Origin: Desulfovibrionaceae bacterium
GTDB lineage: Bacteria > Desulfobacterota > Desulfovibrionia > Desulfovibrionales > Desulfovibrionaceae
Assembly: GCA_029008115.1 (NCBI GenBank)
Contig: JAQXJC010000023.1
Coordinates: forward strand, 1 to 56,069
Direction: 5' to 3'
Length of the DNA: 56,069 nt
This document shows, in pieces, positions 1-56,069 of the stretch (position 1 is its first letter; every line of letters starts with the position of its first letter). The translations under genes and the position numbers were made by a program. The notes beneath the pieces were generated by a model. The model saw only the letters and a program-made list of their open reading frames with translations. It made no database searches and had not been told where the DNA came from.

Positions 1-1508
1 GCGGCCTTCTTGCCCGGGCGGTCGAACACGAGGATATCGGGCCTGCCATTGCCGGATTCCCGGTTGGACTGCACCTCATAGGCGCTGAAGGAGAGCATGC
101 CGGCCAGAAAGGCATGGTAGAAGTCCTCGCGGGCGTCATGATAGCTGATGGTCAGGGCCAGCTGATCGGAGAGTGCATCGGTCAGCCCCGCCGCATCACC
201 AGCCCAGAACATCCTGAACAGCTCCGTCCTGTCGCTCTGGCGCATGGTGTCCCGAAACCAGCTGGCAACGGAGCGGGTGAAGATTTCCCGTACCTCCCTG
301 TTGGGAATGACCAGGGGCGTGCTATCGCCGCCGGGCAGGATGCCGCACTGCTCCATCTGCTCCGGCCGGGCCTTGGTAAGATAACCTGTATAGTAAAGCA
401 GCGTCCAGAGGCTGTCCTCGTCGTCATAGAGCGCGTCGTAGGTGAGTCCCTCCACTATGTCAGCCTCCACGCAGCCGCCGGCCAGTAGGGTCTCGAACTT
501 GCCGGCCACATGCAGGTCCGTCCTGCCCACAAAGCTGCGGATGATAGCATTGCCGCTGGAATTGTTCCAGTAGGCCTTGGGCATGGCGGCGGGATTGTGC
601 TGCGCATCCACTACATATTGCAGCACATCCCAGGGGCAGTACATCTCCACGCCATTGCCGAAGCGGTAACCATCGTACCATTCCTGCAGCACGGGCTTTT
701 TGTCCGCAAGGCCGTACATCTCCAGCAGGGAGTCCACGTCCGCACCGGTAAAGCCTATCTTGTCGGCAAAGAAAGCATGGTCAATGCCATAGCAGCGGAA
801 GTTATTTAGGCCGGTGAAGATGCTTTCCTTAGAAATGCGCAGGCAGCCCGTGAGCACGGCCAGAGCAAGAGAGGGATTTGTCTTGAGCGCCCCGCCTAAA
901 AAGCCGCGCAGGAAGCTCACCATCTCGCGGTAGTAGCCATTCTCCTGCGCCTTGGCCAGAGGCACGTCGTACTCATCAATGAGCAGGATGACGGGCTTCC
1001 CATAGTGGGCATGCAGTGCACGGCAGAGGGTATTCAGGGAATTCTCCGCCTGCTCTTCCGTGCCTTCCATGGCAATGAGGGAGGCCAGGGTCCGCTTGTC
1101 TGCTTCGGAAACAGAGGGGCTCTGTTGCAGGACGCTGAATTCATCCCCCAGATTGCTTATCAGTCTGTGCAGTTTCCGTATGGCCTGCGCAAAGGAAAGT
1201 CCCTCCACGCCCTTGAGGGTGAGGAAGACCGTGGGATACTGGTTCATCCAGCTCTCGCAGAGCGGCTTATTCTGTGAGATGGCCAGCCCCTCGAAAATGG
1301 CCCTGCTGTCCTGCCGGATGTCGAAGAAGTCGCGCAGCATGGTCATGGTCAGCGTCTTGCCGAAGCGGCGCGGACGCGTGATCAGGGAAACCTCGGCTTT
1401 GTTCCGAAGCAGTTCTTCAATCAGGCCGGTCTTGTCCATGTACAGGGTATGCTCTTCGCGGATCCTGCGGAAGAACTCGCTGCCTATGGTGATGCGGGGT
1501 TGTGACAT
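1..1508 (-). CDS. AAA-ATPase-like / PD-(D/E)XK nuclease superfamily protein (C-terminus cut by window edge)
   Basis: At least 502 residues are encoded, and the frame is still open at position 1, so the C-terminus lies outside the window. The N-terminus shows the family P-loop RPRRFGKTLT near residue 50, and a Walker B-like LLIDEYD follows near residue 180. This is the order of the AAA-ATPase_like (PF09820) domain. The last visible residues, GNGRPDILVF, are the start of the PD-(D/E)XK nuclease fold (PDDEXK_9) that normally ends these proteins, and its E-x-K half is beyond the edge. The ATG at 1508 is preceded by AAGGAG at good spacing. The family is expanded in gut bacteria and its cellular role is not established; nuclease-linked or mobile-element-linked functions are only inferred. 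It stands alone with its own promoter. Confidence 0.88.
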   Translation of the reverse strand, partial: MSQPRITIGSEFFRRIREEHTLYMDKTGLIEELLRNKAEVSLITRPRRFGKTLTMTMLRDFFDIRQDSRAIFEGLAISQNKPLCESWMNQYPTVFLTLKGVEGLSFAQAIRKLHRLISNLGDEFSVLQQSPSVSEADKRTLASLIAMEGTEEQAENSLNTLCRALHAHYGKPVILLIDEYDVPLAKAQENGYYREMVSFLRGFLGGALKTNPSLALAVLTGCLRISKESIFTGLNNFRCYGIDHAFFADKIGFTGADVDSLLEMYGLADKKPVLQEWYDGYRFGNGVEMYCPWDVLQYVVDAQHNPAAMPKAYWNNSSGNAIIRSFVGRTDLHVAGKFETLLAGGCVEADIVEGLTYDALYDDEDSLWTLLYYTGYLTKARPEQMEQCGILPGGDSTPLVIPNREVREIFTRSVASWFRDTMRQSDRTELFRMFWAGDAAGLTDALSDQLALTISYHDAREDFYHAFLAGMLSFSAYEVQSNRESGNGRPDILVFDRPGKKA

Positions 1509-1527
1509 GGTTGTGCTCCTTGGCCAT

Positions 1528-1556
1528 AGTATCAGCTGACGTACAGTCGAAGTCAA
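1528..1556 (-). promoter_or_regulatory. Putative sigma-70 promoter of the AAA-ATPase-like gene
   Basis: On the minus strand TTGACT (1556-1551) is followed after 17 bases by GATACT (1533-1528), about 20 bases before the start codon at 1508. The resulting leader would be short and would contain the AAGGAG ribosome binding site. Assigned by consensus matching only. Confidence 0.5.
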
Positions 1557-1599
1557 CCTGTCAGACCGGTACATTCCGGCAGACATGGGATCTGATTCT

Positions 1600-1866
1600 T
1601 CATCCCTCGAAATCAATTTTTATACACTCAGCGGCGCCCGCGTCCCTCCAGCGGCAAAAGCGTCGATGTGTATTTTTCCAATCCCCATGATCGGGAGGCA
1701 GATCTCTCCACGGAGCTCCAGTGCGAAGTATCCAGAAGACAGCATTCAGAAAGCTCCGATTATCACGGGCAGTCACGCCACGAGTGCCTTTGCGTCCAGA
1801 CAGATGCGGTTCCAAAAGTTCCCAAACCCTGTCGGATATATCGTGACGGCGGTATACGACTTGCAT
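1600..1866 (-). pseudogene. IS5-family transposase remnant (N-terminal fragment)
   Basis: The 88-residue frame begins with the helix-turn-helix region typical of IS5-family transposases (DUF4096-like): SDRVWELLEPHL, then NRSFLNAVFWILRTGAPWRD and the DHGDWKNTHRRFCRW block. It leaves the family pattern after residue 75 (RDAGAAECIKIDFEG) and stops, so the DDE catalytic domain is missing. An intact element would encode about 250-350 residues, often over two overlapping frames. The start at 1866 retains a GGGAGG ribosome binding site. I could not identify terminal inverted repeats or a target duplication, so this is a decayed fragment and not a mobile copy. Confidence 0.8.
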
Positions 1867-1975
1867 ATTTTCCCTCCCTTTCTGGGAGTATAGCAGACCG
1901 TTATAAAAATTAAAAGGGAATTGACGACACTATCTAGTGTGCCGGGCTTTTTAGGAGAGTAAAAAGGAAATTACT

Positions 1976-2287
1976 CTATCTATTTATCCATGCTTCAATG
2001 GCTTCCCTCATCCCACACTCTGGGCAAATTGTGCCGCCGTCAATTCGACTCATTGCAGGGTAGCCCTTATACTTGTCGCATTTCTGGCATACCTTTATTA
2101 TCTCATCAACACCCCAGATAACGTTCAGCCTGGATCCGTCGTCCCACCTCACCAAAATATGCCCGGCATCGTCTACACCGGTCACGGTTCCCCTTGTCCC
2201 CGAAGCCGGGTCATGTGGGTCATCCATTGCTATCAGTTCAATTCGTTCTCCTCGAACAAAGATCTCTTTCCATTTTCTACCGTCCAT
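1976..2287 (-). CDS. DUF4314 domain protein with C-terminal zinc ribbon
   Basis: A protein of 103 residues. The N-terminal half has the DUF4314 signature: RIELIAMDDPHDPASGTRGT, a central GTVTGVDDAG and a DDGSRLNVIWGVDE segment. The C-terminal third carries two CxxC pairs, CQKC and CPEC, separated by the AMSRIDGG block seen in stand-alone zinc-ribbon proteins of phages and integrative elements. DUF4314 is a small fold frequent in phage and conjugative-element gene sets; its function is unknown to me. ATG at 2287 is preferred over the one at 2320 because GGGAGG lies just upstream of it. Base composition is visibly AT-richer than the core genes, and the neighbours are an IS remnant and a broken gene, so it is probably a leftover of a mobile element. 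Confidence 0.75.
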   Translation of the reverse strand: MDGRKWKEIFVRGERIELIAMDDPHDPASGTRGTVTGVDDAGHILVRWDDGSRLNVIWGVDEIIKVCQKCDKYKGYPAMSRIDGGTICPECGMREAIEAWINR

Positions 2288-2854
2288 ATATCCTCCCTTG
2301 GTGAGTGATTTAGGATACATAGCCGTAGAATTTTTTATTTATCAAGCTAATTATTTCAAAAAATTGATACAAATAATGGATGATAATTGTAATAATTTTA
2401 CACTGTTATAGATTTTTATATAAAGGAATATTATCATACTCAATTGGAGAACGACATGTACCGCTATTGGGTAATTCGTCCAAGGAGATTTTAGCAGTTC
2501 ACTTGCCCTATCTGGGGAGCCAAAAAAGAAATCAAGCCCATCAGTTTACTGGTGGGCTTTTTCTGTCATGGGGAATATCCCCCTTATTTCAAAAGATATT
2601 TGGGGAGCGGCCCGTCCTCGCCTTTCCCTCGCCCGGAATCAGGAGCCTTCCCCGCACGCCTCCGTCGTGTTTCCCATTCTCATCTGTCGTGACTCCCTAT
2701 AGCAGGCACAACGAGGCTGGCTGAATCCCAACCGCCGTGTGGATGCGCTACTACCACCGATGGCGCATGAAATACCACAGGAAACGAAAGTGCCTGTGAA
2801 GAGCGTGACGACTCTGCGCAGGCACAGGGCTACAGGATCGAAGTAGTTGCAGGA
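2288..2854. other. Gene-poor AT-rich stretch
   Basis: No frame here has convincing family similarity or a ribosome binding site. It holds one strong hairpin (2534-2564). A short frame ending near 2799 encodes a basic peptide (MRYYHRWRMKYHRKRK) that I do not recognise. The low GC and lack of genes fit decayed mobile DNA. Confidence 0.5.
2534..2564. terminator. Strong intrinsic terminator-like hairpin
   Basis: AAGCCCATCAG (2534-2544), loop TTTA, CTGGTGGGCTT (2549-2559): an 11-pair stem with one T-G wobble, followed on the plus strand by TTTTC and preceded by A residues, so it could act in both directions. No intact gene is left on either side that it obviously serves. Confidence 0.6.
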
Positions 2855-3221
2855 TCAGTATCCGGATTCATTGAGACGTGCATATTCTTTACAGCCAGGC
2901 TCGAAGTCTTTGTCGCAGGCCTTGCCGAACCATTCCTTGGCGGCAGATTTATCCTGCCGGACGCCGTCGCCCTTGTCGTACATCACGCCGAGATTGCATT
3001 GCGCCTGGGCATCTCCCTGTTCCGCGGCCTTTCTATACCATTCCATGGTTTTCTACCTCTCTTGCCGGACGCATTCGCCCTTGTAGTTTATTGTTCAGAT
3101 ATTGAGTTGCGCTTTGGCGTCTCCCTGTTCGGCAAGCTGCAATGCTGCCGAAATATCAGAGACCGCACTTGAATTGCCGACGCAGAATAACAGCAACCAG
3201 AAACTCTTTTGTGCTGAGCAT
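2855..3221 (-). pseudogene. Sel1-repeat secreted protein, frameshifted and interrupted
   Basis: Pieces of one Sel1-like repeat protein are readable across frames. An ATG at 3221, with GGAGG upstream, opens a hydrophobic leader (MLSTKEFLVAVI). A frame change is then needed to continue into a stretch with AALQLAEQGDAKAQLNI, which hits a stop. The remaining repeat resumes from 3046 (MEWYRKAAEQGDAQAQCNLG, then GVMYDKGDGVRQDKSAAKEW) and runs to 2855. AEQGDAxAQ and the YxxGxGVxQD signature are diagnostic of Sel1 repeats. At least two lesions separate the parts. Family members are periplasmic or secreted helical-repeat proteins. The fragment starting at 3046 is open but has no convincing ribosome binding site, so I call the locus broken. 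Confidence 0.75.
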
Positions 3222-3593
3222 GCAATCCTCCGAATATAAAGAGAACATTTTGACTGGCAAACAGAGATTCTCCAAGCTTGTATTCCAAGGCATCCTGACT
3301 GTGAAGGCTGAAGGCAGGGCAGTGACTACACGGCGAACCGCGAGAGACGGAATGCTTTTGTGACTTTGGCTAAAAATGCTACTCACCTTGAAAGGTAATG
3401 TCAAGATGAATAACACTCCATGTGCGGGAGATGGCAATGCCGACATGTTCAGACGCAGAATCAGTGCGTTTATCGGCGAGTTCAACAAAGGCTTTCCACC
3501 TATCCGTATAATCGCAAGGAAGCGAGCATATTCCACTTTTTTAGAATCTGATCAAGAGAGATGCCAACGCCGTCTGTGTTCCCGCTGCGGAGC
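3222..3593. other. Intergenic stretch, nothing recognised
   Basis: The frames present have no recognisable family motif or ribosome binding site. The region lies between the broken Sel1 gene and the terminator of the malate:quinone oxidoreductase gene. Confidence 0.4.
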
Positions 3594-3631
3594 AAAAAAG
3601 ACGGACTGCATAATATCCATGCAGTCCGTCT
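3594..3631 (-). terminator. Intrinsic terminator after mqo
   Basis: Arms 3599-3611 (AGACGGACTGCAT) and 3619-3631 (ATGCAGTCCGTCT) form a perfect 13-pair stem with a 7-base loop. On the minus strand it is followed by a run of six T. It lies 26 bases past the mqo stop codon. Confidence 0.9.
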
Positions 3632-3656
3632 CGGGGTGCGCTCGTTTCGTCCGCTA

Positions 3657-5138
3657 TTATAGCGGCAATTGCAGAATTTTTGCGGTTCTTGCCTGAGTTT
3701 CCTTCAGCAGATCAGGATGTTCTTCCAGGCTGATGCCGTAGGTGGGCACCATCGCCTTGATTTTCTGCCGCCATTCTTCCTGCTTGCCCGGGAAGCATCG
3801 TGCCAGCAACTTAATCAGGGCATCCGGCGCAATGGAAGCTCCCGGAGAGGCGCCTAATACCGCTGCGATGGTGCCATCCGCGGCGACTACGGTCTCGGTA
3901 CCAAATTTCAGCACGCCGTGTTTGCCCTGTTCTTCGCTGATGACCTGCACGCGCTGACCGGCAACCAGCAGCTCCCAGTCTTCCGCTTTTGCCGTGGGGA
4001 CAAAAATCCGCAGGTCTTCCAGACGCTGTCTGTCATTCAACAGCAGCTGCTGCACCAGATATCTTTCCAGACCGAATTCCTTCAGCCCGCAGCAGACATA
4101 GTTCAGCAGATTGTCCGGCTTGATGGCAAGTATCAGATCCAGCATGGAACCGGTTTTCAGGAATTTCGGACTGAATCCGGCGAATGGACCGTACAGCAGA
4201 CACTGCTGCCCGTCGATATAGCGCGTATCCAGATGCGGCACGCTCATCGGCGGCGCGCCAACCTTGGCCTTGCTGTAGACTTTCGCCTGATGCTTCTTTA
4301 CGATGTCCGGATTTTTGCAAACCATGAAGATACCGCTGATCGGGAATCCGCCGATACCTTTCGCTTCAGGAATACCGGATTTCTGCAGCAGCGGCAGTGC
4401 GGCACCGCCGGCACCGATAAAGACAAATTTCGCCGCATAGGTTTTGCTTCCCATGCCTTTTTGCACGGTGACTTCCCAGCGCCCATCACTGCCGCGGGCA
4501 ATGTTTTTCACCAGGGCGTTGAACTGCACGTCCACACCGGCCTGATGCAGATAGGCCACCAGTTTTTTGGACAGGCTCCCGAAGTTTACGTCAGTCCCCG
4601 CCATGGTCTTATGGGCCGCAATGGGATCGGTGGAGGTTCTGCCTTCCATCATCAGCGGCACCCATTCTTTCAGCACTTCGGGGTCTTCAGTATATTCCAT
4701 ATCCGCAAACAACGGATTGTCTTTCAAGGCAGCATACCGTTTCCGCAGGAAGGCGACATTCTTTTCCCCTTCCACCAGGCTCATGTGCGGAATCGGCATA
4801 ATGAATTCCTGCGGATTGTCCAGCTTGCCGTTCTCAATCAGATACGACCAGAACTGTCTGGTAATCTGGAACTGCTCGTTGATGCGGCGGGCCTTGGTGA
4901 TGTCTATGGAGCCGTCTTTCTGCTCCACGCTGTAGTTCAGCTCGCACAATGCGGAATGGCCTGTGCCGGCGTTGTTCCATTCGTTGGAACTTTCTTCCCC
5001 TGCTTTGTCCAGCTTTTCAAACAATGTGATTTTCCAGTCCGGTTCCAGCTCATGGAGCAGAGTGCCCAGCGTGGCGCTCATAATCCCGGCTCCAATCAGA
5101 ATCACATCGGTTTTGATTGTTTCACTCATGTCTACCAT
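3657..5138 (-). CDS. mqo: Malate:quinone oxidoreductase (FAD-dependent)
   Basis: A 493-residue protein, the usual Mqo length. It oxidises L-malate to oxaloacetate and passes electrons to the quinone pool at the inner face of the cytoplasmic membrane. The N-terminus carries the FAD-binding dinucleotide fold ([18 protein letters not shown]), and the family block [20 protein letters not shown] follows at about residue 50. The C-terminal part has [19 protein letters not shown]. There is no signal peptide. Two ATGs are possible, 5138 and 5129 (MSETIK); I kept the upstream one because neither has a clear GGAGG. The gene stands alone, with a promoter about 185 bases upstream and a strong terminator downstream. 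It complements the pyruvate carboxylase and PEP-synthase-like genes elsewhere in the window as an entry into C4 metabolism. Confidence 0.96.
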
Positions 5139-5764
5139 TCACTTTCAGATAGTTTTTTCAGATTTCTGCAAAGCAATATTCCACTTCGGCGGCCAGCGCT
5201 TGATGCCTCTTCCGCAACCGGCGCTCGCTGCTCCGTCTCTGTTGGAAATATATCAGTGTATTGTTTATGACGCCTCCCCCCCAGAAAATGAAGGAGGGGG
5301 AACCGCTGAACTGACCTGCGTGAGCATAGTACTGTTGGTTCGCACAGTCAATTCCCGCCTGTCCGCATCCGCGCCAGGGGCAGGGCAGATTTCAGCAGCC
5401 AGATTCAGCCCATACTGCTTGCCATGCGGCAATCCGGATGCGGAACGCACTGTCTTTTCTTGTCCCCCATATCATCGGCATGCTTGCAGACGCCGTTGCC
5501 GGGAGGGCTTCTGCCAGCGCGCTGCCGTGCGTGTCTGTGACAGGGCGGAAAAACGTGGCAGGCGGGCAATGATGACGAACAGAACCTGCCGCTGGAAGTG
5601 TGCGGGCTGATTCTTCAGGCAGGCTTAAAAAGACCGCCATGCCCCGGGAGTCTTGCTGGCTGTCATGTGCAGGCAGTCAGGAAGGCTCTGTTCATAGCTC
5701 CGGAGTATGGCGGTGCAGAACAATGCAGGCTGCGGCATGCTGCCTGATGTCGGAATGGGCAGGC
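5139..5764. other. Non-coding gap upstream of mqo
   Basis: About 630 bases without a convincing gene. It holds the likely mqo promoter (5323-5351) and a C-run/G-run region (about 5273-5300) that could fold in the mqo leader. No known riboswitch class could be recognised. Confidence 0.45.
5323..5351 (-). promoter_or_regulatory. Putative promoter of mqo
   Basis: TTGACT (5351-5346), a 17-base spacer and TATGCT (5328-5323) on the minus strand. Transcription from here would give a leader of about 175 bases before the mqo start at 5138. The leader contains opposed C and G runs, so leader-based control is possible but unproven. Confidence 0.6.
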
Positions 5765-6592
5765 TTATTCCATCGTGAGCAGCTTGGGAAGCGTTGCCTC
5801 AAAATCGACGCCATACCAGGGCTTCTGGGGATTTTGCAAGGTGACGTCAATGGTATGGGCCGTGTAATCGGCGGCAATGCGCATGGCATCGCGCCAGTCT
5901 CTGCCCTTCATGAGTTCTCCAACGCAGGTGCTTGAGAAGAGATCGCCCGTCCCATGATAGGCGGCATCGATCCTTTGATTCTGATAGACATAATATTCGC
6001 CGGAGGCACGCTCATAGCCCATGACACCGGTTTTTCCTTCTGCCAGAGACACGCCCGTCAGGACGCTGATGCCGGCGCCCAGCTCATTGAGGCTGGCAAG
6101 AAGCTCCTGTATATAGCCCTGATCATGGTGTTCCCTGTATTCCATGCCGGTCATGAAGGCGGCTTCAGTGATATTAGGAACAATGATGTCCGCAAGTGCG
6201 CAGAGCTCCGCATTTTTCTTGACATAGTCCATGTTGAAGGCGGGATACAGCCTGCCATTGTCCGCCATGACCGGGTCTATGACGACAGTCGTGTTCTGCC
6301 CCTTGAATACCCTGATAAGTTCCTGTATCTGCTCGATCTGCTCGACCGTGCCAAGATAGCCCGTATAGATGGCATCAAAGGTCACTCCTTCCTCTTTCCA
6401 GTGCGCCGCTATGGGGGCAATCTGGTCAGAGAGGTCTTTGCAGGTGAAATGTGTAAACATCGTATGTGTCGAAAGAACAGCCGTAGGGAGAATGACCGTC
6501 TCCGAGCCGAGCGCGGAGATGACCGGCAGCGCTATGGTCAGGGAACATTTTCCAAGGCACGATATATCCTGTATGGTCAGAACTCGTTTCAT
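5765..6592 (-). CDS. Pyridoxal/pyridoxamine kinase (PdxK/PdxY-like)
   Basis: A 275-residue ribokinase-superfamily kinase that phosphorylates vitamin B6 vitamers in the cytoplasm for salvage of pyridoxal phosphate. The N-terminus has IQDISCLGKCSLTIALPVIS and LPTAVLSTHT, as in pyridoxamine kinases. The middle has VVIDPVMADNGRLY, and the C-terminal anion-hole/catalytic motif appears as YHGTGDLFSS. The N-terminal wording resembles Firmicutes pyridoxamine kinases more than E. coli PdxY; that is from memory and would need a tree. ATG at 6592 has TTGGAG upstream. Its own promoter is visible. The gene has no functional partner nearby. Confidence 0.92.
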   Translation of the reverse strand: MKRVLTIQDISCLGKCSLTIALPVISALGSETVILPTAVLSTHTMFTHFTCKDLSDQIAPIAAHWKEEGVTFDAIYTGYLGTVEQIEQIQELIRVFKGQNTTVVIDPVMADNGRLYPAFNMDYVKKNAELCALADIIVPNITEAAFMTGMEYREHHDQGYIQELLASLNELGAGISVLTGVSLAEGKTGVMGYERASGEYYVYQNQRIDAAYHGTGDLFSSTCVGELMKGRDWRDAMRIAADYTAHTIDVTLQNPQKPWYGVDFEATLPKLLTME

Positions 6593-6937
6593 GCGTATAC
6601 TCCAATGATTTTACGGATTTCGAATCGTAGTGCATTTCAGCGCGATGTCAATGGAAAAGTATTGCGGCCTTCTTGCGGCGGCATGCCCTGCTTGCGCTGG
6701 CCGGACAGGAGGGCGGCTGGCGTAGTGCCGCCCTGCCGTCGCGGGAAGATGTCCGGGCCTGCGGTCTGAAGGGCGATGTCCTACAGCATGCGTTCTGACG
6801 CTGTTGCGGCATGGAGCTCCGAACGAGGGGCTCGTTTGCGCGCATGCACAGACCAGAGGTATTTCCGGTATGGTTCCAGTGCTCCGCGCGGAAGATGTTG
6901 GCGGCAGGATGCACTGGCCCGGCGTCATGCCTGTCTG
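6593..6937. other. Intergenic gap between sbcC and the pyridoxal kinase gene
   Basis: Apart from the kinase promoter (6624-6651), no gene or structured RNA is recognised here. The open frames seen are short and lack family features. Confidence 0.4.
6624..6651 (-). promoter_or_regulatory. Putative promoter of the pyridoxal kinase gene
   Basis: A perfect TTGACA (6651-6646), a 16-base spacer and TACGAT (6629-6624) on the minus strand, about 30 bases upstream of the start at 6592. This would give a short leader with the TTGGAG ribosome binding site. Confidence 0.6.
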
Positions 6938-9900
6938 TCAGCCGACCCTGCCGCATCCGGGGCCGGAGAGCCGGCTTCTGCCGCCAGTGCGCGGTATGAC
7001 CTGAATTTGCGTGCTGATACGTTCTTTCAGCGCTGGAACATGCGAAATGACGCCGATGAGCTTGCCATCCTGCCGCAGCCCGGCAAGGGTATGCAAGGCC
7101 GTGTCGAGCGTTTCCTCATCCAGCGTGCCGAAGCCTTCGTCAAGAAATAGCGAATCCACCCGCACATTCCTGCTGGCCATCTGGGAGAGCCCCAGGGCCA
7201 GCGCCAGACTGACAAGGAAGCTCTCGCCGCCGGACAGATTCCTGGCCGAGCGACGTTCGCCGGCCTGATACCTGTCAATGACATCCAGCTCCAGAGGCCG
7301 GGCGCCGTTCCGGGCCAGCAGATAGCGATCGGTCATGTTTCGCAGCTGCCGGTTGGCATGGCTTATCATCAGTTCAAAGGTCAGCCCCTGGGCAAAGTTG
7401 CGGTATTTCTTCCCGTCCGCCGATCCTATCAGAAGATGCAGGTCTTCCCAGCGGCGATACTCCCGTTTCCGGGCTTCAATGGACGCCTGTACCGCTGCGG
7501 AGCGCGTTTTGGCAGCCGCATTTTCGCGCACTATACGATTGAGCTCGGCAGCATGCTCCCGGGTTCGCGCCAGCTCCGCTTCATGCGCCGTGCGCCGCAG
7601 TTCCAGCGCATCCAGGTCCAGTTCGGTGATATTGCGGGCCTTTTCCGCCGCCAGACGTTCTTCCCTGTCTTTGCGTCTGGCCTCCAGCGCCGTTCGGCGT
7701 TGGTCCAATGCCGTGGCTGCGGCAGACAGCGCGGCTCTGTCTTCGGCGGAAAGCCGGGCATGCAGAAAGTCATGTTCCCGGGAAAAGCCGGCGGCGGCAA
7801 GTCTGGTGGCAAAGTCGGCTTCCTGCGCGTCCAGATGCGGGGCCCGCAGATCAATGCGCTGTTGCAGGGATGCGGCGCGTGTTCTGGCGGCATGCCATTG
7901 CCGCTCCAGCGCGCCGTGCTGCTCGCGCGCCTGTCGCTCACATCTCTCCGCCTCGGCAACAGCCGCAGTCAGCCGCGCTTCCTCCTCGTCGGGATTTGTG
8001 TCGCCGCCCAGCGCCCGCCGTCTGCACCGTCCGGCCTCAAGCTCCTGCCGCAGGGCTTCCAGATGTGCCAGCCCCTTGTCCAGCGTGGCCTGCTCCGTTT
8101 CGATAATGGCCTTCAGCCGGGCAATATTGCTGTCGATGCCGGCAAGCTGTTTTTCGGCATCGTCTTTTTCCCTGATCTGGCGCTCCCATGCCTTCAGACG
8201 CGCCGCGAGGGTGGCGAGCAGGGTTGCCGTGTCTGCGGGCATATCCGTGATGCCCAGGGGCTGAAGTCTGACTGCCAGCGCCTGTGTGCGCTCCCGCATG
8301 CCATCACGGAGTCGTTCTGTCTCCTGCCTCGTTCCGGCAAGCGTCTTCTCCGCCTCCTCACGCCCGGAGACTGCCGCAGCTACCAGCATCTCGGCCTGCG
8401 TCAGATCGCTGTGTGCCGCGCGTTCCGCGGCTTCGTCCTGCCGGATGTGTTCTTCCAGCGCCTCCGCCTCCTGGATGCGTCGGCCCAGCGCCTCGATTTG
8501 CTGTTCGATCGCCGTGGGGGAGGGGGCCTGTCCCGCCGCAAAGGGGTGGCAGGTGGCGCCGCAGAGGGGGCAGGGCTCTCCGTCCACAAGGGTCTTTCTG
8601 TGGGCTTCCAGCTCCGTGATGCGCGCCAGCAGGGCCAGCTCCCGCAGCAGCGCCTCCTTCCGGTCACGATATTCCCGCAGCAGGCGACCTTCAAGTAACG
8701 CATGAAGTTTTTCCGTATCCTGCCGGAGCTGTCGTGAGGCTGCGTCCAGAACCTTCTGCCGCATGGCGTACTGCCGCCGGCAGTCTTCCAGCGTGATGGC
8801 AGCCTGCTCCCGTGCGGTTCCGGCCGTCTGGCATGCCGCTTCACTGCGGGCCAGTTCGCCCTGCTGCGCCGCCAGACTGTGAACCTGTTCCTCAATGCCG
8901 GCAAAATTGCCGGGCAGCCAGGCATCCCGCGCATGTGTCTGAAGGTAGTCTTCCGCCGTGGCCAGCAGGGTGAGAACGCTGTCCCGCGCAGCCTGCGCCG
9001 CACGCAATGCCGCGCTGTTTTCCTGGATACGGGCTGCATCCAGCCGGCATTCCTCCTCCCGTGCGTCCCTGTCCTGTTCCTGACGGGCAAGCTGCTGATC
9101 AAGAGCACGGATATTCTGCCATACGGGCGCGGCGTCCTTCAGCTGCTCCCTGCTTCGGGCAGTTTGTTGTTCAACCGCCAGCAGCGCGGCCGCCTGATCC
9201 GCCACCATCGCTTCCAGTGCGGGAATGGACGCCGTTTCCGCAGCAAGAGCGTCTATATCGTCCGCCTGCTGCCTGCGGATGGCAAGGAGCTCCGCGTGCG
9301 CGCCGTCCAGCAGGGCGGCCCGCGATGCCGCGTCCAGCCGCTCCCGTTCCTGTGCAAACAAGGCCAGACGGCGGCGCAGGTCTTCCTCCTCATGCCCCAG
9401 CCCGGCCAGCTCGGCCTCCAGTCCGCTGACGGCAGTGCGCCAGGCAATGGCCCTGCCAGTATCGGCAAGAGCGGCTGTCAGCTCGGCCTCCTTCCGCTGG
9501 CTGGCCGCGAGTTCCCGGGAAAGCTCCCGTTCCTGATCCGCCTCCAGAAGGGGAATGCCCGCCGCTTCCTCCAGAAGCCGGTTGAGTGCCTCCCGTTCCC
9601 CGCGCTGCCGCTCATGGACGCGCATGGATATGCGGCTATAGATTTCCGTGCCCGTTATCTGCTCCAGAATGGGCGCCCTTTCGTCCGGTTCCGCCTGAAG
9701 AAAGGCGGCAAAGCTCCCCTGAGCCAGGAGCATGGAGCGGGTAAAGCGGTCAAAATCCATGCCGGTGACCGACTCAATCAGCTCGGCAACACCTTTGATC
9801 TTGGATTCGATGATTTCACCGGAGTCGGCTCTGACTATTTCGTGCTTCGGAGCCTGAAGCTCACCGTCCGGTCGTTTGCGTGCCCGGTGCTGGCTCCACC

Positions 9901-10183
9901 GGCAGCGGTAGCGTCCTGCCCTGGTTTCAAAGGTCACTTCGGCAAAGCATTCACCGGTCTGGCGGGACATGACCTCATTGCCGCTCTTGCTCATCTTGCC
10001 CAGGCGCGGCGTCCGTCCGTACAGGGCAAGGCAGACGGCGTCAAGGATGGTGGTTTTTCCCGCGCCGGTGGGGCCGGTGATGGCAAAGATGCCGTCGCCG
10101 GTAAAGGCCGGGTGCGTCAGATCAATCCGCCAGACACCGGTCAGCGAGTTCAGATTCTGAAAGCAGATATCCAGAATTTTCAT
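6938..10183 (-). CDS. sbcC: SbcC/Rad50-type DNA repair ATPase
   Basis: A 1,081-residue SMC-like ATPase that works with SbcD to cleave DNA hairpins and trim blocked DNA ends. The Walker A motif GPTGAGKTTILDAVCLALYG lies at about residues 35-55. Two long charged coiled-coil arms surround a zinc hook with CPLC near residue 536. The ABC signature LSGGESFLVSLALALG is at about 980 and Walker B LFLDEGFGTLD at about 1010. The ATG overlaps the sbcD stop by four bases (ATGA), so the two are translationally coupled. The last 20 or so residues are low-complexity R/G/S and may be extra. Length and architecture are normal for the family. Confidence 0.96.
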   Translation of the reverse strand: MKILDICFQNLNSLTGVWRIDLTHPAFTGDGIFAITGPTGAGKTTILDAVCLALYGRTPRLGKMSKSGNEVMSRQTGECFAEVTFETRAGRYRCRWSQHRARKRPDGELQAPKHEIVRADSGEIIESKIKGVAELIESVTGMDFDRFTRSMLLAQGSFAAFLQAEPDERAPILEQITGTEIYSRISMRVHERQRGEREALNRLLEEAAGIPLLEADQERELSRELAASQRKEAELTAALADTGRAIAWRTAVSGLEAELAGLGHEEEDLRRRLALFAQERERLDAASRAALLDGAHAELLAIRRQQADDIDALAAETASIPALEAMVADQAAALLAVEQQTARSREQLKDAAPVWQNIRALDQQLARQEQDRDAREEECRLDAARIQENSAALRAAQAARDSVLTLLATAEDYLQTHARDAWLPGNFAGIEEQVHSLAAQQGELARSEAACQTAGTAREQAAITLEDCRRQYAMRQKVLDAASRQLRQDTEKLHALLEGRLLREYRDRKEALLRELALLARITELEAHRKTLVDGEPCPLCGATCHPFAAGQAPSPTAIEQQIEALGRRIQEAEALEEHIRQDEAAERAAHSDLTQAEMLVAAAVSGREEAEKTLAGTRQETERLRDGMRERTQALAVRLQPLGITDMPADTATLLATLAARLKAWERQIREKDDAEKQLAGIDSNIARLKAIIETEQATLDKGLAHLEALRQELEAGRCRRRALGGDTNPDEEEARLTAAVAEAERCERQAREQHGALERQWHAARTRAASLQQRIDLRAPHLDAQEADFATRLAAAGFSREHDFLHARLSAEDRAALSAAATALDQRRTALEARRKDREERLAAEKARNITELDLDALELRRTAHEAELARTREHAAELNRIVRENAAAKTRSAAVQASIEARKREYRRWEDLHLLIGSADGKKYRNFAQGLTFELMISHANRQLRNMTDRYLLARNGARPLELDVIDRYQAGERRSARNLSGGESFLVSLALALGLSQMASRNVRVDSLFLDEGFGTLDEETLDTALHTLAGLRQDGKLIGVISHVPALKERISTQIQVIPRTGGRSRLSGPGCGRVG

Positions 10184-11430
10184 GAATCCTCCTCTGCCTG
10201 CGCATCGTCTTCCAGCAGGGAGGTGACGGCCTCCCTGTAGGTATGGCGGAGTTCATCCCGCCGGCCCTCTGGCACATCATACTGGGCGAGGCAGCGCTCG
10301 AAAACGTCTTCCACGCTCAGCTCGCCGGGATCGATGCCCTCCTGTTGTTCCGGCAGGTCGCCACCGGGCAGGATGTCCCTGATGCGGAGCAGCTCCATGC
10401 CTGTGCCGGCAATCGCGTCTTCCAGACGCTCGCGCAGATCGCCCATGATTTCCGCCCCGTCGTGGATGATCTCAAGCCAGCTCCGGGAGCCTTCCTCCGC
10501 CAGCCGGCGGAGGCGGCCGGCAATGCCGGCCCAGTCCCCCGTAATGCGTACAAGAGGCTGGAATACCGGTACATCCACCAGATGGACGGAAGCGGCGGCT
10601 CCTTGGAGGACGACGTGACACAGACTTTTTTGCTGTCTGGCCTCGCCAAAGCTCATGGGCAGCGGCGAACCGCTGTAGCGCATGGTTTCGGAGCCTCCCA
10701 CCTTTTGCGGGATATGCAGATGGCCCAGAGCCACATAGCTGAAGCAGTCGGGAAAGATGCCGGCCGAGACATGCGCCAGAGAACCGACGTAAAGCTCCCG
10801 CACGCCGTCGCCTTCCATAATCCGCCCGCCGGCAGTGAACAGATGCCCCATGCCGATGATGGGGACGCCGCCGCATTCCTCCTGCCGTTGCCGGGCAAGC
10901 CGGCCCACGGCGGCATAGTGGTCGCGGATGCCCTCAAGGAGCTTCTGCTCCTTCGCGTCAATCTTCTCTCCGGCTTCCGCGGTGCGGACATCCCGGTCGC
11001 GCAGATAGGGAACGGCACAGACAATCAGCTCCGGTTCGTCCTGCCCGTTGCGGAGCACAAGCACCTCGTCCTCCGGTGTGGACGCATTGCCGATGACATG
11101 GATGTTGAAAGCCTTGAGCAGCTCGCGGGGAGCGTTGAGAAAGGAGGGGGAATCATGATTGCCGGCTATGATCACCACGTGCCGGCAGCATGAGGCGGCC
11201 GCCCGGCGCAGAAACTGGTAATACAGCTCCTGAGAGCGGCTGCCCGGCGTACCTGTGTCGAAGACATCCCCCGCCACCAGCAGCACGTCGATGCCAAGTT
11301 GCCGGATGGTGTCCGCCAGCCATGACAGAAAGGCCGCAAATTCTTCATGGCGCCTTCGGCCATACAGTGTCCGGCCCAGGTGCCAGTCGGATGTGTGGAG
11401 TACGTTGAGCGGCGGCGATGGCTGCGGCAT
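10180..11430 (-). CDS. sbcD: SbcD/Mre11-type exonuclease subunit
   Basis: A 416-residue calcineurin-like phosphoesterase, the nuclease subunit of SbcCD. Metal-binding motifs appear in order: SDWHLGRTLYG near the N-terminus, LLVAGDVFDTG, IAGNHDSPSF and ALGHLHIPQ. The frame is open for 65 residues upstream, but I chose ATG 11430 because GGGGGAGG precedes it and the protein then starts a few residues before the first metal motif, as in homologues. It is first in a two-gene operon with sbcC. Confidence 0.95.
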   Translation of the reverse strand: MPQPSPPLNVLHTSDWHLGRTLYGRRRHEEFAAFLSWLADTIRQLGIDVLLVAGDVFDTGTPGSRSQELYYQFLRRAAASCCRHVVIIAGNHDSPSFLNAPRELLKAFNIHVIGNASTPEDEVLVLRNGQDEPELIVCAVPYLRDRDVRTAEAGEKIDAKEQKLLEGIRDHYAAVGRLARQRQEECGGVPIIGMGHLFTAGGRIMEGDGVRELYVGSLAHVSAGIFPDCFSYVALGHLHIPQKVGGSETMRYSGSPLPMSFGEARQQKSLCHVVLQGAAASVHLVDVPVFQPLVRITGDWAGIAGRLRRLAEEGSRSWLEIIHDGAEIMGDLRERLEDAIAGTGMELLRIRDILPGGDLPEQQEGIDPGELSVEDVFERCLAQYDVPEGRRDELRHTYREAVTSLLEDDAQAEEDS

Positions 11431-11747
11431 GCTGTTCCTCCCCCTGCGGGATGTGGTTGCTGTCCGGGGCTGATGGCGGAAGGCCCGGCAGACTGCGGGC
11501 GGGTGCTCCCGGAAGTCGGGCAGCACGGAGCATAGCACGATGGAAGCCTCCCGTAAATCTGCGCCGTATGATCGGAACACGGAGGAAAATTCGTGCGCCT
11601 GCGGTAAGAAACAGCCGGGATTCACCTCCGCCTGTCTTGCCGCGAAGAGCGCGGCGGCAGGTGGCGTCTACTATACTTTTTTGATGAACCGGTGTAGCAG
11701 GAAATGGTGATCATACTGTTATCTTCTACCAGAGAGAGTGCGTGCGT
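11431..11747. other. Divergent promoter region between sbcD and the alkyl sulfatase gene
   Basis: About 317 bases with no gene. One likely minus-strand promoter for sbcD is visible (11529-11557). I could not find a convincing plus-strand promoter for the sulfatase gene; a TATACT at 11672 lacks a matching -35 element. Confidence 0.4.
11529..11557 (-). promoter_or_regulatory. Putative promoter of sbcDC
   Basis: TTTACG (11557-11552), a 17-base spacer and TATGCT (11534-11529), about 100 bases upstream of the sbcD start. The -10 hexamer is the same as in the mqo and HAD-phosphatase promoters of this window. Confidence 0.42.
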
Positions 11748-13766
11748 ATGAAACAGACTTCTGCCTATGTGTGCAGCCTTGTGGCTGCGGCGTTTTTACT
11801 GCAACCGGCGCATGCCGCGGCCGGCACCACGCCGTCCGTGCAGCATCCTGCGGCGGTAGCCATGCCCAGAGATGCCACGGAAAGTACCCGCAAGGCGCAG
11901 GATGCCATACGGGCCGAGCTGCCCTTTACCGACAGGCGGGATTTCGAGGATGCCCACCGGGGCTTTATTGCGGCGGACAATCCCATGATTTTCCGGGGGA
12001 AGAACGGGAATGTCGTGTGGGATATGGATTCCTACCGGCGGTTCATTGATGAAAACCGCGCCGCTCCCGATACGGTCAATCCCAGCCTGTGGCGCATGGC
12101 ACAGCTGAATATGATTCATGGGCTGTTCAAGGTGTCCGATGACATCTATCAGGTGCGCGGCTATGACATTTCCAACATAACATTTATCAGGGGCAGGACG
12201 GGGTGGATTGTGTTTGATCCGCTCATTTCCGTGGAAATGGCCGAAGCCGCCCTGAAGCTGGTCAACGAGAAGCTGGGAAAGCGTCCTGTCGTTGCCGTGC
12301 TGTACAGCCATTCGCACATTGATCATTACGGCGGCGTGCGCGGCGTCATTGATGAAGCGGATGTGAAGGCCGGCAAGGTACAGGTCATCGCGCCGCGCGG
12401 ATTCATGCAGCATGCCGTCAGTGAAAATGTCATTGCGGGCAATGCCATGGGGCGTCGTGCCAGCTACATGTACGGCGTTCTTCTGCCCCGCAATGCCAAG
12501 GGCAGCGTGGGCAGCGGGCTTGGCATGACCAACAGCATGGGCACGCGCAGCCTCATTCCTCCCACCATCGAGATTACGGAAACGGGACAGACCCTGAACA
12601 TCGACGGCGTGAGGATGGTCTTCCAGATGACGCCCGGCACGGAAGCGCCGGCGGAGATGAATACCTGGTTCCCCGATTTCAAGGCGCTGTGGATGGCGGA
12701 AAATGTCTGCAACACCATGCACAATATCCTGACGCTGCGCGGCGCCCAGGTGCGTGATCCGCTGGTGTGGTCCAGATATATCAACGAGGCTCTGGAAACA
12801 TGGGGCGATCAGGCGGAGATACGCTTTCAGGCGCACCACTGGCCGCGCTGGGGCAACGGGCGCATTCAGGAGGAGCTTATCGCCCAGCGGGATCTGTACA
12901 AATTCATTCATGATCAGTCGGTACGGCTGATGAATCAGGGCTATGTGGGGGCGGAAATCGCTGAAAGGCTCACGCTTCCTCCCTCGCTTGCCCGGGAATG
13001 GGCCAACCGTGGCTACTATGGTTCGCTCAAGCACAACAGCCGCGCGGTATACCAGCGGTACATGGGCTGGTATTCCGGACATCCCTCTGATCTGGATAGC
13101 CTGCCGCCTGAAGACGCCGCCAGAAAATATGTGGAATACATGGGTGGCACGGAGGCTATTCTGGCCAGGGCCCGGCAGAGCTTTGCCAGGGGGGAATACC
13201 GCTGGGTGGCAGAGGTGCTCAAGCATGCCGTCTTTGCCGATCCTGCCAATAAAGCTGCCAGAGAACTGCTGGCCGACGCGCTGGAGCAGCTTGGCTATCA
13301 GGCTGAATCCGGCCCGTGGCGCAATGTCTATCTTCAGGGCGCATACGAGCTGCGTCACGGTCTGCCGCAGGTGATGGCGAGCGCGGGAGGTTCGGCGGAC
13401 AGCCTGCGCGCCATGACGCCGGAGATGATTTTTGACTATCTGGGCGTGCTGCTGAATCCTGAAAAGCTTGACGCACGGCCGCTGGCTGTCCGCGTTACTT
13501 TGACAGACCTGCGGAAGGCCTATACGCTTACCGCCGGTAACGGGGTATTGCAGTACAGCGCCCGCCGCATGCCTGCGCCTGATGTCTCTGTCTCCGGTCC
13601 CGCGGCGGTGGTCCTGCCCCTGCTGATGGGCAAGCTGCCGGCAGAGCAGGCGGACAGGCTGCAACAGCGGAAAACGCTGGTGCTGGACGGAGATACGCCC
13701 AGGCTGAAGACGCTGATTGCGGCTTTTGAAATGCCTCCCCGCGTCTTCCCCATTGTCACGCCGTAG
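11748..13766 (+). CDS. Secreted alkyl sulfatase, metallo-beta-lactamase fold (SdsA1/YjcS-type)
   Basis: A 672-residue protein with a cleavable signal peptide (MKQTSAYVCSLVAAAFLLQP, then AHA-A), so it acts in the periplasm or outside. The zinc-binding motif SHSHIDHYGG is at about residues 185-194, followed by the NVIAGNAMGRRASYMYG block characteristic of alkyl sulfatases. The alkyl-sulfatase dimerisation segment (GYYGSLKHNSRAVYQRYMGW) and a C-terminal SCP2-like domain end the protein. The family hydrolyses primary alkyl sulfates such as dodecyl sulfate to alcohol plus sulfate. ATG 11748 has AGAGAGAG upstream; a GTG two codons earlier is possible. It is monocistronic and faces the lipoprotein gene across a hairpin. 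In a sulfate reducer the released sulfate could feed respiration, which is my inference. Confidence 0.93.
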   Translation: MKQTSAYVCSLVAAAFLLQPAHAAAGTTPSVQHPAAVAMPRDATESTRKAQDAIRAELPFTDRRDFEDAHRGFIAADNPMIFRGKNGNVVWDMDSYRRFIDENRAAPDTVNPSLWRMAQLNMIHGLFKVSDDIYQVRGYDISNITFIRGRTGWIVFDPLISVEMAEAALKLVNEKLGKRPVVAVLYSHSHIDHYGGVRGVIDEADVKAGKVQVIAPRGFMQHAVSENVIAGNAMGRRASYMYGVLLPRNAKGSVGSGLGMTNSMGTRSLIPPTIEITETGQTLNIDGVRMVFQMTPGTEAPAEMNTWFPDFKALWMAENVCNTMHNILTLRGAQVRDPLVWSRYINEALETWGDQAEIRFQAHHWPRWGNGRIQEELIAQRDLYKFIHDQSVRLMNQGYVGAEIAERLTLPPSLAREWANRGYYGSLKHNSRAVYQRYMGWYSGHPSDLDSLPPEDAARKYVEYMGGTEAILARARQSFARGEYRWVAEVLKHAVFADPANKAARELLADALEQLGYQAESGPWRNVYLQGAYELRHGLPQVMASAGGSADSLRAMTPEMIFDYLGVLLNPEKLDARPLAVRVTLTDLRKAYTLTAGNGVLQYSARRMPAPDVSVSGPAAVVLPLLMGKLPAEQADRLQQRKTLVLDGDTPRLKTLIAAFEMPPRVFPIVTP

Positions 13767-13774
13767 CACACAGG

Positions 13775-13810
13775 CAAGCTGCACCTTCCCATGCAGGGAG
13801 GTGCAGCTTG
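13775..13810. terminator. Bidirectional hairpin between convergent genes
   Basis: Arms 13775-13786 (CAAGCTGCACCT) and 13799-13810 (AGGTGCAGCTTG) match perfectly over 12 pairs, and the loop can extend the stem with CCC/GGG. There is no T-run on either side, so it is an unusual terminator or an RNA 3'-end stabiliser shared by the sulfatase and lipoprotein transcripts. Confidence 0.6.
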
Positions 13811-13840
13811 CTGGCGAAACATCCGGTGCTGGCGAAAACG

Positions 13841-14545
13841 CTACAGGGAGCGCTCCCGCAGGGAGGAGTCCGGGCGCTGTTCCTGCGGGGGAGTGGTGAT
13901 CTGGTTCAGCCCGGGCAGACTTTCCCGCACAGTGGTGCGCTCGGAGAGCGGATCGGCTGCCGGCGCCGGGGCTGCCGGCACGGCGCTGTCCCGCACGTAC
14001 ATGGTGCAGGCCGAGCCAAAGCATTCATACATGGCGGCTGGCCTGGCCTGAAGCACGCCTCGCTCGGCCACAGGCGTGGGAATGAGCAGATACTGCTCCA
14101 GACTGCGGCCCACGCGCGGCTGGAACAGGCAGGATACCAGCCATGAGCTCCTGCCGGCGCCTTCCCAGTCCAGAATGCCGATCATGCGCACCATGATTTT
14201 CTGCGAGGCTGTTTCCAGAGTGAAGCTGCTGCGGCTGATGCTCGTGCGTGCGCGGGAGCCGGCGGCCAGCTCCCGGAAGGTGCGGGCCCGGAACATGGCG
14301 GCCTTCTCCGGCAGAAAATCCGGTGAGAGCCGGCCAAAGAGAATGCGCCCGTAGGCTTCGTCCGCCGGACCGAACAGGGCTTCCGTATAGCTGTTGGAAC
14401 GATCCACAATGCTTCTGGCCTGCATTTCCTCAGGCATGCGGCGGGCCATTTCCGTAAAGGCCGCCTGATCGACGATCTGCACCGGCCTGCCGCAGCCAGC
14501 CATCAGCAATGGCAGGGCGAGCAGGGCGCAACAGGCATAGTTCAT
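13841..14545 (-). CDS. Hypothetical lipoprotein
   Basis: A 234-residue protein with a lipoprotein signal: a hydrophobic leader ending in LLMAGC, with the lipidated cysteine at residue 18, so it is predicted to be membrane-anchored on the outer side of the cytoplasmic membrane or in the outer membrane. I do not recognise the mature domain. It has two internal cysteines (YECFGSACTMYV) and a Pro/Arg-rich C-terminus. It lies 81 bases downstream of the YcaO gene on the same strand and may be the third gene of that operon. Without a family match, any link to the YcaO protein is inference from position only. Confidence 0.8.
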   Translation of the reverse strand: MNYACCALLALPLLMAGCGRPVQIVDQAAFTEMARRMPEEMQARSIVDRSNSYTEALFGPADEAYGRILFGRLSPDFLPEKAAMFRARTFRELAAGSRARTSISRSSFTLETASQKIMVRMIGILDWEGAGRSSWLVSCLFQPRVGRSLEQYLLIPTPVAERGVLQARPAAMYECFGSACTMYVRDSAVPAAPAPAADPLSERTTVRESLPGLNQITTPPQEQRPDSSLRERSL

Positions 14546-14626
14546 GGCAGAATTCCTGCAATATGTGCCGGAGATTGTCCGGCGGCGTTTCGGGTGATGC
14601 GGTTCGCGCCGTACCCGGCGCGATGG

Positions 14627-16357
14627 TCAGGACTGGCTGCGCAGTTCCTCCAGATGCGTGCGCGCAAAGGCAAGACCGGGATCAATTTCCAGCGCGGCAG
14701 CCAGACAACGCTCCGCTTCCTCCCTCTGTCCAAGAAACTTGCGGCACAGGCCCAGATTGGCCAGGTCCATCACCGAGCCCTTGTCAACCTTCAGCACCTG
14801 CTCAAAGAAATCCGCGGCTCTGGCATAGCTGCCCAGCTTGAAGCAGGCCACGCCGCAGAGATTGCCGTATTCCTTCATATCCGGGCAGAGCCGGAAGGCC
14901 GCTTCCAGCAGGGGCAGCGCATCGGCCCAGCGTTCCCGCAATGTCAGGACATATCCGGCATAGAAGTGCGCCAGCGCGCTGGAATCCGCCTCCGGCTGCA
15001 CAGGAGCCGCTGCGAGGAAGGCCGCGTGCGCGGTGTCAAGATCGCCGGCGCGCAGGGCGAGCATCCCTCTGAAGAAGGGCAGGAAGTGCGCGTCGGGACA
15101 GCATTCCGCCAGCACGCGCAGGCCGTGTTCCGCCTCATCCGCCTCGGCTTCCTCCGCCAGCTTGCGACCGATGAACAGGCCGAGGCTCTGGTTTTTGTCC
15201 CGTTCGCGGAAGCTCAGGCCGGGGATGATGCTGTAATGGGCAGGAATGCCCAGACTGGGATTGGTGGTCTCTATGGCATAGGTCGTGAAACCCTGTTCGT
15301 GCAGGCCGTTGACAGCGGCGAGCAGCTCGTCACGAATATCCTGCCGTTCCACGCAGGGCAGGCTGCTCAGGGGAACGGTATCGCCTTCCAGCAGCCACTG
15401 AATATCCGCCAGCGCGGTAAATTTGGGCAGGCCGGAGGCTTCATAGCATGCGCCTGTGCAGAAGTCGCCGGCAAGCTGGGCCACTTCGGTGACGGCACGG
15501 ATGGCTGCCTTGGCCGGCGAGGCCGCCGTGCCCGCGGTAAAGACAATTTCGGAACGCGTGGGGAATGTGGAGGGGTCCCAAGCCACGGCCCCCACTGTGG
15601 GCACGGGCATGCCGGCGGAAAAGTCCTTCAGCACCAGCGTGATGCCCTGCGCGGCAAAGGCATCCAGCAGAGCGCGCAGCACGGGGTCATCCACGCTGCC
15701 GGGATCGATGGTGGGCGTAGTCATGCGGCGGCGATCCACCAGACAGCAGGCATGCCGCTCCACCAGTTCGCAGCAGCTCTGGAGCAGGGATTCTTCATTG
15801 GTGTTGCCCGCGGCGGTGCCGTTGAATTCGCTGAGCAGCTTAAACCAGTCCAGCGGCAGCCACGTGATTTTTCCCGTATTCAGGCAGGTGGCGGGATAGA
15901 ACTGCCAGCGCAGCAGATCCAGCAGGCGGCGCGCCTGTGCCGGAGCCATGCTGTCCTGTACGGACTTGAGAATGTCCTCCAGAGGAATGAGCGCGTCCCC
16001 GAAGCGGGCTTCCGCCTCGCTCCAGCTGGCCTCCACAAAGCCTTCATGCCGTTCCCAGAAGCTGAAGAAGGCATAGCGCTCCATGAGCTCCATGACGGCG
16101 GATGCCTGCGCCTGTTCCGGAGAGGAGCCCTTGCCCATCTGCTTGCGGGTGGGCATGATGCGCTTTGCATCTTCGCCGCAGACGCTGAGATATACGGGAA
16201 TGCCCAGCCGTCCCACGTCCACCCGGGTGGTGCGGGCCAGAATATCCAGATGGCAGGCAGTCAGCCGGGCACGCACCCGCGCCACTGTCTGCGCCGGGGG
16301 GACGGCCTTGTCCAAATCCTTGGTATATGCCTTGGGGCAGGGAGACAGCGTGATCAT
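14627..16357 (-). CDS. YcaO-domain protein with C-terminal TPR repeats
   Basis: A 576-residue protein. Residues about 50-400 form a YcaO domain (ATP-dependent backbone-amide activation): the paired ATP/Mg-binding helices read SAVMELMERYAFF and CCELVERHACC, and MPTRKQMGKGSSPEQAQASA is the N-terminal binding loop. Residues about 410-570 are tetratricopeptide repeats (LALRAGDLDTAHAAFL, VLTLRERWADALPLLEAAF, ANLGLCRKFLGQREEAERCL). YcaO enzymes make azolines or thioamides in peptides, thioglycine in methyl-CoM reductase, or assist RimO-dependent methylthiolation in E. coli. No precursor peptide, TfuA, dehydrogenase or transporter is nearby, so a RiPP pathway is not supported. Its ATG overlaps the stop of the upstream methyltransferase by four bases. 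The substrate is unknown. Confidence 0.92.
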   Translation of the reverse strand: MITLSPCPKAYTKDLDKAVPPAQTVARVRARLTACHLDILARTTRVDVGRLGIPVYLSVCGEDAKRIMPTRKQMGKGSSPEQAQASAVMELMERYAFFSFWERHEGFVEASWSEAEARFGDALIPLEDILKSVQDSMAPAQARRLLDLLRWQFYPATCLNTGKITWLPLDWFKLLSEFNGTAAGNTNEESLLQSCCELVERHACCLVDRRRMTTPTIDPGSVDDPVLRALLDAFAAQGITLVLKDFSAGMPVPTVGAVAWDPSTFPTRSEIVFTAGTAASPAKAAIRAVTEVAQLAGDFCTGACYEASGLPKFTALADIQWLLEGDTVPLSSLPCVERQDIRDELLAAVNGLHEQGFTTYAIETTNPSLGIPAHYSIIPGLSFRERDKNQSLGLFIGRKLAEEAEADEAEHGLRVLAECCPDAHFLPFFRGMLALRAGDLDTAHAAFLAAAPVQPEADSSALAHFYAGYVLTLRERWADALPLLEAAFRLCPDMKEYGNLCGVACFKLGSYARAADFFEQVLKVDKGSVMDLANLGLCRKFLGQREEAERCLAAALEIDPGLAFARTHLEELRSQS

Positions 16358-17061
16358 GAGCGCTCCAGTACGTGCAGCAGATAGAGGCGGCGCTGTTCTT
16401 CTCCCTCGGCATCCGTGGATCGCACGCCGACTTTGTATTCCTGGATGGAGAAGCTCCTGGCGGCCAGCTTGAAGAAATGCGGCTTGCGGCGTGCCCAGTC
16501 CGTACAGAACACGGCCTTGCCTCCGGCGGCAAGGTGGCGATCCAGAAATTTGAGCAGGGGGCGGTGCAAATCGTCAAGATACAGAATTTCCGAGGCGGCG
16601 ATAATATCGAAGCGCGCGTCCAGGCGCGTCGCGGCCACATCGACGTGCCGCACGTCCATGCAGGCTTCCAGTCCGTTCCTCAGCACATTGGCTTTGGCAA
16701 AGATCAGGGCATCCGGCACGATGTCGCTCACGGTAACATGAGAGAACCCGTAGCGGGCGGCAATGCAGCCGGCCACGCCGCAGCCGGCGCCGATTTCCAG
16801 CAGCGTTTTCCCTGCCGGCTCCAGTTTGCGGAGAAAGCGGCCCATCACAAAGGAGGCAGGCCAGACCTTGGCCCAGAGGGGCAGGTCCTTCAGGGGATTG
16901 CGGATGGCGCGGGTGGCGACCAGATTGTCCAGATGGCTCCGCATGTTGGTGACGCCCAGCACATGCAGAGGCGTTCCGTCCACATCCAGCGGCTCAAAGG
17001 CCACGGTAAAATGCTTGCCGGCCTGTGCCAGCAGGGATTCGAGAGTTTCCGAGACGGGCAT
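16354..17061 (-). CDS. Class I SAM-dependent methyltransferase, protein-methyltransferase-like (NNT1/METTL16-fold group)
   Basis: A 235-residue Rossmann-fold methyltransferase. The SAM-binding motif I is LLEIGAGCGVAGCIAARYG, preceded by the LPLWAKVWPASFVMGRFL block that I associate with the PF10294/NNT1-type protein methyltransferases. Motif II is VTVSDIVPDALIFAKANV, and motif IV reads IIAASEILYLDD. The start at 17061 is followed after its stop by the YcaO gene with a four-base overlap, so the two are coupled and probably act on the same substrate, perhaps methylating the product or partner of the YcaO enzyme. A second protein of the same type lies at 21761-22462 in the nikR operon. Confidence 0.9.
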   Translation of the reverse strand: MPVSETLESLLAQAGKHFTVAFEPLDVDGTPLHVLGVTNMRSHLDNLVATRAIRNPLKDLPLWAKVWPASFVMGRFLRKLEPAGKTLLEIGAGCGVAGCIAARYGFSHVTVSDIVPDALIFAKANVLRNGLEACMDVRHVDVAATRLDARFDIIAASEILYLDDLHRPLLKFLDRHLAAGGKAVFCTDWARRKPHFFKLAARSFSIQEYKVGVRSTDAEGEEQRRLYLLHVLERS

Positions 17062-17202
17062 GGAAAGTCCTTGCGCTAGATAATGATCCGCGGCAGTGCC
17101 GCTGATGTTGTGTTGTACGGAGGTTCACTGCGTAAATCAACTCATTTTTCGGCAGGGGAGGGGAGACTGCCGCGGGACAGGAGAGGCGGCATTGGCGCCT
17201 GT

Positions 17203-17232
17203 TTGACACCTTCGGCCGCTTCCGCCTATGCT
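17203..17232 (+). promoter_or_regulatory. Putative promoter of the HAD phosphatase gene
   Basis: A perfect TTGACA (17203-17208), an 18-base spacer and TATGCT (17227-17232), about 100 bases ahead of the start at 17335. The same intergenic region must also carry the divergent promoter of the methyltransferase-YcaO operon, which I could not place. Confidence 0.62.
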
Positions 17233-17334
17233 CGGCACGTTGTTCGAATGTGCCATGCGTGTTGTTTTGCCGCAATGCTTCTCTCGGAGGTGGGCAGACC
17301 GTGCCGGCACGCAGTTGTTTCGTCAGGGGCAGTC

Positions 17335-17994
17335 ATGTATTCACACGTTTTTTTTGATCTGGATGGAACGCTCACAGACTCCCGTCCCGGGATTATCCAT
17401 TCCGTGCAGTATGCGCTGCGGCACTTTGGCATGGAAATGCCGGAGGCTGCGCTGCTGCCTTTTATCGGGCCGCCGCTGCTGTACTCCTTTCAGCAGTTCT
17501 GCGGCATGGATGCCCGGCAGGCAGCGGAGGCGGTAACGCGGTACCGGGAGTATTTCAAAGATCGCGGCATCTACGAAAACAGTCTCTATCCCGGCGTGGC
17601 GGAGCTGCTGCGTGCGCTGCGTGCCGCTCACCGGCGGGTAGCGCTGGCTACTTCCAAGCCGGAGGTCTTTGCCCGCCGCATTGTGGCATATTTTGGTATG
17701 GAAGACTGCTTTGACTGCGTGTGCGGCGCCGGGCTGGACGGGCCGCGCCAGAGCAAGGCGGATGTGCTTGCCTATGCCTGCGCCACGCTGGAGGCGCGGG
17801 ACATGCGCCGCTGTGTGCTGGTGGGGGATCGTATCTATGATGTTCAGGGCGCGGAGGCTCTGGGCATGGACTGTATCGGCGTGCTGTATGGCTATGGTGC
17901 TCCCGGGGAATTTTGTTCTCCCGCGGTGGTGCGGCAGTGTTCCAGCGTGCGGGAGCTGCGGCAGACGCTGCTGCCGGAGATGACAGCGGGATGA
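17335..17994 (+). CDS. HAD-family phosphatase (phosphoglycolate phosphatase-like)
   Basis: A 219-residue haloacid-dehalogenase hydrolase with all four motifs: FFDLDGTLTDS at residues 7-17, LATSKPEVF (motif II), SKADV (motif III lysine) and VLVGDRIYDVQGA (motif IV). The helical cap between motifs I and II fits the phosphoglycolate phosphatase/5'-nucleotidase-like subgroup. The frame is open for 84 codons upstream, but ATG 17335 is preceded by AGGGG and puts the catalytic DLDGT at the usual distance from the N-terminus. The substrate cannot be read from sequence. The gene is monocistronic and divergent from the methyltransferase gene. Confidence 0.93.
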   Translation: MYSHVFFDLDGTLTDSRPGIIHSVQYALRHFGMEMPEAALLPFIGPPLLYSFQQFCGMDARQAAEAVTRYREYFKDRGIYENSLYPGVAELLRALRAAHRRVALATSKPEVFARRIVAYFGMEDCFDCVCGAGLDGPRQSKADVLAYACATLEARDMRRCVLVGDRIYDVQGAEALGMDCIGVLYGYGAPGEFCSPAVVRQCSSVRELRQTLLPEMTAG

Positions 17995-18066
17995 CAGGCC
18001 CCGGTCCGGCGGGATGAAGGGCCTGCTCCCCGCTGATGCGCCATTGATGCGCCATGCGTGCGGCAA

Positions 18067-18441
18067 TCAGGCGCGGAATACGGTGAGGGGGATGCAGTGC
18101 AGCTCCCGGCTGTATTCTTCCGTTCTGCCCAGCTCCCAGCGCATGTCCTGCCAGCCAGCCGCGTCAGCCAGGGCGCGCGCCACACCGGCCACATTCAGAA
18201 CGGGGTGACGCTGGAATACCTGCGGCAGGCCATAGGTGAGATTGCAGGCGAGGCACTTCCCCGGCCGCTGATGCAGTTCAAAGGCCATGTCCAGACGGTC
18301 ATCGGCCACGCGGCGGCAGGTGAGCCGAATGTCATACGCGCCTTCTTCCGCACCGCCGAACAGCGCGTCAAAGAACGCTTCGGTACGGGAGGCGGGGAAA
18401 AGGCTGTCCAGCCAGTCCTGATCTGAAAAATTTCTGTTCAT
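18067..18441 (-). CDS. Conserved Desulfovibrio-type small protein (often mis-named after a homeobox protein)
   Basis: A 124-residue soluble protein. Recognisable blocks are FFDALFGGAEEGAYDIRL, ELHQRPGKCLACNLTYGLP and ELGRTEEYSRELHCIPLTV. I recall close relatives with the same blocks in Desulfovibrio genomes, where automatic annotation carries a spurious homeobox name. Function is unknown. The conserved CLAC pair could bind metal or be redox active. ATG 18441 has AAGGAG upstream. It is the last gene of the nikR-folE2-C40-gluQ operon, 38 bases after the gluQ stop. Confidence 0.85.
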   Translation of the reverse strand: MNRNFSDQDWLDSLFPASRTEAFFDALFGGAEEGAYDIRLTCRRVADDRLDMAFELHQRPGKCLACNLTYGLPQVFQRHPVLNVAGVARALADAAGWQDMRWELGRTEEYSRELHCIPLTVFRA

Positions 18442-18479
18442 GACAACTCCTTGTGAGTGGATGGGAATTGCCGGCGCCA

Positions 18480-19445
18480 TCAGCACAGCGCAATGTCGCC
18501 CAGCCGTGCCGGCAGGCGGATATTGTGGCGCGGCAAGGCGTCCCAGCGGAAAGCATCGCAAAGCTGGCGGGGCTGCACGGGCGTGGGCGCAGGCTGAAGC
18601 CGGGCCAGCCAGGCCAGCAGACCGACCAGCGCCTGCGGTGCCGCGCCGGCATCGCGCAGGGCCCGCAGGGTCAGGCTGGCATGCCGTTTGGCCAGCCGCT
18701 CGCCGTCCCTGTCCAGCAGCAGGGGAATATGGCCGTACCGCGGCCGGGAGAGGCCGAGCAGGCGCGCCAGATACAGCTGGCGTGGTGTGGAGGCGAGAAT
18801 GTCGTTGCCGCGCACGGCCTGCGTGATGCGCATGGCGGCATCATCCACCACTACGGCCAGCTGGTAGGCTATGACGCCGTCGGAACGGCGCAGGGCAAAG
18901 TCGCCGCCGCAGTCATGCAGGGACATGCTCTGCGGCCCCAGCAGCATGTCCGTAAAGCGTTCCCGGGCTGCATCGCAGCGCACGCGCAGAGCCGGCCTGC
19001 GTCCCTGCCGGAGCAGCGCGGTACGCTCCTCTGCGGAAAGGTGGCTGCATGTGCCGGGATAGGGTGCTCCGCCGTCGCCCACATGCGGGGCGCCTGCCAG
19101 CGTCCGCAGCTCCCTGCGCGTGCAGAAGCAGGGATAGAGCATGCCCATGCTCTCCAGCCGTTCCAGCGCGCGCTGATAGAGCTGCGCGCGGGCGCTTTGC
19201 AGATAGGGCCCGCAGGGGCCGCCCACGTCCGGGCCTTCATCCCAGTCCAGTCCCAGCCAGCGCAGATCGTCCATGATGGCGGCGGTATATTCGGGACGGG
19301 AACGTTGCGGGTCTATGTCCTCCATGCGCAGCACGACCTGCCCGCCGGCGGAACGGGCGGACAGCCATGCCAGCAGGAAGGCCCATGCGTTGCCCAGATG
19401 GAGATGACCGGTGGGGCTGGGAGCCAGACGTCCGCGTGCAATCAT
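18480..19445 (-). CDS. gluQ: Glutamyl-Q tRNA(Asp) synthetase
   Basis: A 321-residue truncated glutamyl-tRNA synthetase paralogue lacking the anticodon-binding domain. The class I signatures are present: RLAPSPTGHLHLGNAWAFLL (HIGH-type), and LAKRHASLTLRAL in the position of KMSKS. The zinc site CFC...Y...C (YPCFCTRRELRTL, PYPGTC) is intact. The enzyme attaches glutamate to queuosine 34 of tRNA-Asp. It sits between a secreted NlpC/P60 protein gene and the 124-residue unknown in one operon. Length and motifs are normal. Confidence 0.94.
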   Translation of the reverse strand: MIARGRLAPSPTGHLHLGNAWAFLLAWLSARSAGGQVVLRMEDIDPQRSRPEYTAAIMDDLRWLGLDWDEGPDVGGPCGPYLQSARAQLYQRALERLESMGMLYPCFCTRRELRTLAGAPHVGDGGAPYPGTCSHLSAEERTALLRQGRRPALRVRCDAARERFTDMLLGPQSMSLHDCGGDFALRRSDGVIAYQLAVVVDDAAMRITQAVRGNDILASTPRQLYLARLLGLSRPRYGHIPLLLDRDGERLAKRHASLTLRALRDAGAAPQALVGLLAWLARLQPAPTPVQPRQLCDAFRWDALPRHNIRLPARLGDIALC

Positions 19446-19463
19446 GATGCCGTCCTGCCGCTG

Positions 19464-20570
19464 TCAGCGCGGGTCGCGCCTGTCTTTGCCGTTCCTGTCG
19501 GAGGAAGATGTCTTCTTAGCCCGGGTCCTCTGTGCCTGCTGGCGCTTATGCTGCTGTGCGGCGGCCTTCTTCCGCTGAACCTTCTGCTGCTGGGCTGCGG
19601 TGCGGCGCTTCTCCGTCTGGTCACGCTTGCTGGGCCGGACGGTCACTTCCAGCTTCTTGCGTTTTTGACTGCTCCGGGAGGCGGCCTGCGCGGGCTTGCG
19701 CCCGTGGTCGGCGGCGTCCAGGCGGGCGGCACGCTGGCGGCGGGAGGCGGCGCTTTCCCTGGTCGAGGTACGGCTGCGGCGGGCGGAGGTGTGGCTGTCC
19801 CTGCGGGATGCCGCCTTGCGGACGGCACGCTGCTCCTTGCCGGAGGTACCCTTGCGGCGGCGCACATCTTCCTTGTAGCTGTTGATAAGGTCTTCCACCT
19901 CTTCCAGTCGGCTGTTGCTTACGTCGTCCGTATCCAGACGGCGTGCGCCGGTATAGATACGGCGGAAATAGTCATCGTCCAGAGAAACGATGGTGACGTT
20001 CTTGTTGCGCTGGGGACTGTGAATGAACTTCCCGTCGCCCACGTAGATGCCGATGTGATAGCCGCGCTTGGGATGCCGGAACGTGACGAGATCGCCGGCC
20101 CTGAGATCGTCAGTGTCCCGGATGGGACGGCCCATGCGGGACTGATCCGCCGCCCTGCGCGGCAGGTTGATGCCGAAATGCCTGTATGTCCAGTGCACAA
20201 GCCCGGAGCAGTCGAAACCGCTGCGGGAGGACCCCCCGAAGACATAGGGCGTGCCAAGGGTGGTCTTGGCCAGTCGCACGGCCATGTCGGCAATGGGAGC
20301 CTCCGCCCTGTCCCTTCCGGAACTGCGGGAGGGTCTGGCCTTTTTCGAATGTCGGGTGTTGGGCTGAGCCGGCCCGGGAGCCGCGCGATCCGGTTCCTTG
20401 CGCCAGCCGGAAAACGAGGTGGGGGCGGGTTCCTCGTCAAAAAGGCTCTCTTCCATGAAGGGAGGCTCGGCCGGATAGCCGGGAGCCGGGGCCGGATGCT
20501 TTTTGGCGCAGCCCTGGGCCGCCAGCAGCATCAGTCCTGCCAGGGAAAGCGTCACGAGCTTTTTTTTCAT
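19464..20570 (-). CDS. NlpC/P60 (C40) peptidase lipoprotein with basic tail
   Basis: A 368-residue lipoprotein: a hydrophobic leader with lipobox LAAQGC and cysteine at residue 21. The C40 cell-wall peptidase domain spans about residues 90-225, with catalytic Cys121 (FDCSGLVHW), His172 (YHIGIYVGD) and the conserved His184 (KFIHSP). It should cleave peptidoglycan stem peptides at the cell envelope. The last 130 or so residues are a low-complexity Arg/Lys/Ser/Gln-rich tail with runs such as AAQQQKVQRKKAAAQQHKRQ, which is unusual and could bind anionic polymers or be disordered. It begins one base after the folE2 stop and is followed by gluQ after 18 bases. Confidence 0.92.
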   Translation of the reverse strand: MKKKLVTLSLAGLMLLAAQGCAKKHPAPAPGYPAEPPFMEESLFDEEPAPTSFSGWRKEPDRAAPGPAQPNTRHSKKARPSRSSGRDRAEAPIADMAVRLAKTTLGTPYVFGGSSRSGFDCSGLVHWTYRHFGINLPRRAADQSRMGRPIRDTDDLRAGDLVTFRHPKRGYHIGIYVGDGKFIHSPQRNKNVTIVSLDDDYFRRIYTGARRLDTDDVSNSRLEEVEDLINSYKEDVRRRKGTSGKEQRAVRKAASRRDSHTSARRSRTSTRESAASRRQRAARLDAADHGRKPAQAASRSSQKRKKLEVTVRPSKRDQTEKRRTAAQQQKVQRKKAAAQQHKRQQAQRTRAKKTSSSDRNGKDRRDPR

Positions 20571-20571
20571 A

Positions 20572-21348
20572 TCACCGTAGGGTGCGCTCTATGCAGGCAA
20601 AGGCGTCGTGGTTGTGAATGGATTCCTGGCTTTCCACGTCCACCTTGAACCAGCGAATATGCGCATGCTTTTCCAGACGGAAGGCCGCGTTGCGCACAAC
20701 GTCCTCCACGAACGTCGGGCAGGCGAAGGCGTGTTCCGTCACATATTTTTCATCCTCACGTTTCAGCAGCGTATGCACAGGAGAGGAGCCGGACTGCTCC
20801 GCAATTTCGATAAGTTCCCCAATCCACGGAAGCCCGTCCATGCGGACGGCCATGCGCACAAGGGCGCGCTGGCTGTGGGCGCCTTCGTCGCTGATGGCCT
20901 TGGAGCAGGGGCAGACAGTCATCACCGGCACGTCCACTTCCAGAAGAAAGCGGGGGGCGCTGTCTCCGTCCTGCTCGCCCGTCAGGCGGCAGTCATAGCT
21001 GATGATGCCGTTCATGCCGGAAGAAGGGGCGGCCTTGCGGACAAAATAGGGGAAACGGAAGTCTGCGCTGGCCCGGCGCGCGCCCAGACGGGCCCGGAGG
21101 GTCTCCAGAAGACGGGCTACGGAGCCGCAGCTGATTTCGCCGTCCCACTGCTCCAGAACTTCCACAAAGCGGCTCATGTGGGTTCCCTTCAGGGAGGAGG
21201 GCAGTTCCACGCCCATTTCCACGCTGGCCACCGTCTGCTGTCGTCCGCCGGCGCCGTCCGGCACCAGCAGGGGCATGCGCAGATGGCGCACACCCACGTT
21301 GTCAATCGTCAGCGGCACCTGTGCGGGGCCGCTCTGCACATCTTCCAT
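20572..21348 (-). CDS. folE2: GTP cyclohydrolase I, type FolE2 (MptA family)
   Basis: A 258-residue protein that converts GTP to dihydroneopterin triphosphate for folate (and possibly queuosine) synthesis, independent of zinc-specific FolE. The diagnostic active-site motif [16 protein letters not shown] is complete. The N-terminus ([19 protein letters not shown]) and C-terminus ([18 protein letters not shown]) are typical. Its ATG directly follows the nikR stop (TAAATG), so translation is probably coupled. FolE2 genes are often placed under metal control; here it is co-transcribed with nikR. Confidence 0.96.
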
Positions 21349-21768
21349 TTACACCAAATCCTGTCCTGTCGTTGTCAAAGAAAAAGTGCCGTACTTTACG
21401 CCGCGGCAGGAGACGAGCTTGTTGGACAAATCGCGTATCTCCCGCGATTCTCCCTTCAGCACCAGCACTTCCAAGCAGTTGTGATGATCCAGGTGCACAT
21501 GCAGCGTGGCCACAATCATGTCGTGAAAGTCATGCTGGATGTCCATCAGTTTCTGGGCAAGATCACTCTTGTGGTGATCGTAAATCATGGTCAGCGTCCC
21601 GGCGCTGGGGCCCGTGGCTGCCTCGTTGGCCTCTTCGACCATGGCCTTGCGGATGAGGTCGCGCAGGGCTTCCGAGCGGTTTGTGTAGCCCTTGCGCTCG
21701 CACAGCGCATCGAAAGGTTCCAGCAAATCCTGATCCAGGGAGACGCCGAAGCGCGTTGTCTTACCCAT
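21349..21768 (-). CDS. nikR: Nickel-responsive regulator NikR
   Basis: A 139-residue ribbon-helix-helix regulator. The N-terminal DNA-binding strand is [15 protein letters not shown], and the C-terminal ACT-like domain holds the nickel ligands His79 (QHDFHD), His90, His92 ([10 protein letters not shown]) and Cys98, aligned to E. coli His76, His87, His89 and Cys95. It should repress nickel uptake genes in nickel excess, relevant to NiFe hydrogenases in sulfate reducers. The start lies inside the end of the upstream methyltransferase gene (8-base overlap). No nickel transporter is visible within the window. The GGAGG at 21783-21779 supports the start. Confidence 0.96.
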
Positions 21769-22462
21769 GCGTTCCTCCGTCCGTCTTTCTGCGCGTCAGC
21801 TCCCATACGTGTACAGTCACGGGAACGGGCTGGGCATACAGCGGCTCCACCGTGCGCGTGAAGACGCGCCGTCCATCCCAGCCCCGCTGGTGCAGGCCCA
21901 CGCGGAAGGCGTCGTAGACGCTGCGGCCCGGCTCGGCCACCCATGCCCGTCCGCCAGGCGCCAGCGCCGTTTCCAGAAAATGCAGCACGGGTGCGACAAA
22001 GCGCGTTTCATACATGATGTCTCCGCCCCAGAGCACCTCGATGCTGCCGGGACGCACCGCAGGGGCGCGCCAGTCCATGACTGTCCAGAGCGGCTGCGGC
22101 ACGTCGTTCAGTACCGCGTTGCGGCGGGCAAAGCGCAGTGCTTCCCGTTCGTAGTCCATGGCCAGCACGCGCGCGCCCAGCCACTGCCCTATCATGGCCG
22201 TGAGCCCGAGCCCGCAGCCCAGGTCAAGGCAGCGGCGGCCGCGGATGTCGGCCCGCCTGCGTTCCAGCCAGGAACCAAGAGCCACGCTGGAGGGCCACAG
22301 CTCCGTCCAGTAGGGAAGGCGCTCGTCCTCGAAATTCGCCGGGTCTTCCGTCATGGCATTCCACAGGGATTCGAGGTCGCTGGCGCGTTCCAGATGCCAT
22401 GACCGTCCGCAGGCGGCAACGGTGATACGTGGTGTATATTCGGCAAGCGGAGTGCAGCTCAT
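21761..22462 (-). CDS. Class I SAM-dependent methyltransferase (protein-methyltransferase-like), first gene of the nikR operon
   Basis: A 233-residue protein with [18 protein letters not shown] ahead of the SAM motif [19 protein letters not shown], motif [20 protein letters not shown], and [13 protein letters not shown] in the catalytic position. It resembles the methyltransferase at 16354-17061 in layout. The target is unknown; the family includes ribosomal-protein and lysine methyltransferases. It overlaps nikR by eight bases and is preceded by a promoter with TATATA. The start at 22462 gives a 233-residue protein with the conserved N-terminal beta strand. Confidence 0.9.
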
Positions 22463-22491
22463 GTGTCACGCCTTGGGCAAGAGTCTCGCTA

Positions 22492-22520
22492 TATATACAG
22501 CCGACCTCCCCCGCACACAA
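22492..22520 (-). promoter_or_regulatory. Putative promoter of the methyltransferase-nikR-folE2 operon
   Basis: TTGTGT (22520-22515), a 17-base spacer and TATATA (22497-22492) on the minus strand, about 30 bases before the start at 22462. I looked for a NikR-type inverted repeat around it and did not see a convincing one. Confidence 0.5.
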
Positions 22521-22547
22521 GGGAAATCAGGGAGTGTACAAATTTTT

Positions 22548-22748
22548 TTATAGGGCCCGCAGGCGCAGCTCCCGCACAATGGCCTGCTCGACATCGGGCG
22601 GCACGACCGCCTCCTGCCCGTCTTCGTCACCCAGCAGATGACCGAGCTGCTGGGCTTCCACCCACATGTCCAGGAGGTCGTCCCTGTCCATCTGCCTGAT
22701 GCGCTCCGCAATGTCCGCCTTTTCCTCAAAAGGATGAATGCTTCCCAT
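22548..22748 (-). CDS. Small conserved hypothetical protein (66 residues)
   Basis: A 66-residue acidic, helical protein (MGSIHPFEEKADIAERIRQM at the N-terminus, LLDMWVEAQQLGHLLG in the middle). AAGGA precedes the ATG, and it lies 24 bases after the radical-SAM gene on the same strand, so it is probably co-transcribed. I recall similar small proteins in Desulfovibrio but no function. Confidence 0.72.
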   Translation of the reverse strand: MGSIHPFEEKADIAERIRQMDRDDLLDMWVEAQQLGHLLGDEDGQEAVVPPDVEQAIVRELRLRAL

Positions 22749-22772
22749 GATCTGTCCTTTGCCTGACGTATA

Positions 22773-25358
22773 TCAGGCGTCAAAAAACTGTGCGATCTTT
22801 TCCAGCCGCAGCAGGGGCAGGGCCTCCTGCCCGCATACGGCAAGGCAGATGGCAAGGGGGGAAAGGTACTGCTCGCCCCAGTCCGCCGCAAAGGCGACCC
22901 TGTCCTCTTCCACGCGCACATCCCGGATCAGGCGGCGCAGATCGGTGCTTCGTTCCCCTTTTTTCGTCTCGCGGGTCCAGACAAAGGACGTGGCCTGGGC
23001 AAAGGCGCGCCATTTGTCCAGCAGGCTGCCAGCCGTACCGCCGGGAAAGCTGAGCACAAAGGCTTCGCGCGAGGACTGCACCGTGCGCTGGCCGGCCTGC
23101 ACGGGAAGCACGTCCACCACATGTATGCCCTGTGGCATATAGGGCTCCAGCCGCCGGCGGACTTCGTCCGCCTCCATCGGCTCGCGCAGGGTGATGGCAA
23201 ACCACTCCGCCTGGCTGTGCACTCCCACGGGCAGGGCGCGGCCAAAGGATACCAGAGGCAGGGGATGGAAGCCCTGCGAGAAGGCAAGCGGCAGAGTGGC
23301 CCGGCGCATGGCCCGGCTGAGCAGGTCCTGCATTTCCAGCTGGCTGAAATAGGCGGCGCCGCCAGTCTTGGTATGGATGACGCGGTACTGCGCGGCCTTG
23401 ACGGCAAGTTCGGGCGCAATCTGCGGCGGGCGGGCACTGCGCGGACGGCAGATAATGCGTCCTTCTTCATCCCGGCGCGGCGCGTGTGCCTGCTGATCCC
23501 GCGCCGGCAGGTTCAGGATGTTGCGCAGCGGAGCTCCCTCATCCTCCGGCAGGTGCGGCAGGCGGGATGGGCCGCCCTTGCGGTCGCAGGCCCCGCACTG
23601 GCGGCACGCGCCATAGCGGCAGTCTTCCGTGGTCCTGCCGGCGAGAGCCCGATCCAGCTCCCGGCGCAGGAAGGCGGGATCGATGCCGGCTTCCAGATGA
23701 TCCCAGGGCAGCGGGCCGTCCAGCGGCCGTTCCCCGATGCAGTCTTCCGCGGAAATGCCGCATTCGGCCAGCGCCTGCTGCCACAGTTCCAGCGAAAAGC
23801 CTTCCATCCATGCGCTGAATATGGCTCCCTTGCGGTAGGCCTTTTCCACCACGGCGGCAAGGTTGCGGCCGCCGCGCGAGAAGATGCCCTCAAGATGGCT
23901 CATGGCCGGCTCGTGCCAGCGCATCTTGAGACATTTCTGCCCCTTGAACTCCGTGCGCACAACGCGGATGCGCCGCTGGATTTCCTCCAGAGGAATCTGG
24001 CCGTACCACTGGAACGGGGTGAAGGGCTTGGGCACAAAGGGAGAGAGCGCCGCCGTCACCTGGAGGCGCGGCCCGCCCGGCCCTGCGGCATCGCGCACCT
24101 TGCGGCACAGCTCCAGAATGGCATGCAGGTCTTCGTCGGTCTCCGTGGGCAGGCCGATCATAAAGTACAGCTTTACCTGCTGCCAGCCATGCTCCAGCAG
24201 CTTCTGTGCGTGCAGAATGAGCGCTTCCTCAGTGACGCCCTTGTTGATGACATCGCGCAGGCGCTGGCTGCCGGCTTCCGGCGCAAGGGTGGCGCCGGTT
24301 CGGCGGATGCCGGCCATGCGCTCGATGATGCTGTCATCAATGGAGCCGACACGCAGGGACGGCAGGGAGACTGCCACCTGCTCACGCGCGCATTTTTCAA
24401 AGGTGGCGTCGCACAGGGTCTTCAGCGCGGAAAAGTCGCCCGTACTCAGGGACAGGAAGGAAACGTCGTCATAGCCTGTCTGGGCAAGGCATTGTTCAAG
24501 CAGTGCTTCAAGAGTAGGCAGGGAGCGTTCGCGCACCGGGCGATACACCATGCCGGCATGGCAGAAGCGGCAGCCGCGTGTGCAGCCCCGTGCGATTTCC
24601 AGGGCCAGGCGGTTGTGCACTGCGCCGAAGGGAACCACCTGCCGTACAGGATAGGACGCCTTGTTGATGTCCGTGACGATGCGCCGGCTGGCACGGGTAT
24701 AGTCGGGGAAGAGGGGAGAAAGCGTGCCGTCCGCATTTTCCGTAAAGAAGGACGGGATATAGACGCCGGGAATGCGGCGGGCTTCCCGCAGAAAGGCCGT
24801 GCGCGTCCATCCGTCCCGCCGTGCGCCTTCCAGCAGCGCGAGGACCTCCGGCAGCGTTTCCTCGCCATCGCCCAGCACCATCAGATCGATGAAGGGGGTA
24901 AGAGGTTCGGCGCTGAGCAGCGCGCCGCCGCCGCTGATGACGAGCGGCCAGTCGCGCAGGGAATCGCCGCGATCCGCTGTGCGCAGAGGAATGCCCGCCA
25001 GGTCCAGCATGTACAGGATGTTGGTATAGCACAGCTCATGCGTGACGGAGAAGCCTATGCAGTGCATGTCGCCCAGCGGTGTCCCCGATTCCAGCGTGCA
25101 GAGCGGGCGGCCATGCGCGCGCAGAGTGGCTCCGTCCTCGCGCTCCGGCGCAACGGCGCGTTCCGCCCACCACTGCGCGTGATCATTGACGATGCCGTAC
25201 AGCACTTTCTGGCCGAGGTAGGACATGGCCACCTCGTATGTGTCGGGAAAGGCGAGCGCAACGCGCAGCGAGACAGTGGCGGGGTCCTTGTGGACGGCTC
25301 CTTCCTCAATGCCGGTGTAACGGCTGGGTCTGGTCAGCAATGGCAGCAGAGTACGCAT
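22773..25358 (-). CDS. Radical SAM protein, TIGR03960 family fused to TIGR03936/DUF2344 domain
   Basis: An 861-residue two-part protein. The N-terminal two thirds is a B12-binding-like region followed by a radical SAM core with the cluster motif CTRGCRFCHAG at about residue 260, as in TIGR03960 proteins. After a cysteine-rich linker (CRYGACRQCGACDRKG) the C-terminal part (GAAYFSQLEMQDLLSRAMRR, FSQGFHPLPLVSFGRALPVG) is the TIGR03936/DUF2344 domain that in many bacteria is a separate gene. The natural substrate is not known to me; tRNA modification has been suggested for relatives. AAGGA precedes the ATG. The large size is normal for the fused form. Confidence 0.92.
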   Translation of the reverse strand: MRTLLPLLTRPSRYTGIEEGAVHKDPATVSLRVALAFPDTYEVAMSYLGQKVLYGIVNDHAQWWAERAVAPEREDGATLRAHGRPLCTLESGTPLGDMHCIGFSVTHELCYTNILYMLDLAGIPLRTADRGDSLRDWPLVISGGGALLSAEPLTPFIDLMVLGDGEETLPEVLALLEGARRDGWTRTAFLREARRIPGVYIPSFFTENADGTLSPLFPDYTRASRRIVTDINKASYPVRQVVPFGAVHNRLALEIARGCTRGCRFCHAGMVYRPVRERSLPTLEALLEQCLAQTGYDDVSFLSLSTGDFSALKTLCDATFEKCAREQVAVSLPSLRVGSIDDSIIERMAGIRRTGATLAPEAGSQRLRDVINKGVTEEALILHAQKLLEHGWQQVKLYFMIGLPTETDEDLHAILELCRKVRDAAGPGGPRLQVTAALSPFVPKPFTPFQWYGQIPLEEIQRRIRVVRTEFKGQKCLKMRWHEPAMSHLEGIFSRGGRNLAAVVEKAYRKGAIFSAWMEGFSLELWQQALAECGISAEDCIGERPLDGPLPWDHLEAGIDPAFLRRELDRALAGRTTEDCRYGACRQCGACDRKGGPSRLPHLPEDEGAPLRNILNLPARDQQAHAPRRDEEGRIICRPRSARPPQIAPELAVKAAQYRVIHTKTGGAAYFSQLEMQDLLSRAMRRATLPLAFSQGFHPLPLVSFGRALPVGVHSQAEWFAITLREPMEADEVRRRLEPYMPQGIHVVDVLPVQAGQRTVQSSREAFVLSFPGGTAGSLLDKWRAFAQATSFVWTRETKKGERSTDLRRLIRDVRVEEDRVAFAADWGEQYLSPLAICLAVCGQEALPLLRLEKIAQFFDA

Positions 25359-25382
25359 GGGAATCCTTGTTGGCGGAAAAAT

Positions 25383-25415
25383 AAAAAAGGGCGGGAGTGA
25401 AACCGCCCCTCTTTT
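25383..25415 (-). terminator. Intrinsic terminator after the 112-residue protein gene
   Basis: GGGCGG (25389-25394) and CCGCCC (25403-25408) with an 8-base loop. On the minus strand the stem is followed by six T. It separates the 25437-25775 gene from the radical-SAM gene. Confidence 0.8.
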
Positions 25416-25436
25416 AGCGCATGTGGGGATGAAAAT

Positions 25437-25775
25437 CTACTTGATCAGGCCGCTGCCGCCCGCGGGGGGCGTGGCGCTGAAATGGAGCTTGCCAAGCCCG
25501 CCGGCCATGGTCAGATTCGTGGCGGCCTCGACATACTTGTTTTGCAGCTCCTCGGGAGTGGAGGCGTAGCGGTACATGAAGTGCCGGCCCTCAATGGTAC
25601 CGCTGAATTCCGGTTCAAAGGGATAGCCGTAGGGAAGCATGACCATCTGCACGCCCTGCTGCGTGGGCACGGACTGAAGGATGGCGGCGTCGTTGATCAC
25701 GTCTTTTTCAGCGTCGAACTTGCCGATGACGATTTCCCCTGTCACCAGCTTCATCATGCGAATATCGTAAGCCAT
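25437..25775 (-). CDS. Conserved hypothetical protein (112 residues)
   Basis: A small soluble protein. The N-terminus, MMKLVTGEIVIGKFD, followed by VINDAAILQSVP and MVMLPYGYPFEPE, resembles an LSm-like small beta-barrel, comparable with uncharacterised proteins of the type K-L-x-S/T-G-E-x-I-I-G found in phages and in Desulfovibrio; this is a visual impression. A GAGGAG ribosome binding site precedes ATG 25775. It has its own promoter and terminator and is divergent from rnc. Confidence 0.8.
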   Translation of the reverse strand: MAYDIRMMKLVTGEIVIGKFDAEKDVINDAAILQSVPTQQGVQMVMLPYGYPFEPEFSGTIEGRHFMYRYASTPEELQNKYVEAATNLTMAGGLGKLHFSATPPAGGSGLIK

Positions 25776-25806
25776 TCGGATACGCTCCTCATTTGTTTAT
25801 TGCAGT

Positions 25807-25835
25807 TACCTAGGTATTCACGGCTTCCGTGTCAA
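25807..25835 (-). promoter_or_regulatory. Putative promoter of the 112-residue protein gene
   Basis: A perfect TTGACA (25835-25830), a 17-base spacer and TAGGTA (25812-25807) on the minus strand, about 30 bases before the start. The -10 match is poor, so the -35 carries most of the evidence. Confidence 0.42.
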
Positions 25836-25918
25836 GAAAAATTGTCGTGCCGGCCCTTGCATGTTGGCGCAAACGTGATAAGTATCAGGCGCCGCATGAG
25901 CGGCCAAGGATGTTGGAT

Positions 25919-26605
25919 ATGAGAAAGTTCGCTGAAATCGAGGACGTGCTCCGGCATGTATACGCGCGGCCCGAGCTGCTGGAGCTGGCCCTGACGCACA
26001 GTTCGTGGGCCAACGAACACGGGCTGGGGCAGGAGCACAACGAGCGGCAGGAGTTTCTGGGCGACGCTGTGCTGGAGCTGTGCGTGTCGTGGGAGCTGTT
26101 TTCCCGCTTTCCGGAGGCGCGGGAGGGAGACCTGACCCGTATGCGCGCACGTCTGGTCAGCACCGCGGGACTGGCTGGACTGGCGCGGGAGCTGGGGCTG
26201 GACAGGCATCTCAGGCTGGGCAGGGGAGAGGAAAGCCAGGGCGGTCGCAGCCGTGACACCGTGCTGAGCGACGTGCTGGAGGCCGTGGTGGCTTCTGTAT
26301 ATGAAGATGGCGGGTTTGCCGCGGCCTCAGATGTGGTGCGGCATATCTTTCGCAGCCGCTGGCCGGAGACGGTGGATGCCGCCCCGCGCAAGGACTATAA
26401 AACCCGCCTTCAGGAGGCGATGCAGCATGACTTCAGGGAGCGTCCCCTGTATGCGCTGACCGGCAGCGAAGGGCCGGAACATGCCAAGATATTTCATGTG
26501 CTGCTGACGTTGCCGGACGGCAGGCAGTACCGTGCGCAGGGGCCGAGCCTGAAGCGGGCCGAGCAGGAAGCCGCCCGCATGGCGCTGGAGCACGACGGCG
26601 AGTGA
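25919..26605 (+). CDS. rnc: Ribonuclease III
   Basis: A 228-residue endonuclease that cuts double-stranded RNA during rRNA and mRNA processing. The catalytic signature [17 protein letters not shown] is at about residues 40-56, the second acidic cluster is [15 protein letters not shown], and the C-terminal double-stranded RNA-binding domain ends with [18 protein letters not shown] chose ATG 25919 because AAGGA lies eight bases upstream; ATG 25910 sits too close to the same AAGGA, and the open frame further upstream reads into the divergent promoter region. It is transcribed alone and followed by a convergent hairpin shared with the TetR gene. Confidence 0.95.
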
Positions 26606-26628
26606 TGCCTGCCGCATGATTGTACGCC

Positions 26629-26664
26629 GACGGCCCCGGAACGCATGGTGTTTCCGGGGCCGTC
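26629..26664. terminator. Bidirectional hairpin between rnc and the TetR gene
   Basis: Arms 26629-26641 (GACGGCCCCGGAA) and 26652-26664 (TTCCGGGGCCGTC) are perfect over 13 pairs with a 10-base loop. No clear T-run follows in either direction. It lies between convergent genes. Confidence 0.65.
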
Positions 26665-26705
26665 AGCATTCCTGTTCCGCCCGTGGGGCGGGGAGGAACG
26701 GTGGA

Positions 26706-27287
26706 TTAGCGTTTCGGCTCGATGGCGCGGGAGACGAAATTGATGGCTTCGCTGTACAGGCTCGGCGGCGCATAGGGCGTAAGGACGCGGGTTCTGTTCA
26801 CGCCCACCATGAGCGCGATGATGACCTGTGCCGTATCCGCCGCATCCAGATCGCGTATGCTGCCATCCCTGATGCCGCGTTGCAGTTCCTCTTCCAGAAT
26901 GCGGGGCACGTTCTGGAATTTTTCCATCATCAGATCGCGGTCGGTCTTGGTTTTCATGTCACTGTAGGGGGAGCAGCGCACCAGTACCAGCCAGTTGGAG
27001 GATTTGTCGATAGAGAAGTCCAGATAGGCGCGGCAGAAGCTGATAACCCCTTCATATCCCGTCTCTGCTTCCTGCGTGGCAGTGTGCAGCACTTCGATGA
27101 AATGCTCCAGCACGTCAAGGCCGGCAGCCAGGAACAGCTTCTCCTTGTTGCCGTAATGGTGGGTCAGCAGTCCCAGGGCCACGCCGGCGCGTTCGGAGAT
27201 TTTCTTGAAGGTGGTTTCAACGTAGCCGTATTCTCCGAAGAGTTCTTTGGCTGCCTGTAACAATGCGTCTTTCTTGGTCTTGATCAT
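26706..27287 (-). CDS. TetR/AcrR-family transcriptional regulator
   Basis: A 193-residue repressor-type protein. The N-terminal helix-turn-helix reads KKDALLQAAKELFGEYGY and KISERAGVALGLLTHHYGNK, the classic TetR layout. The C-terminal ligand domain is not diagnostic. The frame is open for 71 residues upstream, but MIKTKK at 27287 places the helix-turn-helix at the usual distance from the start. No efflux pump or other obvious target is adjacent; the upstream neighbour is the Lon-like gene 118 bases away on the same strand. Confidence 0.92.
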   Translation of the reverse strand: MIKTKKDALLQAAKELFGEYGYVETTFKKISERAGVALGLLTHHYGNKEKLFLAAGLDVLEHFIEVLHTATQEAETGYEGVISFCRAYLDFSIDKSSNWLVLVRCSPYSDMKTKTDRDLMMEKFQNVPRILEEELQRGIRDGSIRDLDAADTAQVIIALMVGVNRTRVLTPYAPPSLYSEAINFVSRAIEPKR

Positions 27288-27405
27288 AATTCCGTCTGTT
27301 TTGCGCCATGCGTTGTATGATTGCGCAATCAGTGCGCACCAGACAGGAAATATCCCATCCTGCCCGTGTGCGTCAATATGGGAAAGCCTGAAAAAATATC
27401 GCGTG

Positions 27406-29856
27406 TTAGGTAGATGTCCGGGGCTGCCGGCGCGGGCGTTCCCGGAATGCGCGCCGCGCATGTCTGCCCAGTGCCTCCAGCCGGCGATCCGCCAGATCAT
27501 AGAGCGAGCCGGGGGTGAAGCGGCCGCTCTTCAGCCTTCGTCCGGCGGGCATGCCGGTGAGCAGCTCCAGCGCTTCCTCGATGCGGGCCACGGGATAGAT
27601 GGCAAAGCGGCCCTGGGCCACAGCCTCGCGCACACTGGGGGCGAGCATGAGGTGATCCACGTTGTCCGCAGGGATAATCACCCCCTGGGTACCGGTAAGG
27701 CCGTGCCGTGCGCACACCTTGAAGAAGCCCTCAATCTTGCGCGTCACGCCGCCAACGGCCATGATCTGTCCGGCCTGGCTCACGGCGCCCGTGAAGGCCA
27801 TGTCCAGCCGCACGGGTACCCGGGCAATGGCGGACAGCAGCGCGGCCAGCTCCGCACCGGAGGCGGAGTCCCCCTCGATGCCGGCATAGCTCTGCTCAAA
27901 GCAGAGGCTGGCGGTCAGCACCAGAGGCTTGGCGCTGGCGAAAAGATCGTTAAGGTAGCTCTTGAGGATCATCATGGCTTTGGTATGAATGGGACCGCCC
28001 AGCGAGGCTTCGCGCTCCAGATCGATGATGCCGTCATGGCCGACGCCGACGGAGCAGGATATCTGGTGCGGCAGGCCGAAGTCCACATTGCCGTAGGAGC
28101 TGATGGCCAGCCCGTTGACCCGGCCGGTTTCCACGCCGGAGGTGCGCACCTTGATGGTCCGGCGATCATATTCCTCCATGAAGGACTCTTCCACCAGATT
28201 GGAGCGGTAGACGCGGGCTTCCCCGGCTTCCGCAAGGATGGCGGCGGTCACGGTGTCCGCGCCCCGCATCAGCGCCAGGGCGGACGCTTCCACCATGAGT
28301 TCCCGCAGCAGGGGAAATTTGAGGGAGAGCTTGCGCTGATCCTCGACCAGCTGCGAGCCCATGTCCACCAGGGCCGCCAGCGCCGGCCGATCAAAGGGGA
28401 GCAGCTGAAGCTCGTCGATAATCTCCGCCAGCCGCTGGAGATAGATGCGGATGCAGGCGGCGGTGCGCTTCGTGGTCTCGGCCAGGTGCGCCTTGATGCG
28501 GAAGAGCTGGGCAAAGCGGTCGTCGTTGAGCAGAAGCTGCTCGTAAATTTCGTCACAGCCAATCAGGATGACCTTGACGTGGAAGTCCAGCGGCTGGGGC
28601 TCAATGCCCTTGGTGCGGGTCGAGCTCTCCTGATCGCCGCTTTCCTCAATGCGGGCCAGCCCGGAGCGCAGAGCGCGCAGCAGGCCCTCCCATGCGGCGG
28701 GCCGCTGAAGGAGGTCTTCCACATGCACGATGAGGAAGCCGCCGTTGGCCCTGTGCAGCGCGCCTGCCTTGATGAGGGTGAAGTCCGTGACGAGGGCGCC
28801 CATCTCCGATTCGCGCTCCACACAGCCCATGAGATTGGAAAGCGTGGGATGATCGCAAAAGATGACCGGCGCGCCGCGCGTCTCGCCATTGTCCACAAAG
28901 AGGTTCACGGCATAGCGGCAGAGCCCCTCCCCGGGCGCGGCCGGAGCCGCGTGCCCCTCCTGCCCGGCTGCGGCGTCCCGGGGCAGGAAGATTTCAGGAT
29001 GCTCCAGAATGTCGGCGCGCAGGTCTTTCAGGAATGTCTCCAGCGTGTCCACAGGGCAGTTCTTGAGGATGCGTTCGCAGGCGGGGGCGAAGTGGCTGTC
29101 CAGCACCTGCGCGATGACGCCCGCATCCAGGCTGCGCTCGTCTTCCTTGTAGTCCTGCTCCACGCGGGAAAGCTGGCGGACAAAGCCGCTCATGGCGCGG
29201 AGGAGGCTGTCCCCCCTGCGCTTCAGCGTCTGGCGCAGGCCGCTGTCCAGCTTGCCGTATTCCTCTTCATTGAGTCGGCGGCCTTCGATGAGCGGGTAGA
29301 GGGTCAGGCTGCCGCCTTCATCCACGTCCAGGCTGAATCCCTTGTCGCCGGCCACGGAATTCATGCGGGCGATGACCTGCGCGCGGGCTTCATGGAACTT
29401 GTTCATGATGCTGGTACGCTCGCGCACGTAGCCGCCGGCCTCGAAGCGCGAGGGGATTTCCCGGGCCAGCCGGGCCAGGGCATCTCCCAGCGCCTTTTTC
29501 AGCTTGCGTCCCTGCCCGGCAGGCAGCACCAGCAGGCGCGGCCTGTCCTGATCGCTGAAATTGTTCACATAGACCTGATCCGGCGGCGTGGGGGCCTTGC
29601 GGGCCAGCGGTGTGAGGAATTCCCGCAGGATATAGGAACGCCCGAGGTTGCTTTCTCCGGAAAGATAGACATTGTATCCGCGCACGGTGATATTCACCGC
29701 CAGTTCCAGAGCCTGTATGGCGCGGGGCTGGAGCAGGTTTCTGTGGCCGTTTCGTCCGCTGCTGCGGGGAATGGCGGCGCTGCTTTCCCAGGGAATGCGC
29801 TCGGGGTCGAGGCTGGTGTGCAATTTTGACGGAGGCAGGGCTTGGATTTTCAGCAT
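27406..29856 (-). CDS. Lon-related AAA+ protease (LonB/LonH-like, DUF-type Lon family)
   Basis: An 816-residue protein. The N-terminal start ALPPSKLHTSLDPERIP is typical of the Lon-related family, the P-loop is a degenerate SGESNLGRSY, and the ATPase core continues with GGFLIVHVEDLLQRP. The C-terminal S16 protease domain has the catalytic serine in EGDSASGAELAALLSAI and the lysine in VGGVTRKIEGFF. It should degrade proteins in the cytoplasm in an ATP-dependent manner. A GTG at 29910 with AGGA upstream would add 18 residues; I prefer ATG 29856 because the extra residues do not match the family start, although 29856 lacks a ribosome binding site. It follows hemC by 81 bases (27 from the GTG). 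Confidence 0.9.
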   Translation of the reverse strand: MLKIQALPPSKLHTSLDPERIPWESSAAIPRSSGRNGHRNLLQPRAIQALELAVNITVRGYNVYLSGESNLGRSYILREFLTPLARKAPTPPDQVYVNNFSDQDRPRLLVLPAGQGRKLKKALGDALARLAREIPSRFEAGGYVRERTSIMNKFHEARAQVIARMNSVAGDKGFSLDVDEGGSLTLYPLIEGRRLNEEEYGKLDSGLRQTLKRRGDSLLRAMSGFVRQLSRVEQDYKEDERSLDAGVIAQVLDSHFAPACERILKNCPVDTLETFLKDLRADILEHPEIFLPRDAAAGQEGHAAPAAPGEGLCRYAVNLFVDNGETRGAPVIFCDHPTLSNLMGCVERESEMGALVTDFTLIKAGALHRANGGFLIVHVEDLLQRPAAWEGLLRALRSGLARIEESGDQESSTRTKGIEPQPLDFHVKVILIGCDEIYEQLLLNDDRFAQLFRIKAHLAETTKRTAACIRIYLQRLAEIIDELQLLPFDRPALAALVDMGSQLVEDQRKLSLKFPLLRELMVEASALALMRGADTVTAAILAEAGEARVYRSNLVEESFMEEYDRRTIKVRTSGVETGRVNGLAISSYGNVDFGLPHQISCSVGVGHDGIIDLEREASLGGPIHTKAMMILKSYLNDLFASAKPLVLTASLCFEQSYAGIEGDSASGAELAALLSAIARVPVRLDMAFTGAVSQAGQIMAVGGVTRKIEGFFKVCARHGLTGTQGVIIPADNVDHLMLAPSVREAVAQGRFAIYPVARIEEALELLTGMPAGRRLKSGRFTPGSLYDLADRRLEALGRHARRAFRERPRRQPRTST

Positions 29857-29937
29857 GATGTTCGGCGTGGTTGTATTTCGGTACGAGGGACGCCGCGGCG
29901 CACTGGCCACGGCGTCCTGAAAGGGCGGAGAGAAGGG

Positions 29938-30882
29938 CTACGGTCTGGCCTGCTCTTCGGCATACAGGCGGGCCAGCACGTCGCTGGCGCCGTCTGCCAG
30001 CAGGGCTTCGGCCATGGCCGCGCCGCAGGCTTCGGCATGGGCGGCGGGCGCCTCGTCATGCCGGCGGAAGATGCGGCTGCCGTCAGTCTCGCCCACAAGG
30101 CCGTCCAGCAATACGGTATCCGCGTCCTTCATGACGGCGTGGCCGGCAATGGGCACTTGGCAGCCGCCGTCCAGCCTGCGCAGGAAGGCCCGTTCCGCCT
30201 CCACGCAGACGCGGGTTTCGCGGTGCTCCAGAGGGGCAAGAAGATCGAGGATGTCCTGACGTCCGGCGGCGCATTCGATGCCCAGTGCGCCCTGCCCCAC
30301 GGCGGGGACAAAGGCCGGCGGGGCCAGCTCGAACATGTGCGGGGCGGAGAGCCCCAGCCGCTTCAGGCCGGCGGAGGCAAGGACAATGGCATCATACTGC
30401 CCTTCGGAGAGCTTGCGGAGGCGAGTGTCCACATTGCCGCGCAGCCACGAGATGCGCAGGTCGGGGCGCAGGGCCAGAAGCTGTGCCTGGCGGCGCAGAC
30501 TGCTGGTGCCCACGCGTGCGCCCCGCGGCAGATCGTCCAGCGTGGGGAAATGCGTGGAAAGAAGGCTGTCCGTGCAGACTTCGCGCTGGGGCACGCAGCC
30601 CAGCGTAAGCCCTTCGGGCAGGAGCATGGGCACGTCCTTCATGCTGTGAACGGCCAGATCGGCGGCACCGGAGAGCAGGGCCTCCTCAATTTCCTTGACG
30701 AAAAGCCCCTTGCCGCCCACCTTGGCCAGCGGCACGTCCTGAATGACGTCCCCGCGTGTTTTGATGATGTTGATGACGACTTCCAGACCGCTGTGCAGGG
30801 CCAGAAGGCGAGCCTTGACATGTTCGGCCTGCCACAGGGCCAGACTGCTGCCGCGCGTGGCAATGGTGACGGTTTTCTTCAT
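29938..30882 (-). CDS. hemC: Hydroxymethylbilane synthase (porphobilinogen deaminase)
   Basis: A 314-residue enzyme that joins four porphobilinogen units to hydroxymethylbilane in tetrapyrrole synthesis (haem, sirohaem, cobalamin). The N-terminus [16 protein letters not shown], the HSMKDVP motif, RGNVDTRL and the dipyrromethane cofactor cysteine in [10 protein letters not shown] are all present. AAAGGAA precedes the ATG, 14 bases after the stop of the FmdB-like gene, so the two are in one operon with the Lon-like gene. Length is normal. Confidence 0.97.
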
Positions 30883-30896
30883 GGGCGCCTGTTCCT

Positions 30897-31130
30897 TTAA
30901 TGACCGCAGGAAGCGCAGTTACCGCCGGAGCAGCCGGCACAGCCGCCGCCGGAGGAGGACGAGGAGCAGGAGGATTCCGCGTGCCCGCCCGCGCCCTGAT
31001 GCGCGCAGCAGGACATCAGCTTGCGCGTTTCCGCAGCGCCGCAGGCAGGGCAGGCGGGGGTCTCATCGCCATATACCAGCTCTTCAAAGACCTGCTGGCA
31101 TTTCTCACACTGATATTCGTAAATAGGCAT
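30897..31130 (-). CDS. FmdB-family zinc ribbon protein
   Basis: A 77-residue protein with the FmdB/CxxC_CXXC_SSSS start [18 protein letters not shown] and the second pair CPAC, forming a zinc ribbon. The tail is rich in Ser, Gly and Cys ([18 protein letters not shown]) and adds many more cysteines than the core needs, which could give extra metal binding. AAGGAAG precedes the ATG. It is the first gene of the hemC/Lon-like operon. The role of the family is unclear; regulatory roles have been proposed. Confidence 0.9.
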
Positions 31131-31277
31131 GTTCGCTTCCTTTGGCCGGCAGTGTCATGCGGGAGGGCGCGCGCCGGAAGACGCCTCCGCCCCGGCTTGC
31201 ATGGCCGGCAAGAATGTGTTGGAGTCCACGGGCATGGCGCCGCAACGGCGGCACGCCGCTCCGGGAAGCCCGGGAGT

Positions 31278-31306
31278 GACATACCGCAAAGCCGCCTGAC
31301 TGACAA
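31278..31306 (-). promoter_or_regulatory. Putative promoter of the fmdB-like/hemC operon
   Basis: TTGTCA (31306-31301), a 17-base spacer and TATGTC (31283-31278) on the minus strand, about 150 bases ahead of the start at 31130. Only a consensus match. Confidence 0.35.
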
Positions 31307-31356
31307 GCGGGGCGGAACTTGAAGTCGAATCCGCTTTGCAGTACTATGGCAGGGAC

Positions 31357-32208
31357 ATGGAACAGGTTCAGCAAAAAACAGTGCTGCTGGTGGGCAAGGC
31401 AGGCAGGGACGACGTGCGCGAGCTGGCGGACGTCATGGCCTGCTGGCTGGAGGAGCGGGGATACGGGGTTGTCCGCGTGCATGCGCAGGGCGATGACCCT
31501 GTCTATGGACGCACGGACTTCGGCCTGGCCGTGGTTCTGGGCGGAGATGGCACGCTGCTGGGCGTGGCCCGGCGGCTGGCGCGTCATCCCGTGCCCATCC
31601 TGGGGATCAATTTCGGCCGTGTGGGCTTCCTGACGGTGACGCCGCCCGAGGAATGGCGCGGCGCGCTGGAAGCGGTGCTGGCCGGGCGCGGGTACGTGCA
31701 GGAGCGGATGGCGCTGCAATGGCAGGTGCGGCGCGCTGGAGAAAGCTTCGGCGGCATGGCAGTGAACGATGTTGTGGTCTGCCGCGGCGCTGTCTCCCGC
31801 GTGAGCACGCTGGATGTGTTCGCCGGCGATCAGTTCGTGGCCAGCCTGCGGGCGGACGGGCTTATTGTCTCTTCGCCTGTGGGCAGCTCGGCCTACACGG
31901 TGTCGGCGGGCGGGCCGCTGGTGCATCCCGCCGTGGAGGCGCTGGTGCTGACGCCCATCTGTCCGTTCCTGAACAGGATGCCGCCTGTGGTATTGCCCGC
32001 CGCAGCTGATGTTCGCATCCTGCTGCGCGACGGCTCGGTGGAGACCTGCCTGACGGCGGACGGGCAGGACGGCGCCTGTCTGAAGGCGGGTGACGAGGTG
32101 CGCGTGCGTGCTGTGCCGGGCGGCGTGCGGCTGGTTTCCGCCAGCCCGGACAGATATTTTGATCGACTGGGGCGGCGGGGCTTTCTGGGCCCCGGCGGGA
32201 CGCGATAG
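31357..32208 (+). CDS. nadK: NAD kinase
   Basis: A 283-residue enzyme that phosphorylates NAD to NADP. The GGDGT motif (VVLGGDGTLLGVA) is near residue 65, and NFGRVGFLT, NDVVVCRG and the conserved DGLIVSSPVGSSAYTVSAGG block follow. ATG 31357 has AGGGAC upstream; a TTG seven codons earlier is possible. It begins a long plus-strand gene run and is 33 bases ahead of the ARMT1-like gene. Three genes of NAD chemistry (nadK, the Nudix gene and nadE) occur in the window but are not adjacent. Confidence 0.95.
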   Translation: MEQVQQKTVLLVGKAGRDDVRELADVMACWLEERGYGVVRVHAQGDDPVYGRTDFGLAVVLGGDGTLLGVARRLARHPVPILGINFGRVGFLTVTPPEEWRGALEAVLAGRGYVQERMALQWQVRRAGESFGGMAVNDVVVCRGAVSRVSTLDVFAGDQFVASLRADGLIVSSPVGSSAYTVSAGGPLVHPAVEALVLTPICPFLNRMPPVVLPAAADVRILLRDGSVETCLTADGQDGACLKAGDEVRVRAVPGGVRLVSASPDRYFDRLGRRGFLGPGGTR

Positions 32209-32241
32209 CGTCGCCTGCACATTTTTCCGGGGAGGTGGACA

Positions 32242-33975
32242 ATGACGAGCAAATTCGAATGCCGGTGCGCCAGAGACATTCATACCGGACAGGACAGCAT
32301 GTTTGATGCCTGGCTGTTCAGCATGATGATCGACAACAACATTGCCCACAGCATGAACCCGCAGTTCATTGCCAGTCCGGAGCAGATTCGCTTCATGGTG
32401 GCCATGGGGCCGGATCAGGTCTATCTGCCCTGCGAGGACAGTGTTTTTCAGGATATTCAGGAAGGGGACGCATCCGGCCGCCTCCAGAAGATGTACAATC
32501 GCGCATGGCGCATCATCGTGCGCCTGCTTCGCTCTTCAGGGGCGGACAGGGAGGACATCCGCCGCCGGCTCATCTTCTGCAAGTACCGCTTTCGCCAGAG
32601 CATTGCCACGACGACGCTCATTCCCTCCCGCCTGGTGAAGCGCATGATGACCCTGGCCTTCTTCATGCAGGGCGTCAGCGAACTGTGGGAGGGGCGCCGC
32701 CGGGAATCCTGCGCCAGGCAGATTCAGATGCTGGAATCTCCCATGCTGGCGCAGGTGCTGGGGGCCGTGGATCGGGGCGAGCTCTTCGGCGACATGGGCG
32801 CCATACATTCGCGGCTGAACTATCTGGAGCTTGCCCGCAAGATGTATCTGTCCATCATGTCGCGCCCCTGGCTGGAATCGCTGCCCTCGGTCATCGACGT
32901 GCAGAAGGGCTTTGAGGCCGCCGCGCGGGTAAGCGCGCCGCTGGAACTCTATTTCGGCAATGCGGCCAGCAAGCTGACGGTGCTTTTTCTTGTGGACGCG
33001 GACGGGGGACTGGTGCTGGATTTGGCTCTGCTGGATGTGCTGCAGCGCATGGGGCATCGCGTCATCCTTGCGGTGAAGGAAGATTTCCATTTCTATGCTC
33101 CCACGCTGACAGATGTGCGGACAGACCCTTCGCTCGCGGAGCTGCGCCGGCGGGCCTGCATCGTGCAGAGCCCCGCGGTGAGCAAGAATGAGCTTCTGCG
33201 CCTGCTGCGCGAGCACAAGATGCTGATTATCTCCGACGGCACGCAGGAGCGCATGAACCTGACGCGGGTTTCCGTGACCTTTGCCCGCGCGTGGAAGGAA
33301 GCCGACCTCGTCATTGCCAAGGGCTGGAGGAATGCCGGCATCTTCCTGCGCACCTCGCATCAGTTCACGCGGGACGTGCTGTGCTACTGGGTGGACGATG
33401 CCGGAGAATACCACGTGGAGGCCAGACCGCGTCCCGCCACAGTCTGCAAGTTCAGCGAGCGCGACATTGCCGCGCATGCGGACAAGATTATCGCGGAAAT
33501 GCGCGCGGCCAGGGACGCGGGCAGGACAGTGATGTTCTACAGCTGCATCATCGGCAGCATCCCGGGGCAGACATCCACGGCGGTGAAGCTGGTCAATGCC
33601 TTTGTGACGCATCTGCGGCAGCAGCAGGACAACATGCTGATCATCAATCCTGCGGAGCATTTCATTGAAGGCATGGACGGAGACGATCTCATGTTCATGT
33701 GGGAGCGTGTCCAGCGGAGCGGCTACATCAACATCTGGCGCTTCCAGTCCGTGGAAGATGTGGAGGAGGGCTTCCGCCTGCTCGGGCGCAAGGTTCCGCC
33801 CATCTGGTCAGGCAAGGATGCCACCTATTCCACCGGCTGCACCAAGGAGATGCGCATTGCGCTGGATGTGCAGAAGGCGAACCGGGAAATGCAGCTCATC
33901 GGCCCTGATCCGCGCATGTTCTTCCGGCGCAGCGAGTACGGAATCGGCAAATATTTCGACGCAACCATCAACTAG
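32242..33975 (+). CDS. ARMT1/DUF89-like domain protein
   Basis: A 577-residue protein. An N-terminal helical half (residues 1-235) precedes a C-terminal region resembling the DUF89/ARMT1 damage-control phosphatase domain: LFLVDADGGLVLDLALLDVL at about 245-265 in the place of the family DNAGE...D, then VILAVKEDF, and EADLVIAKGWRNAGIFLRTS at about 352-370 matching the K-G-x-x-N element. Family members hydrolyse phosphometabolites or damaged metabolites with a bound divalent metal. The Asn of DNAGE is replaced here (DADGG), so activity is uncertain. GGGGAGG precedes the ATG. It sits between nadK and gatB. Confidence 0.78.
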   Translation: MTSKFECRCARDIHTGQDSMFDAWLFSMMIDNNIAHSMNPQFIASPEQIRFMVAMGPDQVYLPCEDSVFQDIQEGDASGRLQKMYNRAWRIIVRLLRSSGADREDIRRRLIFCKYRFRQSIATTTLIPSRLVKRMMTLAFFMQGVSELWEGRRRESCARQIQMLESPMLAQVLGAVDRGELFGDMGAIHSRLNYLELARKMYLSIMSRPWLESLPSVIDVQKGFEAAARVSAPLELYFGNAASKLTVLFLVDADGGLVLDLALLDVLQRMGHRVILAVKEDFHFYAPTLTDVRTDPSLAELRRRACIVQSPAVSKNELLRLLREHKMLIISDGTQERMNLTRVSVTFARAWKEADLVIAKGWRNAGIFLRTSHQFTRDVLCYWVDDAGEYHVEARPRPATVCKFSERDIAAHADKIIAEMRAARDAGRTVMFYSCIIGSIPGQTSTAVKLVNAFVTHLRQQQDNMLIINPAEHFIEGMDGDDLMFMWERVQRSGYINIWRFQSVEDVEEGFRLLGRKVPPIWSGKDATYSTGCTKEMRIALDVQKANREMQLIGPDPRMFFRRSEYGIGKYFDATIN

Positions 33976-34023
33976 CCGCAGCATGCGGCTGTATGCCAAC
34001 AGGGTGTTTTCAGGAGAAAGTCT

Positions 34024-35448
34024 ATGGCTGAGTATGAAGCCGTCATCGGGCTTGAAGTGCATGTGCAGCTGGCCACGGCGTCCAAACTGTTCTGTTCCTG
34101 CTCCACAAGTTTCGGCCAGCCGGCGAACAGCAATGTCTGCGAGGTGTGCTCCGGCCAGCCCGGCGCGCTGCCCCGCGTGAATGCCGAGGCCGTGCACTAT
34201 GCCGCGCTGGTGGGGCTGGCCACCGGCTGCCGCATCAATCAGCGCTCGGTGTTTGCCCGCAAGAACTACTTCTATCCCGACCTTCCGGCCGGATACCAGA
34301 TATCCCAGTTCGATCTGCCCATCTGCGAGCACGGCCATCTGGACGTGACGGTGGGAGGGCAGATCCGGCGGGTGGGCATCACGCGCATCCATATGGAGAA
34401 CGATGCCGGCAAGAACATTCATGCCCAGGGCGAAAATGCCAGCTTTGTGGACCTGAACCGCGCAGGGACGCCGCTGGTGGAGATTGTCTCCGAGCCGGAC
34501 ATGCGCTCCGCGGCCGAGGCTGTGGCCTATCTGAAGGCGCTCCATTCCATAGTGACCTATCTGGGTGTGAGCGACGGCAATATGGAAGAGGGCAGCTTCC
34601 GGTGTGATGCCAACGTTTCGCTGCACCGGCCCGGCACGCCCTTCGGCACGCGCGCTGAGCTGAAGAACCTGAATTCCTTCCGCAATGTGCAGCGTGCCAT
34701 TGAATACGAGATCGGCCGCCAGCGGGATTTGCTGGAGGACGGCGAGGAAGTGGTGCAGGAAACCCGCCTGTACGATGCCGGCAGGAACATCACTGCCTCC
34801 ATGCGCGGCAAGGAAGAAGCGCATGACTACCGCTACTTCCCCGATCCCGACCTCCTGCCCGTGGTGATCGGCGATGCGCAGCTGGAAGCCTGGCGCGGCG
34901 AGCTGCCCGAGCTGCCGCAGGCACGGCTGGCGAGGTTCATGGAAATGACGGGCCTGCCGGAAGCCGATGCCGAGCTGCTGGTTTCCAGCCGGGCTATGGC
35001 GGACTTCTTCGAGAAGGCCGCCGGCATGGCAGAGCCGCGCAAGGTGGCAACCATGATTATCGGGCCGGTGCAGCGGGAGCTGAACGCCCGTGCCTGTGCG
35101 CTAACGGATACGGCCTTCACGGCGGAGGCGCTGGCCGAGCTGGTGCGCATCGTGGACGGCGGCCTCATCAGTGCCAAAATCGCCAGCGACATTGTTCCCG
35201 AACTGCTGGATGGCGGGGAAATGCCCGAAGCGCTGGTGCGCCGCAAGGGTCTGGTGCAGATTTCCGACACGTCCGAGCTGGAAGGCATAGTGGATGGCGT
35301 CATAGCCGCCAATCCGGCGGAAGTGGACGCATATCGCGGCGGCAAGAAAAAGCTGCTCAGTTTCTTCATGGGGCAGGTCATGCGCGCTACCAGGGGCAAG
35401 GCCAATCCCGCAGCCATTACGGAACTTCTGGCCAGGAAGCTGGGCTAG
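34024..35448 (+). CDS. gatB: Aspartyl/glutamyl-tRNA(Asn/Gln) amidotransferase subunit B
   Basis: A 474-residue subunit of GatCAB, which amidates mischarged Asp-tRNA(Asn) or Glu-tRNA(Gln). The start [20 protein letters not shown], the C-x-x-C-containing [14 protein letters not shown] segment, and [17 protein letters not shown] are hallmark blocks. The C-terminal YqeY-like tail ([12 protein letters not shown]) is complete. AGGAGA precedes the ATG. The gatC and gatA genes are not in this window, so they are unlinked. A strong hairpin follows it. Confidence 0.97.
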
Positions 35449-35464
35449 GCTTCCCGGCATGCTG

Positions 35465-35511
35465 CCGCATGGACGCCCGTCACTGCCGGAAAAGGTGGGG
35501 CGTCCATGCGG
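35465..35511. terminator. Long hairpin downstream of gatB
   Basis: Arms 35465-35478 (CCGCATGGACGCCC) and 35498-35511 (GGGCGTCCATGCGG) are perfect over 14 pairs with a 19-base loop. There is no T-run, so termination efficiency is uncertain. Confidence 0.55.
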
Positions 35512-35596
35512 ACAGGGCGTGCCTTTCCCGGCGCTTCGGCGATCGGGCCGGCTGCGGGAGTGGACAGTCTGGAGAAAATGATCTAACCGTCATTCT

Positions 35597-36583
35597 ATGA
35601 ATCTCCACGCAACCCCCTCCGATCAACTAGAGTTTGACGATCCTTCCGTGGCGAACCTGCTCTTCGGCCCGCGCAACGCACATCTGGACCTGCTGGCCGG
35701 CGCCAGCGGCGCGCAGATTACCTCGCGCGGCGCCAGCGTACTGGTGCGCCATGAGAATCCCGCCGTGCGCCAGCGCCTGTGCAACCTTTTTGTGCAGCTG
35801 TACGAGCTGCTGCGTTCGGGAGAGAGCCTGAGCCAGCAGGACATTGCCCGCGCATACCGCATGCTGGAGTCCGATCCCGGCGTGCAGATTGCCCAGATTT
35901 ATCGGGACGCCGTCTTCATCAGCACGCCCGGCAGGACGGTAACCGCCCGCAATGTGGCCCAGAAGGCCTATCTGGAGGCGCTGCGGCAGCATGAGATGGT
36001 GTTTGCCGTGGGGCCGGCAGGCACGGGCAAGACCTATCTTGCCGTGGCCATGGCGCTGTCCATGCTGGCGCAGCATCGCGTGAAGCGCATTATCCTGACC
36101 CGTCCCGCCGTGGAGGCGGGGGAGCGGCTGGGCTTTCTGCCCGGCGATCTGGCGGAGAAGGTCAATCCCTATCTCCGTCCGCTGTATGACGCGCTGTATG
36201 ACATGATGCCCCAGCCCAAGGTGGCCGGCATGATGGAGACGGGCGTCATCGAGGTCGCCCCGCTGGCCTTCATGCGCGGGCGCACGCTGAACGATGCGTT
36301 CATCATTCTGGATGAAGCGCAGAATACGACGCGCGAGCAGATGAAGATGTTTCTGACCCGTCTGGGCTTCGGCTCCCGCGCGGTCATCACAGGAGATACC
36401 TCCCAGATTGACCTTCCCTCCCAAAACGGAGACGATCCGCAATCCCGTTCCGGCCTGGTGCATGCTCTGCGCATCCTGCGCGGCGTGACCGGCATAGGAT
36501 TCACCCATTTTTCCAAGGAGGACGTGGTGCGCCACCCGCTGGTGGGCGCCATCGTGTCAGCGTATGATAGCACGACTCTCTAA
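35597..36583 (+). CDS. phoH: PhoH-family ATPase (YbeZ-type)
   Basis: A 328-residue protein with Walker A VGPAGTGKTYLAVAMAL at about residue 140 and Walker B AFIILDEAQNT at about 236, and an N-terminal KH-like segment. It is linked to ribosome/RNA metabolism together with YbeY. The gene order phoH, 7TM-HD protein, ybeY is a widely conserved cluster. The next gene starts 20 bases before its stop. No strong ribosome binding site is seen ahead of ATG 35597. Confidence 0.95.
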   Translation: MNLHATPSDQLEFDDPSVANLLFGPRNAHLDLLAGASGAQITSRGASVLVRHENPAVRQRLCNLFVQLYELLRSGESLSQQDIARAYRMLESDPGVQIAQIYRDAVFISTPGRTVTARNVAQKAYLEALRQHEMVFAVGPAGTGKTYLAVAMALSMLAQHRVKRIILTRPAVEAGERLGFLPGDLAEKVNPYLRPLYDALYDMMPQPKVAGMMETGVIEVAPLAFMRGRTLNDAFIILDEAQNTTREQMKMFLTRLGFGSRAVITGDTSQIDLPSQNGDDPQSRSGLVHALRILRGVTGIGFTHFSKEDVVRHPLVGAIVSAYDSTTL

Positions 36584-38894
36584 GGGACGCGCCGGGGGCG
36601 GACTGGGCGGCATCATCAGCAGCGGCAGCGGATGCCGCGCCGGAATCTGGACGCTGCTGGCCACGCTGCTGGCTATATCCCTGCTGGTGGGCATGAACTT
36701 TGAGGGCGGGAGCCGCGTGTACGTCTCCGGCGAGGTGGCGGATCGCGATGTTATCGCCGACCGCGACATCCTTGTGCAGGACGCGCAGGCCACCGAAGCC
36801 CGCCGCAAGCAGGTGCTCATGCTCCAGCCGCAGATATACGACCTGAGCACGGAGCCCTACGCCCTGCTGCATGCCCGTCTGCTGGACGTGTTCCGCGCCA
36901 TCAATGACGGGCGGCGGGATGGCGCGGGCGCGGCGGCGCTGGCCCGTCTGCGCGAGGAACTCAGCCCCGCCCTGGCAGACGAGGTCATTCCGCAGCTGGC
37001 CCGGACAGAAGTGCAGACCTATGTCATGCGCACGCTGCTGCCGGATATCCGCAAGGCGCTGGCCGACGGCCTGGTGGGAGACCTGCGTTCCGCCCGCGTG
37101 GGCAGGCCCGGCGTGATTATCCGCAATCTGGATACCGGCGCTGAAACCCTGCGGGCGGACATGGCCGCGCTGCCGGACGCCCAGACCTTTCTGACGGAAA
37201 TTTCCGCCCGCATGCGCAAGGACGAGACGCTTGATCCGCAGATGCGCCGCGCCATCAATATCTTCCTTTCCGCCGCCATGCCAGCTTCCCTGACCCTGAA
37301 CCGCGAAGCCACGCAGCTGCGCGCGCAGGCCGTGGTGAACAGTGTGGACCCTGTATTTTATCAGATACAGAAGGGCGAGCTGGTGGTGCGCAAGGGCGAC
37401 AGGGTGACGCGCGAGCAGCAGATCAAGCTCCAGACCCTGCACAACAGCAGCGGCGATCCTGTGCACGTGTGGCTGGTGGCAGGCACGTTCCTGTTTTCCC
37501 TGCTGCTGTCTTCGGGATTTTTTCTGACGCCCAGCGGCAAGCTGGGCACGCCGCTGCGGAATAAGGACCTGGTGCTGATTTCCGCCGTGCTCTTTGTGGC
37601 CACGCTGGGCGCAAAGCTCTGCTTCCTGGCCGCGCTGCGCATGGATAACGCGGACGTCATGCAGGCGGCAGCCTTTGGATATCCTCTGGCGGCGGGAGTG
37701 GGGCTGGTGGCCATGGTCTTTGCCGCGCGCCGCTATCTGACCATCAGCCTGCTGCTGGCCTTCTTCTTTGCGCTGGTCTTCGGCGGTGAAATCCGTCTCT
37801 TCCTCTTCCATTTCCTGAGCGCCATGATGGTCACCTGGCTGGTCAGCCATGCCCAGAACCGTCAGGATGTGGTCGTTTCCATCATTCCCCTTGCCTTTAC
37901 CCAGCTGCTTCTGCTGGTGGGAGCAAACTTCCTCGGGCAGACACCGTGGATATACGTGCCCGCGCAGGCCGCCGCCGTGGTCATCAGCGCGGTGCTCTCC
38001 CTGCTCTCGCTCTTTGCCCTCAGCCCCATTCTGGAAATGGCCTTTGGCTATACGACGCGCTTCCGCCTCATGGAGCTCATGAGTCTGGAGCAGCCGCTCA
38101 TGCAGGAACTGATGGTCAACATGCCCGGCACGTACAATCACTCCCTGATTGTGGCAAACATGGTGGAGGCGGGGGCAAAGGCCGTGGGAGCCAACAGCCT
38201 GCTCTGCAAGGTGGCCGCCCTCTACCATGACGTGGGCAAGATCAGCTATCCGCTGTATTTTATCGAGAATCAGTTCGGCGGCCCCAACAAGCATGACAAA
38301 CTCGCGCCTTCCATGAGCGCGCTGGTCATCATCTCCCATGTGAAGAAGGGGACGGAGCTGGTGGAGAAGTACAAGCTGGGGCAGGAGATTGCGGACATCA
38401 TCCGCCAGCATCACGGCACGCGCACGGTACGCTACTTCTACCAGAAGGCTGTGGACCTGGGAGAACATCCCCGTGAGTCGGACTATTCCTATCCCGGGCC
38501 GCGCCCGCAGACCAAGGAAGCCGCCATTCTCATGCTGGCAGACTCCGTGGAGGCCTCAAGCCGCACGCTGACAGACCCCACGCCCGCGCGCATCCAGACG
38601 CATATTGACGGCATTATCAAGAGTATCTTTGCAGAAGGGCAGCTGGACGAGTCCGAACTGACCTTCCGCGATCTGCACCGCCTGAGCGAATGCTTTGTAC
38701 GCATCCTGACGGGGATTTTCCATCAGCGCATTGCCTATCCGACCGCCGCGAAAAAGGAAGCCCTGCCGGCGAAGGAGCAGGAAAAAGAGGAAAGGGATGC
38801 GGAATCCCAGCCCCGGGACATGTCGACCGCGGCGGGAGAGGCGGAGACGACGGGTGAGGCAGCGGCTGCGGAGAAGAACGGAGAACACGCATGA
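36564..38894 (+). CDS. 7TM-HD membrane phosphohydrolase (PgpH/YqfF family)
   Basis: A 776-residue membrane protein: one transmembrane helix near residues 28-45, an extracytoplasmic 7TMR-HDED domain to about 290, a bundle of transmembrane helices (about 300-490) and a cytoplasmic HD domain with the metal motif YHDVGKISYP near residue 555, preceded by the conserved GTYNHSLIVAN. Relatives hydrolyse cyclic di-AMP. The C-terminal tail is charged and Glu/Ala-rich. It overlaps phoH by 20 bases and ybeY by four. The matching cyclic-di-AMP synthase is not in the window. Confidence 0.93.
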   Translation: MIARLSKGRAGGGLGGIISSGSGCRAGIWTLLATLLAISLLVGMNFEGGSRVYVSGEVADRDVIADRDILVQDAQATEARRKQVLMLQPQIYDLSTEPYALLHARLLDVFRAINDGRRDGAGAAALARLREELSPALADEVIPQLARTEVQTYVMRTLLPDIRKALADGLVGDLRSARVGRPGVIIRNLDTGAETLRADMAALPDAQTFLTEISARMRKDETLDPQMRRAINIFLSAAMPASLTLNREATQLRAQAVVNSVDPVFYQIQKGELVVRKGDRVTREQQIKLQTLHNSSGDPVHVWLVAGTFLFSLLLSSGFFLTPSGKLGTPLRNKDLVLISAVLFVATLGAKLCFLAALRMDNADVMQAAAFGYPLAAGVGLVAMVFAARRYLTISLLLAFFFALVFGGEIRLFLFHFLSAMMVTWLVSHAQNRQDVVVSIIPLAFTQLLLLVGANFLGQTPWIYVPAQAAAVVISAVLSLLSLFALSPILEMAFGYTTRFRLMELMSLEQPLMQELMVNMPGTYNHSLIVANMVEAGAKAVGANSLLCKVAALYHDVGKISYPLYFIENQFGGPNKHDKLAPSMSALVIISHVKKGTELVEKYKLGQEIADIIRQHHGTRTVRYFYQKAVDLGEHPRESDYSYPGPRPQTKEAAILMLADSVEASSRTLTDPTPARIQTHIDGIIKSIFAEGQLDESELTFRDLHRLSECFVRILTGIFHQRIAYPTAAKKEALPAKEQEKEERDAESQPRDMSTAAGEAETTGEAAAAEKNGEHA

Positions 38895-39328
38895 GCGTAG
38901 AGGTCTGCCAGTATCAGCAGGCGGCCGCGCTGCTGCCTCTGGCGTTGCCGCAGCTGCGGCGGCTTTTGCGCGTGATGCACGCCGCGCTGCCGGACGAGGC
39001 CGGGGCGGAAGTTCTGTGCGACGTGGAATTGCATATTGTGCGGGATGGCATGATTGCCGCCGCCAACAGCCGGTATATGGGCTGCCACGGCCCCACCAAT
39101 GTCCTTTCCTTTCCCGGCGGCGGGGGCATGGCCGGCATCCTGGTGCTTTCTGCGGATACGCTGCTGCGGGAGGCCGCGCTCTACGGGCAGGTGCCGGAAG
39201 AGCACTGCGTGCGTCTGCTGGCGCATGGCATGGGGCATTTGCTTGGTCATGACCACGGCCCGGAGATGGACGCCCTTTGCGCCACCATGGAAGAGGCCGC
39301 TTTGCAGGCCATGTATGAGGATATGTAG
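38891..39328 (+). CDS. ybeY: Endoribonuclease YbeY
   Basis: A 145-residue metalloprotein needed for 16S rRNA 3'-end maturation and ribosome quality control. The zinc motif HGMGHLLGHDH (HGxxHLxGxDH) is complete near residue 110, and NSRYMGCHGPTNVLSFPG is the usual substrate-side block. It starts by a four-base overlap with the upstream gene. A GGG-rich insertion (FPGGGGMAGIL) replaces the usual short acidic turn. A clear terminator follows. Confidence 0.94.
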   Translation: MSVEVCQYQQAAALLPLALPQLRRLLRVMHAALPDEAGAEVLCDVELHIVRDGMIAAANSRYMGCHGPTNVLSFPGGGGMAGILVLSADTLLREAALYGQVPEEHCVRLLAHGMGHLLGHDHGPEMDALCATMEEAALQAMYEDM

Positions 39329-39360
39329 GAGAGGAGCCTCTGCGCCATGATGCTGTCATG

Positions 39361-39399
39361 AACGTCCCGCTTCCGGTCTGCGGAGAGGGACGTTTTTTT
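39361..39399 (+). terminator. Intrinsic terminator after ybeY
   Basis: AACGTCCC (39361-39368) and GGGACGTT (39387-39394) pair around an 18-base loop that can itself fold, followed by a run of seven T to 39399. It ends the phoH-ybeY run and makes the biotin ligase gene a separate unit. Confidence 0.85.
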
Positions 39400-39505
39400 G
39401 CGCGCGCGTGCCAGAGGCACGGCATGTTGCTGCCGGACGCCGGAAGAAAGCGGCGTGCTTCGGCGGGAGACCAGCCCCTTTTGCGGGCAGGACAGGGGAG
39501 GAACC

Positions 39506-40297
39506 ATGCGGACGGCATGCAGGAAGAAAATCGACGGCCTGCCTGGCCCGGTATATTGCTATGATGAAGTGACATCGACGCTGGATGTTGCCCATGCCCT
39601 GATTGGCGCCGGAGAGCTGCCGGCATGGGGCAGCGTGCTGGCGGTGCGGCAGACAGCCGGGCGCGGGCAGTTGCGCCGCAGGTGGGAGTCTCCGCAGGGG
39701 AATGTCTATGCCGCTCTGCACCTGCCGGCGGAGCCTCCCTTTACCGGATATGCGGCAGCTCCCGCTGCGGGGGCTCTGCTGGCGCGGGCCCTGCTGGGCA
39801 TGGGCGTGCCCGTGGCATTGAAATGGCCCAATGATCTGGTGTGGGCGGGCGGCGGGGAACCGGCCAAGTTCGGCGGCATTCTGCTGGAGGTCCGCGGCGA
39901 CGCCGTGGTGGCTGGCATCGGCCTGAATGTGCTGTCCTCTCCGCCGGCGGAGGCGCTGCGACAGGATGCCGCCATGCCGGCAACGCACCTCGCGGAAATT
40001 GTGCAAAAAAGAACTTTTCATCCGGAGCTTCTGGACGCGGAAAAGCTGTGGTCTTCGCTTGTATATCGAGTGTTTTCGGGGTATAACGTTTCCCAGTCCT
40101 ATGCCAGCCGCTGGAAGGAAGCTGCGGAATCCTGCCTCCTGTGGAAGGGGAGGCGCGTGGTGCTGGATGACGCCGGCAGCACGCACGAAGGGACGTTGCT
40201 CGGCTTGGGCGATTGTGGCGGCCTGCGGCTCGGCGCGCAGTCCGGTGAATTTTTGAGCGGCAGTCTCCGACTGTCCGCCGGGACGGGACGTCCCTGA
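39506..40297 (+). CDS. birA: Biotin--protein ligase (BirA, group I without DNA-binding domain)
   Basis: A 263-residue ligase that activates biotin to biotinyl-AMP and attaches it to acceptor lysines. The biotinyl-AMP loop GRGQLRRRWESPQGNVY and KWPNDLVW are present; the N-terminal helix-turn-helix of repressor-type BirA is absent. ATG 39506 is preceded by GGGGAGG. It lies 11 bases ahead of the pyruvate carboxylase gene, its obvious substrate, so the two are likely co-transcribed. Confidence 0.94.
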   Translation: MRTACRKKIDGLPGPVYCYDEVTSTLDVAHALIGAGELPAWGSVLAVRQTAGRGQLRRRWESPQGNVYAALHLPAEPPFTGYAAAPAAGALLARALLGMGVPVALKWPNDLVWAGGGEPAKFGGILLEVRGDAVVAGIGLNVLSSPPAEALRQDAAMPATHLAEIVQKRTFHPELLDAEKLWSSLVYRVFSGYNVSQSYASRWKEAAESCLLWKGRRVVLDDAGSTHEGTLLGLGDCGGLRLGAQSGEFLSGSLRLSAGTGRP

Positions 40298-40308
40298 AGG
40301 TGCTATCC

Positions 40309-43300
40309 ATGACCAAAACGTTTGGCGAAGTTCAGGATTTCTTGAAGGGGAAGGCTATCCTCGTGGCGAACCGGGGCATTCCCGCACGCCGCATCTGCCG
40401 CTCCATCCGCGAGCGCTTCGAGGCTGTGGCGGTGATGACTGCCACCGACGTGGACAAGACGGCGCCCGCGGCCGCCGCCGCGCAGGAGCTGCTCCTGCTG
40501 GGTGAGGACCCGCGCGCCTATCTGGACGTCGATCGCATTATTTCTCTGGCAAAGCAGCGGGGCGTGGTGGGCATCCATCCGGGCTGGGGCTTCGCATCGG
40601 AAGACACGCGCTTCCCCCAGAAGTGCAAGGAAGCCGGCATTACCTTCATCGGCGCTACGGCCGAAGCCATGAATCTGCTCGGCAACAAGGTGCAGGCGCG
40701 CGCCGTGGCCCAGAAGCTGGGCATTCCCGTGGTGCCCGGATCGGAAGGCGCCGTGGACATCCCCCGCGCCCGCCAGCTCATCCGGGAAATCGGCCTGCCC
40801 ATCATGCTCAAGGCCGAGGGCGGCGGCGGCGGACGCGGCATCTTCGCCATCCACAACGAGGCCGAGCTGGAAGATGCCTTCTTCAAGGCATCCACCATGG
40901 CGCAGGCTTCCTTTGGCAATCCCCGGCTGTTTGTGGAAAAATATCTCGGCAATGTGCGTCATATTGAAATACAGGTCATTGCGGACATGTATGGCAATGT
41001 GTTCGCCTTTGACGAGCGCGACTGCACCGTCCAGCGCAACCATCAGAAGCTCATTGAAATTACGCCTTCCCCGTGGAAGGGCATGACGCCCGCGCTGCGC
41101 GAGCAGCTCAAGGACTACGCCCGCCGCCTGATCAGGGAGGTGGGCTACCATTCGCTGGCCACTGTGGAATTTCTAGTGACGCCCGATGGCAAGCCGTACA
41201 TGATCGAGGTCAATACCCGCCTTCAGGTGGAGCACGGCATCACGGAATGCCGCTATGGCATCGACCTGGTGGAAGAGCAGATTGCGCTGGCCTTCGGGTC
41301 GGAGCTGCGCTTCAAGGAGGGCATGCTGCATCCGCAGCACTACGCCATGCAGGTGCGCATCAACTGCGAGGACCCGCAGCAGAACTTTGCGCCCAACTGC
41401 GGCCTTGTCACGCGCTACGTTTCTCCCGGCGGGCCCGGCGTGCGCATGGACTCCAACATGACCGCGGGCTACGACTTCCCCGCCAACTATGATTCGGCCG
41501 GCTCGCTGCTTATTGCCTATGCGTCGGACTGGGACAAGACCATAGGCATTATGGATCGCGCTCTGGGCGAATACGTCATCGGTGGCCTGAAGACGACCAT
41601 TCCCTTCTTCCGGCAGGTGCTGCGCCATCCGCGCTTCCGCTTTGCGGACTTTGACACCAACTTCATCGCCAATACGCCGGAGCTCATGTGCTATACCGAC
41701 CTCGCGCCCGAAGGCGAGCGTCTGGCCCGGCTGGTGGCGGAAATCTCCGCCAAGGGCTACAATCCCTTTGTCAATCTGGGTGAATACCGCACGGTGGAAA
41801 CGCCGCGCATGGGCGCCTTCGATCCCGTGCTGCCGTCCATCTCGTCGGCCCAGCGCCGCGCCCCCTCGCCGTATCCGCACAATGACCGGCAGGCCCTGCT
41901 GGACTATGTGCGCGACACGAAGGTGGTGCACTTCACGGATACGACACCGCGCGACTGCACCCAGTCCGACACGGGCAACCGCTTCCGTCTGGCCGAGGAT
42001 GCGCTCATCGGCCCCTATCTGGACAATGCCAACTATTTCTCCATCGAAAATGGGGGCGGGGCGCACTTCCACGTGGCCATGCTGGCCAATATGACCTATC
42101 CCTTTACCGAGGCGCGGGAGTGGAATCGCTTTGCTCCCAAGACGCTGAAGCAGATTCTGGTGCGTTCCACCAACGTGCTGGGCTACACGCCCCAGCCGAA
42201 AAATCTGATGCAGATGACCGGCGAAATGATCTGCGAACATTACCAGATCATCCGCTGCTTCGACTTCCTGAACCACGTGGAGAACATGCGCCCCTTCGCC
42301 GAAGTGGTGCTCAACCGTAACGACGTGGTCTTTGAACCGGCCCTGTCCCTGTCCTGCGCCAAGGGCTTCGATGTTCCCCATTATCTGAATGTGACATCCG
42401 ATCTGGTGGACCTTGCCGGCTCTATTCTGGGGATGGACCCCAAGCGAGCCTCCCGCCACATCATTCTGGGACTGAAGGACATGGCCGGCGTCTGCCCGCC
42501 GCGCTTCATGACGGAGCTGGTCACGGCGCTGCGCAGGGAATGGCCCGAGCTGGTGCTGCACTACCACCGCCACATTACGGACGGCCTGTTCCTGCCCGCC
42601 TGCGCCGCCGCCGTCAAGGCCGGGGTGCATATTGTGGATGCGGCGCTGGGCTCCTCCGTGCGCTCCTACGGGCAGGGCGACGTGCTTTCGCTGGCCGCCT
42701 ACATGGAAGACGAGATGGGTGTGGGCAACGTGCTGAACAAGGATGCCATCCGCAGCGCCAACTTTGTCTGCAAGCAGATCATGCCGTACTACGACAAGTA
42801 TTGCAGCACCTACTTCAAGGGCGTGGACTACGACGTGGTGGCGCACGCCATGCCCGGCGGGGCCACGTCCTCCTCGCAGGAAGGCGCCATGAAGCAGGGC
42901 TACATCCATCTCCTGCCGTACATGCTGCGCTTCCTGGCCGGAACCCGCCAGATTGTGCGCTATCACGATGTGACGCCCGGCTCGCAGATCACATGGAATA
43001 CGGCCTTCCTGGCGGTGACCGGCGCGTGGAAGCGCGGCGGCGAGGAGGAGGTTCGCTTCCTGCTGGAGGTGCTGAACGAGGTGACGCGCACTCCCGAGGC
43101 CGAACTGTCGCCGGAAATGGCCAAGGCGCGTCTGGGGCTGTACTGCGACTGCAACGACGCCTTCCGCAATCTGCTGCTGGGCAAGTTCGGCAAGCTGCCG
43201 CTGGGCTTCCCGCCGGACTGGGTGTACGAAAGCGCCTTTGGTGCGGAATGGAAGAATGCCATTGCCAGGCGCACGGAAAAGTCTCCTCTGGAAACGCTCA

Positions 43301-44010
43301 AGGACGTGAATCTGTGGGCGGAAGAGAGCGCCTTTGTGGACATCATGCGCCGCAAGCCCACGGATGAGGAGTTCGTGCTCTATCTGAACCATCCCGGCGA
43401 CGCCCTGAAGACCATCCAGTTCAAGGCCAAGTACGGCGATCCGAACAATCTGCCGCTGCATGTGTGGTTCGAAGGGCTGAAAGTGGGGCAGGACCTGCAC
43501 TTTACGGAATCTCACGGCAAGCCGCACCACATGTCCCTGCTGCACATTTCCCGTCCCAACAAGGCGGGCATGGCCGAATGCCGGTACATTCTGGACTCGG
43601 AAATCATGACCTGCGAAGTCCGCGTGGCGGAGCCTGCGGCGCAGACAGGCAAGGGCACGGTCATGGCCGATCCGGCCAACCAGTACCATGTGGCTGCGCC
43701 CAGCAATGGCGATCTCTGGGTCATGTACGTGCATCCGGGCGATCTGGTGAAGCAGGGCGAGGAACTGTTCAACATCTCCATCATGAAGCAGGAAAAGGCC
43801 GTGCTTGCCCCGTGCGACGGCGTGGTGCAGCGCGTGCTCAAGACTGCGGACTACAAGGAGAGCAAGCAGATGGTCTCCGTGCACGAGGGCGAGCTCATTG
43901 TGGAACTTGGGCCCGTGCCCCGCATGTGCAGCAATGAGGCATGCGGGCATCCCATACTCATGGATGACATCGACTTCTGCCCCTACTGCGGCGAGCGCCT
44001 GCAAAAATAA
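40309..44010 (+). CDS. pyc: Pyruvate carboxylase, divergent, with C-terminal zinc ribbon
   Basis: A 1,233-residue biotin enzyme making oxaloacetate from pyruvate, ATP and bicarbonate. Residues 1-460 are the biotin carboxylase (ATP-grasp: LKAEGGGGGRGIF, DCTVQRNHQKLIEI, EVNTRLQVEHGITE). Residues about 540-1000 are the carboxyltransferase; the usual DTTFRDAHQS is DTTPRDCTQS, keeping the metal Asp and the Gln, and LKDMAG keeps the carbamylated Lys. The biotin domain holds the acceptor lysine in SIMKQEKAV near residue 1160 instead of AMKM. A tail with CSNEACGH and CPYCGERL adds a zinc ribbon. AAGG precedes ATG 40309. I recall the same order birA, pyc, PEP-synthase-like in Desulfovibrio vulgaris. 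Confidence 0.9.
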   Translation: MTKTFGEVQDFLKGKAILVANRGIPARRICRSIRERFEAVAVMTATDVDKTAPAAAAAQELLLLGEDPRAYLDVDRIISLAKQRGVVGIHPGWGFASEDTRFPQKCKEAGITFIGATAEAMNLLGNKVQARAVAQKLGIPVVPGSEGAVDIPRARQLIREIGLPIMLKAEGGGGGRGIFAIHNEAELEDAFFKASTMAQASFGNPRLFVEKYLGNVRHIEIQVIADMYGNVFAFDERDCTVQRNHQKLIEITPSPWKGMTPALREQLKDYARRLIREVGYHSLATVEFLVTPDGKPYMIEVNTRLQVEHGITECRYGIDLVEEQIALAFGSELRFKEGMLHPQHYAMQVRINCEDPQQNFAPNCGLVTRYVSPGGPGVRMDSNMTAGYDFPANYDSAGSLLIAYASDWDKTIGIMDRALGEYVIGGLKTTIPFFRQVLRHPRFRFADFDTNFIANTPELMCYTDLAPEGERLARLVAEISAKGYNPFVNLGEYRTVETPRMGAFDPVLPSISSAQRRAPSPYPHNDRQALLDYVRDTKVVHFTDTTPRDCTQSDTGNRFRLAEDALIGPYLDNANYFSIENGGGAHFHVAMLANMTYPFTEAREWNRFAPKTLKQILVRSTNVLGYTPQPKNLMQMTGEMICEHYQIIRCFDFLNHVENMRPFAEVVLNRNDVVFEPALSLSCAKGFDVPHYLNVTSDLVDLAGSILGMDPKRASRHIILGLKDMAGVCPPRFMTELVTALRREWPELVLHYHRHITDGLFLPACAAAVKAGVHIVDAALGSSVRSYGQGDVLSLAAYMEDEMGVGNVLNKDAIRSANFVCKQIMPYYDKYCSTYFKGVDYDVVAHAMPGGATSSSQEGAMKQGYIHLLPYMLRFLAGTRQIVRYHDVTPGSQITWNTAFLAVTGAWKRGGEEEVRFLLEVLNEVTRTPEAELSPEMAKARLGLYCDCNDAFRNLLLGKFGKLPLGFPPDWVYESAFGAEWKNAIARRTEKSPLETLKDVNLWAEESAFVDIMRRKPTDEEFVLYLNHPGDALKTIQFKAKYGDPNNLPLHVWFEGLKVGQDLHFTESHGKPHHMSLLHISRPNKAGMAECRYILDSEIMTCEVRVAEPAAQTGKGTVMADPANQYHVAAPSNGDLWVMYVHPGDLVKQGEELFNISIMKQEKAVLAPCDGVVQRVLKTADYKESKQMVSVHEGELIVELGPVPRMCSNEACGHPILMDDIDFCPYCGERLQK

Positions 44011-44021
44011 GGCGATACCGG

Positions 44022-44053
44022 AACAGGGAGCCTCCGCGGGGGTTCCCTGTTTC
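44022..44053 (+). terminator. Hairpin between pyc and the PEP-synthase-like gene
   Basis: AACAGGGA (44022-44029) and TCCCTGTT (44044-44051) form an 8-pair stem, followed by TTTC. It could partially separate the two transcripts, with the downstream gene either attenuated or having its own promoter. Confidence 0.55.
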
Positions 44054-44150
44054 AGGCATTTCTGTATGGACAGAATGCCATGAACAGCGTATCTTTTTTC
44101 GCATTCCCATACCCATTTCAATATCTGTCTGGCTTACCCGGGAGGATATC

Positions 44151-47100
44151 ATGTCAAAGCCCCAGTCTGCCTCGAAACCTGTGACCAGCAACGCCGGCGC
44201 CGTGGGCGCCGAGCTTGATGCCCTGACGAAACAGACGGTGCTGACCGGCGCCGAGATTGTCAGAATTGGCATTGATGCTGAAATGCTGGTGGGCGGGAAG
44301 AACTATAACACCGCCCTCATCAGCCAGATCGATGGCATTCAGGCTCCCCATTTTCGCGCCATCTCGTCCGTAGCGTTTCACAAGCTGCTGGAGGAGACCA
44401 AGGTCATCGGCAAGGTTGTCCGCGCTGTTGTGGACAAGGAATACGGCCGTATTGACTGGAATGACCCAGAAATCAATCAGGATCCTGACTTCCTCCAGAA
44501 ATTCGTGCGCCAGCTTGGCAAGATGATCCGCGAGGCTTCCGCCGCGCAGGGAGATCAGGCCCACACCAAGCTGCGTTCTTTCATTAACAATGTGGTGGAC
44601 GGCTTTGCCACCTCTCCCGAGGGTATTGACCAGCTGCGCAAGCGCTCCGTGCTGGTGCAGTCCGCCATTCTTTCTGTCGCGCTGCCTGCGGAAGTGGATG
44701 CCGCCGTGCGCGGGGCCTATCGCTCCATCTGCGAAGATGCCGGCGAGGAGATGGTGCCCGTGGCCGTGCGTTCCTCCGCCGCCGGCGAGGATTCAGCCAA
44801 GAAGGCCTTTGCTGGCCTGCAGGACACCTATCTGAACATGGTGGGCGAAGACAGGGTGGTGGAAGCCTATCACTGGGACTGCGCCTCGGCCTACAACCTG
44901 CGTTCCCTGACCTATCGCCGCGAGGCTATTCTGGATGCGCTGGCCAAGGCTGAAGAAACCGGGGACGACAGCATTGCCGAACAGGCGAAGAAGGACTGGG
45001 CCATCGAGCACACCTCGCTGTCCGTCTGCATGATGCAGATGATCAATCCCGTCATTTCCGGCACGGCCTTCTCCGCGGATACGGCTACCGGCTGCCGCGG
45101 CACGGTGCGCAAGGACCTGGTCAGCATCGACGCCAGCTACGGCCTGGGCGAGGCCGTGGTGGGCGGCAAGGTCACGCCTGACAAGCTCTATGTCTTCCAG
45201 CGTGATGACGGTTCGGATGTGGTCATCCGCCAGATGGGCTGCAAGGGCATGAAGATCGTCTATGATGAAAAGGGCGGCACCAAGGAAGTGGAAGTGCCCG
45301 AGATGGAGTCCATGCGCTGGGCTCTGTCCCTGTCGCAGGCGGAGATGGTGGCGCACGGCGTGCGCGCTGTCAGCAGGGCCTACGGCGGCAAGATCATGGA
45401 CACGGAATTCTGCATTGACGCCAAGGATCGCCTCTGGTTTGTGCAGGCCCGTCCCGAGACGCGCTGGAACGAGGAGCTGGAAGATCATCCTGATACCATC
45501 TACATGCGCCGCCTGGAGGTGGATGCCAAGGCCGCAGCCCGGGCCGAAGTGCTGGTGGAAGGCAACGGCGCTTCCCGCGGGGCCGGTCAGGGAACGGTGC
45601 GCTTCCTGCGCTCCGCGCTGGAGCTGAACAAGGTGAACAAGGGCGATGTGCTGGCCGCCGTGCGCACCGACCCGGACATGGTGCCGGGCATGCGCGTGGC
45701 CTCTGCCATCATGGCCGACGTGGGCGGGGACACCAGCCATGCGGCCATCACCTCCCGTGAGCTGGGCATTGCAGCGGTCATCGGCATCCAGCGTGCCGAC
45801 GTGCTGCGCGCACTGGACGGCGCGGAAGTGACGGTGGACGGCACGCGCGGCCGCGTCTATCGCGGGCTGCTGCCGCTGCGTGAAGTGGGCGGCGAAATGG
45901 ACATTTCCAAGATGCCCGCCACCAAGACCAAGGTTGGCCTGGTGCTGGCGGACGTGGGCCAGGCGCTGTTCCTTTCCCGTCTGCGCAGCCAGGAAGACTT
46001 TGAAGTGGGCCTGCTGCGCGCCGAGTTCATGCTGGGCAACATTGGCGTGCATCCCCGTGCGCTGGAAGCGCTGGACTGCGGCGAGCTGGACGGCATTGTC
46101 AAGGTCAAGCTGGCGGAGCTGGATGCGCGCCTGACCAAGGTGCTGCGCGAGCAGATGGCCGCCGGACTGATTTCCCTCAACTTCAATCTGCGTGAGTACG
46201 TGGGCGAAGTGACCGGCCTGTCCGCGGAAATGAATGCGCTGGCCGATGTGGACCGCAGCCTCACAGCCGAGGAGGTCCTGCTCCAGCATCGCAGGATGCG
46301 CGAGCTGGATCACAAGATTGACCAGCACCTTGAGACGGCTTCCCGCCGCCTGGACGTGCTGAAGACCTCCGTGAACCTGGCCGACCATGTGCGCGTCATC
46401 ATGGGCTACGAGGATGAGCTGGCCCTGCTTTCGACCACGGATTCCGAAGCTGTGAAGCGCCGTGCGGAAATCGAAGCCATAGTGGATGCGCAGGTGGCCC
46501 GCATCAAGGAATCTCCCATTGTGGAGAAGCTGCTGGCCGGCATCGCGCGTCTGCGCGAGGAAGTGGGCCTGCGCATGGGCCTGAAGAAAGAGATGGACGA
46601 TATGGTGCAGCTGCCGGATACCATCCGCAAGCTGATCCGTTCGCGCGGGTTCCGCACCGGCAAGGAACACTATGTGCAGACGCTGGCGCAGAGTCTGGCG
46701 CTCTTTGCCATGGCCTTCTACGGTCGGGCTATCATCTATCGCACCACGGACTACAAGAGTAATGAATACCGTAACCTGCTGGGCGGCAACCTCTTTGAGA
46801 CCGTGGAAGACAACCCCATGCTGGGCTATCGCGGCGTGTCCCGCAATATCCATGACTGGGAAATTGAGGCATTCAAGCTGGCGCGCGGCGCCTACGGCGG
46901 TTCCAATCTTCAGATGATGCTGCCCTTTGTCCGCACGCTGGAGGAAGCCCGCTCCATGCGCCGCTATCTGGAACAGGTGCACAAGCTGAAGCCCGGCCAG
47001 GATGGCCTGAAGATCATCCTGATGTCCGAAATTCCGGCCAACGCTATCCTTGCCAGACAGTTCATTGAGGAATTTGATGGCTTCTCCATCGGTTCCAATG

Positions 47101-47735
47101 ACATGACGCAGATGGTGCTGGCAACTGACCGCGACAATGCCAGCCTGAGCCATATCTATGATGAAGAAGACCCTGCCGTGGTCTGGGCCATCCTGACCAC
47201 CATCTTCACCGGCCAGCGCTATCAGAAGAAGGTAGGCTTCTGCGGACAGGGTGTCTCCAACAGCGTGATTCTGCGCGGTCTGGTGGCCATTGCCGGCATC
47301 GCCTCCGCCTCTGTCGTGCCTGATACCTACTATCAGACCAAGCTGGATATTGCGGCGCTTGAGGCGGAAAACATCAGCACCGCCCAGCTGGGCGACTGGC
47401 TGACTGCCCAGCATCACAAGAAGCTCTCCGCGCTTATGGAAAAGGCCGGCTATGGCCATATCCTGAAGAAGTACACCAAGCCCGAAGATGTGCGCGAGTG
47501 GTATGAAGGCGAGCTCCAGCGCCTGCATGAGCAGCTGCGTGAGAATCTGGATACGCCGAAGGAATCCTTCTACCGTTCGGAACTCCAGCAGTTCCGCTCC
47601 ACCTTCCACAAGCCCGTGATCTACGCTACCTGGGCATGGACGGAAACGGTGACCGATGCGCTGCATCAGGCCGGCTTTGCCTCCTTTGAGGAACAGGCGA
47701 AGGCCCTGGCGGAATACCGCACCAAGAAGTGGTAA
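44151..47735 (+). CDS. PEP synthase / PEP-pyruvate-binding protein, enlarged
   Basis: A 1,194-residue protein related to phosphoenolpyruvate synthase, which makes PEP from pyruvate and ATP. The N-terminal nucleotide-binding domain has VGGKNYNTALI and VRSSAAGEDSAKKAFAGLQD. The phosphohistidine domain has GGDTSHAAITSRELGIAAV with the catalytic His near residue 530 (TSH in place of the common TCH). The C-terminal PEP-binding domain ends in IGSNDMTQMVLATDRD and VGFCGQGVSNS, with the catalytic Cys near 1030. About 300-400 residues are extra relative to the 790-residue E. coli enzyme: a helical segment after the histidine domain and a helical C-terminal extension. GGGAGG precedes the ATG. It follows pyc. 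Confidence 0.88.
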   Translation: MSKPQSASKPVTSNAGAVGAELDALTKQTVLTGAEIVRIGIDAEMLVGGKNYNTALISQIDGIQAPHFRAISSVAFHKLLEETKVIGKVVRAVVDKEYGRIDWNDPEINQDPDFLQKFVRQLGKMIREASAAQGDQAHTKLRSFINNVVDGFATSPEGIDQLRKRSVLVQSAILSVALPAEVDAAVRGAYRSICEDAGEEMVPVAVRSSAAGEDSAKKAFAGLQDTYLNMVGEDRVVEAYHWDCASAYNLRSLTYRREAILDALAKAEETGDDSIAEQAKKDWAIEHTSLSVCMMQMINPVISGTAFSADTATGCRGTVRKDLVSIDASYGLGEAVVGGKVTPDKLYVFQRDDGSDVVIRQMGCKGMKIVYDEKGGTKEVEVPEMESMRWALSLSQAEMVAHGVRAVSRAYGGKIMDTEFCIDAKDRLWFVQARPETRWNEELEDHPDTIYMRRLEVDAKAAARAEVLVEGNGASRGAGQGTVRFLRSALELNKVNKGDVLAAVRTDPDMVPGMRVASAIMADVGGDTSHAAITSRELGIAAVIGIQRADVLRALDGAEVTVDGTRGRVYRGLLPLREVGGEMDISKMPATKTKVGLVLADVGQALFLSRLRSQEDFEVGLLRAEFMLGNIGVHPRALEALDCGELDGIVKVKLAELDARLTKVLREQMAAGLISLNFNLREYVGEVTGLSAEMNALADVDRSLTAEEVLLQHRRMRELDHKIDQHLETASRRLDVLKTSVNLADHVRVIMGYEDELALLSTTDSEAVKRRAEIEAIVDAQVARIKESPIVEKLLAGIARLREEVGLRMGLKKEMDDMVQLPDTIRKLIRSRGFRTGKEHYVQTLAQSLALFAMAFYGRAIIYRTTDYKSNEYRNLLGGNLFETVEDNPMLGYRGVSRNIHDWEIEAFKLARGAYGGSNLQMMLPFVRTLEEARSMRRYLEQVHKLKPGQDGLKIILMSEIPANAILARQFIEEFDGFSIGSNDMTQMVLATDRDNASLSHIYDEEDPAVVWAILTTIFTGQRYQKKVGFCGQGVSNSVILRGLVAIAGIASASVVPDTYYQTKLDIAALEAENISTAQLGDWLTAQHHKKLSALMEKAGYGHILKKYTKPEDVREWYEGELQRLHEQLRENLDTPKESFYRSELQQFRSTFHKPVIYATWAWTETVTDALHQAGFASFEEQAKALAEYRTKKW

Positions 47736-47763
47736 TGCTGTCGTAACATACTGATCTCTCACA

Positions 47764-47790
47764 GGAGCCGCTCCGTACAGGGGCGGCTCC
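47764..47790 (+). terminator. Hairpin after the PEP-synthase-like gene
   Basis: GGAGCCGC (47764-47771) and GCGGCTCC (47783-47790), 8 pairs with an 11-base loop. No T-run follows, so this is a weak call. Confidence 0.4.
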
Positions 47791-47868
47791 ACGTGTTCTG
47801 GCCGGCATGAATATGCGCGGCAGGGCCGTATGCCTGCGGATAATTTCAAGGGTGTACAGATTTTTTTG

Positions 47869-47897
47869 TTGACAACGCAGACATATCCGCGTAGATA
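47869..47897 (+). promoter_or_regulatory. Putative promoter of tRNA-Pro
   Basis: A perfect TTGACA (47869-47874), a 17-base spacer and TAGATA (47892-47897), with 12 bases to the tRNA 5' end. Confidence 0.6.
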
Positions 47898-47909
47898 TGC
47901 ACCCGTTGT

Positions 47910-47986
47910 CGGGATGTAGCGCAGTCTGGGAGCGCACTTGAATGGGGTTCAAGGGGTCGAAGGTTCAAATCCTTTCATCCCGACCA
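47910..47986 (+). tRNA. tRNA-Pro (anticodon GGG)
   Basis: A 77-base cloverleaf with encoded CCA. Acceptor stem CGGGATG/CATCCCG, D-arm GCGC...GCGC, anticodon stem CTTGA/TCAAG with loop ATGGGGT (anticodon GGG), T-arm with GTTCAAATC. A promoter precedes it and a terminator follows. Confidence 0.95.
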
Positions 47987-48001
47987 GGCAACAGAAAGAA
48001 G

Positions 48002-48032
48002 AGGCCGCCCACGTAGCGTAGGCGGCCTTTTT
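48002..48032 (+). terminator. Terminator after tRNA-Pro
   Basis: AGGCCGCC (48002-48009) and GGCGGCCT (48021-48028) with an 11-base loop, followed by TTTT and a second T-run. Confidence 0.85.
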
Positions 48033-48072
48033 GCTTTTTTGCGCCATGCCTGCCGGCGTCCCCTGAAAAAAC

Positions 48073-48101
48073 TTGACGGACTCCGCAGCTTGTTCTATAC
48101 G
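48073..48101 (+). promoter_or_regulatory. Putative promoter of the CAU tRNA
   Basis: TTGACG (48073-48078), a 17-base spacer and TATACG (48096-48101), 10 bases before the tRNA 5' end. Confidence 0.65.
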
Positions 48102-48111
48102 TATTTCTTGC

Positions 48112-48187
48112 GGACCCATAGCTCAGTTGGTAGAGCCCCCGGCTCATAACCGGTTCGTCCAAGGTTCAAGTCCTTGTGGGTCCACCA
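48112..48187 (+). tRNA. tRNA with CAU anticodon (elongator Met, or Ile2)
   Basis: A 76-base cloverleaf with encoded CCA. Acceptor stem GGACCCA/TGGGTCC, D-arm GCTCAGTTGGTAGAGC, anticodon stem CCGG/CCGG with loop CTCATAA (anticodon CAT), T-arm GGTTCAAGTCC. The first pair is G-C, so it is not the initiator tRNA. Whether the C34 is changed to lysidine (Ile2) cannot be decided by eye. The DNA just behind it changes in composition and holds mobile-type genes, so this tRNA is a likely integration site. Confidence 0.92.
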
Positions 48188-48195
48188 TATATTTC

Positions 48196-48230
48196 ACGGA
48201 GTTACCTCTTCATGGGGCGACTCCGTTTTC
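48196..48230 (+). terminator. Terminator after the CAU tRNA
   Basis: ACGGAGT (48196-48202) and ACTCCGT (48220-48226) pair over seven bases with a 17-base loop, followed by TTTTC. Confidence 0.65.
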
Positions 48231-48478
48231 TATTTGGCTACCCTATAGCTACCCAATCTCGGCGCAACGGGCTTTTTTTGAGTCCCCGCACCCCCAATAA
48301 GTTTGCGCGGCTATTGGCAGCAATTTGCGCACGTATTGGCAGCAGGAAGGCGAAAATCAAGGCGGGTTCTCTCCCGCCTTTTTCATGGTCTAGTCGCTGA
48401 GGCGCGTTTTGCTGAAGGCCGGCTCCTAGGCGGCTCCTTTGCTGCATGTGGCGAAGGACGTGCAGGGGGCAGGCCAGA

Positions 48479-48548
48479 CAGGCTGGGCGGAAGGACAGGA
48501 AGAAGCAAAAGCGGAGGGTGTGCCTCCGCTTTTGTGGTCTGGTGGGGG
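48479..48548. repeat. Left copy of a direct repeat flanking the toxin-antitoxin genes
   Basis: About 70 bases that recur at 49179-49249 in the same orientation, exactly 700 bases apart, with roughly nine out of ten positions alike by eye. Each copy contains the identical hairpin described separately. The two copies bracket the whole toxin-antitoxin operon. Confidence 0.8.
48507..48533. terminator. Perfect palindromic terminator, left repeat copy
   Basis: AAAAGCGGAGG (48507-48517), loop GTGTG, CCTCCGCTTTT (48523-48533). The stem plus T/A runs works in both directions. On the minus strand it ends the toxin-antitoxin transcript. Confidence 0.82.
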
Positions 48549-48562
48549 CTACGGAAGAGACT

Positions 48563-48835
48563 TCAGAAGAGATCACTGTGCGTTCCCGTTCTGGTCAGGT
48601 ACAGGATACGCGCGCTTTCCTCGCGCTCATAGATAAGCAGCCAGTCCGGCGCAATATGGCATTCACGGCAGCCCACATAGTTGCCGACAAGTGCATGGTC
48701 ACGATTCTTTGCGGGCAAGTCTTCGCCAGCGGCGAGTTTTTTGATGATTTCAGTCAGCAAGTTCAGATTATAGCCGCGCTTTTGCGCTACTTTGACATCC
48801 TTCTGGAAACGGGAAGTGGGTTTGATGGCATACAT
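48563..48835 (-). CDS. YafQ-type toxin (RelE/ParE superfamily mRNA interferase)
   Basis: A 90-residue protein. MYAIKPTSRFQKDVKVAQKR is the typical YafQ opening, followed by HALVGNYVGCRECHIAPDWL and a C-terminal YLTRTGTHSDLF, which contains the catalytic His-x-x-x-Phe region of YafQ-like toxins. It would cleave mRNA on the ribosome and is neutralised by the antitoxin encoded just before it, whose stop overlaps its ATG by one base (TGATG). Confidence 0.93.
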   Translation of the reverse strand: MYAIKPTSRFQKDVKVAQKRGYNLNLLTEIIKKLAAGEDLPAKNRDHALVGNYVGCRECHIAPDWLLIYEREESARILYLTRTGTHSDLF

Positions 48836-49110
48836 CAGGCTGTCAAATCCTTCATCATGGCGTCCACGTCCGTATACGTCTTGCCCAGCGCAGGATTTTC
48901 CTTCATGCGGCGGACTTCCTCCAGTGCCTCCAGCGTCTCCGCATTGGGGCTGTCCAGCTTCACCTCAAAGGGCAGCCCCCGCTGGCGGAGCGCCTGCCGC
49001 AGAAAAATATTCACAGCACTGCTCATATCCAGTCCCAAGGCGGAAAAAAGGCTCTGAGCCTCGCGCTTGAGGTCACTGTCCAAACGGATATTCATGCTTG
49101 TTGTTGGCAT
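48835..49110 (-). CDS. RelB/DinJ-family antitoxin
   Basis: A 91-residue ribbon-helix-helix antitoxin. The N-terminus TSMNIRLDSDLKREAQSLF is the DNA-binding strand, and LGLDMSSAVNIFLRQALRQRGLPFEV is read as the RelB/DinJ signature in two blocks (LGLDMSSAVNIF and LPFEVKLDSPN). The C-terminus should wrap the toxin. ATG 49110 is preceded by GGAGG at ideal spacing; the frame stays open upstream but without a signal. With the toxin it forms a two-gene autoregulated operon. Confidence 0.93.
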   Translation of the reverse strand: MPTTSMNIRLDSDLKREAQSLFSALGLDMSSAVNIFLRQALRQRGLPFEVKLDSPNAETLEALEEVRRMKENPALGKTYTDVDAMMKDLTA

Positions 49111-49128
49111 ATATCGTCCTCCTGTAAA

Positions 49129-49161
49129 GACAACGTATAGCTTATGGGGTGTTGTTGTCAA
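49129..49161 (-). promoter_or_regulatory. Promoter and possible operator of the toxin-antitoxin operon
   Basis: TTGACA (49161-49156), a 16-base spacer and TATACG (49139-49134) on the minus strand. An inverted repeat GACAAC (49129-49134) and GTTGTC (49154-49159), 19 bases apart, overlaps both hexamers, a fitting place for autorepression by the antitoxin. Confidence 0.62.
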
Positions 49162-49178
49162 TGCGCTGGGGGCTGGGG

Positions 49179-49249
49179 CAGGCTTGGCTGGAAGGACAGG
49201 GAGAAGAAAAAGCGGAGGGTGTGCCTCCGCTTTTGTGATGCTGGTGGGG
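49179..49249. repeat. Right copy of the direct repeat flanking the toxin-antitoxin genes
   Basis: Second copy of the 70-base repeat seen at 48479-48548, same orientation, with a few substitutions and one-base shifts outside the hairpin. Confidence 0.8.
49208..49234. terminator. Perfect palindromic terminator, right repeat copy
   Basis: AAAAGCGGAGG (49208-49218), loop GTGTG, CCTCCGCTTTT (49224-49234), identical to the left copy. Here it lies upstream of the antitoxin promoter, so it may insulate the operon from read-through of the restriction-protein remnant. Confidence 0.78.
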
Positions 49250-49339
49250 AAGAGAGATTCAGGACTGGTTCTTTTTCATAGCATTGCTACTTCGCCGGAA
49301 GAAATTCCGTGGCATCCATTGGGCTGAACTGTCAAAAAA

Positions 49340-49687
49340 TCAGGCAGAGTATTCCCACAGATAACTCTTGACGGCTGTCTTTAGATCTTCGGCATACTGA
49401 TATATATCATTCATACTTTCAATTTTATGATTTGTCTCATTGCGTTCCACATCAAATGTACTGATGTGTTTACCACTTTCACGATTGAAATGCAGTCTGT
49501 ATAAGGGCTTTCTATTATTATCCAACAGAATGCCGCAATAGCTTTCCCCGTCTCGCATGACAATACGCTCAGGGAAAATGAATTTTAGCAAGATAGCTTT
49601 TACAATGAAATAGCCTTCCCATTCTTTTTGGTGGTGACGATATTTCCTTTTTCCCCTTGTGTTCTGCGTCTTCGGCATAAGAGGCAT
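49340..49687 (-). pseudogene. C-terminal remnant of an HsdR_N-type restriction protein
   Basis: 115 residues that match the C-terminal part of short type I restriction (HSDR_N) proteins: EGYFIVKAILLKFI, RIVMRDGESYCGILLDNN, RKPLYRLHFNRESGKHI and IYQYAEDLKTAV. The catalytic N-terminal nuclease domain of the roughly 350-residue family is missing, the first residues are a linker, and there is no ribosome binding site before ATG 49687. The local AT content is clearly above the core genes. I read it as a truncated leftover; a stand-alone accessory protein is less likely. Confidence 0.65.
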
Positions 49688-50043
49688 CTTGTGCGGCTGG
49701 TTCAGCTTGCATCATTCTACTATACCTGTTTGGCGTGCACCACGCCCTGAATTTGCTGGAGCAATTATTTCAAAGGCCAAGGCAACTTTTTTGCGGAAGT
49801 CTTCCACAACGGAGGAACGCATCTGGCAGTCCACGACCTGGCTTTCCAAGAGCCCGCGATAAGCTGGGACATGTTGACTTCGGATGATACTCTTGGTACG
49901 GAGAAAAGAAGTGCAGGGATGCTCGGAAGTTGGATTCGAGAACGGCCGCAAGGCCCTCTTATGGCAGTTCAAGTCTGCCTCCTGCACTTTAATCAATATT
50001 CTGTTAAAAAGTCTTGAACGTGTACCCTGATTGGCAAGGGGCG

Positions 50044-50085
50044 CGTGAGCGCCTGCGTTATGCGGGTTCAATTCCCGCCCTCACG
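50044..50085 (+). other. tRNA-like acceptor/T-arm fragment
   Basis: CGTGAG (50044-50049) can pair with CTCACG (50080-50085), and between them lies a canonical T-arm: GCGGG (50062-50066), loop TTCAATT, CCCGC (50074-50078). The D-arm and anticodon arm are absent and no CCA is encoded. It resembles the 3' half of a tRNA or tmRNA left at an attachment site. Confidence 0.4.
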
Positions 50086-50473
50086 GAGTCTGCAGAATCT
50101 TCCGCAATTCCCCGTTCGTGACACTCTTTTCCTTTTCTGTCCGCTTCCACCTGTATGCCGTTGCCACGCCGTCAAGCCGCCCGTGCCGTTTGACGGATTT
50201 TTTGTCCTGGGTGGGCATGTTCAGCGGCATGATGACGCACCAATCCGGATCATCGTCGGGGAAGACATAGAGCGCATTCCCACCTGCGGGCCAGCTTTTC
50301 CTCAATCCACAGGGCAAAGGCGGCATGCCGGGCGGTCGCGGCTGGCAGGATACCCTGCGGGATTCCCTGTTCTGCGGAAATTCCCGTTGCCGTCCATGAC
50401 AGATGCGGCAGGAGTCATCCTTTTCTTTGATTGCAAGGCAGGCCGCTCCGGCATATACTGTGGCACTGTACAT
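50081..50473 (-). pseudogene. Possible frameshifted remnant of an unknown gene
   Basis: The minus-strand C-terminal part (GGNALYVFPDDDPDWCVIMP, then LNMPTQDKKSVKRHGRLDGV) looks like genuine protein. In the neighbouring frame immediately upstream lies another coding-like piece (TARHAAFALWIEEKLARRWE). A single frameshift near 50290 would join them. I recognise no family, and there is no clear start. Low confidence. Confidence 0.28.
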
Positions 50474-50502
50474 GTGGCGCAGCTGCGCCAGGAGGCATCC
50501 GC

Positions 50503-50991
50503 ATGGAACGCACCATTCATTGCCCGCATTGCGGCGGCGGTATTGTCCAGTATGCCAATCCTGTGCCCACGACGGATGTGATCATTTATGATCCGGAGCG
50601 GGGTGTGGTGATTGTTCGCCGTCGTAATGAGCCGCATGGCTATGCGCTGCCCGGGGGCTTTGTTGACGAAGGCGAGTCCGTGGAAGCCGCCGCCGTGCGC
50701 GAAGCCCGCGAGGAAACATCGCTGGAAGTGCGTCTGACCGGTCTGCTCGGCGTCTATTCCCGGCCAGACCGTGATCCGCGATCGCATACATTGAGCGTAG
50801 TATTCGTGGGCAGGGCGCTTCATCCTGACGCGCTGCGCGCCGGAGACGATGCGGCGGAGGCCGCCTTTTATTCTCTGGACGCACTGCCGTCTCCCATTGT
50901 CTTTGATCATGCCGATATTTTGCAGGACTTCCGCGAGGTGCTGGCGGGCCGGCGTTCCCTTGCGCACGTCCAGCCGCACGAATGCGGTTGA
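50503..50991 (+). CDS. Nudix hydrolase with N-terminal zinc ribbon
   Basis: A 162-residue protein. CPHCGGGIVQYANP at residues 6-19 is a half zinc ribbon. The Nudix box GFVDEGESVEAAAVREAREE, continuing into TSLEV, is complete (G-x5-E-x7-R-E-x-x-E-E). The enzyme hydrolyses a nucleoside-diphosphate derivative; the substrate cannot be read from the sequence, although ribbon plus Nudix box is also seen in NADH and ADP-ribose pyrophosphatase relatives. AGGAGG precedes ATG 50503. The UbiD-type gene begins 10 bases after its stop. Confidence 0.94.
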   Translation: MERTIHCPHCGGGIVQYANPVPTTDVIIYDPERGVVIVRRRNEPHGYALPGGFVDEGESVEAAAVREAREETSLEVRLTGLLGVYSRPDRDPRSHTLSVVFVGRALHPDALRAGDDAAEAAFYSLDALPSPIVFDHADILQDFREVLAGRRSLAHVQPHECG

Positions 50992-51001
50992 GGAGCATCT
51001 A

Positions 51002-52840
51002 ATGGGATATGCAACGCTGGCCGCCTGTGTGGCGGATATGGAAAAGCACGGCCATCTCGTGCGCATCACGGCGGAGGTGGACCCGCATCTGGAGCTGGCA
51101 GCCATACAGCGGCGGGCCTTCCGGCTGGGGGCGCCCGCCATGCTGTTCACCAATGTGAAGGGCTGCTCCTTCAGCATGGCCGCCAACCTGTTCGCCACGC
51201 GGGAGCGGCTGCACTTCATCTTCCGCGATGCCCTGCCGCGCGTGCGCCGGTTGTTTGCCCTCAAGGCATGCCCGGGCGAGGGGCTGCGGCATCCGATAGA
51301 CGCCTGCCGTGTCCTGCCCGCCCTGTGGCACATGCTGCCCCGCAGAACGTCCGCCGCGCCGGTGCTGGAATGCCGGGCTTCCGTGGGCGATCTGCCCCGG
51401 CTGGTCTCCTGGCCGGGGGACGGGGGAGCGTTTGTCACGCTGCCGCTGGTGTATAGCGAGCATCCGGACAGGCCCGGCCATGCGGGCTCCAATCTGGGCA
51501 TGTATCGAGTGCAGCTGGATGGTAACGACTATGCGCCGGATGAAGTGGGCCTGCATTATCAGATACACCGGGGCATTGGCACGCATCATGCCGCTGCCCT
51601 GGCCCGGGGCGGGCGGCTGCCTGTGCGCATTTTTGTCGGCGGGCCGCCGGCACTCACGCTTGCCGCCGTGATGCCGCTGCCGGAGGGACTGCCGGAACTG
51701 CTCTTCGCCGGCGTGCTGGGGGGAGGGCGCATCTCTCTGTGCAACACGCCGGACTTTCCCCTGCCCGTCGTGGCAGAGGCTGATTTCTGTATTTCCGGCT
51801 ATGTGGAGCCCGGACTGAAGCCGGAAGGCCCCTTCGGGGATCATGTGGGCTACTACAGTCTGCGGCATGATTTTCCTGTCCTGAAGGTGCGGTCCGTGCA
51901 TCATCGGCGCGAGGCCATCTGGCCTTTTACCACCGTGGGCAGGCCGCCGCAGGAAGACACGCTGTTCGGCGAGTTTATTCACGAGCTGACGGCCGATCTT
52001 GTGCCGCAGGTCTTTGCCGGCGTGCGCGAGGTACATGCCGTGGACGCCGCCGGTGTGCATCCCCTGCTGTTGGTGCTGGGCAGCGAGCGATACGCGCCCT
52101 ATGAGCCGGAGCGTACGCCGCGTGAACTGGTCACCTGCGGCCTGCACGTGCTGGGGACGACGCAGACGGCGCTGGCAAAGTATGTGCTGGTGGCGGCGCA
52201 TGAGGATGACAGCCGTTTGACTACGCATGACGTGCCGCATTTCTTCCGGCACATGCTGGAACGCACGGACTTCAGACGCGATCTGCGCTGCATCACCTCC
52301 ACACCCACGGATACGCTGGACTATACGGGGACAGCGCTGAACGAAGGATCGAAACTGCTGTGGACGGCGGCGGGAAAGGCGCGCCGCACGCTGGGGACGG
52401 AGCTGGGGGCGGACATGCCGCTGCCGGACGGCTTTACCGAACCGCGCCTGCTGTCTGCGGGAATTGTGGCCGTGCGCGGGCCGGTTCACACGGGAGCACG
52501 CGGCGATCAGGACTCCCGGCTGGAAGATTTTGCGCAGGGACTGGCGGCCTGGGGACGACGGGACAGCTTTCCTCTGGTGGTTGTCGTGGACTCTTCCACA
52601 TTTGCCACGCGGAACTGGGAGAACTTTCTCTGGACAGTCTTTACCCGTTCCGATCCCGCGGCGGACATATACGGCGCAGGCGGGAGTATCCGCAGCAAGC
52701 ACTGGGGCTGTGACGGGCCGCTGGTCATTGATGCGCGGCTCAAGTGTTTTCAGGCTCCCCCGCTGGAAGAGGACCCCGATGTGGAGCGCCGTGTGGATGC
52801 GCTTGGCGCGCCCGGCGGCCCGCTGCATGGCTGGGTGTGA
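51002..52840 (+). CDS. UbiD-family decarboxylase, menaquinone (futalosine pathway) type
   Basis: A 612-residue prenylated-flavin decarboxylase. The opening YATLAACVADMEKHGHLVRI, the substrate/cofactor block SNLGMYRVQLDGNDYAP, and the catalytic GLKPEGPFGDHVGYYSLRHD near residue 275 are family hallmarks. Its length fits the TIGR03701 (SCO4490-like) group that removes the carboxylate of 1,4-dihydroxy-6-naphthoate-type intermediates in futalosine menaquinone synthesis, and not E. coli UbiD (497 residues). GAGGAG precedes ATG 51002. The flavin prenyltransferase partner UbiX is not in the window. Confidence 0.9.
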   Translation: MGYATLAACVADMEKHGHLVRITAEVDPHLELAAIQRRAFRLGAPAMLFTNVKGCSFSMAANLFATRERLHFIFRDALPRVRRLFALKACPGEGLRHPIDACRVLPALWHMLPRRTSAAPVLECRASVGDLPRLVSWPGDGGAFVTLPLVYSEHPDRPGHAGSNLGMYRVQLDGNDYAPDEVGLHYQIHRGIGTHHAAALARGGRLPVRIFVGGPPALTLAAVMPLPEGLPELLFAGVLGGGRISLCNTPDFPLPVVAEADFCISGYVEPGLKPEGPFGDHVGYYSLRHDFPVLKVRSVHHRREAIWPFTTVGRPPQEDTLFGEFIHELTADLVPQVFAGVREVHAVDAAGVHPLLLVLGSERYAPYEPERTPRELVTCGLHVLGTTQTALAKYVLVAAHEDDSRLTTHDVPHFFRHMLERTDFRRDLRCITSTPTDTLDYTGTALNEGSKLLWTAAGKARRTLGTELGADMPLPDGFTEPRLLSAGIVAVRGPVHTGARGDQDSRLEDFAQGLAAWGRRDSFPLVVVVDSSTFATRNWENFLWTVFTRSDPAADIYGAGGSIRSKHWGCDGPLVIDARLKCFQAPPLEEDPDVERRVDALGAPGGPLHGWV

Positions 52841-52932
52841 GGCCGGCGGTTCCGGGATAACAGGCGGCCTTGCGCCAGCGCGCGGCAGGAATGCCTCTGC
52901 CAGTCGGCGGGAAGGCCGGGAAGGAGCGATAT

Positions 52933-54609
52933 ATGAAGATTGCCATGCTGCAATGCAATTCCGTGCCGGGAGATGTGGCCGGCAATGCCGCGCGTATTGC
53001 GCAGGCCGTGCGGCAGGCCCGCGATGCCGGCGCATCGCTGTGCGTGACGCCGGAGCTGGCACTGTGCGGCCCGTCGCCGCGTGATCTGCTGACAACTGCC
53101 GGCTTCATGGACGGATGCCGGCGGGCGCTGCGCTGGCTGGCCGCGGAGCTGGCGGACTGTCCGCCCGTGCTGGTGGGCGCCCCCATGCTGAATCCCCAGC
53201 AGTCCGCACGGCGGGTCTCCAATGCCGCGGTATTGCTGGAACGGGGGACTGACAGCGTCATTTCCCGCAAGGTGTATCAGTCCCAGGGAGGAGGCCCCTC
53301 CGATGACAGCCGCTATTTTGACAAGGGCATATCCTGCGGCATCATCACGGTGGAAGGCTGGCGGCTGGGGGTGGTGCTCTGCGAAGACTCGTGGGACAAT
53401 GACGGATTTTGGACTATCCAGCACGGGACGCTGCACAATCCGCTCATGGAGATGATCCGGCGCGGGGTTGACGCCGTGGTGCAGATGACGGCCGGAACCT
53501 TCTTTGTCGGCGGGCAGGCCGTGCGGGAGCATACGCTGTCTCACGTGGCTGCCCGGCATCATGTGCATCTTTTCTCCGTCAACGCGGTGGGCGGCAATGA
53601 CGGGCAGGTCTGTCACGGGCAGAGCCTGGCCTTTGATGCCACGGGCCAGCTTCTGGCGCGCGCCAGAGCCTTTGAGGAAGACGTGGCGCTGGTGGATACG
53701 GCGCCGGATGCCGCTGTCCGCAGTGTGGCTCCGGCCTGTGCCTGCCCTGAGGAGGAGTGCTGGCGGGCGCTGGTGCTCGGCACGCGCGACTACGTGCGCA
53801 AGAGCGGCTGTTCGCGGGCCGTAGTGGGCCTTTCGGGCGGCATGGATTCCGCGCTGGTCTGCGCTGTGGCGGCGGAGGCGCTGGGGCCGGACAACGTGCT
53901 GGGGGTGCGCATGCCCTCAGTACATACCAGTCAGAGTTCGCTGGATGATGCGGCGGCGCTGGCGGAGAATCTGGGCGTGAAGCTGCTGACGGTGCCCATT
54001 ACGCCGGCCGTGGATGCCTTTGCCGGCATGCTGGCTCCTGTGCTGGAGAGCTGTCCTGCCGGCCCGGAGGATACGACATTTGACAATCTTCAGGCCCGCG
54101 CGCGCGGCACGCTGCTGATGGGCATAGCCAATCGCACCGGCGCGCTGGTGCTGAATACGGGCAACAAGTCCGAATGCGCCGTGGGATACTGCACGCTGTA
54201 TGGCGATGGCGTGGGCGCGGTGGGCGTGCTGGCGGATGTGCCCAAGACCTTTGCCTACCGTGTGGCCGCGTGGTTCAACGGGCAGCGCGGCGCGGCCCTG
54301 ATCCCGCAGGCCATTTTCGAAAAGGCGCCCACGGCGGAGCTGCATCCCGGCCAGAAGGACAGCGACAGTCTGCCGCCTTATGATGTGCTCGATACCGTGG
54401 TGCAGCGCATGCTGGAGCGGGGACAGAGTACGGAACCGGAGGATGACGGCGGGGAGGAATGCTCGCTGGCCGCGGAGGTGCGCGACAAGATGCTTCGCGC
54501 GGAATTCAAGCGCCGCCAGCTGCCGGTGGGTATACAGATCAGCCGCACGCCCTTTGGCAGCGGCTGGAGCATTCCCGCCGTGTCCCGCTGGCGTATGCCG
54601 GAAGAATAG
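52933..54609 (+). CDS. nadE: Glutamine-dependent NAD+ synthetase
   Basis: A 558-residue two-domain enzyme for the last step of NAD synthesis. The N-terminal nitrilase-like amidase has the catalytic triad Glu (TPELALCGPS), Lys (SRKVYQSQGG) and Cys (VLCEDSWDND). The C-terminal synthetase has the ATP pyrophosphatase loop VGLSGGMDSALVCAVA and NTGNKSECAVGYCTLYGDG. ATG 52933 has AAGGAG upstream; the open frame begins 21 codons earlier without a signal. The gene follows the UbiD-type gene by 92 bases on the same strand. Confidence 0.97.
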   Translation: MKIAMLQCNSVPGDVAGNAARIAQAVRQARDAGASLCVTPELALCGPSPRDLLTTAGFMDGCRRALRWLAAELADCPPVLVGAPMLNPQQSARRVSNAAVLLERGTDSVISRKVYQSQGGGPSDDSRYFDKGISCGIITVEGWRLGVVLCEDSWDNDGFWTIQHGTLHNPLMEMIRRGVDAVVQMTAGTFFVGGQAVREHTLSHVAARHHVHLFSVNAVGGNDGQVCHGQSLAFDATGQLLARARAFEEDVALVDTAPDAAVRSVAPACACPEEECWRALVLGTRDYVRKSGCSRAVVGLSGGMDSALVCAVAAEALGPDNVLGVRMPSVHTSQSSLDDAAALAENLGVKLLTVPITPAVDAFAGMLAPVLESCPAGPEDTTFDNLQARARGTLLMGIANRTGALVLNTGNKSECAVGYCTLYGDGVGAVGVLADVPKTFAYRVAAWFNGQRGAALIPQAIFEKAPTAELHPGQKDSDSLPPYDVLDTVVQRMLERGQSTEPEDDGGEECSLAAEVRDKMLRAEFKRRQLPVGIQISRTPFGSGWSIPAVSRWRMPEE

Positions 54610-54619
54610 GTGGAGGCAG

Positions 54620-54654
54620 GGAAGGAGCGGCGGCATGCGGCCGTCCTCCTTTCC
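54620..54654 (+). terminator. Hairpin after nadE
   Basis: GGAAGGAG (54620-54627) pairs with the CTCCTTTCC region ending at 54654 with one bulge, around an inner CGGC/GCCG stem. No T-run. Weak call. Confidence 0.3.
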
Positions 54655-54788
54655 GAGGGTACCGGCGGGTCTGGGGGACGCCATGCGCAGCATGCTGCCG
54701 TGGCGCAGACCTGCGGGGAGTTTTGCAGGAACATCCGGCGTGGACAGACCTGATGTCTGCGGCGGCCATAGTAGAGGGAGGACAGGCG

Positions 54789-55772
54789 ATGGTAGAAGCT
54801 CCGGAGAAAAATCTGGCATTGGACATTGTGCGCATTACGGAATCGGCCGCGCTGGCTTCAGCCCGCTGGCTGGGGCGCGGCGCCAAGGAAGATGGTGACG
54901 GCGCGGCTGTGGATGCCATGCGCGTGACCTTTGGTACGCTGCATGTGAAGGGCAGGGTCATCATTGGCGAGGGGGAAAAGGATAACGCGCCCATGCTGTA
55001 TAATGGCGAGGAAGTGGGCGTTGGCGATGGGCCGGAGCTGGACGTGGCCGTTGATCCGGTGGAAGGCACCAGCCTGCTGGCCTATGGTCGTCCCAATGCC
55101 ATTTCGGTCATTGGCGTGTGCCCGGCTGGCTGCATGTACAATCCCGGCCCCAGCTTCTATATGCAGAAGCTGGTGGTGCCCCGCGAGGCCCGCAATGCGG
55201 TGGATTTGGACGCGCCTGTGGCCGACAATCTGCGTGCGGTGGCCGGGGCTCTGGGGAAGAAGGTGCAGGACCTTGTGATCTTTGTGCTGGACAAGCCCCG
55301 CCACAAGCAGCTCATTGCGGACATCCGCGCCGCAGGCGCACGCATTCAGCTGCATACGGATGGCGACGTGGCCGGCGCGCTCATGGCCGTGGACCCGCGT
55401 TCCGAAGTGGACATGATGATGGGGACGGGAGGCACGCCCGAGGGAGTGCTGTCCGCATGCGCCATCAAGGGGCTTGGCGGTCAGATACTGGCCCGTCTTG
55501 ATCCGCAGTCCTATGTGGAGAAAGAACATATCCTTGAGGCTGGCATCGATCTGCGCGAGGTGCTCACGGTAGATACGCTTATCCGCAGCGAGGACTGCTT
55601 CTTTGCCGGGACGGGTATTTCCGGCGGGGACTTCCTGCGCGGCGTGCGCTATACCGGCCGCCACGCCATCACGCATTCCATGGTAATCCGAGGCAAGACG
55701 GGTACGCTGCGCTATATTGAATCCTACCACAATCTGGACAGACTCTCGAAGATCAGCGCTGTTCCGTACTAG
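54789..55772 (+). CDS. glpX: Class II fructose-1,6-bisphosphatase
   Basis: A 327-residue metal-dependent phosphatase of gluconeogenesis. The start LALDIVRITESAALASARWL, IIGEGEKDNAPMLYNGEEVG, AVDPVEGTSLLAYGRPNAIS and the C-terminal GTGGTPEGVLSACAIKGLGG block are the GlpX signatures. ATG 54789 has GGAGGA upstream; the frame is open for another 110 codons upstream but these read through the intergenic region. A terminator follows. It completes the gluconeogenic set with pyc and the PEP-synthase-like gene. Confidence 0.96.
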   Translation: MVEAPEKNLALDIVRITESAALASARWLGRGAKEDGDGAAVDAMRVTFGTLHVKGRVIIGEGEKDNAPMLYNGEEVGVGDGPELDVAVDPVEGTSLLAYGRPNAISVIGVCPAGCMYNPGPSFYMQKLVVPREARNAVDLDAPVADNLRAVAGALGKKVQDLVIFVLDKPRHKQLIADIRAAGARIQLHTDGDVAGALMAVDPRSEVDMMMGTGGTPEGVLSACAIKGLGGQILARLDPQSYVEKEHILEAGIDLREVLTVDTLIRSEDCFFAGTGISGGDFLRGVRYTGRHAITHSMVIRGKTGTLRYIESYHNLDRLSKISAVPY

Positions 55773-55887
55773 GGGGAGGGGCTGCGGTATTTCCATGCCG
55801 CTTTTCCTTCCATCCGCCTATACCATGCGCCGGTATGACAAGGCTGATACGGCATGCCATGCCGGGAGCTGACAATGAGATAAAACA

Positions 55888-55921
55888 AGGGCGACTCCGC
55901 AGGGAGCCGCCCTGTCTTTTT
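55888..55921 (+). terminator. Intrinsic terminator after glpX
   Basis: AGGGCG (55888-55893) pairs with CGCCCT (55908-55913); inside, CTCC pairs with GGAG past one A-C mismatch. TCTTTTT follows. On the minus strand it could also serve the hydrolase gene, with TTGTTTT after the stem. Confidence 0.8.
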
Positions 55922-55981
55922 CTGCACACCCCCACGGGCAAGGGGAAGATTCCCCCCGCCGGGTGGGGGCGTATTGGCATG

Positions 55982-56069
55982 TTATCTGAGATTCTTGGTA
56001 AAGAACTCCGTCAGGCGTGCAAAGGGGATGAGGCTCGTGCGATCATATAAATCCACATGCCCCGCGCCT
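55982..56069 (-). CDS. Alpha/beta hydrolase, C-terminal end only (5' part beyond the window)
   Basis: The frame enters from the right edge and ends with TAA at 55984-55982. The visible 28 residues, including GAGHVDLYDR and LIPFARLTEFFTKNLR, match the end of alpha/beta hydrolases of the dienelactone/acyl-type group, where the GHVDLYD histidine is the catalytic histidine. The rest of the gene is outside the window. Confidence 0.72.
   Translation of the reverse strand, partial: GAGHVDLYDRTSLIPFARLTEFFTKNLR

Follow-up and report, generated by a model that had tools for sequence, protein, structure and literature searches.

McrA and the ribosomal protein uL16 are the only cellular proteins known to carry backbone thioamides (PMC13063428). 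The methanogen YcaO that modifies McrA (TIGR03266, PDB 6peu/6pe3) has the YcaO kinase fold and an intact ATP motif, both shared with the enzyme considered here, a YcaO protein with a C-terminal TPR domain (YcaO-TPR). It acts on a glycine of a key anaerobic-respiration protein, as YcaO-TPR would in the reading proposed below, and TfuA can be missing, as in M. jannaschii and M. kandleri. The two differ in substrate and domain of life, and YcaO-TPR reaches 115 bits against the family cut-off of 365. We know of no TPR domain or adjacent methyltransferase in the McrA YcaO family.

Escherichia coli YcaO, which acts on Met82 of uL16 (PMC13063428), resembles YcaO-TPR in having a folded protein substrate, a TPR-like C-terminus, and neither TfuA nor RRE. 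However, YcaO-TPR scores 40.8 bits against the cut-off of 700 for that family, its putative substrate and its taxonomic range are different, and the E. coli enzyme has no methyltransferase partner. DVU2210 of Desulfovibrio vulgaris belongs to the same family as YcaO-TPR, with YcaO and TPR parts and a near-identical ATP motif, but it has been published solely as a molybdate-sensitivity locus, without a native function or a link to DsrC (PMC7774982). The partner methyltransferase shares its fold, SAM motif, and ExxY motif with the METTL21/CaM-KMT lysine methyltransferases, from which it differs in being bacterial, in being paired with a YcaO enzyme, and in its putative substrate, Lys78 of DsrC. 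Compared with thioamidation of McrA and uL16, the new elements would be DsrC as the substrate and the paired lysine methyltransferase.

The paired enzymes and their immediate neighbours

The window, i.e., the whole stretch of 56,069 nucleotides that was analysed, is one contig of a 1.88 Mb genome of the Desulfovibrio group (99.9% complete). The features of the locus are listed in Table 1; the four-base overlap of the methyltransferase and YcaO-TPR genes and the lipoprotein-like gene next on the same strand are both found as in the preliminary description.

Table 1. Coordinates of the genes, domains, and motifs of the locus in the window
Feature	Position	Strand	Basis
METTL21-like protein methyltransferase, 235 aa, first gene of the pair	16354..17061	-	ORF, Pfam, phmmer, AlphaFold fold
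YcaO-TPR enzyme, 576 aa, ortholog of D. vulgaris DVU2210	14627..16357	-	PF02624, orthologs, AlphaFold
Lipoprotein-like ORF, 234 aa	13841..14545	-	ORF list
ATGA, overlap of methyltransferase stop and YcaO-TPR start, 4 bp	16354..16357	-	ORF coordinates
SAM-binding motif I LEIGAGCG, methyltransferase residues 88-95	16777..16800	-	Ortholog alignment
[D/E]xxY-type post-II motif EILY, methyltransferase residues 158-161	16579..16590	-	E158 invariant in alignment
YcaO catalytic domain, residues 74-382	15212..16138	-	Pfam PF02624
YcaO ATP-binding motif AAGNTNEESLLQSCCELVER, residues 182-201	15755..15814	-	Alignment of 32 orthologs; PMC7774982
C-terminal TPR domain, about residues 406-574, putative substrate recruiter	14636..15142	-	Pfam and AlphaFold model

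The methyltransferase matches the Pfam lysine methyltransferase family Methyltransf_16 (6.5e-11; 42.7 bits, above the gathering score of 21), and METTL21A is matched at 1.3e-11 by phmmer. When its AlphaFold model (pLDDT 93) was compared with PDB folds, ranks 1–9 were all METTL21B, D, A, or C or CaM-KMT; METTL21D is the enzyme that trimethylates p97. The [D/E]xxY type of post-II motif is that of the METTL lysine methyltransferases.

Gene order was counted in the 140 genomes of the order with listed coordinates (33 genera, six families). In 112 of them, representing 29 genera, the methyltransferase is the gene immediately upstream of YcaO-TPR; it is missing from this place in genera g2, g18, g29, and g32. 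This pairing is far above chance, and the linkage of the two genes claimed earlier is thus borne out. The pair is also present in genus g10 (Nitratidesulfovibrio loci), to which D. vulgaris belongs. Of the YcaO-TPR genomes checked outside the order, about two thirds have a methyltransferase ortholog, in no case beside the YcaO gene.

YcaO-TPR is a member of the YcaO superfamily (PF02624, residues 74–382, 1.5e-63; 215.5 bits against a gathering cut-off of 25.7), followed by TPR repeats at about residues 431 to 561 (Pfam). Its Ex3Qx3ExxER ATP motif is intact, with E189, Q193, E197, E200, and R201 invariant in 32 orthologs. The apparent in-frame stops in some g32 orthologs turned out to be merely terminal stops. 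The AlphaFold model (pLDDT 92) has as its best PDB match MjYcaO, the Methanocaldococcus enzyme that thioamidates McrA. The best NCBIfam match is likewise the McrA-thioamidating TIGR03266, below its equivalog cut-off as given above, and the equivalog NF040716 of uL16-thioamidating E. coli YcaO scores far lower. The SagD azoline cyclodehydratases (TIGR03604) reach 81.8 bits against a subfamily cut-off of 219, and the C-terminus aligns as TPR, without the proline-rich tail of azoline-formers. Judging by these scores, YcaO-TPR is predicted to work like the McrA-thioamidating family without being a member of it; its placement outside the RiPP YcaOs, as initially supposed, agrees with its scoring closest to that family and above the RiPP cyclodehydratases.

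Many YcaO proteins serve RiPP pathways, and YcaO-TPR might do so with a distant precursor. This is hardly conceivable, given that conserved small ORFs are missing around the pair, that the SagD cut-off is not reached, and that full-length YcaO-TPR orthologs are near-universal in the order (144 of the 150 genomes sampled). TfuA (PF07812) was found nowhere in the genome, so that the locus is not of the YcaO–TfuA thioamitide type, and no RiPP partner adjoining YcaO-TPR was recognised in 60 neighbourhoods. The absence of RiPP partners from the locus is therefore confirmed.

The lipoprotein-like ORF has a lipoprotein-like N-terminus and no family match in Pfam or NCBIfam. It had been regarded as the third gene of the operon and as a possible target of the enzymes. 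Among the first 40 neighbourhoods it was found only in the window and in part of genus g3; in eight of 80 named loci it is located no more than 2.5 kb from the YcaO gene, mostly more than 1 kb off, and never together with dsrC. This unconserved linkage rules out both roles, and the gene is a lineage-specific neighbour.

Association of YcaO-TPR with dsrC in the order and the phylum

DsrC, a small protein central to sulfate respiration, carries sulfur as a partner of dissimilatory sulfite reductase, and its Cys93 is redox-active. When 40 neighbourhoods were compared, a 105-aa protein ending in GACKMAGLPKPTGCV, encoded directly downstream of YcaO-TPR, was recognised as DsrC. This arrangement, with both genes on the same strand and a median gap of 247 bp, is present in at least 77 of the 140 genomes of the order, in 26 of the 33 genera and all six families. 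Several genera retain dsrC beside YcaO-TPR despite changes in the other ancestral neighbours. The two genes are not adjacent in the genus of the window, nor in g3, g6, and g10; in the window genome dsrC is located on a different contig, and the lipoprotein gene fills the corresponding region here and in part of g3.

Within the order, the presence of dsrA and dsrC offers no contrast because every well-assembled genome has dsrC. The contrast was therefore sought in the wider phylum, in 238 genomes from beyond the order, with the YcaO-TPR alignment as the query. Orthologs, one of them truncated, were found in 76 genomes: 74 carry both YcaO-TPR and dsrA and two YcaO-TPR alone, while 39 carry dsrA alone and 123 neither. 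YcaO-TPR is thus absent from 123 of the 125 genomes without dsrA, and both exceptions are incomplete assemblies from families bearing dsrA. The association is strong (Fisher 8e-30; 5e-12 at the family level), although these genomes are related and not independent. Directly downstream of YcaO-TPR, dsrC was found in seven further families, and in six genomes of family f21 it lies directly upstream, on the same strand, 146–159 bp away. That dsrC adjoins YcaO-TPR in two arrangements argues against passive synteny.

Some dsrA-bearing lineages that lack YcaO-TPR possess a pair of B12-radical-SAM and TPR genes, located beside dsrA in one of them.

This distribution also bears on whether YcaO-TPR thioamidates uL16 in the manner of E. 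coli YcaO, which likewise has a TPR-like C-terminus and works without a partner protein. Such a function is highly improbable: uL16 is universal, whereas YcaO-TPR is restricted to dsr-bearing genomes; the score is far under the cut-off of the E. coli family; and the pI of YcaO-TPR, about 5.1, is less extreme than 4.4. Charge pairing of the kind seen between E. coli YcaO and uL16 was uninformative here, the pI values being 4.5–5.8 for YcaO-TPR and 5–7 for DsrC.

Residue 89 and the modified peptide of DsrC

In all YcaO-TPR-positive genomes examined, the main DsrC copy contains PSGPGKGACK, and in dsrA-positive genomes without YcaO-TPR the sequence is mostly GPAKGACK. The counts for this site come from two DsrC pattern searches in the phylum sample. 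Glycine at PGK is found in 72 genomes with YcaO-TPR and six without, alanine in none with and 34 without (6.5e-23, for related and hence not independent genomes). All 72 YcaO-TPR genomes matching either pattern are therefore of the GPG-K type. Family f44 contains both states, which switch together with YcaO-TPR. A DsrA tree built from 61 genomes shows at least five changes of residue 89. The independent contrasts run with YcaO-TPR and not one runs against it, but at four to five (p = 0.125) they are too few for significance. Three other DsrC columns separate both groups too; position 89 alone is invariant on each side. Glycine without YcaO-TPR occurs in six genomes of the phylum sample (f39, f81, f87, and G360) and in some of the order. 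We read these as recent losses of the enzyme, and DsrC-Gly is an imperfect marker of it. Lys78 of DsrC is conserved irrespective of the methyltransferase.

Published proteomics of D. vulgaris contain a native DsrC peptide, LK*EVYELFPSGPGK, obtained from three baits and assigned as 'Trimethylation+Oxidation' (PMC3125180 Table 1). A neutral loss of 59 Da was given as support for trimethylation, and according to the authors the mass accuracy was insufficient to tell trimethylation from acetylation (PMC3125180), two modifications that lie farther apart than a thioamide and an oxidation. Alignment to D. vulgaris DsrC (chain 2V4J) identifies the marked lysine as Lys78 and the covarying residue as Gly89, four residues before Cys93. 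Met, Cys, and Trp are all absent from the peptide, the covarying Gly-Lys forms its C-terminal end, and the DsrC of the window organism has exactly the same sequence here. An exchange of oxygen for sulfur adds 15.977 and an oxidation 15.995, a difference of 11 ppm on this peptide, and thioamides are liable to be misread as oxidation (PMC13063428). Instead of the −16/+14 Da of the preliminary description, the shifts to be expected on DsrC are about +16 for a thioamide and about +42 for trimethyl-lysine. The +16 could alternatively be a genuine oxidation or an artefact of a low-resolution instrument. In the literature searched, no paper connects DsrC with YcaO, and DsrC is named in none of the ten papers listed on thioamides or thioglycine.

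One activated amide can lead to several YcaO products (PMC13063428), so that YcaO-TPR might alter the DsrC backbone by other chemistry, e.g., to a ring or an amidine, with the +16 of 2011 being ordinary oxidation. We consider this improbable: the covarying peptide is shifted by +16 and not by −18 or −20 (PMC3125180), the proline-rich tail of azoline-formers is missing, and the best-scoring family is the one that thioamidates McrA.

The enzymes might instead modify DsrAB, ApsAB, or Sat, which also belong to sulfate respiration, the link to DsrC then being due only to synteny and shared ecology. The distribution of YcaO-TPR follows dsrA and dsrC alike, ApsA and ApsB are likewise trimethylated in D. 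vulgaris (PMC3125180), and sat interacts genetically with DVU2210 in molybdate resistance (PMC7774982). However, it is dsrC that recurs beside YcaO-TPR in two arrangements, in the covariation analysis, which covered DsrC, residue 89 varies with the enzyme, and the +42/+16 peptide comes from DsrC (PMC3125180). We regard this explanation as rather unlikely.

Proposed maturation of DsrC and the phenotype of DVU2210

Taken together, the gene order, the co-occurrence, the covarying residue, and the published proteomics are four lines of evidence that point with good confidence to DsrC as the substrate. That the two enzymes form a maturation module, in which YcaO-TPR thioamidates DsrC, probably at Gly89, and the methyltransferase trimethylates Lys78, is a likely reading. 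The earlier idea that a non-RiPP YcaO-TPR and a methyltransferase act on a cellular protein is strongly supported, with DsrC as the specific candidate; the lipoprotein has no part in it.

Consistent with the observed gene order, the pair would be transcribed together. The TPR domain may recruit folded DsrC, and the YcaO domain, using ATP, would replace a backbone oxygen with sulfur beside the C-terminal arm. The most likely site is Gly89 of SGPGK, which precedes Cys93 by four residues. Free sulfide would be the sulfur source, and TfuA may be unneeded because the cells make sulfide in bulk. Thioamidation of Gly89 from ATP and free sulfide seems reasonably probable to us. The METTL21-like enzyme would trimethylate Lys78, which is in the same tryptic peptide as Gly89. 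Here our confidence is evenly divided, because elsewhere the methyltransferase orthologs lie apart from the YcaO gene, and DsrC is not the only methylated protein; the methylation may come from another enzyme, ApsA and ApsB being trimethylated too.

We lean slightly towards a doubly modified DsrC (thioglycine at Gly89 and trimethyl-Lys78). Taken with the B12-radical-SAM/TPR pair that some lineages have instead of YcaO-TPR, this would make sulfite reductase, like methyl-coenzyme M reductase, a target of several modifying enzymes. The modifications may tune the DsrC arm or its encounter with redox partners; a role in the swinging arm is speculation from the position beside Cys93. If the proposal is true, DsrC is the third cellular protein with a thioamide, and the modification belongs to the core of dissimilatory sulfate reduction, which matters worldwide for the cycling of carbon and sulfur, for corrosion, and for sulfide in the gut. 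The overlooked +58-Da DsrC peptide of the 2011 proteomics would be explained, and there would be a candidate enzyme for the trimethylated lysine. DVU2210, so far known from experiments on molybdate resistance and the evolution of mutualism, would gain a native function.

In sat-deleted D. vulgaris, deletion of DVU2210 or mutation of its ATP motif leads to molybdate resistance, and the S195R substitution in this motif is equivalent to deletion (PMC7774982). These phenotypes agree with a published proposal that DVU2210 is a molybdate- or sulfate-activating enzyme running a futile ATP cycle. This is very improbable as the function of YcaO-TPR, since expression of DVU2210 in E. coli conferred no molybdate sensitivity, and the proposal leaves the dsrC linkage and the Gly/Ala covariation unexplained. 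Modification of DsrC by YcaO-TPR may itself have a bearing on the molybdate sensitivity. The deletion strain still respires sulfate, so the DsrC mark would not be essential; since McrA-thioglycine mutants likewise still make methane, a non-essential tuning role is to be expected. Mutations in DVU2210 emerge in sulfate-free mutualistic cultures (PMC7774982).

Sequence covariation in DsrC and a gene next to dsrC

Genomes with YcaO-TPR have Ser, Thr or Ala at position 70 of DsrC (numbering of the DsrC from the window organism); almost every genome whose DsrC carries Ala89 has Cys there. Position 70 is a second covarying site besides residue 89.

In the ancestral block around YcaO-TPR, dsrC is often immediately followed by a MoaE-like gene (molybdopterin synthase, identified by eye), which is possibly relevant to the molybdate phenotype.

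B12-binding radical SAM enzyme and TPR protein

In sulfate reducers lacking YcaO-TPR, a TPR protein is encoded after the gene of a B12-binding radical SAM enzyme; at locus L167, dsrA and dsrC adjoin this pair. The TPR protein carries SPASM-like cysteines, and its C-terminal TPRs are similar to those of YcaO-TPR (up to 112 bits with the YcaO-TPR alignment as query). The two proteins may be another Dsr-modifying pair.

Other genes and reduced genomes

Family f23 contains a divergent DsrC paralog (...FPTTSERAICKIAGLPKPTGCI) close to YcaO-TPR or a TPR-less YcaO paralog; at L205, a gene of the B12-radical-SAM family (BLAST grouping) lies between it and the YcaO gene. In some families, members of a second, TPR-less YcaO family (about 480–520 aa) are likewise encoded close to dsrC or to genes resembling it. 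The window organism's genome also encodes a second, unrelated YcaO (617 aa), which has no TPR.

The second METTL-like methyltransferase of the window, with folE2 and NikR-like genes close by, is another candidate for methylating sulfate-reduction proteins.

The reduced 1.6 Mb genome of Candidatus Desulfovibrio kirbyi (L046/L095) retained YcaO-TPR and lost the methyltransferase; YcaO-TPR was lost in genus g12 and genome G126 (1.4–1.7 Mb genomes).

Locations of the genes discussed (L, loci; G, genomes; C, contigs)
Feature	Location	Strand	Remark
B12-binding radical SAM enzyme and TPR protein pair	L167:1469-4470; also L169, L170, L172, L173, L174, L175		
MoaE-like gene	L066, L069, L070, L073 and other loci		about 0.4–0.6 kb past dsrC start
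Divergent DsrC paralog, family f23	L205 (G166), L180 (G266)		
TPR-less YcaO family near dsrC/dsrC-like genes	L181 (G247), G266:C164		
Second YcaO of the window genome	G000:C44 (L002:1204-3057)	-	purM-like gene alongside
Second METTL-like methyltransferase	window 21761-22462	-	DIMY motif
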